From Proteiniborus sp. DW1 (GTDB lineage: Bacteria > Bacillota > Clostridia > Tissierellales > Proteiniboraceae): 64,000 nt of DNA. The stretch's first letter is position 1, and every line of letters begins with the position of its first letter. A program made the position numbers and the translations under genes. Location of the stretch: contig NZ_FMDO01000038.1 in assembly GCF_900095305.1 (NCBI RefSeq), positions 1 through 64,000 of the forward strand. The letters are read 5' to 3'. Below are positions 1 through 64,000 of the stretch, piece by piece. The notes below the pieces were generated by a model. It saw nothing but the letters and a program-made list of their open reading frames with translations, was not told the origin of the DNA and made no database searches.

Positions 1-12
1 AGATATATTATA

Positions 13-756
13 TTAAATTAGTATACCTCCATCAACAACAATAACCTGCCCTGTAATATATTTTGACATATCACTAGCAAGAAAAGCTACAGCGTTAGCT
101 ATATCATCAGGTTCTCCTAATCTTTGTAATGTTATCTTTTCCAAGTATTGGTCTATAATCTTTTCAGGAAGCTTATCTGTCATATCAGTAGATATGAAAC
201 CTGGAGCTATTGCATTTACTCTAATATTCTTCTTACCTACTTCCTTAGCTAGTGACTTAGTAAAGCCAATAACACCTGCTTTTGACGCAGAATAATTACA
301 TTGGCCAGCATTCCCTGAAACTCCTACAATAGATGCTATATTAATAATACTGCAGTCTTTTTGTTTAATCATATTTCTAATTAAACATTTGGTAACATTA
401 AAGACTCCTTTTAGATTTACATCTATAACGTTATCCCATTCGTCCTCTGACATTCTCATTAATAGATTATCTTTTGTGATTCCTGCATTGTTTACTAATA
501 TGTCAATTTTAGAGAAATAATTCATTCCATCTTGAATCATTTTCTCTACATCATTCATTTTTGATACATCTGCTCTTATAGCTAATGCTCGCCTTCCCAT
601 ACTTTCTATTGTATCCTGCACCTGTTTTGACTGTTCCTCACTGCTAGTATATGAAAAAATTATGTCAGCACCAAGGGAAGCCAGTTTTAAAGCTACGGCT
701 TTTCCAATCCCTCTAGAGCCACCAGTGACTAAAGCTACCTTTCCATTAAGATTCAT
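13..756 (-). CDS. fabG: 3-oxoacyl-[ACP] reductase FabG
   Basis: NADPH-dependent reductase of the beta-keto group in type II fatty-acid synthesis; cytosolic. It is a 247-aa classical short-chain dehydrogenase: cofactor motif TGGSRGIG at residues 11-18, NNAG at 89-92, catalytic S142 and YSASK with Y155 and K159, ending in the usual VDGG. The ATG follows a GGGGTGGG Shine-Dalgarno sequence. It is the last gene of the fapR-plsX-fabH-fabK-fabD-fabG run inside the window, 11 nt after fabD; acpP and fabF would be expected beyond the left edge. Generic SDRs look alike, but position and motifs make FabG very likely. Confidence 0.96.
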   Translation of the reverse strand: MNLNGKVALVTGGSRGIGKAVALKLASLGADIIFSYTSSEEQSKQVQDTIESMGRRALAIRADVSKMNDVEKMIQDGMNYFSKIDILVNNAGITKDNLLMRMSEDEWDNVIDVNLKGVFNVTKCLIRNMIKQKDCSIINIASIVGVSGNAGQCNYSASKAGVIGFTKSLAKEVGKKNIRVNAIAPGFISTDMTDKLPEKIIDQYLEKITLQRLGEPDDIANAVAFLASDMSKYITGQVIVVDGGILI

Positions 757-767
757 TTTCCCACCCC

Positions 768-1715
768 TTAATTCCTGAGTATATTTATTAGATTTTCAAG
801 GTTCTCAAGATTTTCAATATTGTAGAGGTTCAACTCCTTTTTGTTCTTTTTACCTATTTTCTTTGCAAATCCTACTAGTGTTTTCCCAGGACCAATTTCT
901 ACAAATGTATCTACGCCATCATGCACCATACGTTCTATAGATTGTTCCCATAAAACTGGCATGGAAACCTGTTTTACCAATAAATCTTTAATTTCATTTT
1001 CATTACTTATATAATTCCCAGTAACATTTGAAATAACTTTTTTATCGAGTTTATTGATTTCTACTTTATTTAATTCTTCTTTTATTTTGTGACCTGCACC
1101 TTTTAGCATACTACAATGAAATGGAGCGCTAACAGATAGAACTGCGGCTCTCTTAGCTCCCATATCCTTAGCAATGCTGCATGCCTCATTTACTGCATCT
1201 ATTTCTCCTGAAATAACGACTTGCCCGGGGCAATTATAATTAGCACCTTCTACAATTCCTTTTTCACTAGCCTTTTTAATTATCTCTGCTACTTTAATAT
1301 TATCTAAGCCTAATATAGCAGCCATAGTACCCTTTCCTAAAGGGACAGCCTCTTGCATATACTTTCCTCTTTTTCTCACTAAGACTACAGCATCTTCAAA
1401 GTCTAAAGCTCCACCATACACTAATGCTGAATATTCTCCGAGGCTTAGTCCAGCACACACTTCTGCTGATAATCCATAATCCTCTATAACTCTTAGTATC
1501 GCAATAGATGTCGTTAAAATAGCAGGCTGGGTAAACTCAGTCTTCATCAATTCTGAATCTGGCCCCTCAAAACATAGCTTTTTCATATCTAATTTAAGCG
1601 CTTCACTAGAAGTTTCAAATATTCTATTAGCAACAGAATATTTTTCAGAAATTTCCTTGCCCATTCCTATATATTGTGCACCTTGACCTGGAAATAGAAA
1701 AGCCATCTTCTCCAT
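768..1715 (-). CDS. fabD: Malonyl-CoA:ACP transacylase FabD
   Basis: Transfers malonyl from CoA to acyl carrier protein to supply elongation units. The 315-aa protein opens with the family FPGQGAQ motif (residues 8-14), has the nucleophile elbow GLSLG with S91, and the catalytic-base region APFH with H200. Length is normal for the family. GAGGTG lies a few bases before the ATG. It sits between fabK (10-nt gap) and fabG in the FapR-controlled operon. The C-terminal end is rich in repeated ENLENLEN, probably an unimportant low-complexity tail. Confidence 0.96.
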   Translation of the reverse strand: MEKMAFLFPGQGAQYIGMGKEISEKYSVANRIFETSSEALKLDMKKLCFEGPDSELMKTEFTQPAILTTSIAILRVIEDYGLSAEVCAGLSLGEYSALVYGGALDFEDAVVLVRKRGKYMQEAVPLGKGTMAAILGLDNIKVAEIIKKASEKGIVEGANYNCPGQVVISGEIDAVNEACSIAKDMGAKRAAVLSVSAPFHCSMLKGAGHKIKEELNKVEINKLDKKVISNVTGNYISNENEIKDLLVKQVSMPVLWEQSIERMVHDGVDTFVEIGPGKTLVGFAKKIGKKNKKELNLYNIENLENLENLINILRN

Positions 1716-1725
1716 TTAATCACCT

Positions 1726-2664
1726 CTAAATACTAAGTATACTACTTCTTACTTTCTCAGCTTCTACCATAATATCCTGTATGACTTCCTTACATGTTTT
1801 GATGTCTTTTATTAATCCACTTATTTGACCTGCCATTACAGAGCCATTTTCAACATCTCCATCAACTACAGCTTTTCTTAACCTACCCACCCCAAATTTC
1901 TCTAGAGTTTCTATATCTGCATTCTGTTTTTCTAGCTCAATAAGTTTTTTTGTAAGTTTATTTCTTAATACTCTAACAGGATGACCTGTACTTCTTCCGG
2001 TAACTATTGCATCTCTATCTGATGATTTAATAATTGCATTTTTGTAGTTTTCGTGTACTCTGCACTCAACTGTACATACAAATCTAGTACCTATTTGAAC
2101 TCCTTTAGCGCCTAATGCCAAAGCTGCAACTAATCCTCTACCATCTGCTATTCCACCTGCTGCTATAACAGGTATATTGACCTCATCTGTCACCTGGGGT
2201 ATTAATGACATGGTAGTTAACTCCCCGATATGACCGCCTGCCTCAGTACCTTCTACAATAATTGCATCAGCTCCGATTTTTTCCATTCTTTTTCCCAACG
2301 CAACTGAAGGAACTACCGGTATTACTTTAGTCCCTATTTCTTTAAATTTACTAATATACTTACCAGGATTTCCTGCTCCAGTTGTTATTACTGGTACTCT
2401 CTCTTTGCATAAAAGCTCTATTATATCATCTACATGTGGGGATAATAGCATTACATTTACACCAAAAGGTTTATTAGTAAGTTTTCTGATTTTAGCTATT
2501 TCCTCTTTGACTACATTCTTAGGAGCAGCACCACATCCAATAATTCCTAAACCACCTGCATTAGATACAGCAGCAGCTAACTCGACTGTGGCTACCCAAG
2601 CCATTCCACCTTGTAAAATTGGATATTCAATATTTAGCAATTCGCATATTTCTGTTTTTATCAA
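1726..2664 (-). CDS. fabK: Enoyl-[ACP] reductase II (FMN-dependent) FabK
   Basis: Last reduction step of fatty-acid elongation. This 312-aa protein is the flavin TIM-barrel FabK type rather than the SDR-type FabI: it has ILQGGMAW near the N-terminus, GTEAGGH with H145 (aligned by motif with the catalytic His of FabK), and phosphate-binding GGIADGRG. FabK enzymes are intrinsically insensitive to triclosan, so the host is expected to be too if no FabI is present. It is separated from fabH by a single base, indicating co-translation. Nitronate monooxygenases share the fold, but location inside a fab operon favours FabK. Confidence 0.93.
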   Translation of the reverse strand: MIKTEICELLNIEYPILQGGMAWVATVELAAAVSNAGGLGIIGCGAAPKNVVKEEIAKIRKLTNKPFGVNVMLLSPHVDDIIELLCKERVPVITTGAGNPGKYISKFKEIGTKVIPVVPSVALGKRMEKIGADAIIVEGTEAGGHIGELTTMSLIPQVTDEVNIPVIAAGGIADGRGLVAALALGAKGVQIGTRFVCTVECRVHENYKNAIIKSSDRDAIVTGRSTGHPVRVLRNKLTKKLIELEKQNADIETLEKFGVGRLRKAVVDGDVENGSVMAGQISGLIKDIKTCKEVIQDIMVEAEKVRSSILSI

Positions 2665-2665
2665 T

Positions 2666-3682
2666 TTAGAATCCTCCTTTACTGTACCACCTTAACACCA
2701 TGGCTCCCCAAGTAAGGCCTCCACCAAATCCGATTAGTAAAACCACATCGTTATCTTTTATTTTATTTTTTCTCACTGCTTCATCTAAAGCTACCGGTAT
2801 GGAAGCAGAAGACATGTTTCCGTAATTCTCTAAATTGACATAAACTTTGTCTTCATCAAGTCTAAGCTTTTTTCTAGCAGATTCTATAATTCTTATATTT
2901 GCTTGATGAGGCACTAAATAATCAATATCACATATCTCCAGCTTGCTTTTTTCAACTACTTTTAGGGATATCTCTTCCATTTTCCTCACAGCAAATTTAA
3001 ACACTTCGTTACCTTCCATGTGTATATAATGTTGTTTGTTTCTAATGGTTTCTTCTGTGGCAGGCATTAGAGAACCACCAGCAGCAAGCTTTAAGAGATT
3101 CTTTCCTTCACCATCTGCACCTAGGTCTAAGCCTAATACTCCTCTACCTTCTGGAACTTCACTGATTACAGCAGCTCCTGCTCCATCTCCAAATAATACA
3201 CAGGTATTTCTATCGGTCCAGTCTGTTATTCTAGAAAGAGCTTCAGTGCCAATAAGTAGAATGTTGCTATATACACCGGAACGTACAAATGAATATGCGA
3301 CAGTAAGACCATACAAAAATCCTGAACAAGCTGCTTCCAAGTCAAATGCAGCAGCATTCTTACATTTTAATCCTTCCTGTACTAAGCAAGCTGTAGAAGG
3401 AAACATCATATCTGGAGTTACAGTTGCTACAATAATTAAATCTATATCCTCTGGTTCTAATTTTGCAGCTTCTAAGGCTTTTTCTGCTGCTTTAATTGCC
3501 ATATATGATGAACCCTTTTCTTTATCAAGAATTCTTCTTTCTTTTATTCCAGTTCGTGTTCTTATCCATTCATCTGAAGTTTCCACCATTTTCTCTAAAT
3601 CAAGATTAGTTAGTACCTTTTCAGGAACATAGCTTCCTGTGCCAATTATTCCAACACTCTTAAAACTTCTCTTCTGTGTCAT
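2666..3682 (-). CDS. fabH: 3-oxoacyl-[ACP] synthase III FabH
   Basis: Starts fatty-acid chains by condensing acyl-CoA with malonyl-ACP. The 338-aa thiolase-fold protein has the Cys-His-Asn triad: C119 in EAACSGF, H259 in PHQANI, N289 in YGNMSSAS. An AGGAGG site precedes the ATG by 5 nt, and the start overlaps the plsX stop by 23 nt, so the two are translationally coupled. In low-GC Gram-positives this enzyme often selects branched-chain primers; the specificity here cannot be told from sequence. Confidence 0.96.
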
Positions 3683-4679
3683 AATTACCTCCTAGAATGT
3701 TTACCTCAGCCTCTATTTTTTCAATTACTTTATTTTCTACAAATACCTTAGCTTGTTTAATTGCATTCTTAATGGCTTTTGAATCTGAGCTCCCATGGGC
3801 TTTTATTACAACCCCCTTAGTACCTAATAATGGCGCTCCTCCATATTCAGTATAGTCTAGTCTTTTCTTAAACTTCCTTAAGCCAGGCTTTAATAATAAA
3901 GCACCTATTTTGCTAGTAAAAGAACTCATAAATTCTTCTTTTAACATACTGAAAATTGACATAGCAAGACCTTCAGTTAGCTTCAATATAACATTTCCTA
4001 CAAATCCATCACACACTATTACATCGGTATTTCCTTCTGGAATATCCCTCGCTTCTACGTTCCCATTAAAATTTATATTAGTATTTTTTAATAGTTCATA
4101 AGCTTCTTTTGATAGTTCGTTTCCTTTCCCTTCTTCAATGCCAATATTAACAAGTGAAACTTTTGGATTGGAAATATCTAATATTTTTTCTGCATATATT
4201 GAGCCCATTATTGCAAATTGCTGAAGATATTTTGCTTTACAATCAGTATTAGCCCCTGCATCTAATAATAGTGATATTCCCTTCTTAGTAGGATAAGGAA
4301 TAGCAAGCGCTGCTCTGTCCACTCCCTTAATCCTCTTAACAATTAGAATGCCTCCTGTTAGTAATGCACCAGTACTTCCAGAAGATACGAAGGCATCTGC
4401 TTCTTTATCCTTAACAAGATTAAGTCCAATTACCATTGATGATTGTTTTTTTCTCCTTATAGCCATGGCCGGTTCTTCATCATTAGTAATGAATTCCTCT
4501 GAATTAATAATCCGTATTTTATCATTCTTATACTCATACTTTGATAATTCTTCTTTGATTTTTCCCTCATCTCCAATAAGAATTATTGTGACTCCCAGCT
4601 CATTTGTTGCATCGATACTACCTTTTACTGTAGCTAATAAACCTTGATCCCCACCCATTGCATCTACAGCTATTATCAT
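3660..4679 (-). CDS. plsX: Phosphate acyltransferase PlsX
   Basis: Makes acyl-phosphate from acyl-ACP, linking fatty-acid synthesis to phospholipid synthesis; the partner PlsY is encoded in this window at 47887-48486. The protein starts [11 protein letters not shown], the family N-terminus, and contains the [12 protein letters not shown] segment and [10 protein letters not shown] take the ATG at 4679 (339 aa), one base after the fapR stop, with GGGAGGAG 7 nt upstream, instead of an in-frame start 39 nt further upstream inside fapR. Cytosolic or peripheral at the membrane. Confidence 0.95.
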
Positions 4680-4680
4680 A

Positions 4681-5262
4681 TTAAATCTCCTCCCGATTAT
4701 TCTGTTCAATAGAAACAAGAATGAACTTTCCCCTAAAAACTTGCTTCTGTCCTACATAAGTAAAAACATGTACAAAGTATTTGTTACCTCTTTTTCTAAT
4801 TACTTCTGCCTTTGCAATAAGCTTTTCTCCCGCCTTAACTAAATCCTTATATTTTACATTTGCAACCCCTGTCAATGCAACGTCAGCGTCTATTACCGCA
4901 ATAGCTAGAGACTCAGCTTGAGCATAGATATTATGTCCTCTCACCACACTTGTTTTTAAAAAGGCCATACTCTCATCTGTTTCAAGTATTGAAATACCTT
5001 TCTTGCCTAAGTCAATATCTACAAGCTCTCCTACGATTTCAGTCCCTCCAATTGTCCTAACCTTCGAGTAACTTTTCTCAGCTACGTTTTTTATTCTTTC
5101 TCTCAATTCAGGTATCCCAAGCTCTAATCTATCTAGCCTTATAGTTTGAATGCTTACATTAAACATTTGCATTAACTCTTCATCAGTTAGAAAAGGATCC
5201 CCTTTTAATTTTTCAATAAGTTTTTTATGTCTGTCTTTTTTGCTAAGCTTTCCAATACTCAT
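4681..5262 (-). CDS. fapR: Fatty-acid and phospholipid synthesis repressor FapR
   Basis: Transcriptional repressor that releases DNA when it binds malonyl-CoA (known for the Bacillus family). The 193-aa protein has an N-terminal DeoR-like helix-turn-helix (about residues 18-45, [11 protein letters not shown] then QTIRLDRL) and a C-terminal hot-dog fold effector domain. The start is set at the ATG 5262: GAGGTG lies 6 nt before it, whereas the in-frame GTG 9 nt upstream is part of that Shine-Dalgarno sequence. First gene of the fab operon. The matching 17-bp operator is directly upstream (5291-5307), so autoregulation is expected. Confidence 0.94.
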
Positions 5263-5290
5263 AATCTTCACCTCGAGTTAATACTTGTAT

Positions 5291-5307
5291 TTAGTACCTG
5301 ATACTAA
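5291..5307. promoter_or_regulatory. FapR operator
   Basis: The sequence is TTAGTACCTGATACTAA, an inverted repeat matching the known FapR box (from memory of the Bacillus consensus). It begins 5 bp downstream of the -10 of the fapR promoter, covering the start of transcription, so bound FapR would block initiation of fapR-plsX-fabHKDG. Confidence 0.9.
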
Positions 5308-5312
5308 TATTA

Positions 5313-5341
5313 AGTATACATCGTTAATATATAAAAATCAA
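5313..5341 (-). promoter_or_regulatory. Sigma-A promoter of fapR operon
   Basis: On the minus strand TTGATT (5336-5341) and TATACT (5313-5318) are separated by exactly 17 bp. It lies between the rpmF terminator and fapR, with the FapR box just downstream. Confidence 0.8.
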
Positions 5342-5353
5342 GGATATTTTTGC

Positions 5354-5385
5354 AAAAAAAAAGATAGTGATCTTATACACTATCT
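5354..5385 (-). terminator. Terminator of DUF177-rpmF
   Basis: Minus-strand hairpin AGATAGTG / CACTATCT (arms 5378-5385 and 5362-5369, 8-nt loop), followed by a run of T. It lies just after the rpmF stop and before the fapR promoter. Confidence 0.85.
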
Positions 5386-5396
5386 CTTTTTATACA

Positions 5397-5576
5397 TTAT
5401 TCAACAGATACAACTTCTTTGTTTTTATAATACCCACAAGATTTACATACTCTATGTGGTAGCTTTGGCTCGTGGCATTGTGGGCATTCTACTACAGTTG
5501 CCTTTGTTAATACTTGAGCTGAAGCTCTTCTTTTATCCCTTCTCGCTTTAGATGTCTTACGCTTTGGTACTGCCAT
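5397..5576 (-). CDS. rpmF: Ribosomal protein bL32
   Basis: Small component of the large ribosomal subunit, 59 aa. It begins [18 protein letters not shown], typical of bL32, and carries a zinc ribbon of four cysteines: C31, C34, C44 and C47 (CPQC ... CKSC). AAGGAGGTG lies upstream of the ATG. It follows the DUF177 gene by 19 nt, the standard bacterial arrangement, and is followed by a terminator. This is the zinc-binding (C+) form. Confidence 0.97.
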
Positions 5577-5595
5577 TTAAAAACACCTCCTTAAA

Positions 5596-6099
5596 TCAAT
5601 CAAATAAATCCTTTAGTTTAGCTAGGCGAGGATCAATTTCTTGAATATCACAGCTACATTCCTCTATATTCAAGTCTTTTCCACAGACTAGGCATAATCC
5701 TCTGCAGTTATCATTGCATAGTGATTTCATAGGTAAAGACAATAAAATAGAGGTTAAAACTTGTTCTTTTATTTCTAGATGGTCATTATCATAATAGAAC
5801 ACAGGCTCATCATCTGTATCTAATGACTGAGAAGTTTCCATAAGTCTTCCTGATAAAACAGTCTCTGCTTTATTGACAAACTCTTTTAGACATCGTGCAC
5901 AGTTTTCATAATATTCATATGAAACCTTAGCATTAAGATACAAGTCATCATCTGTCTTATAAACACTGCCCTTTACTATCACTGGATTAGCCAGTACAAT
6001 CTCACCTGAAGTTGACTGTATTTTTACCAGATCCAAGGAGTGTTCAAAGTCAATTTCGTAAACTGTTCTATCAATAAGCCTTGATAGATCTATCTTCAT
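5596..6099 (-). CDS. YceD/DUF177 family protein
   Basis: Conserved protein nearly always encoded upstream of rpmF; YceD relatives have been linked to 23S rRNA accumulation, but the mechanism is not settled. The 167-aa protein ends with the family cysteine pattern (CNDNCRGLC, CGKD, then CSC) and an internal CARCL, suggesting metal binding. I place the start at ATG 6099: GAGGTG is 6 nt before it, and the upstream GTG is part of that site. Corresponds to ylbN in the Bacillus ylb cluster. Confidence 0.88.
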   Translation of the reverse strand: MKIDLSRLIDRTVYEIDFEHSLDLVKIQSTSGEIVLANPVIVKGSVYKTDDDLYLNAKVSYEYYENCARCLKEFVNKAETVLSGRLMETSQSLDTDDEPVFYYDNDHLEIKEQVLTSILLSLPMKSLCNDNCRGLCLVCGKDLNIEECSCDIQEIDPRLAKLKDLFD

Positions 6100-6190
6100 T
6101 AAGTTCACCTCTTAAACATTGCCAAATTTTATTATATATAAGTTATAGATAGTTTGTCAAGAATAAATGTTGCATTATCAAATAATAGCA

Positions 6191-6214
6191 CAGAAAGGCA
6201 GGAAAAACCTGCCT
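6191..6214 (-). terminator. Probable terminator of ackA
   Basis: Perfect 7-bp hairpin AGGCAGG/CCTGCCT with a 5-nt loop (arms 6196-6202 and 6208-6214). The ackA stop codon TAG forms the base of the stem. The following T stretch (TTCTG) is short, so efficiency is uncertain. Confidence 0.6.
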
Positions 6215-7409
6215 ATTTTAATATTAACATTTTAGTGTCTCTAGCTATCATTAGTTCTTCATTAGTAGGAATAACAAATATTGCTGTGGAAGTTAAATCT
6301 CTATTAAGTTGTGCTTCTTTACCTCTTACATTATTTAACTCTGGGTCTATTTTAATACCTAGACACTCTAAACCTTCACATACCTTTTCTCTAATATAGC
6401 CTGAGTTTTCACCAATACCTGCAGTAAATACTAATGCATCAATACTACACATAGTAGCTACATAAGCACCAACATATTTTTTGACTCTATTAACGAAAAC
6501 ATCTAATGCAAGTTTAGCTCTTTCATTTCCTTCTTCAGTTGCTATTTCTAAATCTCTAAAGTCACTGCTAAGTCCTGAAATACCTAATACTCCAGATTTC
6601 TTATTTAGCATATCGTTAACTTGTTCGAATGTCATGTTTTCTTTATCCATAATAAATGGAATAATTGCTGGGTCAATATCTCCTGATCTAGTTCCCATTG
6701 CTAAACCTTCTAAAGGAGTAAAACCCATACTTGTATCCATAGATTTTCCACCTTGTACTGCACATATACTAGAGCCATTTCCTAGGTGACAAGTAACTAT
6801 ATTCAAATCTTTAATGTCTTTACCTAGTAATTCAGCAGCTCTATTAGCTACATATTTATGAGAAGTACCATGGAAGCCATATCTTCTAATTTTATATTTC
6901 TCGTAGAATTCGTAAGGTATAGGGTATATATAGTTATCAGACTCCATAGTTTGATGGAAAGCTGTATCAAACACAGCTACCATAGGTGTATTTGGCATAA
7001 GCTCTCTACAAGCTTCTATCCCTATGATATTTGGTGGATTATGTAATGGTGCTAGCTCTACACATTCCTCTATAGCTTTCATTACATCGTCATCAATTAC
7101 CACAGATTCAGCAAATTTTTCTCCACCATGAACAACTCTATGTCCTACTGCAACTATTTCATCCATAGATTTTATAACTCCATGATTTGGATCAACTATT
7201 GCATCTAAAACTATCTCTAATGCAACTTTGTGATTATCCATTGGTTTTTCAATTACCACATCTTCTTTACCAGTTGGTTTATGTTTGATTCTAGAGCCTT
7301 CAATTCCTATTCTCTCAGCTAAACCCTTTGCCAATACAAATTCATTTGACATGTCTATTAACTGATATTTTAATGAAGAACTACCACAATTAATAACTAA
7401 AATATTCAT
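6213..7409 (-). CDS. ackA: Acetate kinase
   Basis: Interconverts acetyl-phosphate + ADP and acetate + ATP; in fermenters it yields ATP. The 398-aa ASKHA-fold protein begins [15 protein letters not shown], contains [27 protein letters not shown] and GTRSGDIDP, all acetate-kinase signatures. AGGAGG precedes the ATG. No pta is present in the window. It lies between rpmF/DUF177 and divergent tmcAL, an insertion relative to the Bacillus ylb order. Confidence 0.97.
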
Positions 7410-7502
7410 TTTATACCTCCTATATGTTTACATATTCACAACTTCCATAATATTATAATACGACAAAAAAATCAACTATATAAAGATTATTTCCATTTTA
7501 AT

Positions 7503-7531
7503 TTATTAATAATCTCTTTTAATGCTATAAT
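7503..7531 (+). promoter_or_regulatory. Possible promoter of tmcAL
   Basis: TTATTA (7503-7508), 17 bp, then TATAAT (7526-7531). The -10 is perfect and the -35 weak. It is correctly placed 55 bp before the tmcAL start in the divergent gap with ackA. Confidence 0.4.
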
Positions 7532-7586
7532 AACATATATGAGCATTTAAAAACACGACTTCGTGCCTTAAATATTGGAGGTTTTT

Positions 7587-8843
7587 ATGAGAATAGTAGG
7601 ACTTATTACTGAATATAATCCCTTTCACAATGGACATCTTTATCATTTAAATAAATCTAAGAGTATCACTAATTCTGAGTACTCTGTAGCGATTATGAGC
7701 GGAAATTTTTTGCAAAGAGGAGAACCTGCATTAGTTGATAAGTGGACTAGAGCAAAAATGGCTATAGATAATGGGGTTGATTTAGTTATTGAACTCCCGG
7801 TAATATACGCATGTCAAAGCGCAGAAATATTTGCTTTTGGTGCTATAAAAATACTTGATAGCCTTGGCATTATAGATAGTGTTTGTTTTGGAAGTGAGTC
7901 AGGGAATATTAAGGAATTAGATTGCATTGCAGAAATATTAAATAATGAGCCCGAACTTTTTAGAGAGTGCTTGAAAATAGGATTAAGTCAAGGACACTCT
8001 TATCCAAAAGCAAGAGAATATGCTCTTACCAAATATATTGAAAGTTCTAACCTTTTTGATCCATCAACTATAAACAGCATTGTTTCTAATCCAAATAATA
8101 TTCTATCAATAGAATACCTAAAATCATTAAAAAAAATCGACAGTAGCATTAAACCTTATACATTAAAAAGAAAGCACTCTAACTATCATGATAAATCTCT
8201 TACTGGCACTATATCCAGTGCAACTGCAATTCGAGAGCAGCTTATAAATAATACTTCAATAGAGAATATTAAGCATGTAGTCCCTAGCAAAACTTATAAG
8301 TATCTAGAGGACTTCTATAATGAATATAGAGGCTTTAATTATCTCGATAATTATTCTACGATTCTACTATATTTACTTAGAAACAGTACTTCTGATAGCT
8401 TGAAGAATATTTTAGATGTAAATGAAGGATTAGACAATAGAATTATAGATTGTTCTACAAAATATAGTTCAATTTATGACATATTAGATTGTATAAACAC
8501 TAAGCGATATACAATGACACGATTAAAAAGGATTTTTACTCATTTATTACTAAATTTAAATAAAGAAATAGTACATGAACTTGTTCCAATCGGTCCTCAA
8601 TACATAAGAGTCTTAGGAGCAAACTCTAAGGGTATTGAAATATTAAAGATGGCAAAAAAATCTAGTAAATTACCAATCATCACAAAGTTTGCTGATTATA
8701 TTAAACTAAATAATGCCCTTGTAAGTCAAATGATAGAATTAGATAAAAAAGCTACGGACATATATGAATTAGGCCTGAGTAAAGACAAATCAAAAGTTAA
8801 CTTGGACTATACCACGTCACCTTACATTAAACTAGCTAATTGA
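7587..8843 (+). CDS. tmcAL: tRNA(Met) cytidine acetate ligase (TmcAL/YlbM)
   Basis: Makes N4-acetylcytidine at the wobble base of elongator tRNA-Met using acetate and ATP (known for the Bacillus enzyme). The 418-aa protein opens with a nucleotidyltransferase motif, EYNPFHNGH with H14-x-x-H17, followed by SGNFLQRGEP. The ATG at 7587 follows TTGGAGG, so I prefer it to the in-frame TTG 12 nt upstream. It is one of few plus-strand genes and is followed by ylbJ, as in Bacillus-like neighbourhoods. It lies back-to-back with acetate kinase, which produces or consumes its substrate acetate. Confidence 0.92.
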   Translation: MRIVGLITEYNPFHNGHLYHLNKSKSITNSEYSVAIMSGNFLQRGEPALVDKWTRAKMAIDNGVDLVIELPVIYACQSAEIFAFGAIKILDSLGIIDSVCFGSESGNIKELDCIAEILNNEPELFRECLKIGLSQGHSYPKAREYALTKYIESSNLFDPSTINSIVSNPNNILSIEYLKSLKKIDSSIKPYTLKRKHSNYHDKSLTGTISSATAIREQLINNTSIENIKHVVPSKTYKYLEDFYNEYRGFNYLDNYSTILLYLLRNSTSDSLKNILDVNEGLDNRIIDCSTKYSSIYDILDCINTKRYTMTRLKRIFTHLLLNLNKEIVHELVPIGPQYIRVLGANSKGIEILKMAKKSSKLPIITKFADYIKLNNALVSQMIELDKKATDIYELGLSKDKSKVNLDYTTSPYIKLAN

Positions 8844-8847
8844 CGCC

Positions 8848-8875
8848 TTAGCAAAATTTTAAATTAATTTGCTAA
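8848..8875 (+). terminator. Hairpin after tmcAL, weak terminator
   Basis: 8-bp perfect stem TTAGCAAA/TTTGCTAA (8848-8855 and 8868-8875) with a 12-nt AT-rich loop. No T run follows, so it may only protect the 3' end or slow polymerase. Confidence 0.35.
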
Positions 8876-8918
8876 TAGTAGCAGTTATGTAGGATAAGTG
8901 GCTAACATAATATTAAAA

Positions 8919-8950
8919 AGACCTCAATATAATGTATTAGTAGGAGGTCT
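8919..8950 (+). promoter_or_regulatory. Hairpin masking the ylbJ ribosome-binding site
   Basis: AGACCTC (8919-8925) is perfectly complementary to GAGGTCT (8944-8950), which contains the GGAGGT Shine-Dalgarno of ylbJ 4 nt before its ATG. If folded, the leader would block translation. The sequence shows the pairing; any regulatory role is inference. Confidence 0.4.
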
Positions 8951-8953
8951 ATT

Positions 8954-10261
8954 ATGCATAGTTATCTATTATTATTTTTAACTTCAATTATTGTTTTCTT
9001 AGCACTTAGTAAAGTACATAAAAAAATATTAAACAAGTTTGAAAATGTAAAAGTTTATTTACTAATCATAGTAACAATGTTTTTAGTTTCATGCTTAATA
9101 GTGTTCCCGAATAACACCATAGATGCTGCATTAAATGGATTGATGACTTGGGCTAATGTAGTTTTACCTTCTTTATTACCGTTTTTAATTGGCGCAGAAA
9201 TACTCATAGGACTTGGTGTAGTTGACTTTATTGGAGTTCTATTAAGACCAATAATGTATCCTTTATTTGGAACATCAGGTGAGGGCTCATTTGCTTTTGC
9301 TATGAGTGTGACATCAGGATATCCAGTGGGAGTCTCTTTAGTTTCCAAGCTAAGACAACAAAACCTAATAGGCAAAATAGAAGCTCAAAGACTTGTTTCA
9401 TTTTGTAGTACCTCTGGACCCCTGTTCATGATTGGAGCAGTTTCAGTAGGAATGTTCAAAAATTCTTCCATAGGTAGTTTACTTGCATCTTCACATTATT
9501 TAGGTGCTATTACTGTAGGACTACTTTTTAAATACTATGGAAGGACACAAAGTGTTAATAAGATTGACAACAAGCATAATAAAAACATCAGTTTCTTTAA
9601 AATTGCTCTGTCAAAGTTAGTTTGTGCTCGAAAACAAGATGGAAGAAGTATAAGTAAGCTTATGGGCGATGCAATTAAATCCTCCCTTGAATCCATGGTT
9701 ATGGTGGGGGGATTTATAATGATATACTCTGTGATTATTGAAATACTAAGAATTACAGGAATTTTTAATTTCCTTACAAGTCTATTAAATCTTTTATTTC
9801 CTATTAATTTAGAGCCTAAGCTTATGGAAGGATTAATCAGCGGACTATTAGAAATGACAAATGGATGTAAATTGCTTTCTGAAGCTAGCAATGCAAGCAT
9901 AGTTGCGCAGCTATGCTCAGTAAGTTTTTTAATAGGATGGAGTGGTTTGTCAATACACAGTCAAGCCATCAGTATATTAAGCAATACTGATATTAATACT
10001 AGGCTGTATATGCTGTCCAAATTACTTCATGCTATATTTTCGTCTTTATATTGCTTTGTCCTATATAGGATTTTCTTTAAAAATAAAATTATAGTGTCAT
10101 TTCTATCTAATGATATTAGTAGAAGTGAAAACATAGTTGGAGACTGGTTAAATAATTTAAGATTTTCAATTAGTTTAGAATTTGCTATCATAATCGTTAT
10201 AATTGCCATTTCATTTTTTGTTGGAGCTTTATATGACATAAAATCTATTTCTAGCAAATAG
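8954..10261 (+). CDS. ylbJ: Sporulation integral membrane protein YlbJ
   Basis: Polytopic membrane protein required for normal spore formation in Bacillus (sigma-E regulon there); the transported substrate is unknown. The 435-aa sequence has about eight hydrophobic segments and the nucleoside-recognition/Gate-like features GLMTWANVVLPSLLPFL, SGYPVG and STSGPLF. The start ATG 8954 has GGAGG 8 nt upstream. It follows tmcAL by about 110 bp, conserved ylbJ-ylbM proximity. A clear sigma-E promoter was not found; the Shine-Dalgarno is potentially hidden in a hairpin. Confidence 0.9.
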   Translation: MHSYLLLFLTSIIVFLALSKVHKKILNKFENVKVYLLIIVTMFLVSCLIVFPNNTIDAALNGLMTWANVVLPSLLPFLIGAEILIGLGVVDFIGVLLRPIMYPLFGTSGEGSFAFAMSVTSGYPVGVSLVSKLRQQNLIGKIEAQRLVSFCSTSGPLFMIGAVSVGMFKNSSIGSLLASSHYLGAITVGLLFKYYGRTQSVNKIDNKHNKNISFFKIALSKLVCARKQDGRSISKLMGDAIKSSLESMVMVGGFIMIYSVIIEILRITGIFNFLTSLLNLLFPINLEPKLMEGLISGLLEMTNGCKLLSEASNASIVAQLCSVSFLIGWSGLSIHSQAISILSNTDINTRLYMLSKLLHAIFSSLYCFVLYRIFFKNKIIVSFLSNDISRSENIVGDWLNNLRFSISLEFAIIIVIIAISFFVGALYDIKSISSK

Positions 10262-10275
10262 TCTAAAATAAGTTA

Positions 10276-10305
10276 GGGTTCTATAGTAAGAACCCTTTAT
10301 TATTT
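10276..10305. terminator. Bidirectional terminator ylbJ / coaD operon
   Basis: GGGTTCT (10276-10282), 6-nt loop, AGAACCC (10289-10295), then TTTATTATTT on the plus strand. It lies between the convergent ylbJ and the 10300-10746 gene; the T-tract is better on the plus strand. Confidence 0.75.
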
Positions 10306-10746
10306 AAAATTATTCAATTCTTGTCTATTTTTTTGCAATGTTTCAATAATACTCCTCAAATTCATTTCTACTTCTTTGAGTAGCCCATCTGCATATTCTT
10401 TTGCGCCGATTCGCATTTCTTTAGCATTACTCTGTGCCTTTGAAGTTATCTCCTCTGCTCTCTCATATGCTTGCTTTGTAATTTCATGTTGCTCTACCAT
10501 TTCTTCAATATGTAATTTTACTTCTTCAACCATAGTATCTGCTTCATTTTGTGCCTCTGCTAAAATTCTCTGTCTTTCTTCTTTAATCCATTCAGCTTGT
10601 TTTATTTCGTCCGGCAACTTAATTCTTATTTCTTTGATGATATCTAGCACATCATCTTTATCTACTAAAACTTTGCCTGCAAATGGTATTGTAGAACTAC
10701 CCTCTATTATATCTTCTATCTCATCTAATAATTTTAAAACATCCAT
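10300..10746 (-). CDS. Coiled-coil protein of unknown function linked to coaD
   Basis: Not firmly recognised. The 148-aa acidic protein lacks membrane segments. Residues about 45-140 are dominated by E/K/A/Q heptads (IKEERQRILAEAQNEAD, YERAEEITSKAQSNAKEM), predicting a long coiled coil, as seen in DivIVA-like proteins and in ATPase subunit-H/B-like annotations. It starts 3 nt after the coaD stop, so the two are co-translated. The gene pair rsmD-coaD followed by such a protein is familiar from clostridia. A structural role is plausible; nothing shows an enzymatic one. Confidence 0.75.
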   Translation of the reverse strand: MDVLKLLDEIEDIIEGSSTIPFAGKVLVDKDDVLDIIKEIRIKLPDEIKQAEWIKEERQRILAEAQNEADTMVEEVKLHIEEMVEQHEITKQAYERAEEITSKAQSNAKEMRIGAKEYADGLLKEVEMNLRSIIETLQKNRQELNNFK

Positions 10747-10748
10747 TC

Positions 10749-11231
10749 TTATACCCCCTTTAGTTTTTCCTTTATTGCTAATTCTACTTTTTCAGGTACT
10801 AAACCTTTAATATTTCCATTAAAGCTTGCAACCTCTTTGACAATACTCGAACTTAAATAAGAGTATTTATTCCTTGCTATCAAGAACAAAGTTTCTGCAT
10901 TATCATATAGTCTATTATTCATTAAAGCCATCTGCATTTCATATTCGAAGTCTGAAACAGCTCTTAACCCTCTTACAATTAACTCTACCTGATTTTCCTT
11001 CATATAATCTACTAGCAACCCTGTAAATGAAGCAATTTCCACATTCCCTAACTCATGTGTAACGTCTTTTAATAAATTAATTCTTTCTTCTACACTAAAC
11101 ATATGTTTCTTTGAGGGATTATTTAAAACTAAAACTATTATCTTATCAAACTTCTTTGAACATCTTTCAATAATGTCTAAATGTCCATTAGTGACTGGAT
11201 CAAAAGTCCCTGGATAAACTACCTTCATCAT
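10749..11231 (-). CDS. coaD: Phosphopantetheine adenylyltransferase
   Basis: Penultimate step of coenzyme A synthesis, ATP + 4'-phosphopantetheine to dephospho-CoA. The 160-aa protein has [11 protein letters not shown] with the T/H-x-G-H nucleotidyltransferase motif near residues 14-17 and the C-terminal [11 protein letters not shown] motif. The rsmD stop abuts the start. Two adjacent ATG codons are possible; the second has the better distance to GGGAGG (7 nt). coaBC, acting two steps earlier, lies at 29209-30402. Confidence 0.96.
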
Positions 11232-11786
11232 TTAACCTCCCATGGTGTAAAAAGATATTTTAGTTCCTCCATAAGTTCTTGAATCTTTCTTTACTAAAGT
11301 ATTAATACTTTCTGGTAGAGTAATTTTATCTTCATGCTCAGCAATTATAATCCCATTACAATTAAGAATGTTATTAATACTTATATTCTCAAGTACAGGT
11401 ATTAATATTTCTTTTTCATAGGGAGGATCTAGAAAAATATAATCAAAAATAATACCCCTCGAACTCAATGTTTTAATTGCCTTTTCGGCAGTATTTTTAT
11501 ATACAAAAGCTTGATCAGCAAGTCTTGTCCTCTCCAAATTCTCCTTTATTGACTTAATACTGTTAATATCATTATCAATAAAATAGCATCTACTGGCTCC
11601 CCTACTTAAAAACTCTATACCTATACTTCCAGAGCCTGCATAGAGATCAAGAACTTGACTATCACTTTTAATTTCGCCTAATATATTAAAAATAGCTTCT
11701 TTTACATTATCCGTTGTAGGGCGCGTATGTAGCCCTTTAGGGGCAATCAATTTGCGACCTTTTGATTTCCCTGTAATAACACGCAA
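11232..11786 (-). CDS. rsmD: 16S rRNA (guanine966-N2)-methyltransferase RsmD
   Basis: Methylates G966 of 16S rRNA. The 184-aa Rossmann methyltransferase begins MRVITGKSKGRKL, has the SAM-binding DLYAGSGSIGIEF and the amino-methyltransferase motif DPPY. It is the first gene of rsmD-coaD-(coiled coil), equivalent to ylbH-ylbI of Bacillus, and its stop directly touches coaD. Confidence 0.94.
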   Translation of the reverse strand: MRVITGKSKGRKLIAPKGLHTRPTTDNVKEAIFNILGEIKSDSQVLDLYAGSGSIGIEFLSRGASRCYFIDNDINSIKSIKENLERTRLADQAFVYKNTAEKAIKTLSSRGIIFDYIFLDPPYEKEILIPVLENISINNILNCNGIIIAEHEDKITLPESINTLVKKDSRTYGGTKISFYTMGG

Positions 11787-11917
11787 AAAATATTCCTCCT
11801 TATATTAAATAATATTTTATCACAAAAACACTAAATTCTAAATAATTTATTATTATTATTGGAAAAAACTCAAACATTGCTACAAGCTCCTTACAATTCA
11901 CTACATTTTCCAACTAT

Positions 11918-13981
11918 TTAATTAAATGATATTAACTGAGATTCTTTGTTAAATAACTTTAATATTCTTTCTCTCATCATTTTATTTTCATCTCTTGCTA
12001 GACTTGGATCTTCTTCCAATATTCTAAAGGCAATTGACTGTGCAATTTTTAAAGTATTGATATCCGAAAATAAATTAGCTATTTTCAATTCAGGAAGCCC
12101 ATGTTGCCTAGTTCCAAAAAAATCACCTGGACCTCTTATTTGCAGGTCTTTTTCGGCTATTACAAATCCATCATTGGTTTTCTCCATTATATGCATTCTT
12201 TCTTTTGAAATCTTGCTTTTACTTTCATTTACTAATATACAATATGATTGATAATTGCCTCTTCCAACTCTCCCCCTTAGTTGATGTAGTTGAGCTAAGC
12301 CAAATCTTTCTGCATTCTCTATGAGCATAATATTAGCATTAGGAACATTTACTCCAACTTCAATTACAGTAGTAGACACTAGGATGTCAATTTCTCCATT
12401 TTTAAACTTTGACATTATGCTGTCTTTCTCTCCTGCCTTCATCTGACCATGTAATAGTCCTAGACTTAAGTTTCTAAATTCATTGCTTTTCAATATTTCA
12501 TATAGCTCATTTGCTGACTGAGCATTAATACTATCTGATTCTTCAACTAGCGGACATACGATATATGCCTGCCTCCCCTTATTTATCTGTTCTCGTATAA
12601 ATGAATAAACTCTGTCCTTCATCTGACTATTAACTACATAGGTCTTTATTTTTTTTCTTCCGGCTGGAAGTTCATCAATTATTGATACTTCTAAATCTCC
12701 ATATAATATTAATGCCAAAGTTCTAGGTATAGGTGTAGCTGTCATTACAAGTATATCTGGGTTTGTACCCTTCAAGGATAATGTAGCTCTTTGTCTAACT
12801 CCAAACCTATGCTGCTCATCAGTAATAGCTAACCCCAGCTTATGAAAACTAACTTTTTCCTGTAATACAGCATGGGTACCTATAACTATGTCAATTTCTC
12901 CATTTTCGATTCCTCTTAAAATCTCCATTTTCTTTTTACCAGTTATATTGCTAGTTAATAGTTGACAATTAATATTAAACTTATCAAGTAAAGACTTTAC
13001 ATTCTCATAATGCTGAGCTGCTAGTATTTCAGTAGGTGCCATCATCACAGACTGATAGCCCGAATTATATGCCTTTAGCATTGATAATACAGCTATGATA
13101 GTCTTACCTGAACCAACATCACCTTGTACTAAACGGTTCATTTGCTTAGGTGATTCCATATCCCTAGCAATTTCTTTAAAAACTCTAACCTGAGCAGATG
13201 TTAGTTTATAGGGGAGTAATTCTATAAGTTTGTGCGTTTCATCATTTTTAGAAAACATAATTCCCTCATTATTTTGAATGTTCTTTTTTTTCATTATGAG
13301 TAGGCCCAATTGTAATAATAATAATTCCTCAAAAACTAATCTTTCCTTTGCTTTCTTATATGAGATCCTGTCCTTAGGAAAATGTATATTTTTAATAGCT
13401 TCACTAAACGAACATAATTCCAACTCATCAATTATACTTTTAGGAATTATATCCACAGTATAATCTGTATAGGTTTCCAGAGCCTGCTCTATTATCTTTG
13501 TGAGCTCATTATTAGATAGTTTTTCAGTTAACTGGTAAATAGGGATTATTCTACCTGTTTTTTTACTAGTTTCATTATACTTTTCATATATTGGATTCTG
13601 CATCTCAATTTGATTTCCTATTTTCTTTACTCTTCCATTTACACTAATAATGTCTCCTATATTGATACTGTTTATTATGTAGTCCTGGTTAAACCAAGTT
13701 AAATATAATACTCCCGTTTCGTCCTTTGCTGGTATTTTAGTTATTCTCATATTTCTTCTAGGTTTATATTTTCTCGGAACACCACAAACTATAACTCTTA
13801 AGCTTGCTTTTTCACCATTCTCTAAAGTTGATACTTTCTTTAAGGTTCTTCTATCTTCATAAGACCTAGGAAAATAGTACATAAGGTCTTCAATGGTTTT
13901 GATACCTATTTTATTTAATAGTTTAGCCTTCTTAGGACCAACGCCCTTAAGATATTGAACACTATTCTCTAATTTATTCAA
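11918..13981 (-). CDS. recG: ATP-dependent DNA helicase RecG
   Basis: Superfamily 2 helicase that remodels stalled forks and branched DNA. The protein (687 aa from the start chosen) has an N-terminal wedge/OB domain (LKGVGPKKAKLL at the start), Walker A GDVGSGKT, DEQHRFG (motif II), and motifs LVSTTVIEVGVNVPNA and QLRGRVGRG. The chosen start is TTG 13981, which has AGAGGTG 6 nt upstream; the GTG 9 nt before it overlaps that site. It follows fakA, from which it is separated by a strong terminator. Confidence 0.95.
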   Translation of the reverse strand: MNKLENSVQYLKGVGPKKAKLLNKIGIKTIEDLMYYFPRSYEDRRTLKKVSTLENGEKASLRVIVCGVPRKYKPRRNMRITKIPAKDETGVLYLTWFNQDYIINSINIGDIISVNGRVKKIGNQIEMQNPIYEKYNETSKKTGRIIPIYQLTEKLSNNELTKIIEQALETYTDYTVDIIPKSIIDELELCSFSEAIKNIHFPKDRISYKKAKERLVFEELLLLQLGLLIMKKKNIQNNEGIMFSKNDETHKLIELLPYKLTSAQVRVFKEIARDMESPKQMNRLVQGDVGSGKTIIAVLSMLKAYNSGYQSVMMAPTEILAAQHYENVKSLLDKFNINCQLLTSNITGKKKMEILRGIENGEIDIVIGTHAVLQEKVSFHKLGLAITDEQHRFGVRQRATLSLKGTNPDILVMTATPIPRTLALILYGDLEVSIIDELPAGRKKIKTYVVNSQMKDRVYSFIREQINKGRQAYIVCPLVEESDSINAQSANELYEILKSNEFRNLSLGLLHGQMKAGEKDSIMSKFKNGEIDILVSTTVIEVGVNVPNANIMLIENAERFGLAQLHQLRGRVGRGNYQSYCILVNESKSKISKERMHIMEKTNDGFVIAEKDLQIRGPGDFFGTRQHGLPELKIANLFSDINTLKIAQSIAFRILEEDPSLARDENKMMRERILKLFNKESQLISFN

Positions 13982-14017
13982 ATTACCCACCTCTATGCTT
14001 TATTAAATATATTATAT

Positions 14018-14050
14018 AAAAAAAAAGACAATAATCCAAAGACTATTGCC
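14018..14050 (-). terminator. Terminator of asp23-fakA
   Basis: Minus-strand 10-bp stem with two G-T pairs (GGCAATAGTC ... GATTATTGTC, 14027-14050), followed by nine T. Confidence 0.85.
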
Positions 14051-14082
14051 TGGAATTCTTGTCTTCTTATAATACTATTTAG

Positions 14083-15717
14083 TTATTCAACCGAAATCAA
14101 ATAATAGTATAAAGGCTGTCCTCCAAAGACTACTTCAACATCTAAATCCTCATACTCTTCTTCTATTCTATTTACTAGTTCTGCTGCATCATCCTCAGAT
14201 AAGTCATTTCCATAAAATAAAGTAATTAACCCATCATCATCAGTCACCATAGTTTTTACCAGTTCAAAAGCCACATCTTGGACGTTATTACCAATTACCT
14301 CAATTTTTCCATCATATATTCCCATTATATCATCTTTCTTAATTTCTTTTTCTTCCATAATTGTGTCTCTGACTGAGAAAGTAACTTGACCAGTTTTTAC
14401 TGATGCTATTGTATTTTTCATATTTTCAATATTCTCTTCCATATCAAGCTCTTCATCAAAAGTAACTAAGGCAGCTATTCCTTGTGGAATAGTCTTTGTC
14501 GGTAGTACTTCTACATTCTTACTACTAAGCTCTTTTGCTTGAGTAGCTGCTAAAACAATGTTCCCATTATTAGGTAATATAATAATATTATCTCCTCTTA
14601 CCTTTTCAATAGCATTAAGAATATCCTCTGTACTTGGATTCATGGTTTGACCGCCAGTAATTACATAGTCAGCATTTAAATCGTGAAATACACTGGATAG
14701 TCCTTCACCCATCGAAACAGTAATGAAGCTATATTTCTTTCTTTCTAATGGCTCTATGTTTTCCATAGCTGTTATGGTAGTATCATCATTAGCCATATTA
14801 TTTCTATGCTGATATCTCATATTATCAATTTTAATATCTATAAGTTCACCATGCTGTAGTGCTTTCTGTATTACTACTCCAGGTTCATTTGTATGAATAT
14901 GTACCTTTATGATATTATCGCCACCAACTACAAGCATGGAATCTCCTAATTCAACTATCTCATCTCTAAATGTCTCAAAATCTACCTTTGAGTCATTTAT
15001 AATAAATTCTGTACAATAGGCAAAGGTAATATCTCCTTCAGATTCTGCAAATGAGTGATCATAATCATCCTTAGTAATTTCATCCATTAATGCTTCTTCC
15101 TTGCCTGTTAAAGCTTCTAATGCTCCTACTAGAATTGTAACAAGCCCTTTTCCTCCTGCATCCACAACTCCAGCTTGTTTAAGCACAGGAAGCATTTCTG
15201 GTGTTCTATCTAGAGTAGTCTCTCCATGCCTGATTACAGCTCTTAAAAATTCCACAACATCAGTTTCCTTTTTTGATATTTCAATAGCCATTTCAGCACA
15301 CTCTCTAGCGACTGTCAATATAGTCCCTTCTATAGGCTTCATGACCGCTTTGTAGGCAGTATCAGAACCAAGCTTAAATGCTAATGCAATTGTAGAAGTA
15401 TCAATTCTATCAGTTCCCTTTAATCCTTTAGCAAATCCTCTAAATAATTGGGATAATATCACCCCAGAGTTACCTCTAGCTCCCATTAGTGAACCATTAG
15501 AAGCAGCAGTTACAACCTTATCTATATCATCTGTCTCTAAAGCTCTTATTTGCTTAATAGCTGATTGCATTGTTAATGACATATTTGTACCAGTATCTCC
15601 GTCAGGAACAGGAAAGACATTTAATGCATTGACAGCTTCTTTATTATTTTCAAGACAGTTAGCAGCTCCAAAAAATAGTTTTTTGAGCATATTTCCATCT
15701 ATATATTGAATTTTCAA
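14083..15717 (-). CDS. fakA: DAK domain protein, FakA-type fatty-acid kinase subunit
   Basis: Likely ATP-binding subunit that phosphorylates fatty acids presented by a FakB protein (known for Staphylococcus); acyl-phosphate then enters the PlsX/PlsY pathway. The 544-aa protein has an N-terminal DAK2 domain (FPVPDGDTGTNM about residues 35-46; GARGNSGVILSQ) and a C-terminal domain with VVGGDNIIKVHIHTNEP and ITGGQTMNPST. Start is TTG with AAGGAGG upstream. It follows asp23 closely, the conserved pair in Firmicutes. No fakB is in the window. Confidence 0.88.
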   Translation of the reverse strand: MKIQYIDGNMLKKLFFGAANCLENNKEAVNALNVFPVPDGDTGTNMSLTMQSAIKQIRALETDDIDKVVTAASNGSLMGARGNSGVILSQLFRGFAKGLKGTDRIDTSTIALAFKLGSDTAYKAVMKPIEGTILTVARECAEMAIEISKKETDVVEFLRAVIRHGETTLDRTPEMLPVLKQAGVVDAGGKGLVTILVGALEALTGKEEALMDEITKDDYDHSFAESEGDITFAYCTEFIINDSKVDFETFRDEIVELGDSMLVVGGDNIIKVHIHTNEPGVVIQKALQHGELIDIKIDNMRYQHRNNMANDDTTITAMENIEPLERKKYSFITVSMGEGLSSVFHDLNADYVITGGQTMNPSTEDILNAIEKVRGDNIIILPNNGNIVLAATQAKELSSKNVEVLPTKTIPQGIAALVTFDEELDMEENIENMKNTIASVKTGQVTFSVRDTIMEEKEIKKDDIMGIYDGKIEVIGNNVQDVAFELVKTMVTDDDGLITLFYGNDLSEDDAAELVNRIEEEYEDLDVEVVFGGQPLYYYLISVE

Positions 15718-15735
15718 TATTAGTACCTCCTTAGC

Positions 15736-16092
15736 CTACTTTTGTACTCTTACTCCCTGTACATTTATATTTACTTTTTGGACTTTTAAACCAGTCATAC
15801 TTTCGATATTGTATTTTACTTTATCTATGATGTTGTCTGCAACCACAGAAATCTTTGTACCAAACTGAACTACCACAAATAGATCGACAATAACTTTATC
15901 ACCATCTGTATATACCTTCACGCCTTTTTTTACATGATCTTTTTTTAATAACTCCACTAAACCATCAGTAGCGTTTCTACTAGACATTCCAACAAGACCA
16001 TAACTCTCTGTAGCTGCTAATCCAGCAATGGTCTCTAAAACACTTTCATCGATATTTATTGAGCCATATATATTGGTCAATTTACCTGCCAT
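15736..16092 (-). CDS. Asp23/Gls24 family envelope stress protein
   Basis: Small protein of the Asp23 (alkaline-shock) family, associated with membrane or envelope homeostasis in Firmicutes. The 118-aa sequence has the family core INIDESVLETIAGLAA and VVQFGTKISVVADNI. It is encoded 18 nt upstream of fakA, a conserved pairing whose functional reason is not established. AAGGAGG lies ahead of the ATG. Confidence 0.9.
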   Translation of the reverse strand: MAGKLTNIYGSINIDESVLETIAGLAATESYGLVGMSSRNATDGLVELLKKDHVKKGVKVYTDGDKVIVDLFVVVQFGTKISVVADNIIDKVKYNIESMTGLKVQKVNINVQGVRVQK

Positions 16093-16143
16093 TTACAGTC
16101 CTCCTTTTTAAATTGAAAAGTGGATAAAGGATTTTATAGTCTT

Positions 16144-16172
16144 ATTTTACATTATATTTGTATTATCTTCAA
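16144..16172 (-). promoter_or_regulatory. Promoter of asp23-fakA
   Basis: Minus-strand TTGAAG (16167-16172), 17 bp, TAAAAT (16144-16149), about 50 bp before asp23. Confidence 0.6.
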
Positions 16173-16218
16173 CTTAAGAATAAATAATAATTAAAATAGG
16201 GATAAAAATATCTTTATA

Positions 16219-16248
16219 TTGCAAAAAATACCTAGGGTATGATACAAT
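16219..16248 (+). promoter_or_regulatory. Promoter of rpmB
   Basis: TTGCAA (16219-16224), 18 bp, TACAAT (16243-16248), about 75 bp before the rpmB start. Confidence 0.6.
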
Positions 16249-16322
16249 AGTATATGTTGATTTTAGAATGTATAGTAAACAAGGATTTATTAGCAAACCT
16301 AGAGGTTTAAGGAGGTGTTTTT

Positions 16323-16514
16323 ATGGCAAGGTTCTGCGAGGTATGTGGTAAGGGAAAAGTGTCAGGTCACTTAGTAACTTTCTCAAATAAGAAAAGTAAT
16401 AGAACTTGGTCTCCAAATGTACGTAGAATAAGAGCTATGGTTAATGGAACTCCAAAGAGAATTTACGTATGTACAAGATGTATCAGATCAGGTAATGTTG
16501 AAAGAGCATTATAA
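16323..16514 (+). CDS. rpmB: Ribosomal protein bL28
   Basis: Large-subunit ribosomal protein, 63 aa. It starts MARFCEVCGKG and ends CTRCIRSGNVERAL, giving a CxxC...CxxC zinc ribbon (C5, C8, C50, C53). AAGGAGG precedes the ATG. It stands alone on the plus strand with its own promoter and terminator, divergent from asp23, as is common in Firmicutes. Both bL28 and bL32 in this window are the zinc-binding forms. Confidence 0.97.
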   Translation: MARFCEVCGKGKVSGHLVTFSNKKSNRTWSPNVRRIRAMVNGTPKRIYVCTRCIRSGNVERAL

Positions 16515-16519
16515 TAGAT

Positions 16520-16554
16520 GGCTTCCAGTGCAATGGAAGCCTGTCTGATTTTTT
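16520..16554 (+). terminator. Terminator of rpmB
   Basis: 8-bp perfect stem GGCTTCCA/TGGAAGCC (16520-16527 and 16534-16541), 6-nt loop, then a T-run from 16549. Confidence 0.85.
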
Positions 16555-16580
16555 GTATCTCTATTTTCAAATATTCATAT

Positions 16581-16769
16581 CTAATTAATTTTATATAGAA
16601 ACCAACCTAAACAAATAAAAAGTAAGCCCAATGCAAATATCCATGCTTTTATAGGTACTACTTGTATTATTATAATAACTCCTAAAATACCCAAAACCAT
16701 TCCTAATAATTTTTTTATACTACCATCAATAAAATGCTTCTTAAAACTATATCTTCTATATCTTCTCAT
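16581..16769 (-). CDS. Small two-helix membrane protein, function unknown
   Basis: Not recognised. The 62-aa protein starts with a basic cluster (MRRYRRYSFKK), then two hydrophobic stretches, about residues 20-37 (KLLGMVLGILGVIIIIQVV) and 42-59 (WIFALGLLFICLGWFLY). An AAGGGGTG site precedes the ATG. It is downstream of, and in the same direction as, thiN, but separated from it by a terminator. Positive-inside topology suggests both ends face the cytoplasm. Confidence 0.65.
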   Translation of the reverse strand: MRRYRRYSFKKHFIDGSIKKLLGMVLGILGVIIIIQVVPIKAWIFALGLLFICLGWFLYKIN

Positions 16770-16831
16770 ATAGACACCCCTTATAAGGCTACTAGTATTA
16801 TATATTATTCAATTTCTAAATGAAGTGTTAC

Positions 16832-16856
16832 AAAAAGAGCCAGCATTGCTGGCTCT
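16832..16856 (-). terminator. Terminator of thiT-thiN
   Basis: Perfect GC-rich stem GAGCCAGC/GCTGGCTC with a 3-nt loop (16837-16855), followed on the minus strand by TTTTT; immediately after the thiN stop. Confidence 0.85.
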
Positions 16857-16863
16857 CTCCTTG

Positions 16864-17490
16864 TTAATCCCTTGATCTTATAACAAGACAAATTCCCGAT
16901 TCAACTTTTATTAAAGCTTCCTTATCCTTAACCTCATTACTTACTCCTAATGTAGTACCAAGTTTAAAGTCTACTGAATGAGTATCGTATTTAAAGCCTT
17001 TTAACGTAACCTTTGAATCAGTCAAAGGTATCACTGAAACAAAATGGTCAGGTTTATTATCTATCTTAAACATGTCTTTTGTAATAAATACTTCATTATG
17101 GCTATCAATAATGCTTGCATTGATATTTTGGTTAGCTAGTCTATATAAAATTAGAATATTTGCCAGGGAGTGGTCTAAACGGCTCCCTGTAACACCAAGA
17201 AACACAATATCATTTGCACCATAATCTATTGCATACTCTATAGCTAATTCTGTATCTGTTTTATCCTTATGACTTGGATACTTAATAAATTGCACTCCTT
17301 GCTCCTGAAAATCCTCAAATGTTTTATTATCAATTGAATCCAAATCTCCTACAATGATATCTGGCATTAGATCTTCATTATATAAGTGTCTGGCTCCTCC
17401 ATCTGCACAAATAACCATGTCTGCATCATGATAATACTTAGCTAAATCAATATCTTTTAAATCCCCATTTGATACTATTAGCACCTTCAT
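16864..17490 (-). CDS. thiN: Thiamine pyrophosphokinase
   Basis: Converts imported thiamine to thiamine pyrophosphate with ATP. The 208-aa protein has the family ADGGARHL near residues 29-36, VGDLDSI, the KDKTDTELA motif and GSRLDHSLAN. It is encoded 13 nt after the thiamine transporter thiT and shares its TPP riboswitch, so uptake and activation are co-controlled by the end product. No thiamine biosynthesis gene is seen nearby, consistent with salvage. Confidence 0.94.
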   Translation of the reverse strand: MKVLIVSNGDLKDIDLAKYYHDADMVICADGGARHLYNEDLMPDIIVGDLDSIDNKTFEDFQEQGVQFIKYPSHKDKTDTELAIEYAIDYGANDIVFLGVTGSRLDHSLANILILYRLANQNINASIIDSHNEVFITKDMFKIDNKPDHFVSVIPLTDSKVTLKGFKYDTHSVDFKLGTTLGVSNEVKDKEALIKVESGICLVIRSRD

Positions 17491-17503
17491 TTAATCACTC
17501 TCT

Positions 17504-18073
17504 TTATCTAATCTCTTTATTATAGGTTTTTATAGGTTTCCATAGCAGGATAATAATTATAACTGATATTATTAATTCTAATGCTAAATAGCTTCCATTA
17601 TAACCCAAAGAATATAACCATGAGTTAATATCTCCAGCATTTTCTGAAAAGAATACAACTCCTGCTAACACATGACTAATAAATCTTCCGAGTATGGCTA
17701 TGAAAATTCCCAATATTACTCCAACATATTCTAAGGTTTTGCTACCTATCTTTATGCTCTTTATATTCTTATAAAATCCACTTAGCCCTAGTAATCCAAA
17801 AGCTATAGGGTAATCTAAAAGAAATTGAATTGGATGAACAATATAAGGTTCTAAAACTGCTTGTAGTAATCCATATACTACTCCTACTAAAAGACCTGGT
17901 AAAGTCCCCCATCTTATGCCTATAAGTATTATGGGTATCATACTACCTGCTGTTACTGAGCCTCCAAAGGGTGCTTCATAAATTTTAAACATACTAAGTA
18001 TGGTAGCTAGAGCTATCATGATACCACCCTCGGCCATAAATCTTACCTTTTCTTTTTTTGCAACTAAAATCAT
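17504..18073 (-). CDS. thiT: ECF thiamine transporter substrate-binding subunit ThiT
   Basis: Membrane S-component that binds thiamine and works with a shared ECF energising module (EcfA/A'/T, not in this window). The 189-aa protein has about six hydrophobic helices and the family features EGGIMIALATILS, PFGGSVTAGSM and a conserved aromatic-rich VYGLLQAVLEPY. The ATG 18073 is preceded by AGGGAGG and a run of seven T that touches the start codon. The leader is a TPP riboswitch. Confidence 0.92.
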   Translation of the reverse strand: MILVAKKEKVRFMAEGGIMIALATILSMFKIYEAPFGGSVTAGSMIPIILIGIRWGTLPGLLVGVVYGLLQAVLEPYIVHPIQFLLDYPIAFGLLGLSGFYKNIKSIKIGSKTLEYVGVILGIFIAILGRFISHVLAGVVFFSENAGDINSWLYSLGYNGSYLALELIISVIIIILLWKPIKTYNKEIR

Positions 18074-18114
18074 AAAAAAACCTCCCTTATGTTTTTAATA
18101 TTGACTAGGGAGGG
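18074..18114 (-). promoter_or_regulatory. Riboswitch expression platform: terminator overlapping thiT RBS
   Basis: On the minus strand CCTCCCT (18107-18113) pairs with AGGGAGG (18081-18087), which is the thiT Shine-Dalgarno, followed by TTTTTTT and directly by ATG. One hairpin can therefore act as terminator and as ribosome-site mask. TCCCTA of its 5' arm can alternatively pair with TAGGGA in the aptamer 3' end, a candidate antiterminator. Confidence 0.7.
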
Positions 18115-18171
18115 ACTGTGTCTATTAAGTTACCACTACATAAATATAGGTAATGGATAATATAAAATAAA

Positions 18172-18255
18172 CACTTCCCTACGCTAGTATTAACTAGATC
18201 AGGTTTAAGGGTCGAAGCTAAATTGCCTCCTCTCAGCATTAATGCTCCCCTAGTG
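18172..18255 (-). ncRNA. TPP riboswitch aptamer (THI element)
   Basis: Minus strand carries the conserved blocks of the THI box: GGGGAGC, GCTGAGAGGAGG, GACCCTT, ACCTGATCTAGTTAATACT and GCGTAGGGAAGTG, with terminal pairing CACT/AGTG. It lies between its promoter and thiT and would turn thiT-thiN off when thiamine pyrophosphate is abundant. Confidence 0.97.
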
Positions 18256-18274
18256 ATTATTCCTGTTCGCTTAC

Positions 18275-18303
18275 ATTATAGCAAATATTGTAAGCGTTGT
18301 AAA
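18275..18303 (-). promoter_or_regulatory. Promoter of the TPP riboswitch-thiT-thiN unit
   Basis: TTTACA (18298-18303), 17 bp, perfect TATAAT (18275-18280) on the minus strand, overlapping the end of rpe. Confidence 0.75.
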
Positions 18304-18304
18304 G

Positions 18305-18952
18305 CTAAATACTTTTAAATTTCTTAGTAATATTAACTATATCTTCACTATTGAATATTGCAGAACCTGCAACAAATATATTAGCTCCATATGATTCTAT
18401 TTCTTTAATATTATCTAGTTTGATTCCACCATCAACTTGTATATCAATATTCAATTTACTATCTTCTATCATTTTTTTTAAATCAATTATTTTATCTTTC
18501 ATCTGACTGATAAAAAACTGGCCACCAAATCCAGGATTAACAGTCATTATCAGTACCATGTCTATTTCATCAAGAATATATCTAATACTTTCAAGTGAAG
18601 TAGATGGATTTAAAGCAACCCCAGCTTTTATTCCAAAACTCTTTATATATTGTACTGTTCTATGAAGATGAACACAAGCTTCTTGATGAACAGTAATTAT
18701 GTCTGCACCTGCATCTACAAAGTCTTTTATATACTGATCAGGTTTTTCTATCATCAAATGCACATCAAAAGGCACTTTAGTAACCTTTCTAAGCATTTTT
18801 ATTACTGGTGCACCAAATGTAATATTGGGTACAAAATGACCATCCATCACATCAAGGTGAATAAAATCTGCTCCGCCTTCTTCAACTAATTTAATTTGTT
18901 CTTCTAATTTACTAAAATCTGCTGATAAAATAGAAGGAGCTATTTTAATCAT
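18305..18952 (-). CDS. rpe: Ribulose-phosphate 3-epimerase
   Basis: Interconverts ribulose 5-phosphate and xylulose 5-phosphate in the pentose phosphate pathway. The 215-aa TIM-barrel protein starts MIKIAPSILSADF, has HLDVMDGHFVPN, MIEKPD, MTVNPGFGGQ and VDGGI, including the metal-binding His and Asp residues. It is the last gene of rsmB-rlmN-prpC-prkC-rsgA-rpe, a widely conserved Firmicutes order, 2 nt after rsgA. No terminator is evident before the thiT promoter. Confidence 0.96.
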   Translation of the reverse strand: MIKIAPSILSADFSKLEEQIKLVEEGGADFIHLDVMDGHFVPNITFGAPVIKMLRKVTKVPFDVHLMIEKPDQYIKDFVDAGADIITVHQEACVHLHRTVQYIKSFGIKAGVALNPSTSLESIRYILDEIDMVLIMTVNPGFGGQFFISQMKDKIIDLKKMIEDSKLNIDIQVDGGIKLDNIKEIESYGANIFVAGSAIFNSEDIVNITKKFKSI

Positions 18953-18954
18953 AG

Positions 18955-19830
18955 TTAGTACCTCCTAATATCTTTTATTTCCTGTAGCATACTTAAGTAA
19001 TTCTCATATCTTAATTTACTTATCTCACCATTGTCTACTGCTTCTTTCACTGCACAACCAGGCTCTTTATGATGTGAGCACCCTGAAAACCTGCAGGAAT
19101 TGCTTTTGTCGAATATTTCAATAAAATAATACTGAAGCTCTTTTTCATTTAAGAAATCAATATCTAAAGTGCTAAATCCAGGAGTATCTACAACCCAACC
19201 ACCTAAATCTAACTCTATAAGCTCAACATGTCTTGTAGTGTGTTTTCCTCTACTAGTCTTGTGACTAATATCGCCAGTTTGCAGCTTTAAGTTTGATTGG
19301 ATGTTGTTTAATAGTGTAGATTTACCTACTCCAGATGGTCCTGCAAATACAGTTATTTTATCTTTAAGTAAATCCTTTATTTCATCGATACCTTGCTTAG
19401 TTTCACAGCTAGTTTTCACTATTTTATACCCTGCATTATGATAAATATTATAAATCTCATCTGCTTTTCCATCGGTATCCAAATCATATTTATTTATGCA
19501 TATTATCACATCTAGTTCCTGATATGATGCTAGAAGCAAAAATCTATCTAGAAGCCATAAATTAGGCTCTGGTTTTTGCGCAGCAAACACTATTATAGCT
19601 TGATTTACATTTGAAACTGGAGGTCTTTTTAGTTCAGTAATTCTATCTAATATTTGTTCTACATAGCCTGTATTGTCCTCTTCGTTAACTCTAATTAAAA
19701 CTCTATCTCCAGTAAGAGGAATGGTTTTATTCTTTCTAAAAAGCCCCCTAGCTCTACACTCATAGACTTTATTCTCTACTTTTACGTAATAAAAACCGCC
19801 TATGCCTTTAATAATAATTCCTTCTAGCAT
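18955..19830 (-). CDS. rsgA: Ribosome small-subunit GTPase RsgA
   Basis: Circularly permuted GTPase involved in late 30S maturation. The 291-aa protein has an N-terminal OB domain, then the permuted order: NKYD (G4), FAGPSGVGKSTLLN (G1), DTPGF (G3), and a C-terminal zinc site (CRFSGCSHHKEPGC). It sits between prkC and rpe, conserved synteny, and is a possible PrkC substrate by analogy with Bacillus. Confidence 0.96.
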   Translation of the reverse strand: MLEGIIIKGIGGFYYVKVENKVYECRARGLFRKNKTIPLTGDRVLIRVNEEDNTGYVEQILDRITELKRPPVSNVNQAIIVFAAQKPEPNLWLLDRFLLLASYQELDVIICINKYDLDTDGKADEIYNIYHNAGYKIVKTSCETKQGIDEIKDLLKDKITVFAGPSGVGKSTLLNNIQSNLKLQTGDISHKTSRGKHTTRHVELIELDLGGWVVDTPGFSTLDIDFLNEKELQYYFIEIFDKSNSCRFSGCSHHKEPGCAVKEAVDNGEISKLRYENYLSMLQEIKDIRRY

Positions 19831-19852
19831 AAATCAGTTCTCCTTTATATAA

Positions 19853-21805
19853 TTATATTTCATCAATAAACACACCATCAAAATAAACCTCATACTTTGC
19901 ACTTCTCTTACCCTCAACTAAAACAGATATAGATTCTTCACTTGTACTGTGAACTTCATTATAAATTACTTCTCTTTCTCCATCTTGTATCCTATATATT
20001 TTGACCTCAACTTCATTTTTATCTTTTGGTAATATAATAGATAGGTTATTGTTTATTATTTCGTCTACATCTGTTTCTTTTTTGTCACTTCCATCTGGTT
20101 TTTCCATATCCTCCAGACCATTACTTACCGTTAGTTTTATAGTTGTGTTTTCTTCAACTTCTGAGCCAGCAGTAAGGTCTTGCCATATTATGATATCCTT
20201 ATCTACATTTTCATTGTACTCATACTTGATGTCTACAACTAATCCTAAGTTTGTTAGCTCATTCTTAGCTTTATCTATATTTTCTCCGATTACATTTGGT
20301 ACAATAACATATTTTATCTCAGGTCCATCACTAACGACTAATTTCACTGTAGAACCCTTAGGCACTCTTTGATTTTCTTCTGGTGTTTGACTTATAACGT
20401 AATCCTTTGGAATGTCACTATAAACACGTTCGGGAACACTGCGCAGTCCCTCAGATTCTAAAAGATTCTCAGCTTCATCTATATGTTTATTAACTACATA
20501 TGGAACATCTACTTCTTCTACGCCCTTACTTATTGTAACATCAATAGGATATCCTTCTTTTACAGTCTCTCCAGCTTTTACACTTTGATCTATTACATGA
20601 CCTTTTTCATATTCACTACTATAAACTTCACTCTTCACTCTCAAAACAAGGTTAATTTCGTTTAATTTTTCTTCTGCAACATCTTTATGAAGCCCTCTAA
20701 CATCAATTACCTTTACTTCCTGACCCTGTATCTGGCCTCTAAGCCAAAGAAATCCTGCAGTTATCCCTATAGTCAACAATAAGGCTAAAATAATTGCTGT
20801 TAATGTAACTAACTTAGATGAGCCTCCTTTTTCATCTTTATAGATGTTATCACTATTCATATTACGTTTATCAACTTTTTTTCTTTGATTTTTCATTGAA
20901 TCATTTCCCTCTTGGTTTATCAAAGTATCATCTATTCTTGGAATAATTCTAGTAGGTGAATCGTTGAAATTACTTATGTGAATTTCGTCACTATTTCTAA
21001 ATTTTTTTAAGTCACTTAATAGAGTTTTGATATCACTATACCTTAAGCTTTGGTCTTTTTGAACGCATTTCATAATAATACTTTCCAAATCCAAAGGGAT
21101 AGAGCTATCAATATGAGATGGAGGTTCTATATCCTCTTGTATATGTTTTAAAGCAACAGAAATAGGACTATCCCCTTGAAAAGGCACTGTACCAGTAATC
21201 ATTTCGTACATAACTACTCCAAGAGAATAGATATCTGATTTTTCATCAGTATAGCCACCTCTAGCTTGCTCTGGTGAAAAATAATGAACAGAGCCTATAA
21301 CGTTACTTGTATTAGTCACTGTAGAGGTAGTAGCAGCTCTGGCAATTCCAAAATCAGTTACCTTAACTATACCATCCTCTGTTACTAAAATATTATGAGG
21401 CTTAATATCTCTATGAACTATATGGTTTTCATGGGCATGGCTTAAGGCTTCAGCAATTTTAATAGCAATGTCTAGAGACTCTTCTATACTAAGCTGCCCT
21501 TTCTCTCTTATTAGTTGCTTCAAGGTTTTTCCATTAACAAATTCCATTACTATATAATGAATGTTATCCTCTACACCTACATCATAAATACTTACTATGT
21601 TAGGATGAGATAAACTTGCAGCTGCCTGAGATTCTCTTCTAAATTTATTAATAAAATCTTCATCATGTATGAATTCAGATCTTAGTATCTTTACAGCAAC
21701 AAACCTATTTAGTAATCTGCATTTAGCCTTATAGACTAAAGCCATTCCTCCACCGCCAACTTTTTCGAGGATTTCATATCTATTTCCTAATATTTTCCCA
21801 ATCAT
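19853..21805 (-). CDS. prkC: Ser/Thr protein kinase PrkC with PASTA repeats
   Basis: Membrane kinase sensing peptidoglycan fragments; in spore formers it also responds to muropeptides during germination. The protein (650 aa from ATG 21805, AAGAGGTG 5 nt upstream) has an N-terminal Hanks-type kinase domain (GGGGMALVYKA, VHRDIKPHNI, DFGIA, SPEQARG), a transmembrane helix near residue 340 (LVTLTAIILALLLTIGITAG), three extracellular PASTA repeats, and a C-terminal beta-rich tail of about 80 residues. The cognate phosphatase prpC precedes it by 4 nt. I reject an in-frame TTG 21 nt upstream that lies inside prpC. Confidence 0.95.
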   Translation of the reverse strand: MIGKILGNRYEILEKVGGGGMALVYKAKCRLLNRFVAVKILRSEFIHDEDFINKFRRESQAAASLSHPNIVSIYDVGVEDNIHYIVMEFVNGKTLKQLIREKGQLSIEESLDIAIKIAEALSHAHENHIVHRDIKPHNILVTEDGIVKVTDFGIARAATTSTVTNTSNVIGSVHYFSPEQARGGYTDEKSDIYSLGVVMYEMITGTVPFQGDSPISVALKHIQEDIEPPSHIDSSIPLDLESIIMKCVQKDQSLRYSDIKTLLSDLKKFRNSDEIHISNFNDSPTRIIPRIDDTLINQEGNDSMKNQRKKVDKRNMNSDNIYKDEKGGSSKLVTLTAIILALLLTIGITAGFLWLRGQIQGQEVKVIDVRGLHKDVAEEKLNEINLVLRVKSEVYSSEYEKGHVIDQSVKAGETVKEGYPIDVTISKGVEEVDVPYVVNKHIDEAENLLESEGLRSVPERVYSDIPKDYVISQTPEENQRVPKGSTVKLVVSDGPEIKYVIVPNVIGENIDKAKNELTNLGLVVDIKYEYNENVDKDIIIWQDLTAGSEVEENTTIKLTVSNGLEDMEKPDGSDKKETDVDEIINNNLSIILPKDKNEVEVKIYRIQDGEREVIYNEVHSTSEESISVLVEGKRSAKYEVYFDGVFIDEI

Positions 21806-21809
21806 GTTT

Positions 21810-22553
21810 TCACCTCTTTTCAACAAATCTAATAATCATAACTGTTGTATTATCAAAACCACCCATTTCATTTGCTACATCTGTAAGTAAACAACAAGCT
21901 TGTCGTATATCCTCACAACTATTTAATACTTCTTTTATTTTCTCATCGCTTACTAAGTTAGTTAGTCCATCAGTACATAATATTATTAGATCACCATCAT
22001 TTAGATTTCTATTAATTATATCAACCTTTATTTCAGTATCAGTACCTAATGCTCTTGTAATAATATTCTTTTGGGGATGATGAATAGCTTCTTCATTGCT
22101 AATACTTCCATTTCTAACTAATTCAGCTACAAGAGAATGATCTTGGGTCAACTGATACAGTTCATGTTCGCTAAATAAATATGCTCTACTATCACCCATA
22201 TGCCCAATAAATATCTCATTATAGTGAATAATCCCTAAGGTGATTGTAGTTCCCATACCTACACAACTTTGATTATCTTTAGCTTCCTTTAATATTCTAT
22301 TATTAGCCTCTAATAATGTTGTATTTATAAACCTTGGAATATCCAGGTTACCTTGAATAATATTCTCTTTATCTCTGCAATAGCTTTCTTTAATTGTATC
22401 AATTGCTAAAGAACTGGCCACTTCACCTGCATTGTGACCTCCCATACCATCTGCGACTACAAATAAAGGTAGTTTGTCATCATCTGAGTAATAATATGAA
22501 TCCTGATTTATATTTCTTACTTTACCCACATCTGAACACGCACATATAAACAT
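21810..22553 (-). CDS. prpC: PP2C-family protein phosphatase PrpC
   Basis: Metal-dependent phosphatase that reverses PrkC phosphorylation. The 247-aa protein contains the PP2C metal-binding pattern: VADGMGGHNAGEVAS, GMGTTITLG, HMGDSRAYL and CTDGLTNLV. I choose the ATG at 22553 (MFICACSDVG) with GGGGTG upstream; a longer frame begins 51 nt earlier but lacks a good ribosome site. It is immediately upstream of prkC and downstream of rlmN. Confidence 0.94.
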   Translation of the reverse strand: MFICACSDVGKVRNINQDSYYYSDDDKLPLFVVADGMGGHNAGEVASSLAIDTIKESYCRDKENIIQGNLDIPRFINTTLLEANNRILKEAKDNQSCVGMGTTITLGIIHYNEIFIGHMGDSRAYLFSEHELYQLTQDHSLVAELVRNGSISNEEAIHHPQKNIITRALGTDTEIKVDIINRNLNDGDLIILCTDGLTNLVSDEKIKEVLNSCEDIRQACCLLTDVANEMGGFDNTTVMIIRFVEKR

Positions 22554-22584
22554 CTTAACACCCCGCTTCACAAGATAATGTAGT

Positions 22585-23628
22585 TTAAGAGTATCCCCTT
22601 TCAATATAGTCTCTTCTTAATTGTCCACAAGCAGCATTTACGTCTGCACCCATTTCTCTCCTTATAGTAGTGTTTATTCCGTTTTTAAGTAAAATATCTT
22701 TAAATTTAAGTACTGATTTTTCATTAGATTTTGTATGACTAAATTCTTTTATAGTATTAAGAGGAATTAGGTTAACGTGGCACAACATACCTTTTAGCAA
22801 TTTAACTATTTCTAATGCGTCCTTCTGATGATCATTTACATCCTTAATTAAGGTATACTCAAAGGTTACCCTTCTGTTTGTTTTAGCAATATAATAACTA
22901 CATGCTTCCATTATCTCGCGTATACTGTATTTCTTAGCTATTGGCATAATCTTTTTTCTCTCCTCATCAAATGGAGAATGAAGAGAAATAGATAGGTTAA
23001 TGGGTATTCCCTCATCTGCTAAGTCAAAAATTCTAGGTACAAGACCACATGTTGAAATTGTAATATGTCTATAGCCTAAATTTTGTCCATTCTTATCATG
23101 TATGATTTTGAAAAATTTCATTACATTATTATAGTTATCTAGTGGTTCTCCACTACCCATTAATACTACATTTGAAATACTAATATTCTGTTCTTTCTGT
23201 ATCTGATAAAATTGTTCCAGTATCTCTCCTGGTAATAGATGACGTACTAAACCACTTTTGGTTGAAGCACAGAACTCACATCCCATTCTACATCCTACCT
23301 GAGTAGATAGACATACAGAAGTTCCGTGTTTATATTTCATCATCACACTTTCAATAACATTTCCATCATCTAGTACAAATAAGTATTTTATGGTATCATC
23401 CTGTTTAGAATCTAGTCTCTCCGCAATCTTAAGGTTACTGACTCTATAATTAGAGTTCAGCTTGTCCCTGAGCCCCTGAGGAAGTTCTGTAATATCATCT
23501 ATAGAAGAAACCATCTTCTGATGCATCCATTTAAATGCTTGGGCTGCTCGATACTTTTTTTCTCCAAGTTTTAGAAATATTTCCTCTAATTCTTCTATTT
23601 CAAGCGATTTTAAATCAGTTTTGTCCAA
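22585..23628 (-). CDS. rlmN: 23S rRNA/tRNA adenine-C2 methyltransferase RlmN
   Basis: Radical SAM enzyme that methylates A2503 of 23S rRNA and A37 of some tRNAs. The protein contains the cluster motif CRMGCEFC (CxxxCxxC), GSGEPLDNY and the C-terminal MGADVNAACGQL region whose cysteine takes part in catalysis. The chosen TTG start (347 aa) has AGGAGG 6-7 nt upstream; an in-frame ATG 30 nt further upstream has none. Third position in the rsmB operon order. Confidence 0.95.
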   Translation of the reverse strand: MDKTDLKSLEIEELEEIFLKLGEKKYRAAQAFKWMHQKMVSSIDDITELPQGLRDKLNSNYRVSNLKIAERLDSKQDDTIKYLFVLDDGNVIESVMMKYKHGTSVCLSTQVGCRMGCEFCASTKSGLVRHLLPGEILEQFYQIQKEQNISISNVVLMGSGEPLDNYNNVMKFFKIIHDKNGQNLGYRHITISTCGLVPRIFDLADEGIPINLSISLHSPFDEERKKIMPIAKKYSIREIMEACSYYIAKTNRRVTFEYTLIKDVNDHQKDALEIVKLLKGMLCHVNLIPLNTIKEFSHTKSNEKSVLKFKDILLKNGINTTIRREMGADVNAACGQLRRDYIERGYS

Positions 23629-23700
23629 ATAATCCCTCCTACAAATATTGCAAGACATAATATATTATATCATAATAAATAAAAATTTAACTATAAACAT

Positions 23701-25044
23701 CTATATTTTAATCATCTTTGCAATAAAAAAGCCATCAGTATTATTAATATTGGGATATAGTTCAATATATCCATTTGCAGCTGATTTACTCAATTCAACA
23801 TTATCTATACAATCCTCAAAACTAACTAATCGAAAATCATTATTATATTCAATGAATTTTCTTATTAGATAAATATTTTCCTCTTTTTGAATTGTACATG
23901 TACTATAAACAAGCGTCCCACCTTTTTTAACATATTTACTGCCATTTAGTAATATTTCAAATTGTAATTTTGTAATTGCTGATAAATCGTCTTTTTCCTT
24001 TCTCCATTTAATATCTGGCTTTCTTCTTATTAATCCTAGGCCTGAACATGGGGCATCCACAAGACAACAGTCAACCTTATTCACTAAATTTTCATCTAAA
24101 TCTAGGGCATTATACTTTTCTGTATCAATAATTTTAATTCCTAATCGATTTATATTGCTTTCAACTAGCTTAAGTTTATGTTCATGAATATCTCTAGCTA
24201 TTATCTTACCTTTATTTTTCATTTTTTGAGCAATATGAGTTGTCTTTCCTCCTGGTGCACAACAAACATCCACTACAAAGTCACCTGGCTTTGGATCCAT
24301 TATTTGAGCTACTAACATAGAGCTTTCATCTTGTATTTGGAATAGTCCATCTTTAAATTCATCTGTGTCTGTAATTCTAACAGGATTATATATAATTATA
24401 CAGTCATATGCATAGCTGCCTTCACCTATAATAAATCCTTTACTTTCTAACCTATCCATTAAATCTTTTTTGGAAATTTTTAAGGTATTTACTCTTATGT
24501 TTAATTTAGGTCTTTCATTATTGGCAATACAAAGTTCTTCAGTAAAATCCATACCAAAGTCATTTAACCAACTCTCTACCATCCATCTAGGATGAGAATA
24601 CTTTACTGATAAATATTCAACAGGGTTTTTATGTTTTTCAGGTAATTTTAATTCATTTATATCTTTTGAGATATTTCTCAGTATGGCATTAACGTAACTT
24701 ATAGAACCTTTATGACCATATTTTTTTGCTAATTTCACTGATTCATTGACAGCAGCACTATTTGGTATTCTATCCATAAAGAGTATTTGATAGACCCCAA
24801 CTCTCAAAATTTCTTTAATTATAGGTGCAATTTTTCTAAGCTTCACTTTAGAAAATTGCATTATAACCCAGTCTATTAAAAGTTTATTTTCCATAACTCC
24901 ATAGACTATTTCTCTTATTAAGGACTCATCTAAACTACTCAAATCATTGTCAATATTTCTTGTTATAGATATATTAGAATATGCCTTCTCCTCATTAATT
25001 TCGTTTAAAATTTTGATTGCAACTTCTCTAGGGTTTTTTTTCAT
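23701..25044 (-). CDS. rsmB: 16S rRNA (cytosine967-C5)-methyltransferase RsmB
   Basis: Methylates C967 of 16S rRNA. The 447-aa protein has an N-terminal NusB-like RNA-binding domain (about residues 1-130), then a SAM methyltransferase domain with CCAPGGKTTHIA, DAPCSGLG (active-site Cys) and STCTIQKEEN. GAGGTG precedes the ATG. It is the first gene of the rsmB-rlmN-prpC-prkC-rsgA-rpe series. In many clostridia a DUF116 gene and a zinc protease lie between fmt and rsmB; here the 176-bp gap has a terminator instead. Confidence 0.95.
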   Translation of the reverse strand: MKKNPREVAIKILNEINEEKAYSNISITRNIDNDLSSLDESLIREIVYGVMENKLLIDWVIMQFSKVKLRKIAPIIKEILRVGVYQILFMDRIPNSAAVNESVKLAKKYGHKGSISYVNAILRNISKDINELKLPEKHKNPVEYLSVKYSHPRWMVESWLNDFGMDFTEELCIANNERPKLNIRVNTLKISKKDLMDRLESKGFIIGEGSYAYDCIIIYNPVRITDTDEFKDGLFQIQDESSMLVAQIMDPKPGDFVVDVCCAPGGKTTHIAQKMKNKGKIIARDIHEHKLKLVESNINRLGIKIIDTEKYNALDLDENLVNKVDCCLVDAPCSGLGLIRRKPDIKWRKEKDDLSAITKLQFEILLNGSKYVKKGGTLVYSTCTIQKEENIYLIRKFIEYNNDFRLVSFEDCIDNVELSKSAANGYIELYPNINNTDGFFIAKMIKI

Positions 25045-25064
25045 TATTTCACCTCATAATATAA

Positions 25065-25084
25065 GCAAATATTAAAATATTTGC
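25065..25084. promoter_or_regulatory. Palindrome upstream of rsmB
   Basis: GCAAATATT-AA-AATATTTGC, 9-bp perfect arms around a 2-bp centre, 20 bp before the rsmB start codon. It could be an operator for the rsmB-prkC operon; no known consensus is assigned. Confidence 0.35.
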
Positions 25085-25116
25085 CTCCATGCAAATCTTT
25101 TATGCAGTGGCTTAAT

Positions 25117-25144
25117 CAAAAATAAGGGACTAGACAGCCCCTTA
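25117..25144 (-). terminator. Terminator of priA-def-fmt
   Basis: Minus-strand TAAGGG/CCCTTA stem (25123-25144) with a roughly 10-nt loop followed by TTTTT; about 80 nt after the fmt stop. Confidence 0.65.
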
Positions 25145-25220
25145 ACCTCTTTTTTATTGCAGCAATTTAAAAGCTGTATTATTTAATATGAGTTCTATTA
25201 GATATTATTTAAGTTAATTT

Positions 25221-26150
25221 TTATTTTAATAGAACCCCTACTTCAAAATCATTCCCTCTTAAAAAATCTGATACTGACATACTTTTTTTGCCTGGAAACT
25301 GAATTTGTTTTATGGCTATACATTTATCTAAAGTATTTACATATATTCCTTCATTATTAACTTTAACTACCTTACCACTTTCTTCATCATTGAATTTATT
25401 TACAATATCTACTTCCAATATTTTTATATTATTCTCTTTATATGTTGTAAATGCTCCTGGCCATGGCTGTGTACCACGAACTAAGTTTTGAATATCGATG
25501 GCTTTTTCATTCCAGTTGATTTTTCCAAGGTCTTTAGACATCATAGGTGCATAAGTAGCTTTTTCATGATCTTGTGGAATTCTAATTATAGAACCTCTTT
25601 CTAAATCCGCAATAGTATCTATTAGAAGTTCTGCTCCTAATTTCATCAGCCTATCATGTAGCTCACCTGCTGTTTCCCCATCAAGTATATCAACCTCTCT
25701 TTTTAGTAGCATATCACCAGAGTCTAATCCCTTTTCCATTAACATAGTAGTCACACCTGTGGTCTTTTCACCATTTATTATTGCCCAATTGATTGGAGCT
25801 GCTCCTCTATACTTAGGAAGAAGTGAAGCGTGAACATTTATGCATCCAAACCTAGGAATATTTAATATGCTTTCTTTTAAAATTTGCCCATAGGCTACTA
25901 CAACTATTACATCTGGATTCTCATTTTTAATTATTTCAACACTTTCGCTTGAATTAACATTATCAGGCTGATATATATTTAATCCAAGTTCAAGGGCTCT
26001 TTCTTTTACTGGTGTATATTGAACTTTCTTGCCTCTTCCTTTTGCCTTATCAGCTTGAGAAATTACAAGAGATACATGGTGTCCATTATTATATAGTGCT
26101 TCAAGTGTTGGCACAGAAAAATCTGGAGTACCCATAAATACAACTTTCAT
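25221..26150 (-). CDS. fmt: Methionyl-tRNA formyltransferase
   Basis: Formylates initiator Met-tRNA. The 309-aa protein has the N-terminal MKVVFMGTPDFSVP, catalytic-loop region NVHASLLPKYRGAAPI (Asn-His...), and the C-terminal OB-like domain with RGTQPWPGAFT. The start ATG 26150 has TAGGAGTG upstream, 10 nt after the def stop; a longer frame would reach into def. It is paired with def, which removes the formyl group. Confidence 0.96.
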   Translation of the reverse strand: MKVVFMGTPDFSVPTLEALYNNGHHVSLVISQADKAKGRGKKVQYTPVKERALELGLNIYQPDNVNSSESVEIIKNENPDVIVVVAYGQILKESILNIPRFGCINVHASLLPKYRGAAPINWAIINGEKTTGVTTMLMEKGLDSGDMLLKREVDILDGETAGELHDRLMKLGAELLIDTIADLERGSIIRIPQDHEKATYAPMMSKDLGKINWNEKAIDIQNLVRGTQPWPGAFTTYKENNIKILEVDIVNKFNDEESGKVVKVNNEGIYVNTLDKCIAIKQIQFPGKKSMSVSDFLRGNDFEVGVLLK

Positions 26151-26160
26151 CCTAACACTC

Positions 26161-26613
26161 CTATTCCTCTTCAATACTTACTAGCTTATCAGTATACAAT
26201 ATTCCATTTAAATGATCTATTTCATGGCAAAGCGCTCTAGCTAAAAGGTCAGTTCCTTCAATTACATTCTTATTTCCACCTAAATCTAAATATTCTACTG
26301 TCACTTTTTCAGGTCTACACACCTTACCACTTTTTCCTGGTATGCTCAAGCAACCTTCTAAATCAATGTTTTCTCCTTCTTCTCGGACTATATAAGGATT
26401 TATTAGTATTATTGGCCCTTCACCTATATCAATTACCACTACTTTTTTAAGAACACCAACCTGTGGAGCTGCTAGGCCAACTCCTTCTTCCTTATACATT
26501 GTTTCAAGCATATCCTGTACTAAAATCTTAACTCTCTCATCAATTACATCTACCTCTCTAGATTTTTTCCTTAAAATCGGATCATCTTCATACCTTAACT
26601 GTCTTATGGCCAT
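26161..26613 (-). CDS. def: Peptide deformylase
   Basis: Removes N-terminal formyl groups from nascent proteins. The 150-aa protein has the three metallo-hydrolase motifs: EGVGLAAPQVG, EGCLSIPG (metal Cys) and HEIDHLNG (HExxH). This is the short type-1 form. AGGAGG lies before the ATG. It is located between priA and fmt, the standard order. Confidence 0.97.
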   Translation of the reverse strand: MAIRQLRYEDDPILRKKSREVDVIDERVKILVQDMLETMYKEEGVGLAAPQVGVLKKVVVIDIGEGPIILINPYIVREEGENIDLEGCLSIPGKSGKVCRPEKVTVEYLDLGGNKNVIEGTDLLARALCHEIDHLNGILYTDKLVSIEEE

Positions 26614-26624
26614 TTTATAACCTC

Positions 26625-29111
26625 CTAAATAATTGAAACTGGATTAAAATCAATGCTTACACTTATATTCTTAGCATTATTTTTTTCTATGTTATCCTTA
26701 TTTACCCTATCTATTGCCTTAGTTATCAAAGTAATATTGCTTCTCTTTGCTTTAATAATAATTTGACGTCTATACTTATTCTTTATTCTATATATTGGAG
26801 CCTCCATGGGGCCTATAATGGTTTCCTTATGTTCTGCACTATCGATCTGTTTAAATACTTCAAGCCTAATATCTCTTGCTATTGAGCTAGCCACATTGTA
26901 AGTATCCTTCTCATTTTCTCCCGATATTATAATATTTATTATATCTCTAAATGGTGGATAGTTAAATTCTTTTCTTATAGATATCTCTTTATTATAAAAA
27001 TTTACATAATCATGAGATTTAGCAGTCATTATGCTATAATGCTCAGGTTCATAAGTCTGAAGAATTACCTTTCCATCATATTCTCCTCTTCCTGCCCTAC
27101 CTCCAACTTGTGTTAATAACTGAAATGTTCTCTCAGAAGCCTTAAAATCTGGTATATTTAGTGTGAGATCAGCCGCTATTATTCCTACTAAAGTCACATT
27201 AGGGAAATCTAAGCCCTTTGTTATCATTTGAGTTCCAATAAGGATATCAATATCTCCCTTTTTCATTTTTTCAAATATTTTTTCATGACTTCCTTTTGCT
27301 GTAGTAGTATCCAAATCCATTCTAGAAACTCTTGCGTTAGGGAATAATCTCTTAATCTCTTCTTCTACTCTTTGTGTACCTGTACCAAAATACTTAATAT
27401 ATTTACTACCACAACTAGGACATATTGTTGGTGGTTTTAAGGCAAAGCCACAATAGTGACATTTTAGAGTATTTTGTGACATATGGTAGGTTAAAGAAAT
27501 ATCACATTCTTTACATTTTACAACATAGCCACATTTTCTACAAGAAATAAAAGTTGAAAATCCCCTTCTGTTCAAGAACAATATGGTTTGTTTATTAGCC
27601 CTAAGGTTTTCTAAGATAGAACTATATAGAGAATTGCTAAACATTGATTTGTTTCCATTATCAAGTTCTTTTTTCATATCTATAACTTCAATCTTAGGCA
27701 TCTCTTTATTATTTACTCTGTTAGGTAATTCAATTAGTTTGTACTCACCTTGTTTAGCTTTATAATAGCTTTCAATAGATGGTGTTGCAGAGCCAAGAAC
27801 TAAAGTAGCACCTTCAATTTCGCATCTTTTTTCTGCTACTTCTATTGCATTATATTTAGGATTCATACTTGATTTGTAGCTTGCCTCATGCTCCTCATCA
27901 ATAATAATAAATGCCAGCTTATCAAAGGGAGCAAAGATTGCAGACCTAGCTCCTACAACTATTTGCACTTCTCCTTCTTTTATCTTTCTCCATTCATCGT
28001 ATCTTTCACCATTTGACAATCTACTATGCAACACAGCCACATTGTTTCTAAATCTTCCTGCAAATCTTTCTACAGTTTGAGGGGTAAGTGATATTTCTGG
28101 AACTAATACAATTGCTTGTTTTCCTGACTCAAGGATTCTTTCAATTAAATTAAGATAGACTTCAGTTTTTCCACTTCCAGTTACTCCGTGTAGTAAGTAC
28201 TTATTATACCCATTTTCAAGATAGTCTCTATATATCTTATCAATACAATCTTCTTGTTCTTTTGTCAGTTTTATTTTTTTATATGGATTGATCTCTTTTG
28301 TTATGGCATCCCTTTTGATTTCGACATCAACAATAGTTATAAAGCCTTTCTCTTCTAAAGCTTTCAATGAACTAAGACTACAGCTAGTCTCCACCATTAT
28401 GTCTTTTAAGCTTATAGACTCAATATTCTTTAAATATTTTACGATTTCAATCTGCTTTATTGCATTTTTAGATAATGTATTGATTACTTCTTCTGTATCA
28501 TTAGTAGAAAATACTCTTTTAACAAACCTCTCATATTTTTTATTTACTTCAGAGTTTATTTTTCTAGTAACTTGTATTATTTCATTCTTGGCAAGTGTAT
28601 TTATGCTTGGATTGATATTTATTATTCCAGTTGCTTCTCTAATCTTTTGGAGTTCAGTTTCTCCATGCTTTTTTAAAAACTCTATTATTTTTAATTGATT
28701 CTTAGACTTGAGTTTTTCATAAACAGCCTCTTCATTATTCACTAACTTTATAATCTCAACCACCTTATTAATTGTACCTGATGGCATCATAGATTTTAGA
28801 ATATCAGAATATTGAGCTAAATACCTATCTTTCATCCAAAAGCTTAGCTCAATGAGGTTTTTTGATAAAATAGGATCATCATTAAATATGTCTTTAATAG
28901 GCTTTATTCTACTTTTAGGTATCTCTGTATTATTGATAACATTTACTATTACTCCCTCAACAAGTTTATTGCCTTTTCCAAAAGGAACTAAAACCTTTTT
29001 CCCAACTTCTATATGTTTTTTATATTCTTCGGGTACAACATAAGTATAGAATCTATCAGTACTGGCGCTAGTATTATCTACGACTACTTCAACAAAATCT
29101 TTATCAGTCAT
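26625..29111 (-). CDS. priA: Primosomal replication restart helicase PriA
   Basis: Reloads the replisome at stalled forks. The protein (828 aa from ATG 29111) has an N-terminal 3'-DNA-binding domain, Walker A HGVTGSGKTEVYL, DEEH motif II, an eight-cysteine zinc-binding insertion (CRKCGYVVKCKEC ... CHYC ... CPSC) and helicase motif GGRAGRG. A 27-nt longer frame is possible but lacks a better ribosome site (AAAGG precedes the chosen start). Heads the priA-def-fmt operon after the coaBC terminator. Confidence 0.95.
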   Translation of the reverse strand: MTDKDFVEVVVDNTSASTDRFYTYVVPEEYKKHIEVGKKVLVPFGKGNKLVEGVIVNVINNTEIPKSRIKPIKDIFNDDPILSKNLIELSFWMKDRYLAQYSDILKSMMPSGTINKVVEIIKLVNNEEAVYEKLKSKNQLKIIEFLKKHGETELQKIREATGIININPSINTLAKNEIIQVTRKINSEVNKKYERFVKRVFSTNDTEEVINTLSKNAIKQIEIVKYLKNIESISLKDIMVETSCSLSSLKALEEKGFITIVDVEIKRDAITKEINPYKKIKLTKEQEDCIDKIYRDYLENGYNKYLLHGVTGSGKTEVYLNLIERILESGKQAIVLVPEISLTPQTVERFAGRFRNNVAVLHSRLSNGERYDEWRKIKEGEVQIVVGARSAIFAPFDKLAFIIIDEEHEASYKSSMNPKYNAIEVAEKRCEIEGATLVLGSATPSIESYYKAKQGEYKLIELPNRVNNKEMPKIEVIDMKKELDNGNKSMFSNSLYSSILENLRANKQTILFLNRRGFSTFISCRKCGYVVKCKECDISLTYHMSQNTLKCHYCGFALKPPTICPSCGSKYIKYFGTGTQRVEEEIKRLFPNARVSRMDLDTTTAKGSHEKIFEKMKKGDIDILIGTQMITKGLDFPNVTLVGIIAADLTLNIPDFKASERTFQLLTQVGGRAGRGEYDGKVILQTYEPEHYSIMTAKSHDYVNFYNKEISIRKEFNYPPFRDIINIIISGENEKDTYNVASSIARDIRLEVFKQIDSAEHKETIIGPMEAPIYRIKNKYRRQIIIKAKRSNITLITKAIDRVNKDNIEKNNAKNISVSIDFNPVSII

Positions 29112-29151
29112 AAAACCCAACCTTTCAAATAAATACATAAAGTATTTTAAA

Positions 29152-29204
29152 AGCTAGATATTTACATGATAAAGATTTACCTCTACCATATCAAATATCT
29201 AGCT
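29152..29204 (-). terminator. Terminator of yicC-remA-gmk-rpoZ-coaBC
   Basis: Perfect 12-bp stem AGCTAGATATTT/AAATATCTAGCT (arms 29193-29204 and 29152-29163) with a 29-nt loop, then TTTAAAA; just after the coaBC stop. Confidence 0.75.
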
Positions 29205-29208
29205 CTAG

Positions 29209-30402
29209 TTAACAATTCAGCATTTCGATAACTTTATCAATAATAACCTTTGCTACATCTTCTTTTTTCATCATTGGATAGTCGGCTTTGGCTCCATTTT
29301 TATCAATAATTGTTACAATATTATTGTCGCTTTTAAATCCTGCATTCTCTGTTAAGACGTTATTAGCTACAATAAAATCTAGATTCTTTTTATCAATCTT
29401 TTTTAATGCATTATCAATAATATTTTCTGTCTCTGCAGCAAAACCTACTATTATTTGATTCTTTTTGATTTTTCCAAAATGTGCTGCAATATCTGGATTT
29501 TTAATAAATTTAAATTCTATTTCATCTTTCTCTTTTTTTATCTTATGTCCACTAACTGTAACTGGTCTATAGTCAAGCGGAGCTGCTGCCTTAATAAGTA
29601 CCTGACAGTCATCAAAATGTTTCTCAATTGCATTAAGCATTTCTCGAGTTGTATTTACTTTAATAAGCTTAACTCCTATTGGTGGCTCTAGATTCACTGG
29701 ACCAGTTATTAGAATAACCTCTGCACCTCTTTGCTGCGCCACTTTAGCTAAAGCAAACCCCATTTTCCCACTAGAATAGTTAGTCATATATCTTACTGGG
29801 TCAAGAGGTTCAATTGTAGGACCAGCAGTAATAATAAACTTTTTTCCCTTAAGCTGATTATTGGCAAATAGGTTTGTCAGGTAGTCAATTATATCAATAG
29901 GTTCTGCCATCTTACCCTCTCCAATATCTCCACAGGCTAATCTACCGGAACCAGGATTAATAAATTCATAACCAAGGCTTTTTAGTTTATTCATATTTTC
30001 TTTAAAAATAACATTATTATACATGTTTGTATTCATAGCAGGTGCAAAAACCACTTTTGCTCTAGTAGCCATTATCGTAGTACTAAGCATATCGTCTGCA
30101 ATACCATTGGCTACCTTACCAATAATATTAGCTGTGGCAGGTGCTATTATAAACAAATCTGCCTTCTTTGCTAAAGAAATATGTTGTATATCCCATTGTT
30201 TCGGTTCATTAAACATATCTACTGTAACTGGATTTTGAGATATTGATTGAAAAGTTAAAGGTGTTACAAACTCAGTTGCAGATTTAGTCATTATGACGTC
30301 TACATTTGCGTTTAACTTTTTTAATCTGCTAACTACATCTACCGCCTTATATACAGCAATACCTCCTGTAACTCCCATTACTATGTTTTTTCCACTGAAC
30401 AT
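29209..30402 (-). CDS. coaBC: Bifunctional phosphopantothenoylcysteine decarboxylase/synthase
   Basis: Two consecutive steps of coenzyme A synthesis. The 397-aa fusion has an N-terminal flavin-dependent CoaC domain (MGVTGGIAVYKA; PAMNTNMY; the GSGRLACGDIGEGKM active-site Cys segment) and a C-terminal CoaB domain (TAGPTIEPLDPVRYMTNYSSG, KAAAPLDYRP). Last gene of the yicC operon; the usual Firmicutes order gmk-rpoZ-coaBC-priA is kept but with a terminator before priA. Confidence 0.96.
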   Translation of the reverse strand: MFSGKNIVMGVTGGIAVYKAVDVVSRLKKLNANVDVIMTKSATEFVTPLTFQSISQNPVTVDMFNEPKQWDIQHISLAKKADLFIIAPATANIIGKVANGIADDMLSTTIMATRAKVVFAPAMNTNMYNNVIFKENMNKLKSLGYEFINPGSGRLACGDIGEGKMAEPIDIIDYLTNLFANNQLKGKKFIITAGPTIEPLDPVRYMTNYSSGKMGFALAKVAQQRGAEVILITGPVNLEPPIGVKLIKVNTTREMLNAIEKHFDDCQVLIKAAAPLDYRPVTVSGHKIKKEKDEIEFKFIKNPDIAAHFGKIKKNQIIVGFAAETENIIDNALKKIDKKNLDFIVANNVLTENAGFKSDNNIVTIIDKNGAKADYPMMKKEDVAKVIIDKVIEMLNC

Positions 30403-30422
30403 TTAGACACCTCACAGGATAA

Positions 30423-30626
30423 TTATTTATTTGCTTGTGGTCTTGTATAGGTAACCTTATTTTCTGATACTTCCTGTACTGCAATAGATACTGGTTTGTT
30501 AGATTTTGGTTCTACTAGAGGCTCTGCCCCATCCACAATTTGTCTAGCTCTTTTAGAAACTAATAATACTAAGGTATATCTACTATCTACATTTTTCAAT
30601 AAGTCATTAATTGAAGGGTATAACAT
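30423..30626 (-). CDS. rpoZ: RNA polymerase omega subunit
   Basis: Assembly chaperone subunit of RNA polymerase. The 67-aa protein has the family core YTLVLLVSKRARQI followed by KPVSIAVQEV. AGGAGG plus seven T precede the ATG. It lies between gmk and coaBC. Confidence 0.93.
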   Translation of the reverse strand: MLYPSINDLLKNVDSRYTLVLLVSKRARQIVDGAEPLVEPKSNKPVSIAVQEVSENKVTYTRPQANK

Positions 30627-30637
30627 AAAAAAACCTC

Positions 30638-31234
30638 CTAAATCTTATTAATAATGTCTAACTGTCTGCTAACTTTACATCTTTCAGCATCAATAATAGC
30701 TTCTATTTTTTTTACTGCTGTTTCAATTTCATCATTGAGTACCACATAGTCATACTTAAGAACATGTTCAACTTCTTCATAAGCAGCTTCTAATCTCTTT
30801 GAAATTGCTTCTTCTGTCTCTGTTCCTCTGTTAATAATCCTCTTCTTTAATTCTTCCATTGAAGGTGGCATTATGAAAATAAAGACCCCATCTGGATATA
30901 TTTCTTTTACTTTAAGTGCTCCTTGTATATCAATCTCAAGCAAAACATCCTGTCCATTTTCAATTTTATCAAGGACATACTTTTTAGGAGTACCATAATA
31001 ATTACCATGTACATATGCATATTCAAGAAATTCTTCTCTTTTTACCATATCTTCGAATTCTTCTTTACTAATGAAAAAGTAACTTATTTTATCAATTTCA
31101 CCTGCTCTCGCCTTTCTTGTTGTAGCAGAAACTGATAAGCTAATTCTGTCATTATCAGCCAATAGGCGTTTGCATACAGTCCCTTTGCCTACACCAGATG
31201 GACCCGAAATTACAATAAGCAACCCATTTCCCAT
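30638..31234 (-). CDS. gmk: Guanylate kinase
   Basis: Phosphorylates GMP to GDP. The 198-aa P-loop kinase has ISGPSGVGKGTVCKRL near residues 9-24, SATTRKAR, and GNYYGTPK for GMP binding. Downstream of remA by 26 nt; in Firmicutes it may also be an indirect (p)ppGpp target. Confidence 0.97.
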   Translation of the reverse strand: MGNGLLIVISGPSGVGKGTVCKRLLADNDRISLSVSATTRKARAGEIDKISYFFISKEEFEDMVKREEFLEYAYVHGNYYGTPKKYVLDKIENGQDVLLEIDIQGALKVKEIYPDGVFIFIMPPSMEELKKRIINRGTETEEAISKRLEAAYEEVEHVLKYDYVVLNDEIETAVKKIEAIIDAERCKVSRQLDIINKI

Positions 31235-31260
31235 GTAGCTCTCCTCTTTTCGTAATATAA

Positions 31261-31521
31261 TTATTCTATTTCATTGGTATCTTTATTATTTAATCTATGT
31301 GCAACTGTTTCTGGCTGTACTGCAGATAAAATAATATGATCACTATCTGTAATAACTACAGCTCTTGTCCTTCTACCGTAAGTAGCATCAATAAGCATTC
31401 CTCTATCCCTTGCTTCTTGTATTATTCTTTTAATTGGTGCCGATTCAGGACTTACTACAGCTATAATCCTATTTGCAGACACTATATTACCAAAACCTAT
31501 GTTAATCAGCTTAATACTCAT
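31261..31521 (-). CDS. remA: RemA/DUF370 regulatory protein
   Basis: DNA-binding protein; in Bacillus RemA activates biofilm-matrix genes, while in clostridia its targets are unknown. The 86-aa sequence starts [14 protein letters not shown] and has the family core [19 protein letters not shown] and [11 protein letters not shown] choose the ATG at 31521 with GAGGAGG 6 nt upstream; earlier in-frame starts overlap that site. Conserved location between yicC and gmk. Confidence 0.93.
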
Positions 31522-31548
31522 GCTCATCCTCCTCAAATAAAAAATAAA

Positions 31549-32433
31549 TTACTCAATGTTTTGGATTTGTTCTCTAATCTTTTCCATTTCACTTTTTAGC
31601 TCAACAACATAATTAGTGACCAAAATATCTCCAACTTTTGAACCAATTGTATTTACTTCTCTGTTCATCTCTTGAACTAAAAAGTCTAACTTTCTACCTA
31701 TAGAATCATCTCCTGAGTCCAAGGTATCAATAAATTGATTTATATGACTATATAGTCTGACTATTTCTTCGTCAATACTGCATTTATCAGCATAAAAAGC
31801 TACTTCGTTAGCTAGTTTGCTTTCATCAATTTCATATTTCTCATCTAACAGCTCTTTAATTCTATTCCAAAGCTTTTCCTTATATTCTATTACTACTAAA
31901 GGTGCTCTGTTTTCAATTTGATTAACTATGTCACGTATATTAAGGAGTTTTGCTTTAATATTTTTAGAAAGCTCAAGACCTTCCTCAACTCTCATAGAAA
32001 TCAAGTTTGTTAAAGCCATGTCTACTGCCTTACTTAGACATAGCCATATTTCATCTTCATCTTCTTCCTTTTTCTTTGTTTTTAGTATGTCTGGAAATCT
32101 AGCAAATAGCTCTACAGAAATATCTCTTTTTAATCCGATCTCATCACATAGTAAATCTATAGCACTTTTATAAGACCTAGCTAAAGGTAAGTCAACATTT
32201 ACCTCAATATCTCCTTCTCCGACATATTCTAGGTTAATATAAGTCTCCACTCTTCCTCTACTAATTACATTTCGAATTTTCTTCTTTACATTTTCTTCAA
32301 GATATGAAATATGTTTGGGCATTTTCACTAAAGTATCATTATACCTATGATTTACAGATCTAATCTCTACAGTGAAATTCCTTAATCCATCATTCATTTC
32401 TCCTCTACCAAATCCTGTCATACTCTTTACCAA
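31549..32433 (-). CDS. yicC: YicC/YloC family endoribonuclease
   Basis: Conserved protein recently shown in E. coli and Bacillus to be an endoribonuclease. It contains the family N-terminal core KSMTGFGRGE and the C-terminal VQEMNREVNTIGSKVGD. I prefer the TTG at 32433 (294 aa, near the length of Bacillus YloC), which has AAGGATG 6 nt upstream; an ATG 9 nt earlier lies inside that site. First gene of the remA-gmk-rpoZ-coaBC operon with a consensus promoter. Confidence 0.9.
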   Translation of the reverse strand: MVKSMTGFGRGEMNDGLRNFTVEIRSVNHRYNDTLVKMPKHISYLEENVKKKIRNVISRGRVETYINLEYVGEGDIEVNVDLPLARSYKSAIDLLCDEIGLKRDISVELFARFPDILKTKKKEEDEDEIWLCLSKAVDMALTNLISMRVEEGLELSKNIKAKLLNIRDIVNQIENRAPLVVIEYKEKLWNRIKELLDEKYEIDESKLANEVAFYADKCSIDEEIVRLYSHINQFIDTLDSGDDSIGRKLDFLVQEMNREVNTIGSKVGDILVTNYVVELKSEMEKIREQIQNIE

Positions 32434-32463
32434 GCTACTCATCCTTCCCAACTATTATAATCA

Positions 32464-32491
32464 ATTTTACCATAAAATACACTAGTGTCAA
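32464..32491 (-). promoter_or_regulatory. Promoter of the yicC operon
   Basis: Perfect TTGACA (32486-32491), 16 bp, TAAAAT (32464-32469) on the minus strand, about 30 bp before yicC. Confidence 0.75.
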
Positions 32492-32950
32492 TGTCATGAA
32501 GCCAGTAATATCAATATATAGTTTAATTCTATCCATATATTACTTTTGAATACTTTATAAATTATCTAGAAAATATAAAATCAAGCACCTTATGCTAATA
32601 ATATTAACATAAAGAAAATTCTTATTGAACTCCATTGGTAAAAAAACTCTTTGGATAGTTCTAAAGTATAACTTTCTTATTCGTTATAAATTATTTGACT
32701 CTATATCTGTCAATCCTTCATGGTATTACGAAATCTTAATAATTAAATTTTGAATAAAGTCTTTTATTATCGTTTTAGTTATTTTTATAATGTTTTATGA
32801 TATTAATCATTTATTTAAAATATTTTCAGCTTTCTAGAATTTTATTGTAAAATACAAATAAGGAAGTTCATTAAATAAAATTAAATAGAACTTTCCCATT
32901 GGTTTTAAAAAATGTTATACTTTATTAAAACTTATTTGGAGGAATAACTT
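32492..32950. other. AT-rich divergent gap between yicC and rqcH
   Basis: About 460 bp without a supported gene. Visible: an 18-nt word CTTTCTTATTCGTTATAA (32672-32689) repeated in inverted form at 34791-34808; a bulged hairpin GGAAGTTC / GAACTTTCC (32862-32896); and TATACT shortly before rqcH without a clear -35. I see no open frame with a ribosome site. Confidence 0.6.
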
Positions 32951-34726
32951 ATGTCTTTTGACGGAATAGTAATGAGTTCATTAGTATATGAGCTAGCTAA
33001 CTTGCTAGTAAACGGGAGGATAGAGAAAGTACATCAGCCTGAGAATGATGAAATAATCTTAAACATACGAAAAGATAGCAAAAATTACAAACTGCTTATC
33101 TCTGCAAGTAGCAGTAACCCTAGGATTTATGTTACAAATAATACAAAAGCAAATCCAAACACTCCACCTATGTTTTGCATGCTTCTTAGAAAACATATTC
33201 AAAGTGGAAAAATATTAGACATTTATCAATATTCTTTAGATAGAGTCCTTTGCATAGATATACAAAGTCTAGATGAGCTTGGAGTACTGTCTACTAAAAC
33301 TTTAATTATAGAAATTATGGGAAAACACAGTAATATTATTTTAATCGACAAAAATTCAAATAAAATCATTGATTCTGTAAAACGTGTCCCTATATCTGTA
33401 AGTAGTGTTAGACAAATTTTACCTGGCCTTGAGTACAATACCCCCCCTTCTCAGGATAAAATGTATCCTATTCATCTATCTAGGGAGAATTTTATTGATT
33501 TTATATATAGGTGCGAAAAAGGAAAACCTGTATATAAAGCATTATATGGAAATATTATTGGTCTAAGCCCTTTATTAGCAAGAGAAATATGCTTCAGAGC
33601 TAACTTAGAAGTAGATTTAATAGTAGGAGAATTAGATAATACAAAAATTGAGAGTCTTTATATCTCTTTTGAAAAATTTTATGAAAATATAATTAAAAAA
33701 GTATATTCACCAACGGTAATACTGGATGAGAATGAAAGTGAAATTATAGGCTTCTCAACCATAGATATACTACAATATGGTAAGCTTCCAAAAAAACATT
33801 ACTCTTCTATAAATGAATTGTTAGAGGATTTCTATATTACAAGAGATAAAATAGACAGAATTAAACATAAGTCCATTGACTTGAGAAAATCCGTTTCCGT
33901 AAAGCTTGATAGAGCTCTTAATAAATTTGCGAAACAAAAAGAAGAGCTCTTGGAAGCAGAAGAAAGAGAAATATTTAAGATATATGGTGATTTGTTGACT
34001 GCAAATCTTCATAAGATTGAAAAAAAACAAACTTCAGTTGTTTTGGAAAACTTTTATAGTGAGAACTTAGATAAGATTAAAATAGCGTTAGATCCTAGGT
34101 TATCACCTATTCAAAATGCTCAAAGATATTATAAAAAATATAATAAACTAAAAAACGCATATCATCTTGTTAGTGAACAAATCATAAAAACACAAGAAGA
34201 AATAGATTATTTAGAAAATATACTAATTAGCCTTGAAAACTGCACAGAACTTAGCGAATTAGAGGAAATAAGAGAAGAGCTGATTAGTGAAGGCTATATA
34301 AAAAAATCTTCATCAAAAATAAAAAAGAAAGAAAAAGAAATATCCTCCATTCCACTTCATTTTATTTCTTCGGATGGATATGATATTTTTGTTGGAAAAA
34401 ATAATAAGCAGAATGATTATCTTACCTTGAAACTTTCTAATAAAGATGATATATGGATGCATACTAAAAATATACCTGGCTCTCATGTAATTATTAAAAA
34501 TAAGAATAATCAGATTCCCGAAACCACCATATTAGAGGCAGCAATACTCGCAGCCTACTATAGTAAGGCTAGGTTATCTAGTAATGTGCCAGTAGATTAT
34601 ACCGAAAGAAAAAATGTCAAGAAACCTAATGGCGCCAAGCCAGGTATGGTTATATATGATTATTATAATACGGTCTATGTAACGCCTGAGAAAACTTTAA
34701 TAAATAATTTTGTCAAATCAAAATAA
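32951..34726 (+). CDS. rqcH: Ribosome quality control protein RqcH (NFACT)
   Basis: Binds obstructed 50S subunits and adds alanine tails to stalled peptides (known for Bacillus RqcH). The 591-aa protein has an N-terminal NFACT-N domain with the functional D97-R98 pair (YSLDRVL), a helix-hairpin-helix region, a coiled coil at about 290-440, and a C-terminal NFACT-R domain with IWMHTKNIPGSHV. Older names include fibronectin-binding protein FbpA. GGAGG lies before the ATG. Monocistronic, with its own terminator. Confidence 0.94.
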   Translation: MSFDGIVMSSLVYELANLLVNGRIEKVHQPENDEIILNIRKDSKNYKLLISASSSNPRIYVTNNTKANPNTPPMFCMLLRKHIQSGKILDIYQYSLDRVLCIDIQSLDELGVLSTKTLIIEIMGKHSNIILIDKNSNKIIDSVKRVPISVSSVRQILPGLEYNTPPSQDKMYPIHLSRENFIDFIYRCEKGKPVYKALYGNIIGLSPLLAREICFRANLEVDLIVGELDNTKIESLYISFEKFYENIIKKVYSPTVILDENESEIIGFSTIDILQYGKLPKKHYSSINELLEDFYITRDKIDRIKHKSIDLRKSVSVKLDRALNKFAKQKEELLEAEEREIFKIYGDLLTANLHKIEKKQTSVVLENFYSENLDKIKIALDPRLSPIQNAQRYYKKYNKLKNAYHLVSEQIIKTQEEIDYLENILISLENCTELSELEEIREELISEGYIKKSSSKIKKKEKEISSIPLHFISSDGYDIFVGKNNKQNDYLTLKLSNKDDIWMHTKNIPGSHVIIKNKNNQIPETTILEAAILAAYYSKARLSSNVPVDYTERKNVKKPNGAKPGMVIYDYYNTVYVTPEKTLINNFVKSK

Positions 34727-34739
34727 TAACCAAAACTAG

Positions 34740-34775
34740 ACTCCAGCATAAAGTAGTGCTGGAGTTTATTGTTTC
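34740..34775 (+). terminator. Terminator of rqcH
   Basis: 9-bp perfect stem ACTCCAGCA/TGCTGGAGT (34740-34748, 34757-34765), followed by TTATTGTTT. Confidence 0.8.
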
Positions 34776-34783
34776 TCTATAAA

Positions 34784-34901
34784 ACCTTTCTTATAACGAA
34801 TAAGAAAGGTCTACTTTGCAGTCCTTATAATCAAGAACTCGTTATAACCTCAATGAGTTTTAAGCAGACTGCCGAAATCTTTGATTTCGTGCAAGTCGCT
34901 T
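34784..34901. repeat. Palindrome-rich intergenic segment between rqcH and pyrR
   Basis: Two strong inverted repeats: an 11-bp stem with 5-nt loop (34784-34810, ACCTTTCTTAT...ATAAGAAAGGT), and a long imperfect hairpin 34862-34901 with an inner perfect CGAAATC-TTT-GATTTCG and outer AAGC/GCTT. The short word CGTTATAA or its complement recurs three times between 34791 and 34939. The first hairpin has TTTT on its minus-strand side. It may be a small intergenic repeat element or an elaborate 3' end of pyrR. Confidence 0.5.
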
Positions 34902-34916
34902 ATGCAAATGCTCAAT

Positions 34917-34954
34917 AAAAGTTTCCTTAGTTTATAACGTTTCGATAGAAACTT

Positions 34955-34956
<2 letters not shown>
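34917..34956 (-). terminator. Terminator of pyrR
   Basis: 9-bp perfect stem AAAAGTTTC/GAAACTTTT (34948-34956 and 34917-34925) starting within the pyrR stop codon, with a 22-nt loop and TTTTATTG tail. Confidence 0.6.
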
Positions 34957-35551
<595 letters not shown>

Positions 35552-35554
35552 TTA

Positions 35555-35571
35555 TTAACTATAATAGTTAA
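35555..35571. promoter_or_regulatory. 17-bp palindrome upstream of pyrR
   Basis: TTAACTAT-A-ATAGTTAA, perfect 8-bp arms, in the rluD-pyrR gap about 60 bp before pyrR. It might be an operator or simply the AT-rich promoter area. Confidence 0.3.
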
Positions 35572-35614
35572 ATTTAAAAATACTTAGTATATTTTGAATA
35601 TTGCTTTTCTTGAA

Positions 35615-36526
35615 CTATTTATCCCTTAACATATTTAATATTTTAGTAAAGTGTTCGGGCAGTGAAGAGTCAAACTCCAAGTACTCACCAGTTCTAGGAT
35701 GGATAAAGCCTAAAGTTTTAGCATGTAGAAGTTGTCCATTAGTATTAAATCTTTGATTTTTACCTCCATAAACAGGATCGCCAGTTACTGCATGATTGAT
35801 AAAAGACATATGTACCCTTATTTGATGTGTTCTACCTGTTTCAAGCTTTGCCTCAATTAATGTATATTGGCCAAATCTTTCTAAAACCCTAAAATGAGTT
35901 ACTGCCTCTCTACTGTTTACATCTGTTACTGTCATCTTTTTTCTATCTATTGGATGCCTTCCTATTGGCGCATCAATTGTTCCCATGTCCTCTTTAATGT
36001 TACCATCTACAAGTGCATTATATATTCTATTTATGGTATGAGCCTTTAACTGCTTTGATAATTCCTCATGGGCAAAATTATTTTTTGCGACCATTAGCAA
36101 TCCTGAAGTATCTTTATCTATTCTGTGTACAATGCCTGGTCTAATTATGCCATTAATACTAGATAAATTACCTAAATGATACAATAATGCATTTACTAGT
36201 GTACCATTATAATTACCAGGGGCAGGATGTACTACCATGCCTTGAGGTTTATTAACTATTGCTATATCTTTGTCTTCGTAGACTATATCTATAGGTATAT
36301 TTTCTGGCTCTATTTCTAACTCTTTAGGCTCAGGAAGATAGACTTGTATATGGTCCCCTTCTAATACTATATACCTTGCTTTCACTACTTTATTGTTAAC
36401 TTTAACTAGTCCTTCTTTTATAAGCTTTTGAATATATGATCTAGAAATATCATCAAGTTCATGAGCTAAATATAAATCTAATCTTTCATTATCATCTTCA
36501 TCAACAAAAATTTCTAATAGTTCCAT
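35615..36526 (-). CDS. rluD: RluA-family rRNA pseudouridine synthase (RluD type)
   Basis: Isomerises uridines in 23S rRNA. The 303-aa protein has an N-terminal S4 RNA-binding domain (about residues 14-75, RLDLYLAHEL ... VNNKVVKAR) and the catalytic motif HRIDKDTSGLLMVAKN with the active-site Asp. Exact target sites cannot be read from sequence. I choose the ATG at 36526 preceded by AAAGAGTG; the frame extends 24 nt further into lspA. Next to lspA as in most Firmicutes. Confidence 0.92.
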   Translation of the reverse strand: MELLEIFVDEDDNERLDLYLAHELDDISRSYIQKLIKEGLVKVNNKVVKARYIVLEGDHIQVYLPEPKELEIEPENIPIDIVYEDKDIAIVNKPQGMVVHPAPGNYNGTLVNALLYHLGNLSSINGIIRPGIVHRIDKDTSGLLMVAKNNFAHEELSKQLKAHTINRIYNALVDGNIKEDMGTIDAPIGRHPIDRKKMTVTDVNSREAVTHFRVLERFGQYTLIEAKLETGRTHQIRVHMSFINHAVTGDPVYGGKNQRFNTNGQLLHAKTLGFIHPRTGEYLEFDSSLPEHFTKILNMLRDK

Positions 36527-36539
36527 AATAACACTCTTT

Positions 36540-36995
36540 CTAAAATTCATATTTGTTAAAAATCACTAAATAACATATAAATATTGTAGCTATAACAATT
36601 GAACTGTCTGCTATATTAAATACAGGAAAGTCATAAAGTCCCCAAAAATTTACATCAATAAAATCAACTACATAGCCTAGTCTAATTCTATCAATAAGGT
36701 TACCTATGGCTCCTCCAATTACCATAGATAAAGCTATTTTCATAATTGTAGTTAAATTAGTATTTGTTTTTATGTAAATAATAATCCCTATCACTACTAC
36801 AGTTGTCATCACAATAAAAAAAATCTTTTTATTTTGTAGTATGCCAAAGGCTGCTCCAAAATTTTCAACATAATTGAACTGCAAAAAATTCTCGATAATT
36901 ACTATTGGAGCATTACCTTTAAGTGATGTTATTGCATAAAACTTAGTAACTTGATCTAATAGTACTACTACTAAACTTATAATTGCGTATAGCAT
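36540..36995 (-). CDS. lspA: Lipoprotein signal peptidase (signal peptidase II)
   Basis: Aspartic membrane protease that cleaves prolipoprotein signal peptides. The 151-aa protein has four hydrophobic helices and the conserved boxes NYVENFGAAFG, GNLIDRIRLGYVVDF (catalytic D111) and FNIADSSI (catalytic D130). GAGG lies before the ATG. Co-transcribed with rluD. Confidence 0.96.
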   Translation of the reverse strand: MLYAIISLVVVLLDQVTKFYAITSLKGNAPIVIIENFLQFNYVENFGAAFGILQNKKIFFIVMTTVVVIGIIIYIKTNTNLTTIMKIALSMVIGGAIGNLIDRIRLGYVVDFIDVNFWGLYDFPVFNIADSSIVIATIFICYLVIFNKYEF

Positions 36996-37062
36996 TTACA
37001 ACCTCCTCAAAATGATATACTACTATTTTAAATTATAAGACTTCTTTTGACAACATTTAGCC

Positions 37063-37092
37063 AAAAAATAAGGCTAGAATGGTATCCAGCCT
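37063..37092 (-). terminator. Terminator of DUF5665-yteA
   Basis: 8-bp stem with one G-T pair (37071-37092), 6-nt loop, TATTTTTT on the minus strand, 2 nt after the yteA stop. Confidence 0.8.
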
Positions 37093-37093
37093 C

Positions 37094-37750
37094 TTAATCA
37101 AAATCTTCTTTCCTAATATCATCATACTGTTCTCTATAATATTCTTCTGATATTCCCTCAACTTCCTCTACCAAACCTCGCTCTACATCGTCAAATACTC
37201 CCTGATTATCACCTGTTGAAAATGAAGGATCTCCTGAGACATCATTAAATCTTAATACAGACTGTAAGCTATCCTCCCCGTCAAAGCCTACATTATCCTC
37301 ATCTGAAATGCCAGTATTTGATCTTCCATAAGGGTATTTTATTCTTTCTTCCTCTTGGGGTCGAAATCTAATTTTTTTATCCATAGGAATTTCTTCCTTA
37401 GTACATTCTATACAAAGGCTAGTATATGGAATTACTTCTAATCTATCTTCCTCTATATTTTTTCCACAAACTCTGCATACTCCATAGGAACCATTGTCAA
37501 TTCTCTCTAGTGCAGCATCTATTTCATCTACAACGCTAGATTGACTACTTTTTAAACTCATATTTTGTGACATCATAAAAGTTTCTGTTCCCAAGTCAGC
37601 AGGATGATTATCATAGCTAGACAACTCCTCAAAATGCTCTCGCAACTCCTCATTGGGTTCATTTTTATTCATTAGTTCTAGTGTATTAAGTAAATCTTCT
37701 TTCTCATTCATTAGCAAATTCTGAAAATACCTTAGCTTTTGTTTCTCCAT
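37094..37750 (-). CDS. yteA: TraR/DksA-type zinc finger protein, YteA family
   Basis: Putative regulator of the DksA superfamily, associated with sporulation in Bacillus (yteA); its target is not established. The 218-aa protein has an N-terminal coiled coil (about residues 1-45), the DNHPADLGTET motif, and a four-Cys zinc finger CRVCGKN...CIEC at about 92-116. A long acidic C-terminal tail follows (EEEVEGISEEYYREQYDD-like), typical of the YteA subfamily. Upstream DUF5665 is 9 nt away. Confidence 0.85.
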   Translation of the reverse strand: MEKQKLRYFQNLLMNEKEDLLNTLELMNKNEPNEELREHFEELSSYDNHPADLGTETFMMSQNMSLKSSQSSVVDEIDAALERIDNGSYGVCRVCGKNIEEDRLEVIPYTSLCIECTKEEIPMDKKIRFRPQEEERIKYPYGRSNTGISDEDNVGFDGEDSLQSVLRFNDVSGDPSFSTGDNQGVFDDVERGLVEEVEGISEEYYREQYDDIRKEDFD

Positions 37751-37759
37751 TTCCTCCTC

Positions 37760-38038
37760 CTACAATCTTTCTTGTACGATTCTTACTATCTCAGCGATAA
37801 AGTCACCTATTAAGGGAATATTCCATGATATAATTCTGTTCAAAAAATATATTGCCAATGCACCTAGTATGGTAAACCCTATTGCCATACCGAATCCTCT
37901 AGCTAGTCCCCCTAGAAAATTAACATATAATAATCTTTTTTTATTATTAACAAAATCTACATACTCATGAAGTTTTGCTTTTTCTAGATTATTTGCTAGT
38001 TCTTCTAATCTTTTCTCTATTTCGTTATTTTTGCTCAC
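37760..38038 (-). CDS. DUF5665 membrane protein
   Basis: Small conserved protein of unknown role. The 92-aa sequence has an N-terminal coiled-coil segment (EIEKRLEELANNLEKAK) and one or two membrane helices (GGLARGFGMAIGFTILGALAIYFL, residues about 43-66). The start is GTG after AAGGGGGAT. It is co-transcribed with yteA; pairing with a sporulation-type gene suggests, without proof, a role in the same stage. Confidence 0.75.
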   Translation of the reverse strand: MSKNNEIEKRLEELANNLEKAKLHEYVDFVNNKKRLLYVNFLGGLARGFGMAIGFTILGALAIYFLNRIISWNIPLIGDFIAEIVRIVQERL

Positions 38039-38122
38039 AATTAATCCCCCTTATAATAATCTTCCCAAAAGATCATAATTATAATCATATATATTATGTA
38101 TCATATATGCCTGATTACATTA

Positions 38123-38186
38123 TATTACATTTATTTGAAATGTAATAGGCTTTATCTATTTAAGTGTTTCTTAAACTGATAAAGCC
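38123..38186. repeat. Two abutting hairpins
   Basis: Hairpin 1: perfect 10-bp arms TATTACATTT/AAATGTAATA with a 5-nt loop (38123-38147). Hairpin 2 begins at the very next base: GGCTTTATC...GATAAAGCC outer 9 bp, inner TTTAAG/CTTAAA 6 bp, 5-nt loop (38148-38186). No T-run follows either on either strand. They lie 20 nt after the small ORF 38206-38340. Confidence 0.6.
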
Positions 38187-38205
38187 CAATTCGCATTATC
38201 TAATT

Positions 38206-38340
38206 CTAGGTAAAAAAAGCTAATAAGATATAGAAAAACAGTAAATTGTTTTTTTTAAATTTTGCTCCCCAGATTTGTACTAGTAATATGAAAAAAAACA
38301 ATAAATAGTCTGCATTCTCTACATTTTTATTAAGATACAC
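38206..38340 (-). CDS. Hydrophobic mini-protein, probable sporulation gene
   Basis: Not previously recognised by me; 44 aa, starting at GTG 38340 with an excellent GAGGTG 5 nt upstream. After a short polar N-terminus (YLNKNVENAD) comes LLFFFILLVQIWG, a KFKKNN hinge and a second hydrophobic stretch LLFFYILLAFF. The LLFFFILLV core is identical to that in the mini-protein at 44766-44861. A sigma-K-like promoter lies about 65 nt upstream and twin hairpins follow. Function unknown; small hydrophobic proteins of this style are common in sporangia. Confidence 0.55.
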   Translation of the reverse strand: MYLNKNVENADYLLFFFILLVQIWGAKFKKNNLLFFYILLAFFT

Positions 38341-38399
38341 TATATCACCTCAATATTCCATTATTAGTGCACTATCAAAAGCATACTTCATTCTTGTTA

Positions 38400-38428
38400 T
38401 ATAGTATGAAATATTGAAGTTTCCTGTG
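38400..38428 (-). promoter_or_regulatory. Sigma-K-like promoter of the 44-aa ORF
   Basis: Minus strand CACA (38425-38428), 16 bp, CATACTATA (38400-38408), fitting CATAnnnTA. The context TTTCATACTATATA is identical to that upstream of the 31-aa ORF at 44766. Confidence 0.4.
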
Positions 38429-38440
38429 CTAAGTAACTAA

Positions 38441-39259
38441 TTAGCTATTTAGCTTAGATATACAATCTTTTATTGACTCTATATCTAATAACACTGTTTT
38501 CATTTCTTCTATATCCAAGGATTGTTTTCCATCAGACAAAGCTTCACTTGGGTTAGGATGTGTTTCAATCATAACACCATCTGCTCCAATAGCTACTGCT
38601 GCTCTAGTTGCTGGTCTAATAAGCTCTTTTCTACCTGTACCATGGCTTGGATCAATGATAATAGGTAAATTAGCTAGCTCTTTTATTATTGGGACTACTG
38701 TTAAATCAAGGGTATTCCTTGTATATTTTTCAAAGGTTCTTATCCCTCTTTCACAAAGAATAATATTTTCATTACCTTCTGATGCGATATATTCAGCAGC
38801 CATTAACCACTCTTCTATTGTTGATGCCATTCCTCTTTTTAAAAGTACAGGTTTATCTAGCTTACCTGCTTCCTTTAGTAATGTATAATTTTGCATGTTC
38901 CTTGATCCTATCTGAATAATATCGACATAGTCATATGAAGCATCTAAATCCCTTGGATCCATAATTTCCGATACTATTTTCATTTTATACCTTTGTCCAG
39001 CATTCTTTAGTAATCTTAAACCCTCAAATCCCAATCCTTGAAATGTATATGGTGAAGTTCTAGGCTTAAATGCACCTCCTCTAAGTATTCTTATACCCAT
39101 GTCACTTAAAGCTTTGGCAGAAGTTTCTATCTGCTCTTCACCTTCCACTGCGCAAGGCCCTGATATCACTGTAAACTCATTGCCACCTATTGTAATTCCA
39201 TTACCTAAATCAATTATTTTTTTATTTTCTCTGTTGTTTTTAATAGTAAAAATATTCAT
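38441..39259 (-). CDS. aroF: 3-deoxy-7-phosphoheptulonate synthase (DAHP synthase, short type)
   Basis: First step of the shikimate pathway from PEP and erythrose 4-phosphate. The 272-aa protein is the compact I-beta/KdsA-like form: VISGPCAVEGEEQI, LRGGAFKPRTSPYTFQG, LLKRGMAST, CERGIRT, DPSHGTGRK. It lacks an ACT or chorismate-mutase regulatory domain, so allosteric control is not expected from this chain alone. GGAGG precedes the ATG. It is isolated from other aro genes. Confidence 0.93.
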   Translation of the reverse strand: MNIFTIKNNRENKKIIDLGNGITIGGNEFTVISGPCAVEGEEQIETSAKALSDMGIRILRGGAFKPRTSPYTFQGLGFEGLRLLKNAGQRYKMKIVSEIMDPRDLDASYDYVDIIQIGSRNMQNYTLLKEAGKLDKPVLLKRGMASTIEEWLMAAEYIASEGNENIILCERGIRTFEKYTRNTLDLTVVPIIKELANLPIIIDPSHGTGRKELIRPATRAAVAIGADGVMIETHPNPSEALSDGKQSLDIEEMKTVLLDIESIKDCISKLNS

Positions 39260-39389
39260 TTATAATCCTCCATAAAGCACAAAATAATTACTGTTTTCAA
39301 TTTTAGTTTAAACATATAAACATAGAATATGAATTCTTATTTTTCTTAGTTTCATACTTTATTATATAACCACATTTTAATGTGTCAAG

Positions 39390-39424
39390 AAAAAAAGGAT
39401 ATGCAATATAAACACATATCCCTT
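39390..39424 (-). terminator. Terminator of the sepF-divIVA operon
   Basis: 10-bp stem with one G-T pair (39394-39424) that includes part of the divIVA stop codon, then TTTT. Confidence 0.8.
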
Positions 39425-39893
39425 ACTCTTCACTATTATCTATTCCTAAATCCTTATAATAGTCATCTAATGATTCTAGTTGTGATTGAAGCAATGTTTT
39501 AAATCTAGTCTTAAACACCAACATATCTTTCCGTAGTGTCTCATATTCTTCTCTAACCTTAAGTGCTTCATTTTTAGCTTCTTCAATAATCTTTTTTGAA
39601 TTATCTTCAGCCTCTTTAATAATCAACTCTGCACTCTTTTTCGCACTAATCTTAACTTCTTCAGCAGTGCTTTGTGCTACAACTAATGTATTTTGAAGAG
39701 TTTCTTCTATTTTATTATAATGCTTAATTTGGTCATTAAGCATGGAAATTTTATCTTTAAGTTCAATGTTTTCTTTATATATTTTTTCATAATCAATCAT
39801 AATTTCATCTAAAAAAGCATCCACATCTGTTTCCTTATATCCTCTTACTCCTCTTTTAAACTCCTTATTTTGAATGTCAAGTGGTGTAAGCAT
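39423..39893 (-). CDS. divIVA: DivIVA domain cell-division protein
   Basis: Membrane-curvature binding polarity protein that recruits division or sporulation factors to poles and septa. The 156-aa protein has the N-terminal lipid-binding domain (MLTPLDIQNKEFKRGVRGY then VDAFLDEI) and a long coiled coil from about residue 30 to 140. It is last in the order yggS-sepF-yggT-ylmH-divIVA, the standard Gram-positive division cluster. Confidence 0.94.
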   Translation of the reverse strand: MLTPLDIQNKEFKRGVRGYKETDVDAFLDEIMIDYEKIYKENIELKDKISMLNDQIKHYNKIEETLQNTLVVAQSTAEEVKISAKKSAELIIKEAEDNSKKIIEEAKNEALKVREEYETLRKDMLVFKTRFKTLLQSQLESLDDYYKDLGIDNSEE

Positions 39894-39911
39894 ATTGCTA
39901 TGTCATCCCCT

Positions 39912-40703
39912 TTACTTAATTATTTTTACAACGACTTTATATCTATCTTTCCTTGTCTTTCCCAAAATCATACTAACTTTTGTTCTTCCAAAACCACGTA
40001 TTGATATCATGTCATTTTCATGTACTTCTTTAGAAATTAAATCTATAGTCTGCCAATTAACCTTAACATAACCATTTTTAATGAGTGAAGAACTTTTTTC
40101 TCTAGAAAGATTGCAAATAGCGCTTACAAATACGTCCAGCCTAAAAGAAGATAGGGTTAAGCTTTTTTCAATAAAATCATCCTGCGCCTCTTCCAATTCA
40201 AATGATTCTACTTCAGTTATTACTACTGGTTCCCTGTTGATCATATCCAAATTGAATTTTATGTAATCTGCGATTTCCTTAAAAGTAATTATATTTCCAT
40301 AATCTTTATGGATTAATATATCACCAATTTTTTCTCTCTTTATACCTAAACTCATTATGGCGCCCAAATAATCTCTATGAGTTAATTCTCTGAACTTAAA
40401 GCTTCCATCAATTCTCAATGCCTGTATTGGTGATAAAACATCGCTCCTATCCATATAAGACGGAAATATTATTATAGACTTTCTTTCAGAGTTTTCTAGT
40501 CCTCCATCTTCAAAAAATGAAACTTCCTGAAACCTATTAATAAATGAATAACATAGCTTTCTTTGATATGGATCTAGAAAATCAGTAAATTCTATAGAAT
40601 ATTTTCCAACTACTCTTTCAAGTTTATCTAAAACTCTGCGCATAGTTAAGTGTTGATTTTTATCTTTAATATGTTCTATTAATGCGTTTTTATCCATTGT
40701 CAT
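39912..40703 (-). CDS. ylmH: YlmH family S4-domain RNA-binding protein
   Basis: S4-domain protein of the division cluster; Bacillus YlmH has recently been tied to ribosome quality control on 50S subunits, the same process as RqcH in this window. The 263-aa protein ends with an S4 domain (about residues 186-245, RLDVFVSAICNLSREKSSSLIKNG ... VHENDMISIRG). Start ATG 40703 overlaps nothing and follows TAGGAT. Neighbours yggT and divIVA. Confidence 0.9.
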   Translation of the reverse strand: MTMDKNALIEHIKDKNQHLTMRRVLDKLERVVGKYSIEFTDFLDPYQRKLCYSFINRFQEVSFFEDGGLENSERKSIIIFPSYMDRSDVLSPIQALRIDGSFKFRELTHRDYLGAIMSLGIKREKIGDILIHKDYGNIITFKEIADYIKFNLDMINREPVVITEVESFELEEAQDDFIEKSLTLSSFRLDVFVSAICNLSREKSSSLIKNGYVKVNWQTIDLISKEVHENDMISIRGFGRTKVSMILGKTRKDRYKVVVKIIK

Positions 40704-40710
40704 ATCTATC

Positions 40711-40974
40711 CTAAAAAATTATATTAATAATTCTAGACAGAAAAGATAGGAATAGTATAGCCAAAAGAGGCGAAAAATCTATCATTCCTGTATCAACTTT
40801 CAGTCTTCTCAAAATTTCCCTAAATGGTGATAAAACTGGTTCAGTAACTTGAAAGATAAAAGAGGTTATAGCATTATTTGTATCTATTACAATAAATGAT
40901 AATATAGCTCTAATGAAAATAAGAGTTTCAACTATATAAATTAGCCTTTCTAATGCCATCTTTAAAACGCCCAA
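40711..40974 (-). CDS. YggT family membrane protein
   Basis: Small integral membrane protein of unknown role (cell-division cluster). The 87-aa protein has an N-terminal helix (IYIVETLIFIRAILSF), the family motif TEPVLSPFREILRR and a C-terminal helix (FSPLLAILFLSFL). I set the start at TTG 40974, because AAGAGGTG lies 6 nt before it and the upstream GTG is within that site. Confidence 0.88.
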   Translation of the reverse strand: MGVLKMALERLIYIVETLIFIRAILSFIVIDTNNAITSFIFQVTEPVLSPFREILRRLKVDTGMIDFSPLLAILFLSFLSRIINIIF

Positions 40975-40990
40975 GCTTTTCACCTCTTAA

Positions 40991-41440
40991 TTATTTTTGC
41001 CAAGGAAATATTCCTTTGTTTTTTAATTCTTCCTTTAATCTTGAATCTATTTCTACATTACTTGGAGCTAAAATGAATATATCTTTAGAAACTTTTTGAA
41101 TATTACCATCTAATGCATAAATTGAACCATTTAAAAAATCAAAAATTTGCTTCTTTGGTTCTGTTTCCATTTCTTCTAAGTTTATGACTACAATTTTCCT
41201 GTTTTTTAAATCTTCGACCATTTTAGGAGCTTCTTCATATTTTATGGGCTCATAAACTACTAGCTTAACAGTATTATTAGTATGAATATTTAAAATCTTA
41301 TTCTGTCTATACATATTTTTTTGTAAATCTAATTCAATTTCATTATTAGTTTCAACTATTTCATCATCTGGTTCTTCCATATCATCAATCCCTATTATAT
41401 ATTTAACCTTATTCATAAACTTGTTTGCAATGTCTCCCAT
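40991..41440 (-). CDS. sepF: Cell division protein SepF
   Basis: FtsZ-binding, membrane-anchoring protein that aligns Z-ring filaments. The 149-aa protein has an N-terminal amphipathic anchor (MGDIANKFMNKVKYIIG), an acidic linker, and a C-terminal SepF domain (YEEAPKMVEDLKNRKIVVINL; FDFLNGSIYALDGNIQKVS). AAGGAGG precedes the ATG, 3 nt after yggS. Confidence 0.94.
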   Translation of the reverse strand: MGDIANKFMNKVKYIIGIDDMEEPDDEIVETNNEIELDLQKNMYRQNKILNIHTNNTVKLVVYEPIKYEEAPKMVEDLKNRKIVVINLEEMETEPKKQIFDFLNGSIYALDGNIQKVSKDIFILAPSNVEIDSRLKEELKNKGIFPWQK

Positions 41441-41443
41441 TTA

Positions 41444-42142
41444 TTAATCCTCCTTATATGTTCTTTTTCCAAAAATACCAGTTCCTATACGTATCATATT
41501 TGCACCTTCTTCTAATGCAACTTCAAAGTCATTTGTCATTCCCATAGATAGATATTTCATATCTACATTAGAAAATTTAAATTCCTTAATATCCTCAAAC
41601 ATATTCTTTAAATCTCTAAAAACAAATCTCACTTCTTCAGGATTTTCTACATATGGTGCTATTGTCATTAAGCCCTTTACTCTTATTCGATTAAAGTCTT
41701 TTATAGTTTCAATAAAAGGGATAACTTCTTCTTTTCTTAAGCCAAATTTAGAGTCTTCCTCAGCTATATTTACCTGAACTAATGTATCTACACATATATC
41801 ATGTTCTTCAGCTCTTTTTTGGATTTCTTTAGCTAAACTAACTCTATCTAATGAATGTATCAAATGAACCTTATCAATAATATACTTTACTTTGTTACTT
41901 TGTAGGTGCCCTATCATATGCCATTTTGTGTTTGGAACTATTTTCTCATATTTGCATTGAATTTCCTGAACTTTATTTTCTCCAATATCTGAAATTCCAT
42001 AGGAAATAGCCTCGTTAATTCTGTCAACATCTACTGTTTTAGTTACAGCTACTATTGTAATATCATCCAAGCTTAAGCCTTTTTTAGATATGATACTGTT
42101 TACTCTTTCATAAATTTTATCAATGTTATTTTTAATATAAAT
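41444..42142 (-). CDS. yggS: YggS/PLPBP family PLP-binding protein, probable ATT start
   Basis: Pyridoxal-phosphate homeostasis protein with an alanine-racemase-like barrel; PLP lysine in the VAVTKTVD segment, then GENKVQE, WHMIGHLQSNK and MGMTNDFEVA. A TTG at 42070 would give 208 aa but would remove the first helix that all relatives have. The same frame continues upstream for 24 codons (NIDKIYERVNSIISKKGLS) to an ATT at 42142, with GGGAGGG 7 nt before it. No ATG, GTG or TTG exists in that interval, and the frame is closed upstream by the previous gene's TAA. I annotate the 232-aa version with a non-canonical ATT start. Confidence 0.8.
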   Translation of the reverse strand: MYIKNNIDKIYERVNSIISKKGLSLDDITIVAVTKTVDVDRINEAISYGISDIGENKVQEIQCKYEKIVPNTKWHMIGHLQSNKVKYIIDKVHLIHSLDRVSLAKEIQKRAEEHDICVDTLVQVNIAEEDSKFGLRKEEVIPFIETIKDFNRIRVKGLMTIAPYVENPEEVRFVFRDLKNMFEDIKEFKFSNVDMKYLSMGMTNDFEVALEEGANMIRIGTGIFGKRTYKED

Positions 42143-42160
42143 CGATAATCCCTCCCTATG

Positions 42161-43455
42161 TTAATCAATTATAAGTCCTTCTTTAATCTTACTTCCATTA
42201 ACAAATACTTCATCATACATTTGCATAGTATTAAATTTCTGAACTTCACCATTTATTTCAAGCTCTATTACACTATTAAGCCCAGCCCCTTTACTTACAA
42301 TAGTATGCTCATTATGGCTAGCTAATATTTTTATTGGTCTAAATTTAACTATTCCGCTTATATCTTTAATATAAACACCCTTTATTCCATCTTTTTCTAT
42401 TATGGACTTACTTGGAATTATCAGTCCCTCATATGTGTTTTTAACTATATGGATATCTAAGTATCTTTCATTGTAATATTCGTGGAAATATTCCGTTAGT
42501 TTTAAGATAATAAAGCATTTGTCATTTTCTTTAACAAGTCTTACTACTCTAGATATTATTTTTCTTTCATCATCATTGATTTTTATGTATATTGTCTTAC
42601 CTTCTTCAAGCTTGTCCATTCCCTTAGAATCAACTTCCGTCATTATATACCATGTGAAATTATCTATTATCTTATAAACAGGCTCTCCAAAATTAACTAT
42701 ATTCTTTTCTGTCAAGTCTGTTTTGTTTACATCTATAAGTCTATAATCACTAGATTCATAATCATTGATTTTGCTTATTGTAAAAATATCCTCTAAACCA
42801 TCTAGCTGGTAGCTTATTATTCCAGATTTTGGAGCGTAGCTTACATGTTTAGAACTTTCCATATTTTTGATAATTTCATTCTTTCGTTCTAGGAGATTAT
42901 CTAAGCTATTAGACATGAGACTATTTTGCCCTGCAACTAGCTGTTGCTTGTCAATAGTCATTAGTAAGGTATCCCTGTGTATAAGAGCATCGCTATAATT
43001 TCCACTTAATATACTATTTTGAAGTTCATCAATTATTGAAGCAATATTATCATGTATTTTATTTTTATCTTCATTAAGTATTTCCTTATTATCTGATGAT
43101 TTTTTTAATATCTCTATCTGTCTATTTATCTCTTCTAACTCATTTGAATATGTACTCCCCTCTGCTCTGTTAATTCTAGCAACTTGAACTCCCTTAGCCA
43201 CCTTTTCACCTTCTTGCTTTAGCAAAGATACAGTACCTTGAGTTTCTGACTTATATACAAACTCATCTTTAATAACTATTCCTTTAGAAGAAACAATATC
43301 TTCTATAACTCCAGCCTCAGCAATAACAGTCTTATGAATTCCTATGGAAAATACAGGTATCATTCTAGAAAAAATATAGGATACTACAATTATTATTAAA
43401 GTAATTCTAAATCTTTTACGCTTAATTCTTTTTTTTTTCGTTCCTCTTGAGACAT
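42161..43455 (-). CDS. HlyD-like membrane-anchored protein with frame change at an A10 tract
   Basis: Resembles the adaptor (HlyD/membrane-fusion) proteins found beside sepF in clostridia; function unknown. The body (about 42161-43363) has a biotinyl-lipoyl-like segment (YKSETQGTVSLLKQEGEKV), a coiled-coil middle and a beta-barrel tail. The only good start, ATG 43455 with AAGAGGTG 5 nt upstream, is in another frame and would stop after 19 codons. Shifting at the ten A (43429-43438) joins MSQEERKKK to RIKRKRFRITL, a basic stretch, a membrane helix (ITLIIIVVSYIFS) and the body. Either a sequence error, a mutation, or programmed slippage. Confidence 0.7.
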
Positions 43456-43548
43456 TAGACCACCTCTTGCCTATTATAATTCTTCATACAATTCTATTTT
43501 CCTTCAAACTAAAACGAAAAAATTCAGAAATTCTAAATTATGAAGCAT

Positions 43549-43926
43549 TTATTTGAAAAAGCATCCATATTTACTTACTACTTTTATTTTTTTGATTTTA
43601 TCTAATTCAAAGCTTTTTACCTCATCTTTATGGGTCACTAATAATAGCTCTCTATTTTTAGTTTTTGCTCCAATTACTATTCCATCTACTTTATCGTTAT
43701 TATATAAAGTTACCCTTATCTCATCTCCTGATTTTAATTTGACTCCACTTAAGGAGAAAAACTTCATGTCTGTTTCATCAATATGATCCTGGGTCACAGA
43801 TTTTTTGCCTAAAACTATTATATTATCACTTAAATAGAGTTTTTCTTTAACAACTACTAAAATATATCCAATTATGCTCACTAAAAAAAGCATTATCAAA
43901 ACCAATATAATTTCAGATAAGAACAT
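43549..43926 (-). CDS. Single-pass membrane protein of unknown function
   Basis: Not recognised. The 125-aa protein starts with one hydrophobic helix (residues about 3-27, LSEIILVLIMLFLVSIIGYILVVV), followed by a hydrophilic domain with repeated beta-strand character (GDEIRVTLYNNDKVDGIVIGAK, ELLLVTHKDEVKSFELDKI) that could be an SH3/OB-like barrel. It precedes the HlyD-like gene by about 90 bp on the same strand, so the two may work together at the membrane. An extended -10-like TGATATACT lies upstream. Confidence 0.65.
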   Translation of the reverse strand: MFLSEIILVLIMLFLVSIIGYILVVVKEKLYLSDNIIVLGKKSVTQDHIDETDMKFFSLSGVKLKSGDEIRVTLYNNDKVDGIVIGAKTKNRELLLVTHKDEVKSFELDKIKKIKVVSKYGCFFK

Positions 43927-44076
43927 AATATACCTACTTTCTATTAGCTTTATATAAAAAGTATATCATAAATTCAAGAACTATAAAACATATAGAAACA
44001 ACTAATATTAAATCTCTATTTTACTACTGATACATAAAATTAAAGAAAATATTCACTTAGCTTTTTGATATTTTTA

Positions 44077-44085
44077 TGATATAAT
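44077..44085 (+). promoter_or_regulatory. Extended -10 promoter for tRNA-Pro
   Basis: TGATATAAT (TG-n-TATAAT) 66 bp before the tRNA; no convincing -35. Confidence 0.4.
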
Positions 44086-44151
44086 ATTACTTATATTATT
44101 AACAAAATATCCTATGAGCTTATTTTATGAATGCTTTACTTATGATATTAT

Positions 44152-44228
44152 CGGGATGTAGCGCAGCATGGTAGCGCACAAGTCTGGGGGACTTGGGGTC
44201 GCAGGTTCAAGTCCTGTCATCCCGACCA
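44152..44228 (+). tRNA. tRNA-Pro (anticodon GGG)
   Basis: 77 nt including encoded CCA. Acceptor CGGGATG pairs with CATCCCG; D-arm GCGC...GCGC; anticodon stem CAAGT/ACTTG with loop CTGGGGG, so U33 is followed by GGG; T-arm GCAGG-TTCAAGT-CCTGT (loop with TTCAA). GGG reads CCC/CCU. A UGG-anticodon tRNA-Pro must exist elsewhere to read CCA/CCG. Confidence 0.95.
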
Positions 44229-44345
44229 GTTTATAGTTTTATATAGTCAACTAACGTTGTAAATTAGCCATTCATATTATAAGTATTTTGATTAAAAGCT
44301 GTATTTTTTAATTGGATGCATAAGCAGCTTACATATTTAATGACA

Positions 44346-44377
44346 AAGGTGGCTTAACAGCCACCTTATTTCATTTT
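44346..44377 (+). terminator. Terminator of the tRNA-Pro transcript
   Basis: 8-bp perfect stem AAGGTGGC/GCCACCTT (44346-44353 and 44360-44367), then ATTTCATTTT. It lies about 120 nt after the tRNA. Confidence 0.7.
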
Positions 44378-44464
44378 AGATTTCATCTTTACAAAATATT
44401 TTAGAAACCTACTCTTATTAGTGAAAAAATTTATGCTATATAACAATTTATCATAGATTTAGTT

Positions 44465-44614
44465 TTATTTATCCCTCAATATTTTCTTGAGATACTCCTC
44501 CACATTTTCAATATCTAAGTTTAATCCAACTTTTCATTCCTCACATTCTTTTTAAAGGATACTTCTGATAAATGATAGAGAATTTAATCTTATTATTTTA
44601 TTAATTTTGCTCAT
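44465..44614 (-). pseudogene. Decayed small ORF with two internal stops
   Basis: Minus strand ATG 44614 (AGGGG upstream) opens MSKINKIIRLNSLSFIRSIL, hits TAA, and continues in the same frame KECEE, TGA, then KVGLNLDIENVEEYLKKIL to a final TAA at 44465. The last part is strongly protein-like (amphipathic helix). It could be a remnant of a gene of about 49 codons or larger; chance cannot be excluded. Confidence 0.3.
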
Positions 44615-44671
44615 AAGTTATAACCCCTAAACTTCTATACTTCTTCTATACCTTTCATTATATATTTTCGT

Positions 44672-44699
44672 AACATCTTATTGAAAGTTTCATACTATA
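44672..44699 (+). promoter_or_regulatory. Sigma-K-like promoter of the 31-aa ORF
   Basis: AACA (44672-44675), 15 bp, CATACTATA (44691-44699), matching CATAnnnTA; 66 bp before ATG 44766. Confidence 0.45.
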
Positions 44700-44765
44700 T
44701 ATTACACCCATTAGGAGCTCCCTTAAAAAACAATTAAAAATTAACTAGTAGGAGGTAGTAATACT

Positions 44766-44861
44766 ATGTCAAATCAAGGAATATTTGGTTCGAATGATAC
44801 TCTACTATTTTTCTTTATATTATTAGTGCTAATATTCTGTAGCTGTGGATTTTTCTTTTAG
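44766..44861 (+). CDS. YjcZ-like sporulation mini-protein
   Basis: 31 aa: a short polar head (MSNQGIFGSND) and one hydrophobic helix containing LLFFFILLVLIFC, ending CGFFF. This is the style of YjcZ/YjcM-type tiny sporulation proteins of Firmicutes. AGGAGGT is located 9 nt before the ATG and a sigma-K-like promoter lies upstream. Neighbour spoIVA, the coat-basement ATPase, supports a sporulation setting. Missed by ordinary length cut-offs. Confidence 0.7.
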   Translation: MSNQGIFGSNDTLLFFFILLVLIFCSCGFFF

Positions 44862-44866
44862 TTCTA

Positions 44867-44895
44867 AACAGTCGAGGTTTTACCCTGACTTGTTT
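44867..44895 (+). terminator. Weak terminator after the 31-aa ORF
   Basis: Imperfect stem AGTCGAGG / CCCTGACT with a TTTTA loop, then TTGTTTATTTT. One mismatch and one G-T pair. Confidence 0.4.
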
Positions 44896-44997
44896 ATTTT
44901 GATCACAAAATCTAAGTTTAGTAATTAATCATCCATCTATTAAAAAAACACCTGACTTATTATATTCAACTCTTCTACAAATTGTTTTATTTAACTG

Positions 44998-45145
44998 CCT
45001 GTATTTTTGGATATTATGCTCAGGATTTTGCTTTAGGCTTCCTTCAAATTCCATGTCAGCATGAACACCCTTGCCCTCAGCTAACGGTTCCTATCATCAA
45101 GCTCGCACTGGACTTTCACCACCAAGTTGTTGAACATGCCGAGTG
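44998..45145 (-). ncRNA. Structured RNA fragment, group II intron domain I-like
   Basis: On the minus strand the blocks GGTGGTGAAAGTCC (45110-45123), GGAACCGTTAGC (45080-45091), GGCAAGGGTGTTC and GAAGGAAGCC (45036-45045) occur in order. From memory these match a conserved block of clostridial group II introns (domain I); the GGCATG...ACTTGGTGGTG context also recurs as a short stand-alone clostridial element, so another RNA class such as raiA is possible. GC content is clearly above its surroundings. No reverse-transcriptase gene, 5' GTGYG or domain V was found. Confidence 0.45.
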
Positions 45146-45153
45146 CATACACA

Positions 45154-45181
45154 AAAATGGGAAGGTGCCCCTTCCCATTTT
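45154..45181 (-). terminator. Terminator of spoIVA
   Basis: 12-bp perfect stem (AAAATGGGAAGG/CCTTCCCATTTT) with a 4-nt loop, beginning in the stop codon and followed by TTTTTG. Confidence 0.9.
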
Positions 45182-46658
45182 ATATTATGATACAGATTAG
45201 CCCTCCGCTTGAATCATTTACTATTCTCTCTAAAGTTCTCTGCATTTTACTTCTGGCGTCTTCTGGCATCATGTTTAGTTTGCTTTCCAGCTGCTCTTTT
45301 ACTAAATCATGTAAGGACTTCCCAAACATATTTGATTCCCATATCTTTGATGGATCGCTTTCAAACTCATCTAATAAATATTTTACTAACTCTTCGCTTT
45401 GCTTCTCAGTTCCTATTATTGGAGAAACCTCAGTAGTCAAATCTGCCCTAATAAAATGCAGGCTTGGTGCCATAGCCTTTAACTTGACTCCAAATCTATT
45501 TCCTTGCTTGAAAATTTCTGGTTCAGCTAAGTCTAATTCTTCCAGACTAGGAGGCACTAATCCGTATCCTGTGAGCCTCGCATCATTTAAAGCTCTTTCA
45601 ACCTTATCAAATTCTCTCTTAGCTTTAGCTAAGCCTGTCACTAATCCTAGCAATTGATGTTCACCGTCAATTTTATATCCAGTTAGTTCATTCAAAATTC
45701 TGTAGAATAACTGCCCATCAACATTCATCTCTATATTTGCTACTCCTTCTCCAAGTTCAATTCCTTTGATTTTAACATTGCTTATTATATCTAATTCCCC
45801 AAATTTATTTACAGCATGATTTATCTCACTTAATCTTTGAAGATTGTGAACAATTTCTTTTATGGAATTAAAAATGGAGCTCTTTACCCAATGATTCTTT
45901 GGTAACCCTTCAATCCATTGTGGTAGATTAATGTTTATCTCTTTAATTGGGAATTCTAATAATACCTTTTCAAGTATGTGATTTATCTCTGTCATCTCCA
46001 TATTTAAACAATCTACAGCTATAACTGGCACTTTATATTTCTCTTCTAGATTCTCTCTTAAAGCTATAGTACTATCTAACTCTGGGTGTTTTGAGTTAAG
46101 AAGTATAACAAAAGGTTTATCTAATTCCTTAAGCTCACTGATAACTCTCTCCTCAGCTTTTATATAATTTGATCTGTCTATATCAGTGATTGATCCATCT
46201 GTTGTAACTACAATTCCTATTGTTGAGTGATCTGTAATTACTTTTCTTGTACCAATTTCAGCCGCTTCCTCAAATGGTATTTCTTTTTCATACCATGGGG
46301 TTATTACCATTCTAGGTATGTTATTCTCTTCATGACCTAATGCTCCTTTGACTAAATATCCAACACAATCCACCATTCTAACTCTAAATTTCACATTATC
46401 TTTTAAAGTTAGTTCTACTGCATCAGTAGGTACAAATTTGGGTTCTGTTGTCATTATTGTTTTTCCTGATCCACTTAAGGGTAATTCATCATTTGCTCTT
46501 TCTTTCTTGAACTTATTGTCTATATTTGGTACAACCAGTTTTTCCATAAATCTTTTTATAAAAGTAGATTTTCCTGTTCTAACTGGACCAACTACGCCAA
46601 TATAGATGTCTCCATCAGTTCTTTCTGCAATATCCCTGTAGATATTAAACTTTTCCAC
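45180..46658 (-). CDS. spoIVA: Stage IV sporulation protein A
   Basis: Cytoskeletal ATPase that polymerises around the forespore and anchors the coat. With the GTG start at 46658 (AAGGAGG 7 nt upstream) it has 492 aa, the length of the Bacillus protein. Walker A GPVRTGKST near residue 27, TTEPKFVP, VDCVGY (Walker B), GTRKVITDHSTIG, TTDG, NSKHPE, and the conserved C-terminal polymerisation tail ending in small hydrophobics (SSGGLICIII). A TTG 6 nt upstream sits too close to the Shine-Dalgarno. Preceded by a sigma-E-like promoter. gpsA upstream, as in Bacillus. Confidence 0.97.
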   Translation of the reverse strand: MEKFNIYRDIAERTDGDIYIGVVGPVRTGKSTFIKRFMEKLVVPNIDNKFKKERANDELPLSGSGKTIMTTEPKFVPTDAVELTLKDNVKFRVRMVDCVGYLVKGALGHEENNIPRMVITPWYEKEIPFEEAAEIGTRKVITDHSTIGIVVTTDGSITDIDRSNYIKAEERVISELKELDKPFVILLNSKHPELDSTIALRENLEEKYKVPVIAVDCLNMEMTEINHILEKVLLEFPIKEININLPQWIEGLPKNHWVKSSIFNSIKEIVHNLQRLSEINHAVNKFGELDIISNVKIKGIELGEGVANIEMNVDGQLFYRILNELTGYKIDGEHQLLGLVTGLAKAKREFDKVERALNDARLTGYGLVPPSLEELDLAEPEIFKQGNRFGVKLKAMAPSLHFIRADLTTEVSPIIGTEKQSEELVKYLLDEFESDPSKIWESNMFGKSLHDLVKEQLESKLNMMPEDARSKMQRTLERIVNDSSGGLICIII

Positions 46659-46777
46659 TAACAAACCTCCTTCTTAAAATGATAGAAATATATATTTATT
46701 TCTCTGTAGATAGCTATTTGAATGCTAGCTACTTAGATAAATATAGTTTACTTTCAAAAAACAAAACCCTTTTATAA

Positions 46778-46808
46778 TATATATGACTTCATACTCGAAC
46801 AATATGAC
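46778..46808 (-). promoter_or_regulatory. Sigma-E-like promoter of spoIVA
   Basis: Minus strand GTCATATT (46801-46808), 15 bp, CATATATA (46778-46785), resembling sigma-E -35 and -10 elements. It lies about 120 bp before spoIVA, immediately after the gpsA terminator. Confidence 0.5.
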
Positions 46809-46816
46809 ATGCTAAC

Positions 46817-46845
46817 AAAAAAAGACATGTATTTAACATGTCTTT
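46817..46845 (-). terminator. Terminator of DUF512-der-plsY-gpsA
   Basis: 10-bp perfect stem AAAGACATGT/ACATGTCTTT, 5-nt loop, T-run; it overlaps the gpsA stop codon. Confidence 0.9.
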
Positions 46846-47869
46846 ACCAAAAAAGTTGGTCTTCATTAACTATATCTTCTATTTCATGAGTTTTATCCCT
46901 AAGCATTAATTTTACTACAGCATTCTTAACATCTGCACCTTCATAGAGAACCTTATATATTTCCTCTGTTATAGGCATAGTCACACCATATTTTTTTGAA
47001 AGTTGATATGATGCCTTTGCTGTTTTTATGCCCTCTACCACCATTCCAATTGATTCGATAGCCTTCTGTAAGCTATACCCTTGTCCAATTAATATTCCTG
47101 CTCTTCTGTTTCTACTATGCATGCTAGTACAGGTAACTATTAAATCTCCAATTCCAGATAGGCCTGCAAATGTCATTTTATTAGCTCCCATAGCTTCGCC
47201 CATCCTAGCTATTTCAACAAATCCTCTATTCATCAATGCAGCCTTTGTGTTATCTCCATAACCTAATCCATCTGATATTCCAGCACCTAAAGCTATTACA
47301 TTTTTTAATGCTCCACCTAATTCCACTCCTATTACATCTGGATTAGTATAGACCCTAAACTTTGGAGTCATAAAAACATCTTGTATGAGTTCAGCAACAG
47401 CTTTTTTAGTAGATGCTGCTACAACAGTAGTTGGCATATCCCTAGCAACTTCCTCTGCATGAGAGGGACCTGATAAAATTGTGTATTCTGCATTTGGAAT
47501 TTCTTCAGCAACAACTTCAGAAACTCTTGATAATGTATTCATTTCAATTCCCTTTGCAACATTTACTATAATAGGCTCACCACATATGTGGCTTTTTATT
47601 AGCTTCATTGTTTCCCTAACGGCATGAGTAGGAACAGCAGAAACTATTATTTTCTTATTTGAAACTGCCCTGATAATATCATTAGTTGCTCTTATATTGT
47701 TAGACAATAAAATTCCCTGTAAATATTTAAGGTTTTCTCTTGCATTGTTGATTTCATCACATTGTTTTTTATCTCTTAGCCATAGGTCTATATGATAGCC
47801 TTTTTTAGCAAGAACAACAGCTAATGCTGTCCCCCAGCTACCTCCTCCAAGTATACAAATATTCTTCAA
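46844..47869 (-). CDS. gpsA: NAD(P)-dependent glycerol-3-phosphate dehydrogenase
   Basis: Makes sn-glycerol 3-phosphate for phospholipids, the acceptor for PlsY. The 341-aa protein starts with the Rossmann motif GGGSWGTALA (residues 8-17), then VSAVPTHAVRE, GPSHAEEVA, the catalytic ELGGALKNVIALGAGI (Lys) and GLSGIGDLIVTCTS. The start is TTG. It lies between plsY and spoIVA in the der-plsY-gpsA-spoIVA order. Confidence 0.95.
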   Translation of the reverse strand: MKNICILGGGSWGTALAVVLAKKGYHIDLWLRDKKQCDEINNARENLKYLQGILLSNNIRATNDIIRAVSNKKIIVSAVPTHAVRETMKLIKSHICGEPIIVNVAKGIEMNTLSRVSEVVAEEIPNAEYTILSGPSHAEEVARDMPTTVVAASTKKAVAELIQDVFMTPKFRVYTNPDVIGVELGGALKNVIALGAGISDGLGYGDNTKAALMNRGFVEIARMGEAMGANKMTFAGLSGIGDLIVTCTSMHSRNRRAGILIGQGYSLQKAIESIGMVVEGIKTAKASYQLSKKYGVTMPITEEIYKVLYEGADVKNAVVKLMLRDKTHEIEDIVNEDQLFW

Positions 47870-47886
47870 CCTTAGTTCACCCCTTG

Positions 47887-48486
47887 TTAAAGTGCTTTTT
47901 GACCTAGTTTTAATTCGTTTCCATTTATTAATCTTCTTATATTACTTCTATGTCTGAAAATTGCCATTGCTGTTAATACTAGTGAAAAAACAAAGAAGTT
48001 CAAATCAAATGGTTTTATCATAATAACTGATAATATCGGTAATAAAGATATTGCTATTATAGAACCTAATGAAACATACCTTGTTTTAACTACTATTATT
48101 AGTCCAATTATAACGCATACCAATGCTATTTGGTAGTTAATAGTAGCAACTACACCTATTGTAGAAGCAATCCCTTTGCCTCCCTTAAACTTTAGAACAA
48201 CAGGCCAGTTATGCCCTATTACAGCTGAAACTCCTCCAATTAGTCCTCCTAAAGGTCCTAGAATAGAGTTTCCAATTATAACTGCCAGTACACCTTTTAG
48301 CGCATCAATAACAAATGTAGCAGCAGCCAATTTTATCCCGAACACCCGTAACGCATTAGTAGCACCTGCATTACCACTCCCGTGTTTTCTTATATCAGTT
48401 TTCTTGAGAATTTTTCCTAATATATAGGATGTAGCAAAATTCCCTATTCCATACCCAATAAACAAGACAATTATAACATCAGACAA
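47887..48486 (-). CDS. plsY: Glycerol-3-phosphate acyltransferase PlsY
   Basis: Integral membrane enzyme using acyl-phosphate (from PlsX or Fak) and glycerol 3-phosphate to form lysophosphatidic acid. The 199-aa protein has about five to seven hydrophobic helices and the active-site motifs KHGSGNAGATNALR, GHNWPVVLKFKGGKGIA and FRHRSNIRRLINGNE. TTG start with AAGGGGG upstream. It sits 2 nt after der and 17 nt before gpsA. Confidence 0.95.
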   Translation of the reverse strand: MSDVIIVLFIGYGIGNFATSYILGKILKKTDIRKHGSGNAGATNALRVFGIKLAAATFVIDALKGVLAVIIGNSILGPLGGLIGGVSAVIGHNWPVVLKFKGGKGIASTIGVVATINYQIALVCVIIGLIIVVKTRYVSLGSIIAISLLPILSVIMIKPFDLNFFVFSLVLTAMAIFRHRSNIRRLINGNELKLGQKAL

Positions 48487-48488
48487 TA

Positions 48489-49814
48489 TTAATCCCCCTT
48501 TTCTCCCTTTTCTCGAAACTCAAACTGAATAGGTGTCCCTTCAAAGCCAAAGGACTGCCTAATTTGATTTTCTAGATACCTTGCATATGAAAAATGCATG
48601 AGTTCTTCGTCATTAATAAATATGACAAACTTAGGAGGTTTAATACCAACTTGTGTACTATAATATATTTTTAATCTTCTTCCTTTATCTGAAGGCGGTT
48701 GATTCATTAATACTGCCTCTCCTATAATGTCGTTTAAAGTACCAGTAGATATTCTCATAGCATGATTGTTGGAAACTACCTTTACTAAATCCAGTAGCTT
48801 TTCAACTCTTTTTCCAGTCTCAGCTGAAATGAATACAATAGGAGCATAGCTCATAAAGGATAGTACTCTTTTTACATCTTCTTCAAATTTCAAGTATGTG
48901 TTTGTTTCCTTTTCAATTAAATCCCACTTGTTTATTGCAATTATGGCAGCTTTTCCATTGTCATGTGCATATCCAGCAATCTTTGTATCTTGCTCTGTAA
49001 TTCCCTCAACTGCATCTATGACTATTATACAAACATCTGCTCTCTCTATTGCTGTTAATGTTCTAACTACACTGTATCTTTCTATATTTTCATTTACTCT
49101 CTTTCTTTTTCTCATTCCTGCAGTATCTATAAAGACATATTCATCTTCTCCATGAGTGAAATAAGTGTCTATTGCGTCTCTTGTAGTTCCCGCAATATCG
49201 CTGACAATTACCCTTTCTTCTCCTAATATTTTATTTATGAGAGATGATTTGCCTACATTGGGTTTACCGATTACTGCAACTTTAATGATATCTTCATTGT
49301 AATCGACATCCTTATCCTCTGGAAAATGCTTGACAACCTCATCTAATAAGTCACCCAAACCTAGTGCTTGCCCAGCAGATATTACAATTGGCACCCCTAG
49401 TCCTAACTCATAAAACTCATAAATTGTATCTGGGGTTTTTGGAGTGTCGATTTTATTAACTACTAGAATAACTTTTTTATTAGTCTTTCTAAGCATATCA
49501 GCTACTTCTCTATCTGTAGTAGTTAAACCTTCTATTCCATCAACTACAAAAAGTATGACATCTCCTGTTTCAATTGCTATCTCAGCCTGTCTCCTCATTT
49601 GAGACATGATTATATCATTGCTCCGAGGTTCAATTCCTCCTGTATCTATCATAGTAAAATATTTGTTTTGCCATTCACCCTCTGCATATATTCTATCTCT
49701 TGTAACTCCAGGCATATCCTCAACAATAGATATTCTTTTGCCAGCAAGTTTATTGAAAAGAGTAGATTTACCTACATTAGGTCTTCCAACTATTGCAACT
49801 ATTGGCCTAGCCAT
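48489..49814 (-). CDS. der: Ribosome biogenesis GTPase Der (EngA)
   Basis: Tandem-GTPase required for 50S assembly. The 441-aa protein has two G domains: [14 protein letters not shown] at 10-23 and [14 protein letters not shown] near 183, each with DTGG/DTAG and NKID/NKWD motifs, plus a C-terminal KH-like domain ([15 protein letters not shown]). GAGGTG lies ahead of the ATG. Follows the DUF512 gene by 4 nt. Confidence 0.97.
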
Positions 49815-49818
49815 TTTA

Positions 49819-51171
49819 TCACCTCATTCTATTTTTGAAAATATCAACAAACTTTCCACCGTCAACGTCAGAAATAATTACATTAGTATTTAAGCTGCTC
49901 TCAACATCTGCAACTGTAATGTCATCCAAAAAAACCTTATCTCCTCTTCTAAGCATAGAATTAGGAATAATTACTCCATCCCCTATTTCATGTCTTTTTA
50001 ACTGCTCTATTAAATCTTTTCCTGTAATTAATCCTGAAACTGTTATTTTTTCTCCAAAAAAATCATTAATTATTGGTACCACATTTAATCTAAGTCCTTC
50101 TATTTTAGATGTCACCATATTAGCAATATCATTAATAAAGTCATATGCTAAAGTGCCAGTAGCTATAGTATAGCTCTTATTTAAAATTGAATTCTTTTTG
50201 ATATTATTAAGTGCTTCCTGAACCTCTTGATGAAATGATCTTAGGAGACCTACTCCATTTTCATATTGAGGGAAACCCTCGTATTCATCAAATTCAGGAA
50301 TTGGCATATTTGCTAAGACATAAAACTCATCTGAAGCAAAAACAAATCTAGTATTAATTTCACTTAAATATTCTTTTTGCTTGCTATGAATGCATTCCAA
50401 AAGTTCGTTAGCGCTTTCGTAGTCATAGGTTTTTAATTGACTTAATCCCTCTCTATATCTTGTAATACCTACAGGTACTACTGCAACACTAGATATACTT
50501 GGATAAAGATTTGATAAGTCTTTTAATGTCTTTTTAAGATTATCTCCATCATTGATACCAGGTATGAGAACAATCTGACAATTCATCTCTATTCCTGCTT
50601 CACTAAATCTTTTTAGAATACTATAAACATTTCCTGCATTCTTGTTATTCAACATCTTTATTCTTAGTTCTGGATCCGTAGTATGTACTGACACATTAAT
50701 TGGACTTAGTCTATACCTAATTATTCTATCTATCTCCTCATCACTAAGATTTGTCAATGTTATAAAATTACCTTGTAAAAAAGATAATCTAGAATCGTCA
50801 TCTTTAAAATATAGAGTTTTTCTCATACCCTTTGGTAGCTGATCTATAAAACAAAATATACATTTATTTCTACAATTCTTTGCTTTGTCAATAAGCGGAT
50901 TTGTAAAAGTAATTCCTATGTCTTCATAGTAATCTTTCTCGATTTCAAGGTCCCACAACTCTCCATCTTTTTTTTGGATAGTCATAGTTATGAAATCGTC
51001 TGTAATTAAATATTTATAATCAATTATATCTATAATCTTATTATCATTTATTGAAATTAGTATATCCCCCGGTTCGATTCCTAATTCTTCAGCAATACTG
51101 TTCTCATCAACATTATCTATAATATTTTTTCCATCATAATAGGTATTAACCTCATAATTATTTACTTCCAT
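49819..51171 (-). CDS. DUF512 radical SAM protein with PDZ-like domain
   Basis: Conserved clostridial radical SAM enzyme, substrate unknown. The 450-aa protein has an N-terminal PDZ-like region ([22 protein letters not shown], about 18-42), the cluster motif CRNKCIFC (CxxxCxxC, near residue 99), a TIM-barrel core ([12 protein letters not shown]) and a C-terminal DUF512 domain ([30 protein letters not shown]). In many clostridia it is located beside der, as here, hinting at a link with ribosome maturation, though no experiment is known to me. Confidence 0.88.
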
Positions 51172-51452
51172 ATTATCTCCTTCGAAAAAATTTATATTTG
51201 ATAAGGCATAAAGCTAGCCCAGTTTCAATATTATATCACAATTTAATATATATTTTACTATTTCTTCAATAATTATAGCATAAACTAAATAATTATGCTT
51301 ATTTAATTATCGAATAAATAAAGGCATAATGAACTTTCATTATACCTGATTAATAATATTTAAGACTACAGCTTGACATTCATTTTCCGTCATATGTCTT
51401 CATAGTATTTTTTTACCTAAATAAGCCTCTTATTCTTAGTATAGAAAAAGAA
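51172..51452. other. Gap between glyA terminator and DUF512 gene
   Basis: No gene is supported. It holds two hairpins: AGCATAA/TTATGCT (51277-51299), and a 9-bp stem with one mismatch (51322-51347). An extended -10-like TGATATAAT (51230-51238, minus) may be the DUF512-der-plsY-gpsA promoter. Confidence 0.45.
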
Positions 51453-51488
51453 AAGGTATTATAAGACTAAAAAAGCTTACAATACCTT
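51445..51488 (-). terminator. Terminator of glyA
   Basis: 13-bp stem with one G-T pair (arms 51476-51488 and 51453-51465), 10-nt loop, TTTCTTTTTC on the minus strand. Confidence 0.85.
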
Positions 51489-51513
51489 CTTGAACATTTA
51501 AAATTATTTCATA

Positions 51514-52749
51514 CTAATAAAGTGGAAACCTATCACAAAGTGACTTAACTAGTCCTTTTAAAGTATTTTCATCAGTTTTTTCTTCAAATGTAAGACTAAT
51601 AATATTTGCGATTTCTTTCATATCCTCTTCCTTCATACCCCTTGTAGTAACAGCAGGAGTACCGATTCTTAGACCACTTGTAACAAATGGGCTCTCTGTT
51701 TCAAATGGTATAGTGTTTTTATTTGTTGTTATACCGATGTGATCAAGTAAAGCTTCTGCCTTCTTACCTGTTAGTCCCTTTTTGCTAACATCTACAAGCA
51801 TTAAATGATTGTCAGTTCCACCTGAAACTAGTCTAAATCCTTTTTCAACAAGACTATCTGCTAAAGTTTTAGCATTTTTTAAGACTTGTTTTTGATACTC
51901 TTTAAAATCATCTTCTAGAGCTTCTTTAAAGCTAACTGCTTTAGCAGCTATAATATGCATTAATGGCCCCCCTTGGATTCCAGGGAAAATTGATTTATCA
52001 ATTTGCTTTGCATACTCTTCTTTACATAGAATAGCTCCACCTCTAGGTCCCCTAAGTGTCTTATGAGTTGTAGTTGTAACGAAATCTGCATAAGGAACTG
52101 GATTTGGATGTAGTCCTGCAGCTACAAGACCTGCTATGTGAGCCATATCAACCATTAGATATGCTCCTACTTCATCAGCTATTTCTCTAAATTTCGCAAA
52201 ATCTATTATCCTAGGGTATGCACTAGCACCTGCAACTATTAGTCTTGGTCTTTCTTTTAAAGCAATTTCTCTCACTTCGTCATAATCTATTGTTTCAGTT
52301 TCTTTATTTACACCATATGCAACAAAGTTATAGTATGTACCAGATATATTAACTGGACTACCATGAGTTAAATGACCACCATGAGAAAGGTTCATACCCA
52401 GAACTTTATCGCCAGGCTTTAATACTGCAAAATATACACCTAGGTTAGCATTTGCTCCAGAATGAGGCTGAACATTAGCATGATCTGCTCCAAAAAGCTT
52501 CTTTAATCTCTCTCTAGCTAGCTCCTCTGCTACATCAACATATTCACAACCACCATAGTATCTCTTACTTGGATAACCTTCAGCGTACTTATTTGTTAAT
52601 TGGCTTCCCATTGCCTCCATAACTTGCTTGCTTACAAAGTTCTCAGATGCAATAAGTTCAATTTTACTTCTTTGTCTTTCTGTTTCTTGCTCAATTACTT
52701 TCATAATTTCTGGGTCAAACTCTCTTAGACTACTAAAATCCATAATCAT
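51514..52749 (-). CDS. glyA: Serine hydroxymethyltransferase
   Basis: PLP enzyme interconverting serine and glycine with tetrahydrofolate, the main one-carbon source. The 411-aa protein has [32 protein letters not shown] and the PLP lysine K230 in [20 protein letters not shown] lies 4 nt before the first of two closely spaced ATG codons. Single gene with its own terminator; divergent from the thrE pair. Confidence 0.97.
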
Positions 52750-52972
52750 TTGCTCCTTTCTTATATAGACTCTTATTTAATTATATCTGATTATAATTAA
52801 TACATATATAATATACCATTTTAGAGAAATATAATAAATAGTTATTAATTGTTTTTATCAAAAAGTTAATACAAATAGATTAATTGTATACTGTTATTAT
52901 GTCAATTATTTAGATATGATATTAGGTTTGTTTTGGTATAATAGAAATATAATGTTTTAGGTGGTGTTATAT

Positions 52973-53743
52973 GTGGAAACAAAAAAAGATGCTAAAAGAC
53001 TATTAAGTATGGCAATATTAGCAGGTAAAATGATGCTTGAAAATGGAGCAGAGACCTATCGTGTTGAAGATACGGTTTCTAGAATATGTAAGTCAAAAAA
53101 ATTTATCACATATGCAGAACCCTTTGTAATTCCTACAGGAATACTTTTAGCAATTGGTTTTGGAGACGATATATTAACATACATACAAAGAACAAAAAGT
53201 AAAACTATAGACTTAAATAAGATAGCTCTAGTAAATGAATTTTCAAGAGATTTTGTTAGTTCAAAAATGACTATTGATGAGGGATTCAAGCGTCTTGAAG
53301 AAATAGACAATAAGAAAGCTTATCCAGGCTTCGTTAATGCTTTATTTGGTGGAATTGCTGGAGGATTTTTCTCCCTTTTGTTTGGAGGTACTTTTTTTGA
53401 TTTTATTTGTGCCTTCCTCATAAGTATTATAGTTGTTAAATCAAATAGTATCCTTGGTAAAGTTAACATGATATATTTTATTAATAATTTCATAGCTGCA
53501 GCCGTAGGAACTTTCTTTGCAATAATAGCTGTTAAGCTCGGATTAGGAAATAATATGGATAAAATAGTAATTGGAATCATAATGACTTTAGTTCCTGGCG
53601 TAGCCATAACAAATGCTGCTAGAGATTCTATGCTTGGAGACTTTGTTGCAGGTATGTCAAGAGGCCTTGAAGCTATTATAGTTGCACTATCTGTTGCTCT
53701 TGGTGTAGGATTAATGTTAATTATTTTTCATGGGGGAATGTAA
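52973..53743 (+). CDS. ThrE-type exporter, large component (DUF1212)
   Basis: Membrane protein homologous to the N-terminal half of the threonine/serine exporter ThrE. The 256-aa protein has a cytoplasmic N-terminal domain (GAETYRVEDTVSRIC near residue 24) and about five membrane helices (GGIAGGFFSLLFGG, VPGVAITNAARDSM, GLEAIIVALSVALG). I place the start at GTG 52973 because AGGTGGTG lies 6 nt before it; another GTG 12 nt earlier is inside that site. It forms a pair with the next gene. Confidence 0.85.
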   Translation: METKKDAKRLLSMAILAGKMMLENGAETYRVEDTVSRICKSKKFITYAEPFVIPTGILLAIGFGDDILTYIQRTKSKTIDLNKIALVNEFSRDFVSSKMTIDEGFKRLEEIDNKKAYPGFVNALFGGIAGGFFSLLFGGTFFDFICAFLISIIVVKSNSILGKVNMIYFINNFIAAAVGTFFAIIAVKLGLGNNMDKIVIGIIMTLVPGVAITNAARDSMLGDFVAGMSRGLEAIIVALSVALGVGLMLIIFHGGM

Positions 53744-53745
53744 TT

Positions 53746-54189
53746 ATGTCTTACATCATACAATTTATATTTGCATTTTTATCAACTACTGGCTTTGCTG
53801 TTTTTTTTAATATACCTAAAGATTCTGTCGTTAAGTCTAGCCTCTGTGGCGCAATAGGCTGGCTAGTATATATTATTTCGACTAAGTTACTCTCCTCTAC
53901 AATAGGTGCAACGCTTATAGCAGCCATAACAGTAGGTTTAACAGGTGAGTTTATGGCAAAAAAATATAAAAAACCTGCTACCATATTTACAATACCGGGC
54001 ATTATCCCATTAGTTCCTGGAGCAGGAATGTATTACACAATGCTAGCTGTAATTGATAAAAACTTTATTGATGCAGCAGAATCAGGTACGGAAGCTATAT
54101 TTATTGCTATCGCTATTGCAGTAGGAATAATAGTATCTTCATCATTCAGTAGAGCTTTAATCAAATATAAAATGAAAGAATCTAAGTAA
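53746..54189 (+). CDS. ThrE-type exporter, small component (DUF3815)
   Basis: Second half of a split ThrE exporter. The 147-aa protein has about four hydrophobic helices and the motif IPGIIPLVPGAGMYYTM typical of the ThrE_2 family. It starts 2 nt after the first component, implying a fixed ratio. Substrate (threonine, serine or other) cannot be read from sequence; adjacency to glyA, which consumes serine, fits but does not prove amino-acid export. Confidence 0.85.
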   Translation: MSYIIQFIFAFLSTTGFAVFFNIPKDSVVKSSLCGAIGWLVYIISTKLLSSTIGATLIAAITVGLTGEFMAKKYKKPATIFTIPGIIPLVPGAGMYYTMLAVIDKNFIDAAESGTEAIFIAIAIAVGIIVSSSFSRALIKYKMKESK

Positions 54190-54209
54190 TTTGCTTGTTA
54201 TATTAACAA

Positions 54210-54247
54210 ATAGCCTTTAGAACTTGTATTCATAAAGGCTATTTTTA
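54210..54247 (+). terminator. Terminator of the thrE pair
   Basis: 10-bp perfect stem ATAGCCTTTA/TAAAGGCTAT (54210-54219, 54233-54242) followed by TTTTTA-like tail. Confidence 0.8.
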
Positions 54248-54314
54248 CTGTATATCTTCATATTTTATTCATTTAACTACTTAATTTAACTACTTAATTT
54301 AACTATAGTTACCT

Positions 54315-54593
54315 TTACTTTGTATACTTAATCATGGTTTCTATTAGATTATCTAAAACTTCATCTTCTCCTTTGTTCTCAAGATGTTTTTTTAAGCAGT
54401 CTTTCATATGACTTTCTAAGATAATTCCTCCAACTTTATTAAGTGCTGCTCTAGCAGCTGCTATCTGTATCAAAATATCTCCACAGTACTTTTCTTCATT
54501 TACCATTCTTTGTATTCCTTTAATCTGGCCTTCAATTCTTCTAAGTCTTTTTAAGATATTATCAGTATTATTTTTTTCTTTAATAGTCTCCAC
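54315..54593 (-). CDS. csoR: CsoR/FrmR family metal-sensing repressor
   Basis: All-helical DNA-binding regulator; the copper-sensor signature is present: C37, H62 and C66 in KYCGD and SHMKDC (counting from the GTG start at 54593). The core LKRLRRIEGQIKGIQRMV is the family N-terminal helix. GGGAGGTG lies 5 nt before the GTG; an upstream in-frame TTG falls inside it. No copper ATPase or CopZ gene is in the window, so the regulated genes must be elsewhere. Last in tcdA-rseC-csoR. Confidence 0.85.
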   Translation of the reverse strand: METIKEKNNTDNILKRLRRIEGQIKGIQRMVNEEKYCGDILIQIAAARAALNKVGGIILESHMKDCLKKHLENKGEDEVLDNLIETMIKYTK

Positions 54594-54634
54594 CCAGACA
54601 CCTCCCAAAGTATATCTGATAAAAACAAGTTTGA

Positions 54635-55063
54635 TTAGTTATTTATTATTCTAATCATTTCAATAATAGCTTTATTTCTCATTTTGACTTTTTTATCAAT
54701 TATCCTTAGAATAATATAAGATAATCCTAGAAATACTAAGCCTACAATAAAACCATATGATTCATAATTTGAATAACCAGCAGACATGAAAATATTTATA
54801 CCAACTATAATTCCGATTATCATAGCAAATAACGGTATCAAATATACAATTGCAGCAGATTTTAAAATCTGACTTGTTTGTGCTCTTAATTCCACATAGT
54901 CTCCAGGTTTAGCACCAAGAGTATTTTTGATTTCCAGTGAAATACCAGGTGTTTTACAACTTGAGCTACATGAAGCACAGCTTCCTCCACATGCTGATGC
55001 CCTACCAACTACTACCATTGCTGTGTTCCTATTTGTATTAACTACAAGCCCAACTTGTTCCAT
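54635..55063 (-). CDS. RseC/SoxR-reducing system family protein
   Basis: Membrane protein related to RseC, a component associated with electron transfer complexes. The 142-aa protein has an N-terminal cysteine cluster (ACGGSCASCSSSCK, residues about 24-37), a small soluble domain, two membrane helices (IVYLIPLFAMIIGIIVGINIF and FIVGLVFLGLSYIIL), and a basic tail. In anaerobes such proteins often accompany Rnf-type complexes; none is seen here. Between tcdA and csoR. Confidence 0.8.
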   Translation of the reverse strand: MEQVGLVVNTNRNTAMVVVGRASACGGSCASCSSSCKTPGISLEIKNTLGAKPGDYVELRAQTSQILKSAAIVYLIPLFAMIIGIIVGINIFMSAGYSNYESYGFIVGLVFLGLSYIILRIIDKKVKMRNKAIIEMIRIINN

Positions 55064-55085
55064 TACTATACCTCCATTTAATTTG

Positions 55086-55844
55086 TTATAAATTATTTAT
55101 ACCCAAAATATCTTTAATAACCTCAGAGGCAATAATTAAACCAGCTACTGAAGGAACAAATGATACGCTTCCAGGAATTTGTCTTCTCACAGAACATGTT
55201 CTATCCTTATTTGGACAAATACAATCTGTTTTACAATTACCACCAACGCTCTGTGGTGTTATAGGTACTTCCTTTGAATATACAACTTTTAGACTTTTAA
55301 TGTTTCTATTTCTAAGCTCTTTTCTCATAACTTTTGCTAAAGGACATACACTAGTTTTATAAATATCCGATACCTCAAGCATAGTTGGATTTAACTTATT
55401 ACCTGCGCCCATGGCACTAATAATTGGTATATTTCTGCTTTTACATCTCTCAATTAAATCTAGCTTAGCTGAGACCATGTCTATTGCATCTATTACATAT
55501 GTGTAATCGTCTTCTAATAACCTTTCAGCACTATCACTATTATATAGTTCCTTATGTGCAACAACTTTTACTTTTGGATTGATTTCTAAAATGCGGTCCT
55601 TCATAATCTCTACTTTAGGTTTTCCTATAGTTTTTCTAGTAGCATGAATTTGTCTATTTATATTTGTTAAGCAAATATCATCATCATCAACAAGTACAAA
55701 TGAACCTACTCCGCTCCTAACAAGAGCCTCAACTGAGAAGCTACCAACTCCCCCAATACCAAATACAGCTATTTTACTTTCTTTCAGCTTTTGTAATCCT
55801 TCTGTACCTATTAACATCTCTGTACGTGAAAAAGAGTGCAGCAT
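55086..55844 (-). CDS. tcdA: tRNA threonylcarbamoyladenosine dehydratase TcdA
   Basis: E1-like ATP-dependent enzyme that cyclises t6A37 of tRNA to ct6A. The 252-aa protein has the ThiF nucleotide-binding GIGGVGSFSVEALVRSG (residues 34-50), DDDDICLTNINRQ, and DAIDMVSAKL. Near the C-terminus is an extra four-Cys insertion (CKTDCICPNKDRTC), which I recall in clostridial versions and which could bind a metal or cluster. AAGGAG precedes the ATG. Heads tcdA-rseC-csoR behind a good promoter. Confidence 0.9.
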   Translation of the reverse strand: MLHSFSRTEMLIGTEGLQKLKESKIAVFGIGGVGSFSVEALVRSGVGSFVLVDDDDICLTNINRQIHATRKTIGKPKVEIMKDRILEINPKVKVVAHKELYNSDSAERLLEDDYTYVIDAIDMVSAKLDLIERCKSRNIPIISAMGAGNKLNPTMLEVSDIYKTSVCPLAKVMRKELRNRNIKSLKVVYSKEVPITPQSVGGNCKTDCICPNKDRTCSVRRQIPGSVSFVPSVAGLIIASEVIKDILGINNL

Positions 55845-55898
55845 ATATTACATCTCCTTATATAAATATTATATTATTTCATTTTATTAGCCAAATAA

Positions 55899-55927
55899 AT
55901 AATAGCATAGTTTTAATTTTGTATCAA
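55899..55927 (-). promoter_or_regulatory. Promoter of tcdA-rseC-csoR
   Basis: Minus strand TTGATA (55922-55927), 17 bp, TATTAT (55899-55904), about 55 bp before tcdA. Confidence 0.6.
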
Positions 55928-56018
55928 TAATGTAGTATTTATACTTTAAAGAAAAAGTAAATAGAATGTATGGACTTTTCATGTATCTAGGTAAAACTTC
56001 AGTTTATCATAATATATT

Positions 56019-56064
56019 AAAAAATAAAGCTTAAGGCTCAAAACATTCTAGAGCCCTAAGCTTT
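56019..56064 (-). terminator. Terminator of hisS-aspS
   Basis: 14-bp stem with one G-T pair (arms 56051-56064 and 56026-56039), 11-nt loop, ATTTTTT tail. Confidence 0.9.
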
Positions 56065-56074
56065 TAGCCTTTCA

Positions 56075-57856
56075 TTATTCATTTAATATAGTACTTACAT
56101 GTATCTCCGATAACTGTGCATCTGTTAATGCAGTTGGCGCATTTGTAAGTAGACATGTTGCACTTTGTGTTTTAGGGAAAGCTATAACATCTCTTATGTT
56201 GTCGCTGCCTGTAAGAAGCATTACTAGCCTATCAAATCCATATGCTATTCCGCCGTGTGGTGGTGCTCCATACTTAAATGCTTCTAATAAAAATCCAAAC
56301 TTATCCCATGCTTCTTCCATAGTAAATCCTAGTGCTTTAAACATTCTTTCTTGTAGCTGAGAGTTATTTATTCTAATACTTCCCCCACCTATTTCATCTC
56401 CATTTATTACAATATCATAAGCCTTTGCTCTTACCTTTTCTGGTGCTGTTTCTAATAGGTCTATATCTTCATCTACTGGATGAGTAAATGGATGATGTTT
56501 GGCTACATATCTATTTTCTTCTTCATCAAATTCAAATAACGGGAATTCAGTTATCCAAACTAATTTATATTCGTCATTCTTTATTAAATCAAGTCTCTTA
56601 GCCACTTCTACTCTTAAGCTTCCTAATGATGCAAATACCACAGATGGTTTATCAGCAACTATTAAAATTAAGTCACCCTTTTGTGCTTCCATCTTTTCAA
56701 TTATTCCAGTTAGCTCTTCTTCTTTCAGGAACTTAGCTATAGGCGATGTGATACCTTCATCAGTTATTTTAATCCATGCCAATCCCTTTGCTCCGTATGT
56801 CTTAACAAAGTCTTCAAGCTGAGAAATATTTTTTCTAGTAAATTCATCTCCATAACCATTAATATTAATTGCTCTCACATCTCCACCATTCTTAATAGCA
56901 TCACTAAATACCTTAAATTCACTATCTTTGACTATTTCAGACAAACATTTGATTTCAAAGCCAAACCTCAAGTCTGGTTTATCTGAACCAAATCGGCTCA
57001 TAGCCTCATCGTAAGTCATTCTATCTATCGGAAGAGATATTTCTATTCCCTTTAGCTCCTTAAATATTTTATAGATTAGCTTTTCATTTAATGCCAACAC
57101 ATCTTCTATATCTACAAAAGACATCTCAATATCTATTTGAGTAAATTCAGGCTGTCTGTTTGCTCTTAAATCTTCATCTCTAAAGCATTTAACTATCTGA
57201 TAGTATCTATCCATGCCTGATACCATTAGAAGTTGCTTAAATAGCTGTGGTGACTGTGGTAATGCATAGAATTTTCCTGGATTAACTCTGCTTGGCACTA
57301 CATAGTCTCTTGCGCCTTCTGGAGTAGGCTTTGTTAACATTGGCGTTTCAACTTCTACAAAATAGTTTTCGTCTAAGAAATCTCTTACTAACTTTGCAGC
57401 TTTATGTCTCATTCTTAAATTACTTTGCATTGAAGGCTTTCTTAAGTCAAGATATCTATATTTTAGACGCATGGATTCTGCCACATCATCATTATCCTTA
57501 ATATAAATAGGTGGCGTCTCTGCTTCATCTAATATTTTAAGTTCTTCTACGAATACTTCAATTTCACCCGTTGGTAATTCTTTATTTATAGATTGTCTCT
57601 TGTATACTTTACCTCTAACAGCTAACACATATTCACTTCTTATGATTTCTGCTTTATTAAAAGTTTCTTCTGAAATATTGCTATCAAATACAATTTGAGC
57701 TATACCAGATGTATCCCTTAAATCTACAAAAATCAGCGACCCTAGATTCCTTCTTTTTTGAACCCATCCCATTAATACAACTTCTTGCCCTTCGTTTTCT
57801 AATCTAAGACTTCCACACATGTGTGTTCTTCTTAATTTTCCCATTGACTCTCCCAT
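56075..57856 (-). CDS. aspS: Aspartyl-tRNA synthetase
   Basis: Class II synthetase charging tRNA-Asp (and possibly Asn in organisms with GatCAB). The 593-aa bacterial-type protein has an N-terminal OB anticodon domain (GWVQKRRNLGSLIFVDLRD), RYLDLR (motif 1 area), CFRDEDLRANRQPEFTQIDIEMSF (motif 2), a GAD insertion domain, and GGIAYGFDRLVMLL (motif 3). The start ATG 57856 has GGGAGG overlapping the hisS stop. Shares the hisS T-box transcript. Confidence 0.96.
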   Translation of the reverse strand: MGESMGKLRRTHMCGSLRLENEGQEVVLMGWVQKRRNLGSLIFVDLRDTSGIAQIVFDSNISEETFNKAEIIRSEYVLAVRGKVYKRQSINKELPTGEIEVFVEELKILDEAETPPIYIKDNDDVAESMRLKYRYLDLRKPSMQSNLRMRHKAAKLVRDFLDENYFVEVETPMLTKPTPEGARDYVVPSRVNPGKFYALPQSPQLFKQLLMVSGMDRYYQIVKCFRDEDLRANRQPEFTQIDIEMSFVDIEDVLALNEKLIYKIFKELKGIEISLPIDRMTYDEAMSRFGSDKPDLRFGFEIKCLSEIVKDSEFKVFSDAIKNGGDVRAININGYGDEFTRKNISQLEDFVKTYGAKGLAWIKITDEGITSPIAKFLKEEELTGIIEKMEAQKGDLILIVADKPSVVFASLGSLRVEVAKRLDLIKNDEYKLVWITEFPLFEFDEEENRYVAKHHPFTHPVDEDIDLLETAPEKVRAKAYDIVINGDEIGGGSIRINNSQLQERMFKALGFTMEEAWDKFGFLLEAFKYGAPPHGGIAYGFDRLVMLLTGSDNIRDVIAFPKTQSATCLLTNAPTALTDAQLSEIHVSTILNE

Positions 57857-57860
57857 AACA

Positions 57861-59126
57861 CTACCTCCCTAATCTAGATTTCAATTCATCTATTAAATTT
57901 ACTAAAGCAACTTCTTGCTGTTCCCCGGAATGCATATTTTTTAGTGATACTACTCCTTTATCTACCTCATCATCACCAATTACTATTGTATATTGAGCTT
58001 CGAGTTTATCAGAATATTTAAATTGAGCTTTTATACTTCTACCTAGATAATCCTTATCAGCTGATATTTCATTTTTTCTAAGGTCATTTAATAGCCTAAA
58101 TGCCTCTTTATCAGCCTTTTCTCCTATTGTAACTATAAATATATCCAAACCTTTTTCTTTAGGTATTTCTATTCCATTATTCTCTAGTGTAAGTAATAGT
58201 CTTTCTATCCCCATTCCAAATCCAACAGCAGGTGTTGAAGGACCTCCAAGCTCTTCTACAAGTCCATCATATCTGCCTCCACCACATACTGTACTTTGAG
58301 AACCTATTTCATTGGAAATAAACTCAAATGCAGTTTTAGTATAGTAGTCTAATCCTCGTACTATCTTAGGGTCTACATTATACTTAATATCTGCTAATTC
58401 TAGGTACTCCTTAACCTTTTCAAAATGCTCATTACATTCATCACATAAATGATTAATCATAATCGGAGCATCTAGTATCTCAGCTTGGCATTTTTCATTT
58501 TTACAATCTAATATCCTCATAGGATTTTTTTCATATCTTGATTGACATGTTTCACAAAGGTTGTGAAGCTTTTCTTCTAAGAAATTTCTTAGCTTAATAT
58601 TATATTCCGTTCTACATTTCGAACAACCAATACTATTAATATTTAAGCCTATGCCATCTACATTAAGAGCCTTATAGAAGTTATATACAAGAGCCATTAC
58701 TTCCACATCTACAGCAGGTTGATCACTTCCGAACACCTCTATACCAAATTGATGAAACTCTCTTAGCCTTCCAGCCTGTGGTCTCTCATAACGATAACAT
58801 GGAGTAATATAGAAAAACTTTAACGGCAATGGCCCTGAATATAGCTTATGTTCTATAAGTGCTCTAACTACTGGCGCTGTTCCCTCTGGTTTCAAAGTTA
58901 TGCTTCTACCTGCCTTATCTTCAAAAGTATACATCTCTTTTTGAACTACATCTGTTGTCTCTCCTACTCCTCTTTCAAAAAGCTCTGTATGCTCAAAAAC
59001 TGGAGTCCTTATTTCTTTGTAGCCAAAGCTCTCACATACTTCTCTAAAGACTTTCTCTAGGTACTGCCATTTATATACTTCTGTTGCTAACACATCTTTA
59101 GTCCCCTTAGGAGCCTTTGTCAACAT
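57861..59126 (-). CDS. hisS: Histidyl-tRNA synthetase
   Basis: Class II synthetase for tRNA-His. The 421-aa protein has motif 1 (GYKEIRTPVFEHTELF), motif 2 TLKPEGTAPVVRALIEH and RYERPQAGRLREFHQFG, the HisA motif GLDYYTKTAFEF and motif 3 GFGMGIERLLL. A cysteine-containing insertion (CSKC, CETC, CKNEKC, CDEC) is present as in Gram-positive HisRS. Preceded by a T-box riboswitch with a histidine codon as specifier; followed directly by aspS. Confidence 0.97.
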   Translation of the reverse strand: MLTKAPKGTKDVLATEVYKWQYLEKVFREVCESFGYKEIRTPVFEHTELFERGVGETTDVVQKEMYTFEDKAGRSITLKPEGTAPVVRALIEHKLYSGPLPLKFFYITPCYRYERPQAGRLREFHQFGIEVFGSDQPAVDVEVMALVYNFYKALNVDGIGLNINSIGCSKCRTEYNIKLRNFLEEKLHNLCETCQSRYEKNPMRILDCKNEKCQAEILDAPIMINHLCDECNEHFEKVKEYLELADIKYNVDPKIVRGLDYYTKTAFEFISNEIGSQSTVCGGGRYDGLVEELGGPSTPAVGFGMGIERLLLTLENNGIEIPKEKGLDIFIVTIGEKADKEAFRLLNDLRKNEISADKDYLGRSIKAQFKYSDKLEAQYTIVIGDDEVDKGVVSLKNMHSGEQQEVALVNLIDELKSRLGR

Positions 59127-59157
59127 ATTTCTTCCTCCTCAATTACTTACTTTATTT

Positions 59158-59422
59158 AAAAAATAAAAACACCTCCATCCTTGCCAAATAACTTGACAGG
59201 GACGAGAGGTGTTATTTCCCGTGGTACCACCCTTATTGGATATTTATAAGATAAATATCCCGCTTTATACCATTAACGCTGGCTAACGTATATGTCTACT
59301 GGTTTTCAACATATCTACTCCAGGATGTCTTCGCTAAATATTAGTATCGAATTCCCACCAACATCGACTCTCTTTAACTAAGTGATTTAACTACTCTTTC
59401 CATTCATAATATTTATATATTG
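59158..59422 (-). ncRNA. T-box leader of hisS-aspS, specifier CAU
   Basis: The minus strand contains the T-box core AAGGGTGGTACCACGG (59219-59234), Stem I elements (AGAGAGTCGATG, GGTGG, GAA), and CAT at 59325-59327 in GAAGA-CAT-CCTGGAGT, the specifier position, giving a His codon. A terminator hairpin (AACACCTC/GAGGTGTT arms, 59168-59213) followed by T-rich sequence precedes hisS. Uncharged tRNA-His would stabilise the antiterminator and allow hisS-aspS expression. Confidence 0.95.
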
Positions 59423-59428
59423 CTTATA

Positions 59429-59457
59429 ATTATAGTTTATGTAAATATTTATGTCAA
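59429..59457 (-). promoter_or_regulatory. Consensus sigma-A promoter of the hisS T-box transcript
   Basis: Perfect TTGACA (59452-59457), 17 bp, perfect TATAAT (59429-59434) on the minus strand, with the -35 inside the end of hemZ. The strongest promoter match in the window. Confidence 0.9.
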
Positions 59458-60933
59458 TGTTTTTATATAATTTTCCTTTCTCTGTACCATCTCTTCAACT
59501 CTATCTATGAATTCCCTTAAATCTTTTACATTTGGTACTCTTTCTATTCTATTCTCATTTGGATAATAGATTTTGGTTATGCCTCCTGCGCCAACTGCTA
59601 TAATTGTTTGCTTCTCTTCCATAATTAATATATTGTATATACATTCCTTACCTGGCTTTGAATACCCCACATTTTCAAAGTTTCCAAGAATTTGTTTTTG
59701 TCTATACATATAATAAGGATGCATATCCATACTTTCTGCATATTGTCTCGTAATTGATAACATTTCTTCTATTGTATTTTGAGTTGTTAAGGAATATTCA
59801 TCTAAGTTTTCCTTCAATCTTGATGCTCTCTTTATTGCCATTGTATGAACTGTTAGATTTTCTGGATTAAGGTTTATCAGCTCATTCATAGTTGCCCTTA
59901 CTTCTTCTGGTCCTTCCTCAGGTAATCCAACTATAATGTCCATATTAATAGTTTCAAATCCTATATCTTTTGCTAATTTAAAAGCATCTATTATATCCTG
60001 TGGAGTATGGTCTCTACCAATTAAAGATAATGTTTTTTCACACATAGTTTGAGGGTTTATGCTTATTCGCTTTATCCCATTATCATGAAGCATTAAAAGC
60101 ATATCCTTATTTATAGTATCTGGTCTTCCTGCTTCTACAGTAATTTCCCTAATATCATTTTTATTAAATGCCTCATATATACATTTAATAATTTTGTCTA
60201 AGTTTTTTACAGGCAGTGATGTTGGTGTGCCACCACCAATATATACAGTATCTATTGTCCTATCCTTTAAAAGGTCCTTCGTTTTATGTATTTCATAAAT
60301 AAGTTTATCCGTATAAGAATCTACTAAACCCTCGTATTTACTTATAGGATTAGATAAAAAAGAACAATAAAGACACCTAGTTGGACAAAATGGTATATTT
60401 ACATATAGGCTAAATTTATTATAATCAACAGTATCTATAATTCTCTTCTCAGCTAATGCAATATCTAATGTAAGATTGGCCTTACTTTCATGTAGCTTAT
60501 ATTCCTTTGTTAATATATTTTTAATTTGTTTTACTCCAACATCCTTCCCTAGCAAATCGTGAATTATCTTTGTAGGTCTTATACCAGTTAAAACTCCCCA
60601 AGGAACTTTTATTGAGCTAATTTTAGATAATGCATTATAGATGGATTGCTTAACTGCAAGCTTAGTTATCTTGCCTTTATTATTCTCTTTTATATCAATT
60701 TTAGAAATATCTTCTATAGTATCTCTAGAAATAATCTCTTTCCCTTTATATATAACTGTACTTACATAGGTTCCATTCTCAGTGTTAGACAATGAGCTTA
60801 CTATTAAATAAATATTTTCATCAGTAAAAGCTTTATTTTCAATAAACTTTATAGATGCATTAAAATAGAATACTTTTAACAATTCATTTACTTCATATCT
60901 AAAATCATGTCCCTCTAAATATACAAAAATCAT
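59449..60933 (-). CDS. hemZ: Coproporphyrinogen dehydrogenase-like radical SAM protein HemZ
   Basis: Radical SAM protein of the HemN/HemZ group. The protein (494 aa from ATG 60933, AAGGGGACT upstream) has an N-terminal extension of about 160 residues typical of HemZ, the motif CPTRCLYCSF (CxxxCxxC), GGGTPTSLP and INMDIIVGLPEEG. Related proteins in non-haem clostridia may be haem chaperones or have other roles, so activity in haem synthesis is only probable; no other hem gene is in the window. Overlaps the upstream small gene by context (stop 2 nt before the start). Confidence 0.85.
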   Translation of the reverse strand: MIFVYLEGHDFRYEVNELLKVFYFNASIKFIENKAFTDENIYLIVSSLSNTENGTYVSTVIYKGKEIISRDTIEDISKIDIKENNKGKITKLAVKQSIYNALSKISSIKVPWGVLTGIRPTKIIHDLLGKDVGVKQIKNILTKEYKLHESKANLTLDIALAEKRIIDTVDYNKFSLYVNIPFCPTRCLYCSFLSNPISKYEGLVDSYTDKLIYEIHKTKDLLKDRTIDTVYIGGGTPTSLPVKNLDKIIKCIYEAFNKNDIREITVEAGRPDTINKDMLLMLHDNGIKRISINPQTMCEKTLSLIGRDHTPQDIIDAFKLAKDIGFETINMDIIVGLPEEGPEEVRATMNELINLNPENLTVHTMAIKRASRLKENLDEYSLTTQNTIEEMLSITRQYAESMDMHPYYMYRQKQILGNFENVGYSKPGKECIYNILIMEEKQTIIAVGAGGITKIYYPNENRIERVPNVKDLREFIDRVEEMVQRKENYIKTLT

Positions 60934-60934
60934 T

Positions 60935-61117
60935 TTAGTCCCCTTGTAATTCAACATCATATTCGCTATAAAGCTTAACTAAATAAGATTTTGAAATCTT
61001 TAATTCGTTTGCCAACTCAGAATCATTCAATCCCATTTCTTTTAGTCTTACTAAATTCATTGTATCTATATTATCTAAAAAACTATACTCACTATGGCTA
61101 ATGTTAAAATTTTTCAT
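60935..61117 (-). CDS. Small helix-turn-helix-like protein upstream of hemZ
   Basis: Not recognised. The 60-aa protein has a C-terminal half that looks like a helix-turn-helix (VRLKEMGLNDSELANELKISKSYLVKLYSEY, split here: MGLNDSELANELKIS then KSYLVKLY). GGGAGG lies 7 nt before the ATG, and its stop abuts the hemZ start, so the two are co-translated. It might be a small regulator or an adaptor. Its N-terminal 25 residues show no clear fold. Confidence 0.65.
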   Translation of the reverse strand: MKNFNISHSEYSFLDNIDTMNLVRLKEMGLNDSELANELKISKSYLVKLYSEYDVELQGD

Positions 61118-61180
61118 CTAAAAGCCTCCCAAAGTTATTTGATATTATTCTTCCACATATCTTTGAGAGTATTCTAAGTT

Positions 61181-61804
61181 TTATCTTTTGACGAAAGGAT
61201 TAGTTATTTTCTCAATCCCAACTTTAGTTGCTGCCCCATGCCCAGGTAAAATAATGGTTTCATCACTATGAGTTAGTAATTTGTTATTTATTGATTCTAT
61301 AATAGTATCATAGGAGCCTCCATAAAGGTCTGTTCTTCCAATTGAACCTCTAAATAAGGTATCTCCTGTGATTAAATAATTTTCCACTTTTAAGCTTATT
61401 CCCCCCATTGTATGGCCAGGTGTATGAATAACTTCTATTATTAGATTCCCAACCTTTAAAACATCTCCGTCTTTAAGTAATTTATCTGGTTTTATACTTA
61501 TTTCATTAGTTGACATAGTTGTTGTAAGATTAAGTTTTGGATCTAATAGCATTTCTTCATCCTTCTCATGAATATAAACAGGACATTTAACTAAATTTAA
61601 TAGGCCTGGTATTCCTGCAATATGGTCACCATGTCCATGGGTCAAAGCTATACAATTAATATTGAATCCTAACTCTTTGGATTTTTTTATTATTTCCTCT
61701 GGCTCCCCACCTAAGTCTACTATCATAGCTTCTTTTGTATCTTCACACATTACAATATAGCAATTTGCTGCATAAACTCCTAGTGGTAATCTTTCAACAA
61801 TCAT
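61181..61804 (-). CDS. MBL-fold metal-dependent hydrolase (glyoxalase II-like)
   Basis: Zinc hydrolase of the metallo-beta-lactamase superfamily. The 207-aa protein has THGHGDHIAG (HxHxDH), HTPGHTMGG, GDTLFRGSIGRTD and LPGHGAAT, the complete set of metal ligands of the YcbL/GloB-like group. Substrate is unknown; glutathione-thioester hydrolase activity is doubtful in an anaerobe. AGGAGG precedes the ATG. Encoded after dtd. Confidence 0.88.
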   Translation of the reverse strand: MIVERLPLGVYAANCYIVMCEDTKEAMIVDLGGEPEEIIKKSKELGFNINCIALTHGHGDHIAGIPGLLNLVKCPVYIHEKDEEMLLDPKLNLTTTMSTNEISIKPDKLLKDGDVLKVGNLIIEVIHTPGHTMGGISLKVENYLITGDTLFRGSIGRTDLYGGSYDTIIESINNKLLTHSDETIILPGHGAATKVGIEKITNPFVKR

Positions 61805-61814
61805 AAAAATCCTC

Positions 61815-62264
61815 CTAAAAATCCTTCTTACTATCTATTATTATAGTCACTGGCCCATCATTGATTAAAGATACGTCCATATGTTCGCCAAAAACACCAT
61901 TTTTAACGTTAATACCATAGGTCTTACACTTTTCAACGAATTTCATATAAATATTATTGGCAATATTTGCAGGTGCTGCATTCATAAAATTAGGTCTCTT
62001 ACCTTTTCTAGTGTCTCCAAATAGTGTAAATTGTGATACCACAAGTAATTCTCCATTAACATCTAATAGAGAAAGATTCATTTTATCATTTTCATCTTCA
62101 AAAATTCTGAGATTAACTATTTTATCACTTAAATAGTTAATATCTTCCTCTGTATCATCATGACCAACACCTAATAATACTAGTAGTCCTTTGTTAATTA
62201 TGCTCACCATTTCATCATTTACTCTAACATTTGCCGTTGAAACTCTCTGTATTACTGCTCTCAT
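61815..62264 (-). CDS. dtd: D-aminoacyl-tRNA deacylase
   Basis: Removes D-amino acids (and Gly from tRNA-Ala) from tRNA. The 149-aa protein starts [15 protein letters not shown], has [17 protein letters not shown] with the catalytic Thr and the C-terminal DGPVTIIID cis-proline motif. Adjacent to relA, the usual Firmicutes order relA-dtd-MBL. Confidence 0.96.
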
Positions 62265-62277
62265 TTAAATCTCCCTT

Positions 62278-64000
62278 CTAGGTAATAACTCTGTACACAT
62301 CGATGACTCCTTCAAGTCTCTTCATCTTTTTCATTAACTCTTTCAATTGCTCAATATCTTTTATCTCTAAGGTCATGTTTATAAGAGCTGTCTTTTCCTT
62401 ACTTGTTCTCGCATTTAAGGATGTTACTGCAAGCTTCATATCCGCTAATAGCTGAGTAATTTCAGTTAATAGACCATATCTATCACTAGCTTTAATTTGT
62501 ATCTCTGCTTGATAAGAAGTTCTCTTATCTGTATCCCATTCAACATCGATAAATCGCTCTTGAATCTCTAAGCTTTTGACATTAGGACAATCGCTTCTAT
62601 GAACAGAAACTCCTCGTCCTCTAGTAATATATCCAACAATCTCATCACCAGGAACTGGACTACAGCATTTTGAAAATCTAACTTTTATATTATCTACACC
62701 TTTTACTGATATTCCTTGAGTTGGTTTGTATTCCTTTTTGGAAACTATAGTGTTTATCTGCTTATCTATTGTCTCTTGCTCATCTATTTTTTGATTATAA
62801 TATTCTTTATAGTTTTCTTTTAATTTATTAATCACTTGAGATAAAGTAATACTACCATATCCTATTGCTGCATATAAGTCATCTATATTATTTAAACTAA
62901 CCTTTTTAGCTATTGATTTCAGCCAATCTTCCTTAAGTAGTTCTGTTAGTTTAAACCCTTGTCTTCTGGCTTCTTTTTCTAGTAGTTCTTTACCCTTAAT
63001 TACATTTGAATCTCTTTCTTCTTTTTTAAACCACTGTTTTATCTTACTTTTTGCCTGACTACTTATGACAATTTTAAGCCAATCCCTACTTGGTCCACTA
63101 CTACTTGAAGAAGTTAATATCTCTACTATATTTCCATTTTTTAATTTAGAATCTAAAGGTACTATTCTACCGTCAACCTTTGCTCCAACACAATTATTAC
63201 CTACTGCCGTATGAACTCTATATGCAAAATCTAAAGGTGTTGAGCCTGCAGGAAGATTTATGACATCTCCTTTAGGAGTAAATACAAAAACTTCGTCAGT
63301 AAAAAAATCTATTTTCAAAGATTCCATGAACTCTTTAGGATCCTTAAGCTCTTTTTGCCACTCAAGAAGCTGCCTTAACCATGTTAATTTACTTTCAAAG
63401 CCATCAGTTTTACTTATTCCTTCTTTATATTTCCAATGGGCAGCAATACCATACTCTGCAGTTCTATGCATTTCCCAAGTTCTAATCTGTATCTCAAAAG
63501 GTTCTCCTTGTGGTCCGATAACTGTAGTATGCAAAGATTGATACATATTTGGCTTGGGCATTGCAATATAGTCCTTAAATCTTCCGGGAATTGGTTTCCA
63601 CAAAGTATGAACTATACCAAGTACTCCATAACAATCTTTGACCGAATCCACTATAGCTCTTATGGCAGTAAGGTCAAAAATCTGTTCAAAAGTTTTATTT
63701 TGATAGACCATCTTTTTATATATACTATAAAAATTCTTCGGCCTACCGCTTATGTCGTTTTCAATTTCCATTTCGTCTAGCTTTTCTTTTAATATTTCTA
63801 TTACATGTCTAATGTATGCTTCTCTTTCTCTTCTCTTTTTAGATACCTTATCTACTAAATCATAGTACCCTTCTGGATCAATATATCTTAAAGAAAGATC
63901 CTCAAGCTCCCACTTTATTGTTGAAATACCCAATCTATGTGCTATAGGAGCATAGATCTCTAATGTTTCTAAAGCTTTTTCCTTCTTTTTTGCATCAGAC
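62278..64000 (-). CDS. relA: RelA/SpoT (p)ppGpp synthetase/hydrolase, 5' end outside window
   Basis: Bifunctional stringent-response enzyme. The frame runs to the window edge; the region at 63934-64000 still encodes ETLEIYAPIAHRLGIS, so the N-terminal HD hydrolase domain (about 170-190 residues) lies outside. Visible: synthetase domain (FYSIYKKM, DLTAIRAIVDSV, YQSLHTTVIGPQG, EIQIRT, WKYKEG), TGS domain (FTPKGDVINLPAGSTPLDFAYRVH), a zinc-finger-like segment (RFSKCCSPVPGDEIVGYITRGRGVSVHRSDC) split over the RIS region, and a C-terminal ACT domain. Followed by dtd 13 nt later. Confidence 0.95.
   Translation of the reverse strand, partial: SDAKKKEKALETLEIYAPIAHRLGISTIKWELEDLSLRYIDPEGYYDLVDKVSKKRREREAYIRHVIEILKEKLDEMEIENDISGRPKNFYSIYKKMVYQNKTFEQIFDLTAIRAIVDSVKDCYGVLGIVHTLWKPIPGRFKDYIAMPKPNMYQSLHTTVIGPQGEPFEIQIRTWEMHRTAEYGIAAHWKYKEGISKTDGFESKLTWLRQLLEWQKELKDPKEFMESLKIDFFTDEVFVFTPKGDVINLPAGSTPLDFAYRVHTAVGNNCVGAKVDGRIVPLDSKLKNGNIVEILTSSSSSGPSRDWLKIVISSQAKSKIKQWFKKEERDSNVIKGKELLEKEARRQGFKLTELLKEDWLKSIAKKVSLNNIDDLYAAIGYGSITLSQVINKLKENYKEYYNQKIDEQETIDKQINTIVSKKEYKPTQGISVKGVDNIKVRFSKCCSPVPGDEIVGYITRGRGVSVHRSDCPNVKSLEIQERFIDVEWDTDKRTSYQAEIQIKASDRYGLLTEITQLLADMKLAVTSLNARTSKEKTALINMTLEIKDIEQLKELMKKMKRLEGVIDVYRVIT

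Follow-up and report, generated by a model that had tools for sequence, protein, structure and literature searches.

A run of ten adenines separates the start and body of an HlyD-like adaptor gene in Proteiniborus: a candidate site of programmed slippage

Introduction

How does a gene yield its protein when its start codon and its body lie in different reading frames? The question is raised by an HlyD-like adaptor gene in Proteiniborus sp. DW1, within the 64,000 nt of DNA that we analysed as a whole and call the window (contig NZ_FMDO01000038.1, positions 1-64,000; assembly GCF_900095305.1). Its start codon leads into a run of ten adenines (A10), beyond which the starting frame soon stops and the rest of the protein continues in another. 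In our reading, production of the protein probably depends on slippage at A10, whether of RNA polymerase or of the ribosome. Programmed poly-A slippage is already known as a kind; what is unusual here is the position of the tract, nine codons into the gene, which limits the unslipped product to 10-19 residues.

Runs of at least nine A or T are avoided in many bacterial genomes (PMC1088944), and three described systems share features with the HlyD gene. In tssM of Citrobacter rodentium, an A11 run slips at about 20-25% (PMC4256274); in both genes the poly-A run lies inside the gene, a stop is nearby in the unslipped frame and only slipped transcripts give, or would give, the full protein. Both tssM products are long and needed, whereas the HlyD gene without slippage yields 10-19 aa ending in an unconserved tail, and slippage is experimental for tssM whereas for the HlyD gene we infer it. 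Transcriptional realignment has been proposed for dnaX genes split over two ORFs at poly-A, of which 9 of 17 in one cluster have exactly ten A; unlike that of the HlyD gene, the unslipped dnaX product is a long functional subunit (PMC3711429). In Clostridium thermocellum, the A9 run of IS1447 slips both ways, at about 16% per direction, and relatives of this element were detected in Tissierellia (PMC6211511). The IS1447 transposase and, as we propose, the HlyD gene are thus both cases of A-run slippage in low-GC anaerobes, although IS1447 is a mobile element with a stem-loop before the run and the HlyD gene is chromosomal with weak folds there. A full-text search, with most subscription journals outside its coverage, found no paper combining HlyD, transcriptional slippage and frameshift.

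If the slippage reading is true, a non-mobile chromosomal gene has been held out of frame over long evolutionary time, and slippage apparently sets its dose rather than producing two useful proteins. Automatic annotation may label such a gene a pseudogene or place its start past the membrane helix. Because the neighbours are cell-division genes, the dose of the adaptor may matter for the envelope.

Reading frames at the start of the HlyD gene

The ATG of the HlyD gene occupies positions 43455-43453 of the minus strand at ideal spacing from its Shine-Dalgarno sequence (Table 1), and the letters AAGAGGTGGT at the ribosome-binding site are the same in two congeners, each another species (G001 and G002; the window's own genome is G000). 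Reading from 43455 gives nine codons, ATG TCT CAA GAG GAA CGA AAA AAA AAA, that run into A10. The zero-frame tail 3' of the tract is unconserved, and the complete peptide has 19 aa in G002 and 10 aa in G001. The body frame is open from 5' of the tract down to a TAA at 42161; its earliest ATG, GTG or TTG lies at 43363, past most of the membrane helix, and a search of this frame for a start usable for the HlyD body found none. A preliminary description of this DNA had reported the Shine-Dalgarno sequence, the ATG at 43455, nine codons, ten A at 43429-43438 and a stop, all of which proved exact in their coordinates on re-reading, and had placed the long body in the frame reached by one added nucleotide or a -1 slip, where we indeed found it open to 42161. 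One added nucleotide in the RNA and a ribosomal -1 slip on A_AAA_AAA would give the same protein.

Table 1. Features of the HlyD gene and the genes that follow it, in window positions
Feature	Position	Strand	Remarks
Shine-Dalgarno AAGAGGTG	43461..43468	-	5 nt 5' of the ATG
Zero-frame short ORF, product MSQEERKKKELSVKDLELL then TAA	43396..43455	-	19 residues; the stop is codon 20
A10 tract, proposed slippage site	43429..43438	-	final A of CGA and the three AAA codons after it
HlyD_2 adaptor, main body	42161..43429	-	422 codons and stop; reached via one added nt or a -1 slip
yggS	41444..42142	-	next gene 3' of HlyD; expected start reads ATT behind GGGAGGG
sepF	40991..41440	-	downstream gene
yggT/ylmG	40711..40983	-	downstream gene
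ylmH (S4 domain)	39912..40703	-	downstream gene
divIVA	39423..39893	-	downstream gene

Encoded adaptor and neighbouring genes

The protein read from the tract onwards scored 294 bits against HlyD_2 (PF12700), exceeding the curated cut-off of 25.1 across almost the entire profile (positions 7-416 of 416), and 276 bits when taken from 43363. Taken from 43363, it reached 101.8 bits against TIGR02828 (putative membrane fusion protein), below the cut-off of 154.4. An AlphaFold2 model built on a 21-sequence alignment (mean pLDDT 82.4, pTM 0.57) has beta domains and four long helices in addition to a helix at the N-terminus. Ranked by E-value, the top Foldseek matches were adaptors: MexA, AcrA and MacA, for example, at low global TM, and BesA, whose TM over the target was about 0.66. 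The gene is thus like HlyD_2 and TIGR02828 proteins in family (for TIGR02828, below the cut-off) and in its location beside yggS; it is unlike the HlyD_2/TIGR02828 relatives of its order in being broken, 142 of 150 of these being in frame. The position ahead of yggS, sepF and divIVA reported earlier was borne out, the genes following in the order yggS, sepF, yggT/ylmG, ylmH, divIVA. Directly upstream of the HlyD gene, at 43549-43926 of the minus strand, lies a gene for a 125-aa protein with a hydrophobic N-terminus, which is present in both congeners and had no Pfam match at E 0.001.

The break within the genus and across the order

Genus-level and family-level searches yielded an identical set of three genomes, one per species, and all three have the identical ATG, exactly ten A and the same break. 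The bodies in G002, whose genome is assembled as one 3.88-Mb contig, and in G001 are 71% and 57% identical to that of the window, their matched parts have no internal stop, and among the three species dS is 1.25-1.46 and dN 0.16-0.26 (Nei-Gojobori, own script). Because the bodies are stop-free and strongly constrained, the gene looks functional despite the break, and the break looks old. The locus thus combines, as in programmed transcriptional realignment, a run of at least nine A or T in a coding region with a break at the run, and a break kept in all three species with dN well below dS. Homopolymers change length faster than other sites, and a tract length that would be in frame is one step away, yet all three species have the out-of-frame length. 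The retention of exactly ten A in spite of this fast change suggests that the out-of-frame state is under stabilising selection and serves to limit dose.

We drew on 249 genomes of the order, of which 187 had a homolog at E 0.001 or better, and examined the starts of 150, counting A-run lengths in a stretch that begins 75 nt ahead of the match start and ends 60 nt past it. An in-frame start was present in 142 of the 150, and eight had no usable one; six of these were found by a script as starts without an in-frame ATG, GTG or TTG, and two (L083, L276) were added by eye. L083, one of the five broken starts with A10, was scored broken with its sole in-frame TTG near the start falling inside the membrane helix. 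These five are the three genomes of the genus together with G051 and G064, which belong to other families, and all five are broken in the same direction. None of the in-frame starts among the 150 homologs has an A run above nine nearby. The other broken starts are L098 and L287, both with A8, and L276, which is broken in the opposite direction, so that seven of the eight share a single direction and the lone exception is a weak single case. We set aside L098, L287 and L276 as evidence for programming, these being single-genome breaks without A10. In L276 (G246), the break lies near A6 and A7 runs behind a TTG. L287 (G242) and L282 (G243), from genomes classed as different species, are identical over about 170 bases at the HlyD start except that the former has A8 (broken) and the latter A9 (in frame), a difference that could be a real polymorphism or an error, of which it has the appearance.

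In-frame relatives read through from the same kind of N-terminus that the Proteiniborus gene would have if joined (MGQEERKKKRARKRKIRL in L029, MSQEERKLRRKRKKRWRL in L018), in line with the earlier claim that its two parts belong together. Within the body, no homolog in our table is visibly split on a single contig into pieces whose open frames differ; in five the two pieces share an open frame, one spans two contigs and G006 has an inner TAA. Since no such splits are visible within bodies, the visible frame breaks cluster at the A-rich start. The break in G064 is confined to a single genome, 21 examined congeners (of 23 others with a match) starting in frame. Whether the break in G051 arose independently of that in the genus is uncertain and it may be shared by descent, because G051 and G042 group with the window's genus at a support of only 0.445. 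In genome contigs, a single-protein search found no relative, and an alignment-based search, from which the window's own genome and its nearest relatives may be missing, found 29 loci, many labelled Tissierellia or Tissierella and including one weak match in a bin labelled Nitrosovibrio. The named relatives in this search (Tissierella, Anaerosalibacter, Caloranaerobacter, Thermohalobacter and Schnuerera) point to Tissierellales as the probable order.

Transcriptional and ribosomal slippage

We favour, with moderate confidence, the reading that A10 is a programmed slippage site, mainly transcriptional, at which a productive fraction limits the amount of adaptor. Ribosomes would start at the ATG at 43455 on the strong ribosome-binding site, and on a faithful transcript they would stop after 19 residues, leaving a short peptide that is probably waste. 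If RNA polymerase copied the run with one A too many, or two too few, the mRNA would read into the body and give the full adaptor with its basic tail, membrane helix, and beta and helical domains. Only a fraction of transcripts would be productive, and the tract may thereby keep the amount of this envelope protein low. From the sequence, we infer that slippage occurs, that it is mainly transcriptional and that its benefit is limited expression.

The same protein would result from programmed -1 ribosomal frameshifting, in which the mRNA carries ten A and tRNA-Lys pairs slip one base back on A_AAA_AAA, an explanation that has several points in its favour and that we nevertheless regard as unlikely. 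Two overlapping zero-frame A_AAA_AAA heptamers are present in all three species. The direction of the shift is shared by seven of the eight broken starts, which runs counter to a transcriptional reading: for Antonov et al., orthologs that all shift one way indicate ribosomal frameshifting, and breaks in both directions transcriptional realignment (PMC3711429). In E. coli, magnesium-chelatase gene reporters gave 63, 40 and 10% for 11, 9 and 7 A's, values that the corresponding section of the paper gives without separating mechanisms (PMC3711429). On the other side, single-sequence folds of the 70 nt after the tract in the three species revealed no notable structure that might stimulate frameshifting (z of -0.07, 2.02 and -0.68), and a Shine-Dalgarno-like GAGGA 5' of the tract is weaker in G001 than in the window. 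Seven A's would suffice for the ribosome, yet ten are kept in all five broken A10 starts. We hold slippage to be more likely transcriptional than ribosomal, though both may contribute, because the five A10 cases exceed the seven A's required for ribosomal slippage, because the RNA downstream shows no notable structure and because an A9 run in Clostridium slips at about 16% each way (PMC6211511). A search for a hairpin before the run found only weak folds of -2.0 to -4.3 kcal/mol.

Explanations without programmed slippage

The break might instead reflect phase variation, with replication slippage altering the tract length and the genomes sampled in an OFF state, as an on/off switch of the kind that the preliminary description had raised. 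Poly-A can vary, and the A8 and A9 of L287 and L282 differ in another genus, whether by a real change or an error. Within Proteiniborus, however, a switch finds no support, as exactly ten A, all OFF, occur in all three species (one genome each), the body is strongly constrained, and the neighbours are division genes rather than genes for surface antigens. We consider phase variation improbable.

An assembly or sequencing error hiding a true tract of eleven A is more improbable still. Errors are frequent in homopolymers, neither the window's own genome nor G001 yielded an A run longer than ten, and the single-genome breaks in L098, L287 and L276 may well be errors. A simple assembly error at the HlyD locus is nevertheless unlikely because the comparison with relatives, which had been proposed as a check, revealed the same A10 break in two further species, one of them assembled as a single contig, with tract length equal in all three. 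Runs of 14, 16 and 20 A are present in G002 and one of 12 in G051, so lengths above ten are not lost there. Further coding A9 and A10 runs sit in open ORFs; in G001 this holds for the two remaining A10 runs (397 and 122 aa), and in G051 for the other A10 and the A12 (307 and 104 aa). Because those ORFs stay open, the G001 and G051 assemblies do not routinely drop a base in such runs.

Long runs elsewhere in these genomes set the HlyD tract in context. In the window's own genome (3.12 Mb), A runs of at least nine number 40; four of them are A10, and none is longer. Around the other three A10 runs, no ORF of at least 70 aa lies within 30 nt on either strand, and no 90-codon open segment starts at the run, which puts them outside recognisable genes. 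The rarity of A10 and the recurrence of the break at one place in all three species speak for more than coincidence. On re-checking the own-genome loci, the HlyD run was the sole A run at which a 90-codon open segment begins with no start codon preceding or overlapping the run. Other candidates for hidden breaks were rejected: the overlapping open segments at L121 are an ordinary gene junction with its own start, and at L132, L142 and L149 (T9 or A9) the next gene opens just past the run. We also compared own-genome runs of at least nine with 29 G001 regions (30 loci from 42 overlapping pattern hits, with the known A10 locus added), and found three other A/T9 runs at the same place in both genomes with no frame broken. 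Of these, two are coding and in frame, a Lys-Lys-Lys stretch and a Phe-rich stretch, presumably in FliP, and one is intergenic. The intergenic T9 run is kept in two species in DNA about 70% identical (L139 position 544; L257 position 1501), upstream of a gene starting KYIITTWGCQMNEHDSEK, which we take to be MiaB-like. At the HlyD tract, the probability that three adjacent Lys columns would read AAA throughout in all three species is about 0.03, given the gene's own usage (9 of 28 conserved Lys columns). A-run conservation is not unique to this locus and by itself is weak evidence, so our argument rests on the out-of-frame length together with the conserved protein.

Translation of the body without slippage, from a non-AUG start in its own frame, is the least credible explanation: the adjacent yggS apparently uses AUU, so such starts may exist in these genomes, and the last body-frame codon before AAA in the three species (ACG, AAG, AAG) is each time one base off ATG, yet none of the three has ATT, ATA, ATC, CTG, GTG or TTG in the body frame between ribosome-binding site and tract, 3' of the tract ATT occurs in two species and GTA in the third, and a conserved, ideally spaced ATG would be left purposeless.

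The start of yggS and a possible volume control

As a tentative extension, which we think doubtful as a whole, start-proximal poly-A slippage would be a selected and repeatedly evolved volume control of an adaptor in the division cluster, the out-of-frame state being kept to make slipped transcripts the sole productive ones, with a second device at yggS. If this is true, the operon would have two distinct conserved decoding throttles, poly-A slippage and the yggS AUU.

The Met position of yggS reads ATT behind a long Shine-Dalgarno sequence, GGGAGGG (window 42156-42140, minus strand). We surveyed this start in L001-L030 and L180-L207, and after removal of 17 duplicates and four loci without the motif, 37 distinct loci of the 58 remained. 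A script found a near-cognate codon at the start in 27 of the 37 (ATT in 19, ATA in four, ATC in four), and 20 of these 27 have no ATG, GTG or TTG there or up to six codons earlier. The ATT of yggS thus looks, from its sequence context, like a conserved near-cognate start. A full-text search, again with most subscription journals outside its coverage, found no paper on yggS with an AUU start codon; in Staphylococcus aureus, the genes with reported near-cognate starts include infC, ccpN and cvfC1 (PMC13009471). Among the remaining ten yggS loci, one has ATG, one has TTG and eight are misaligned or unclear.
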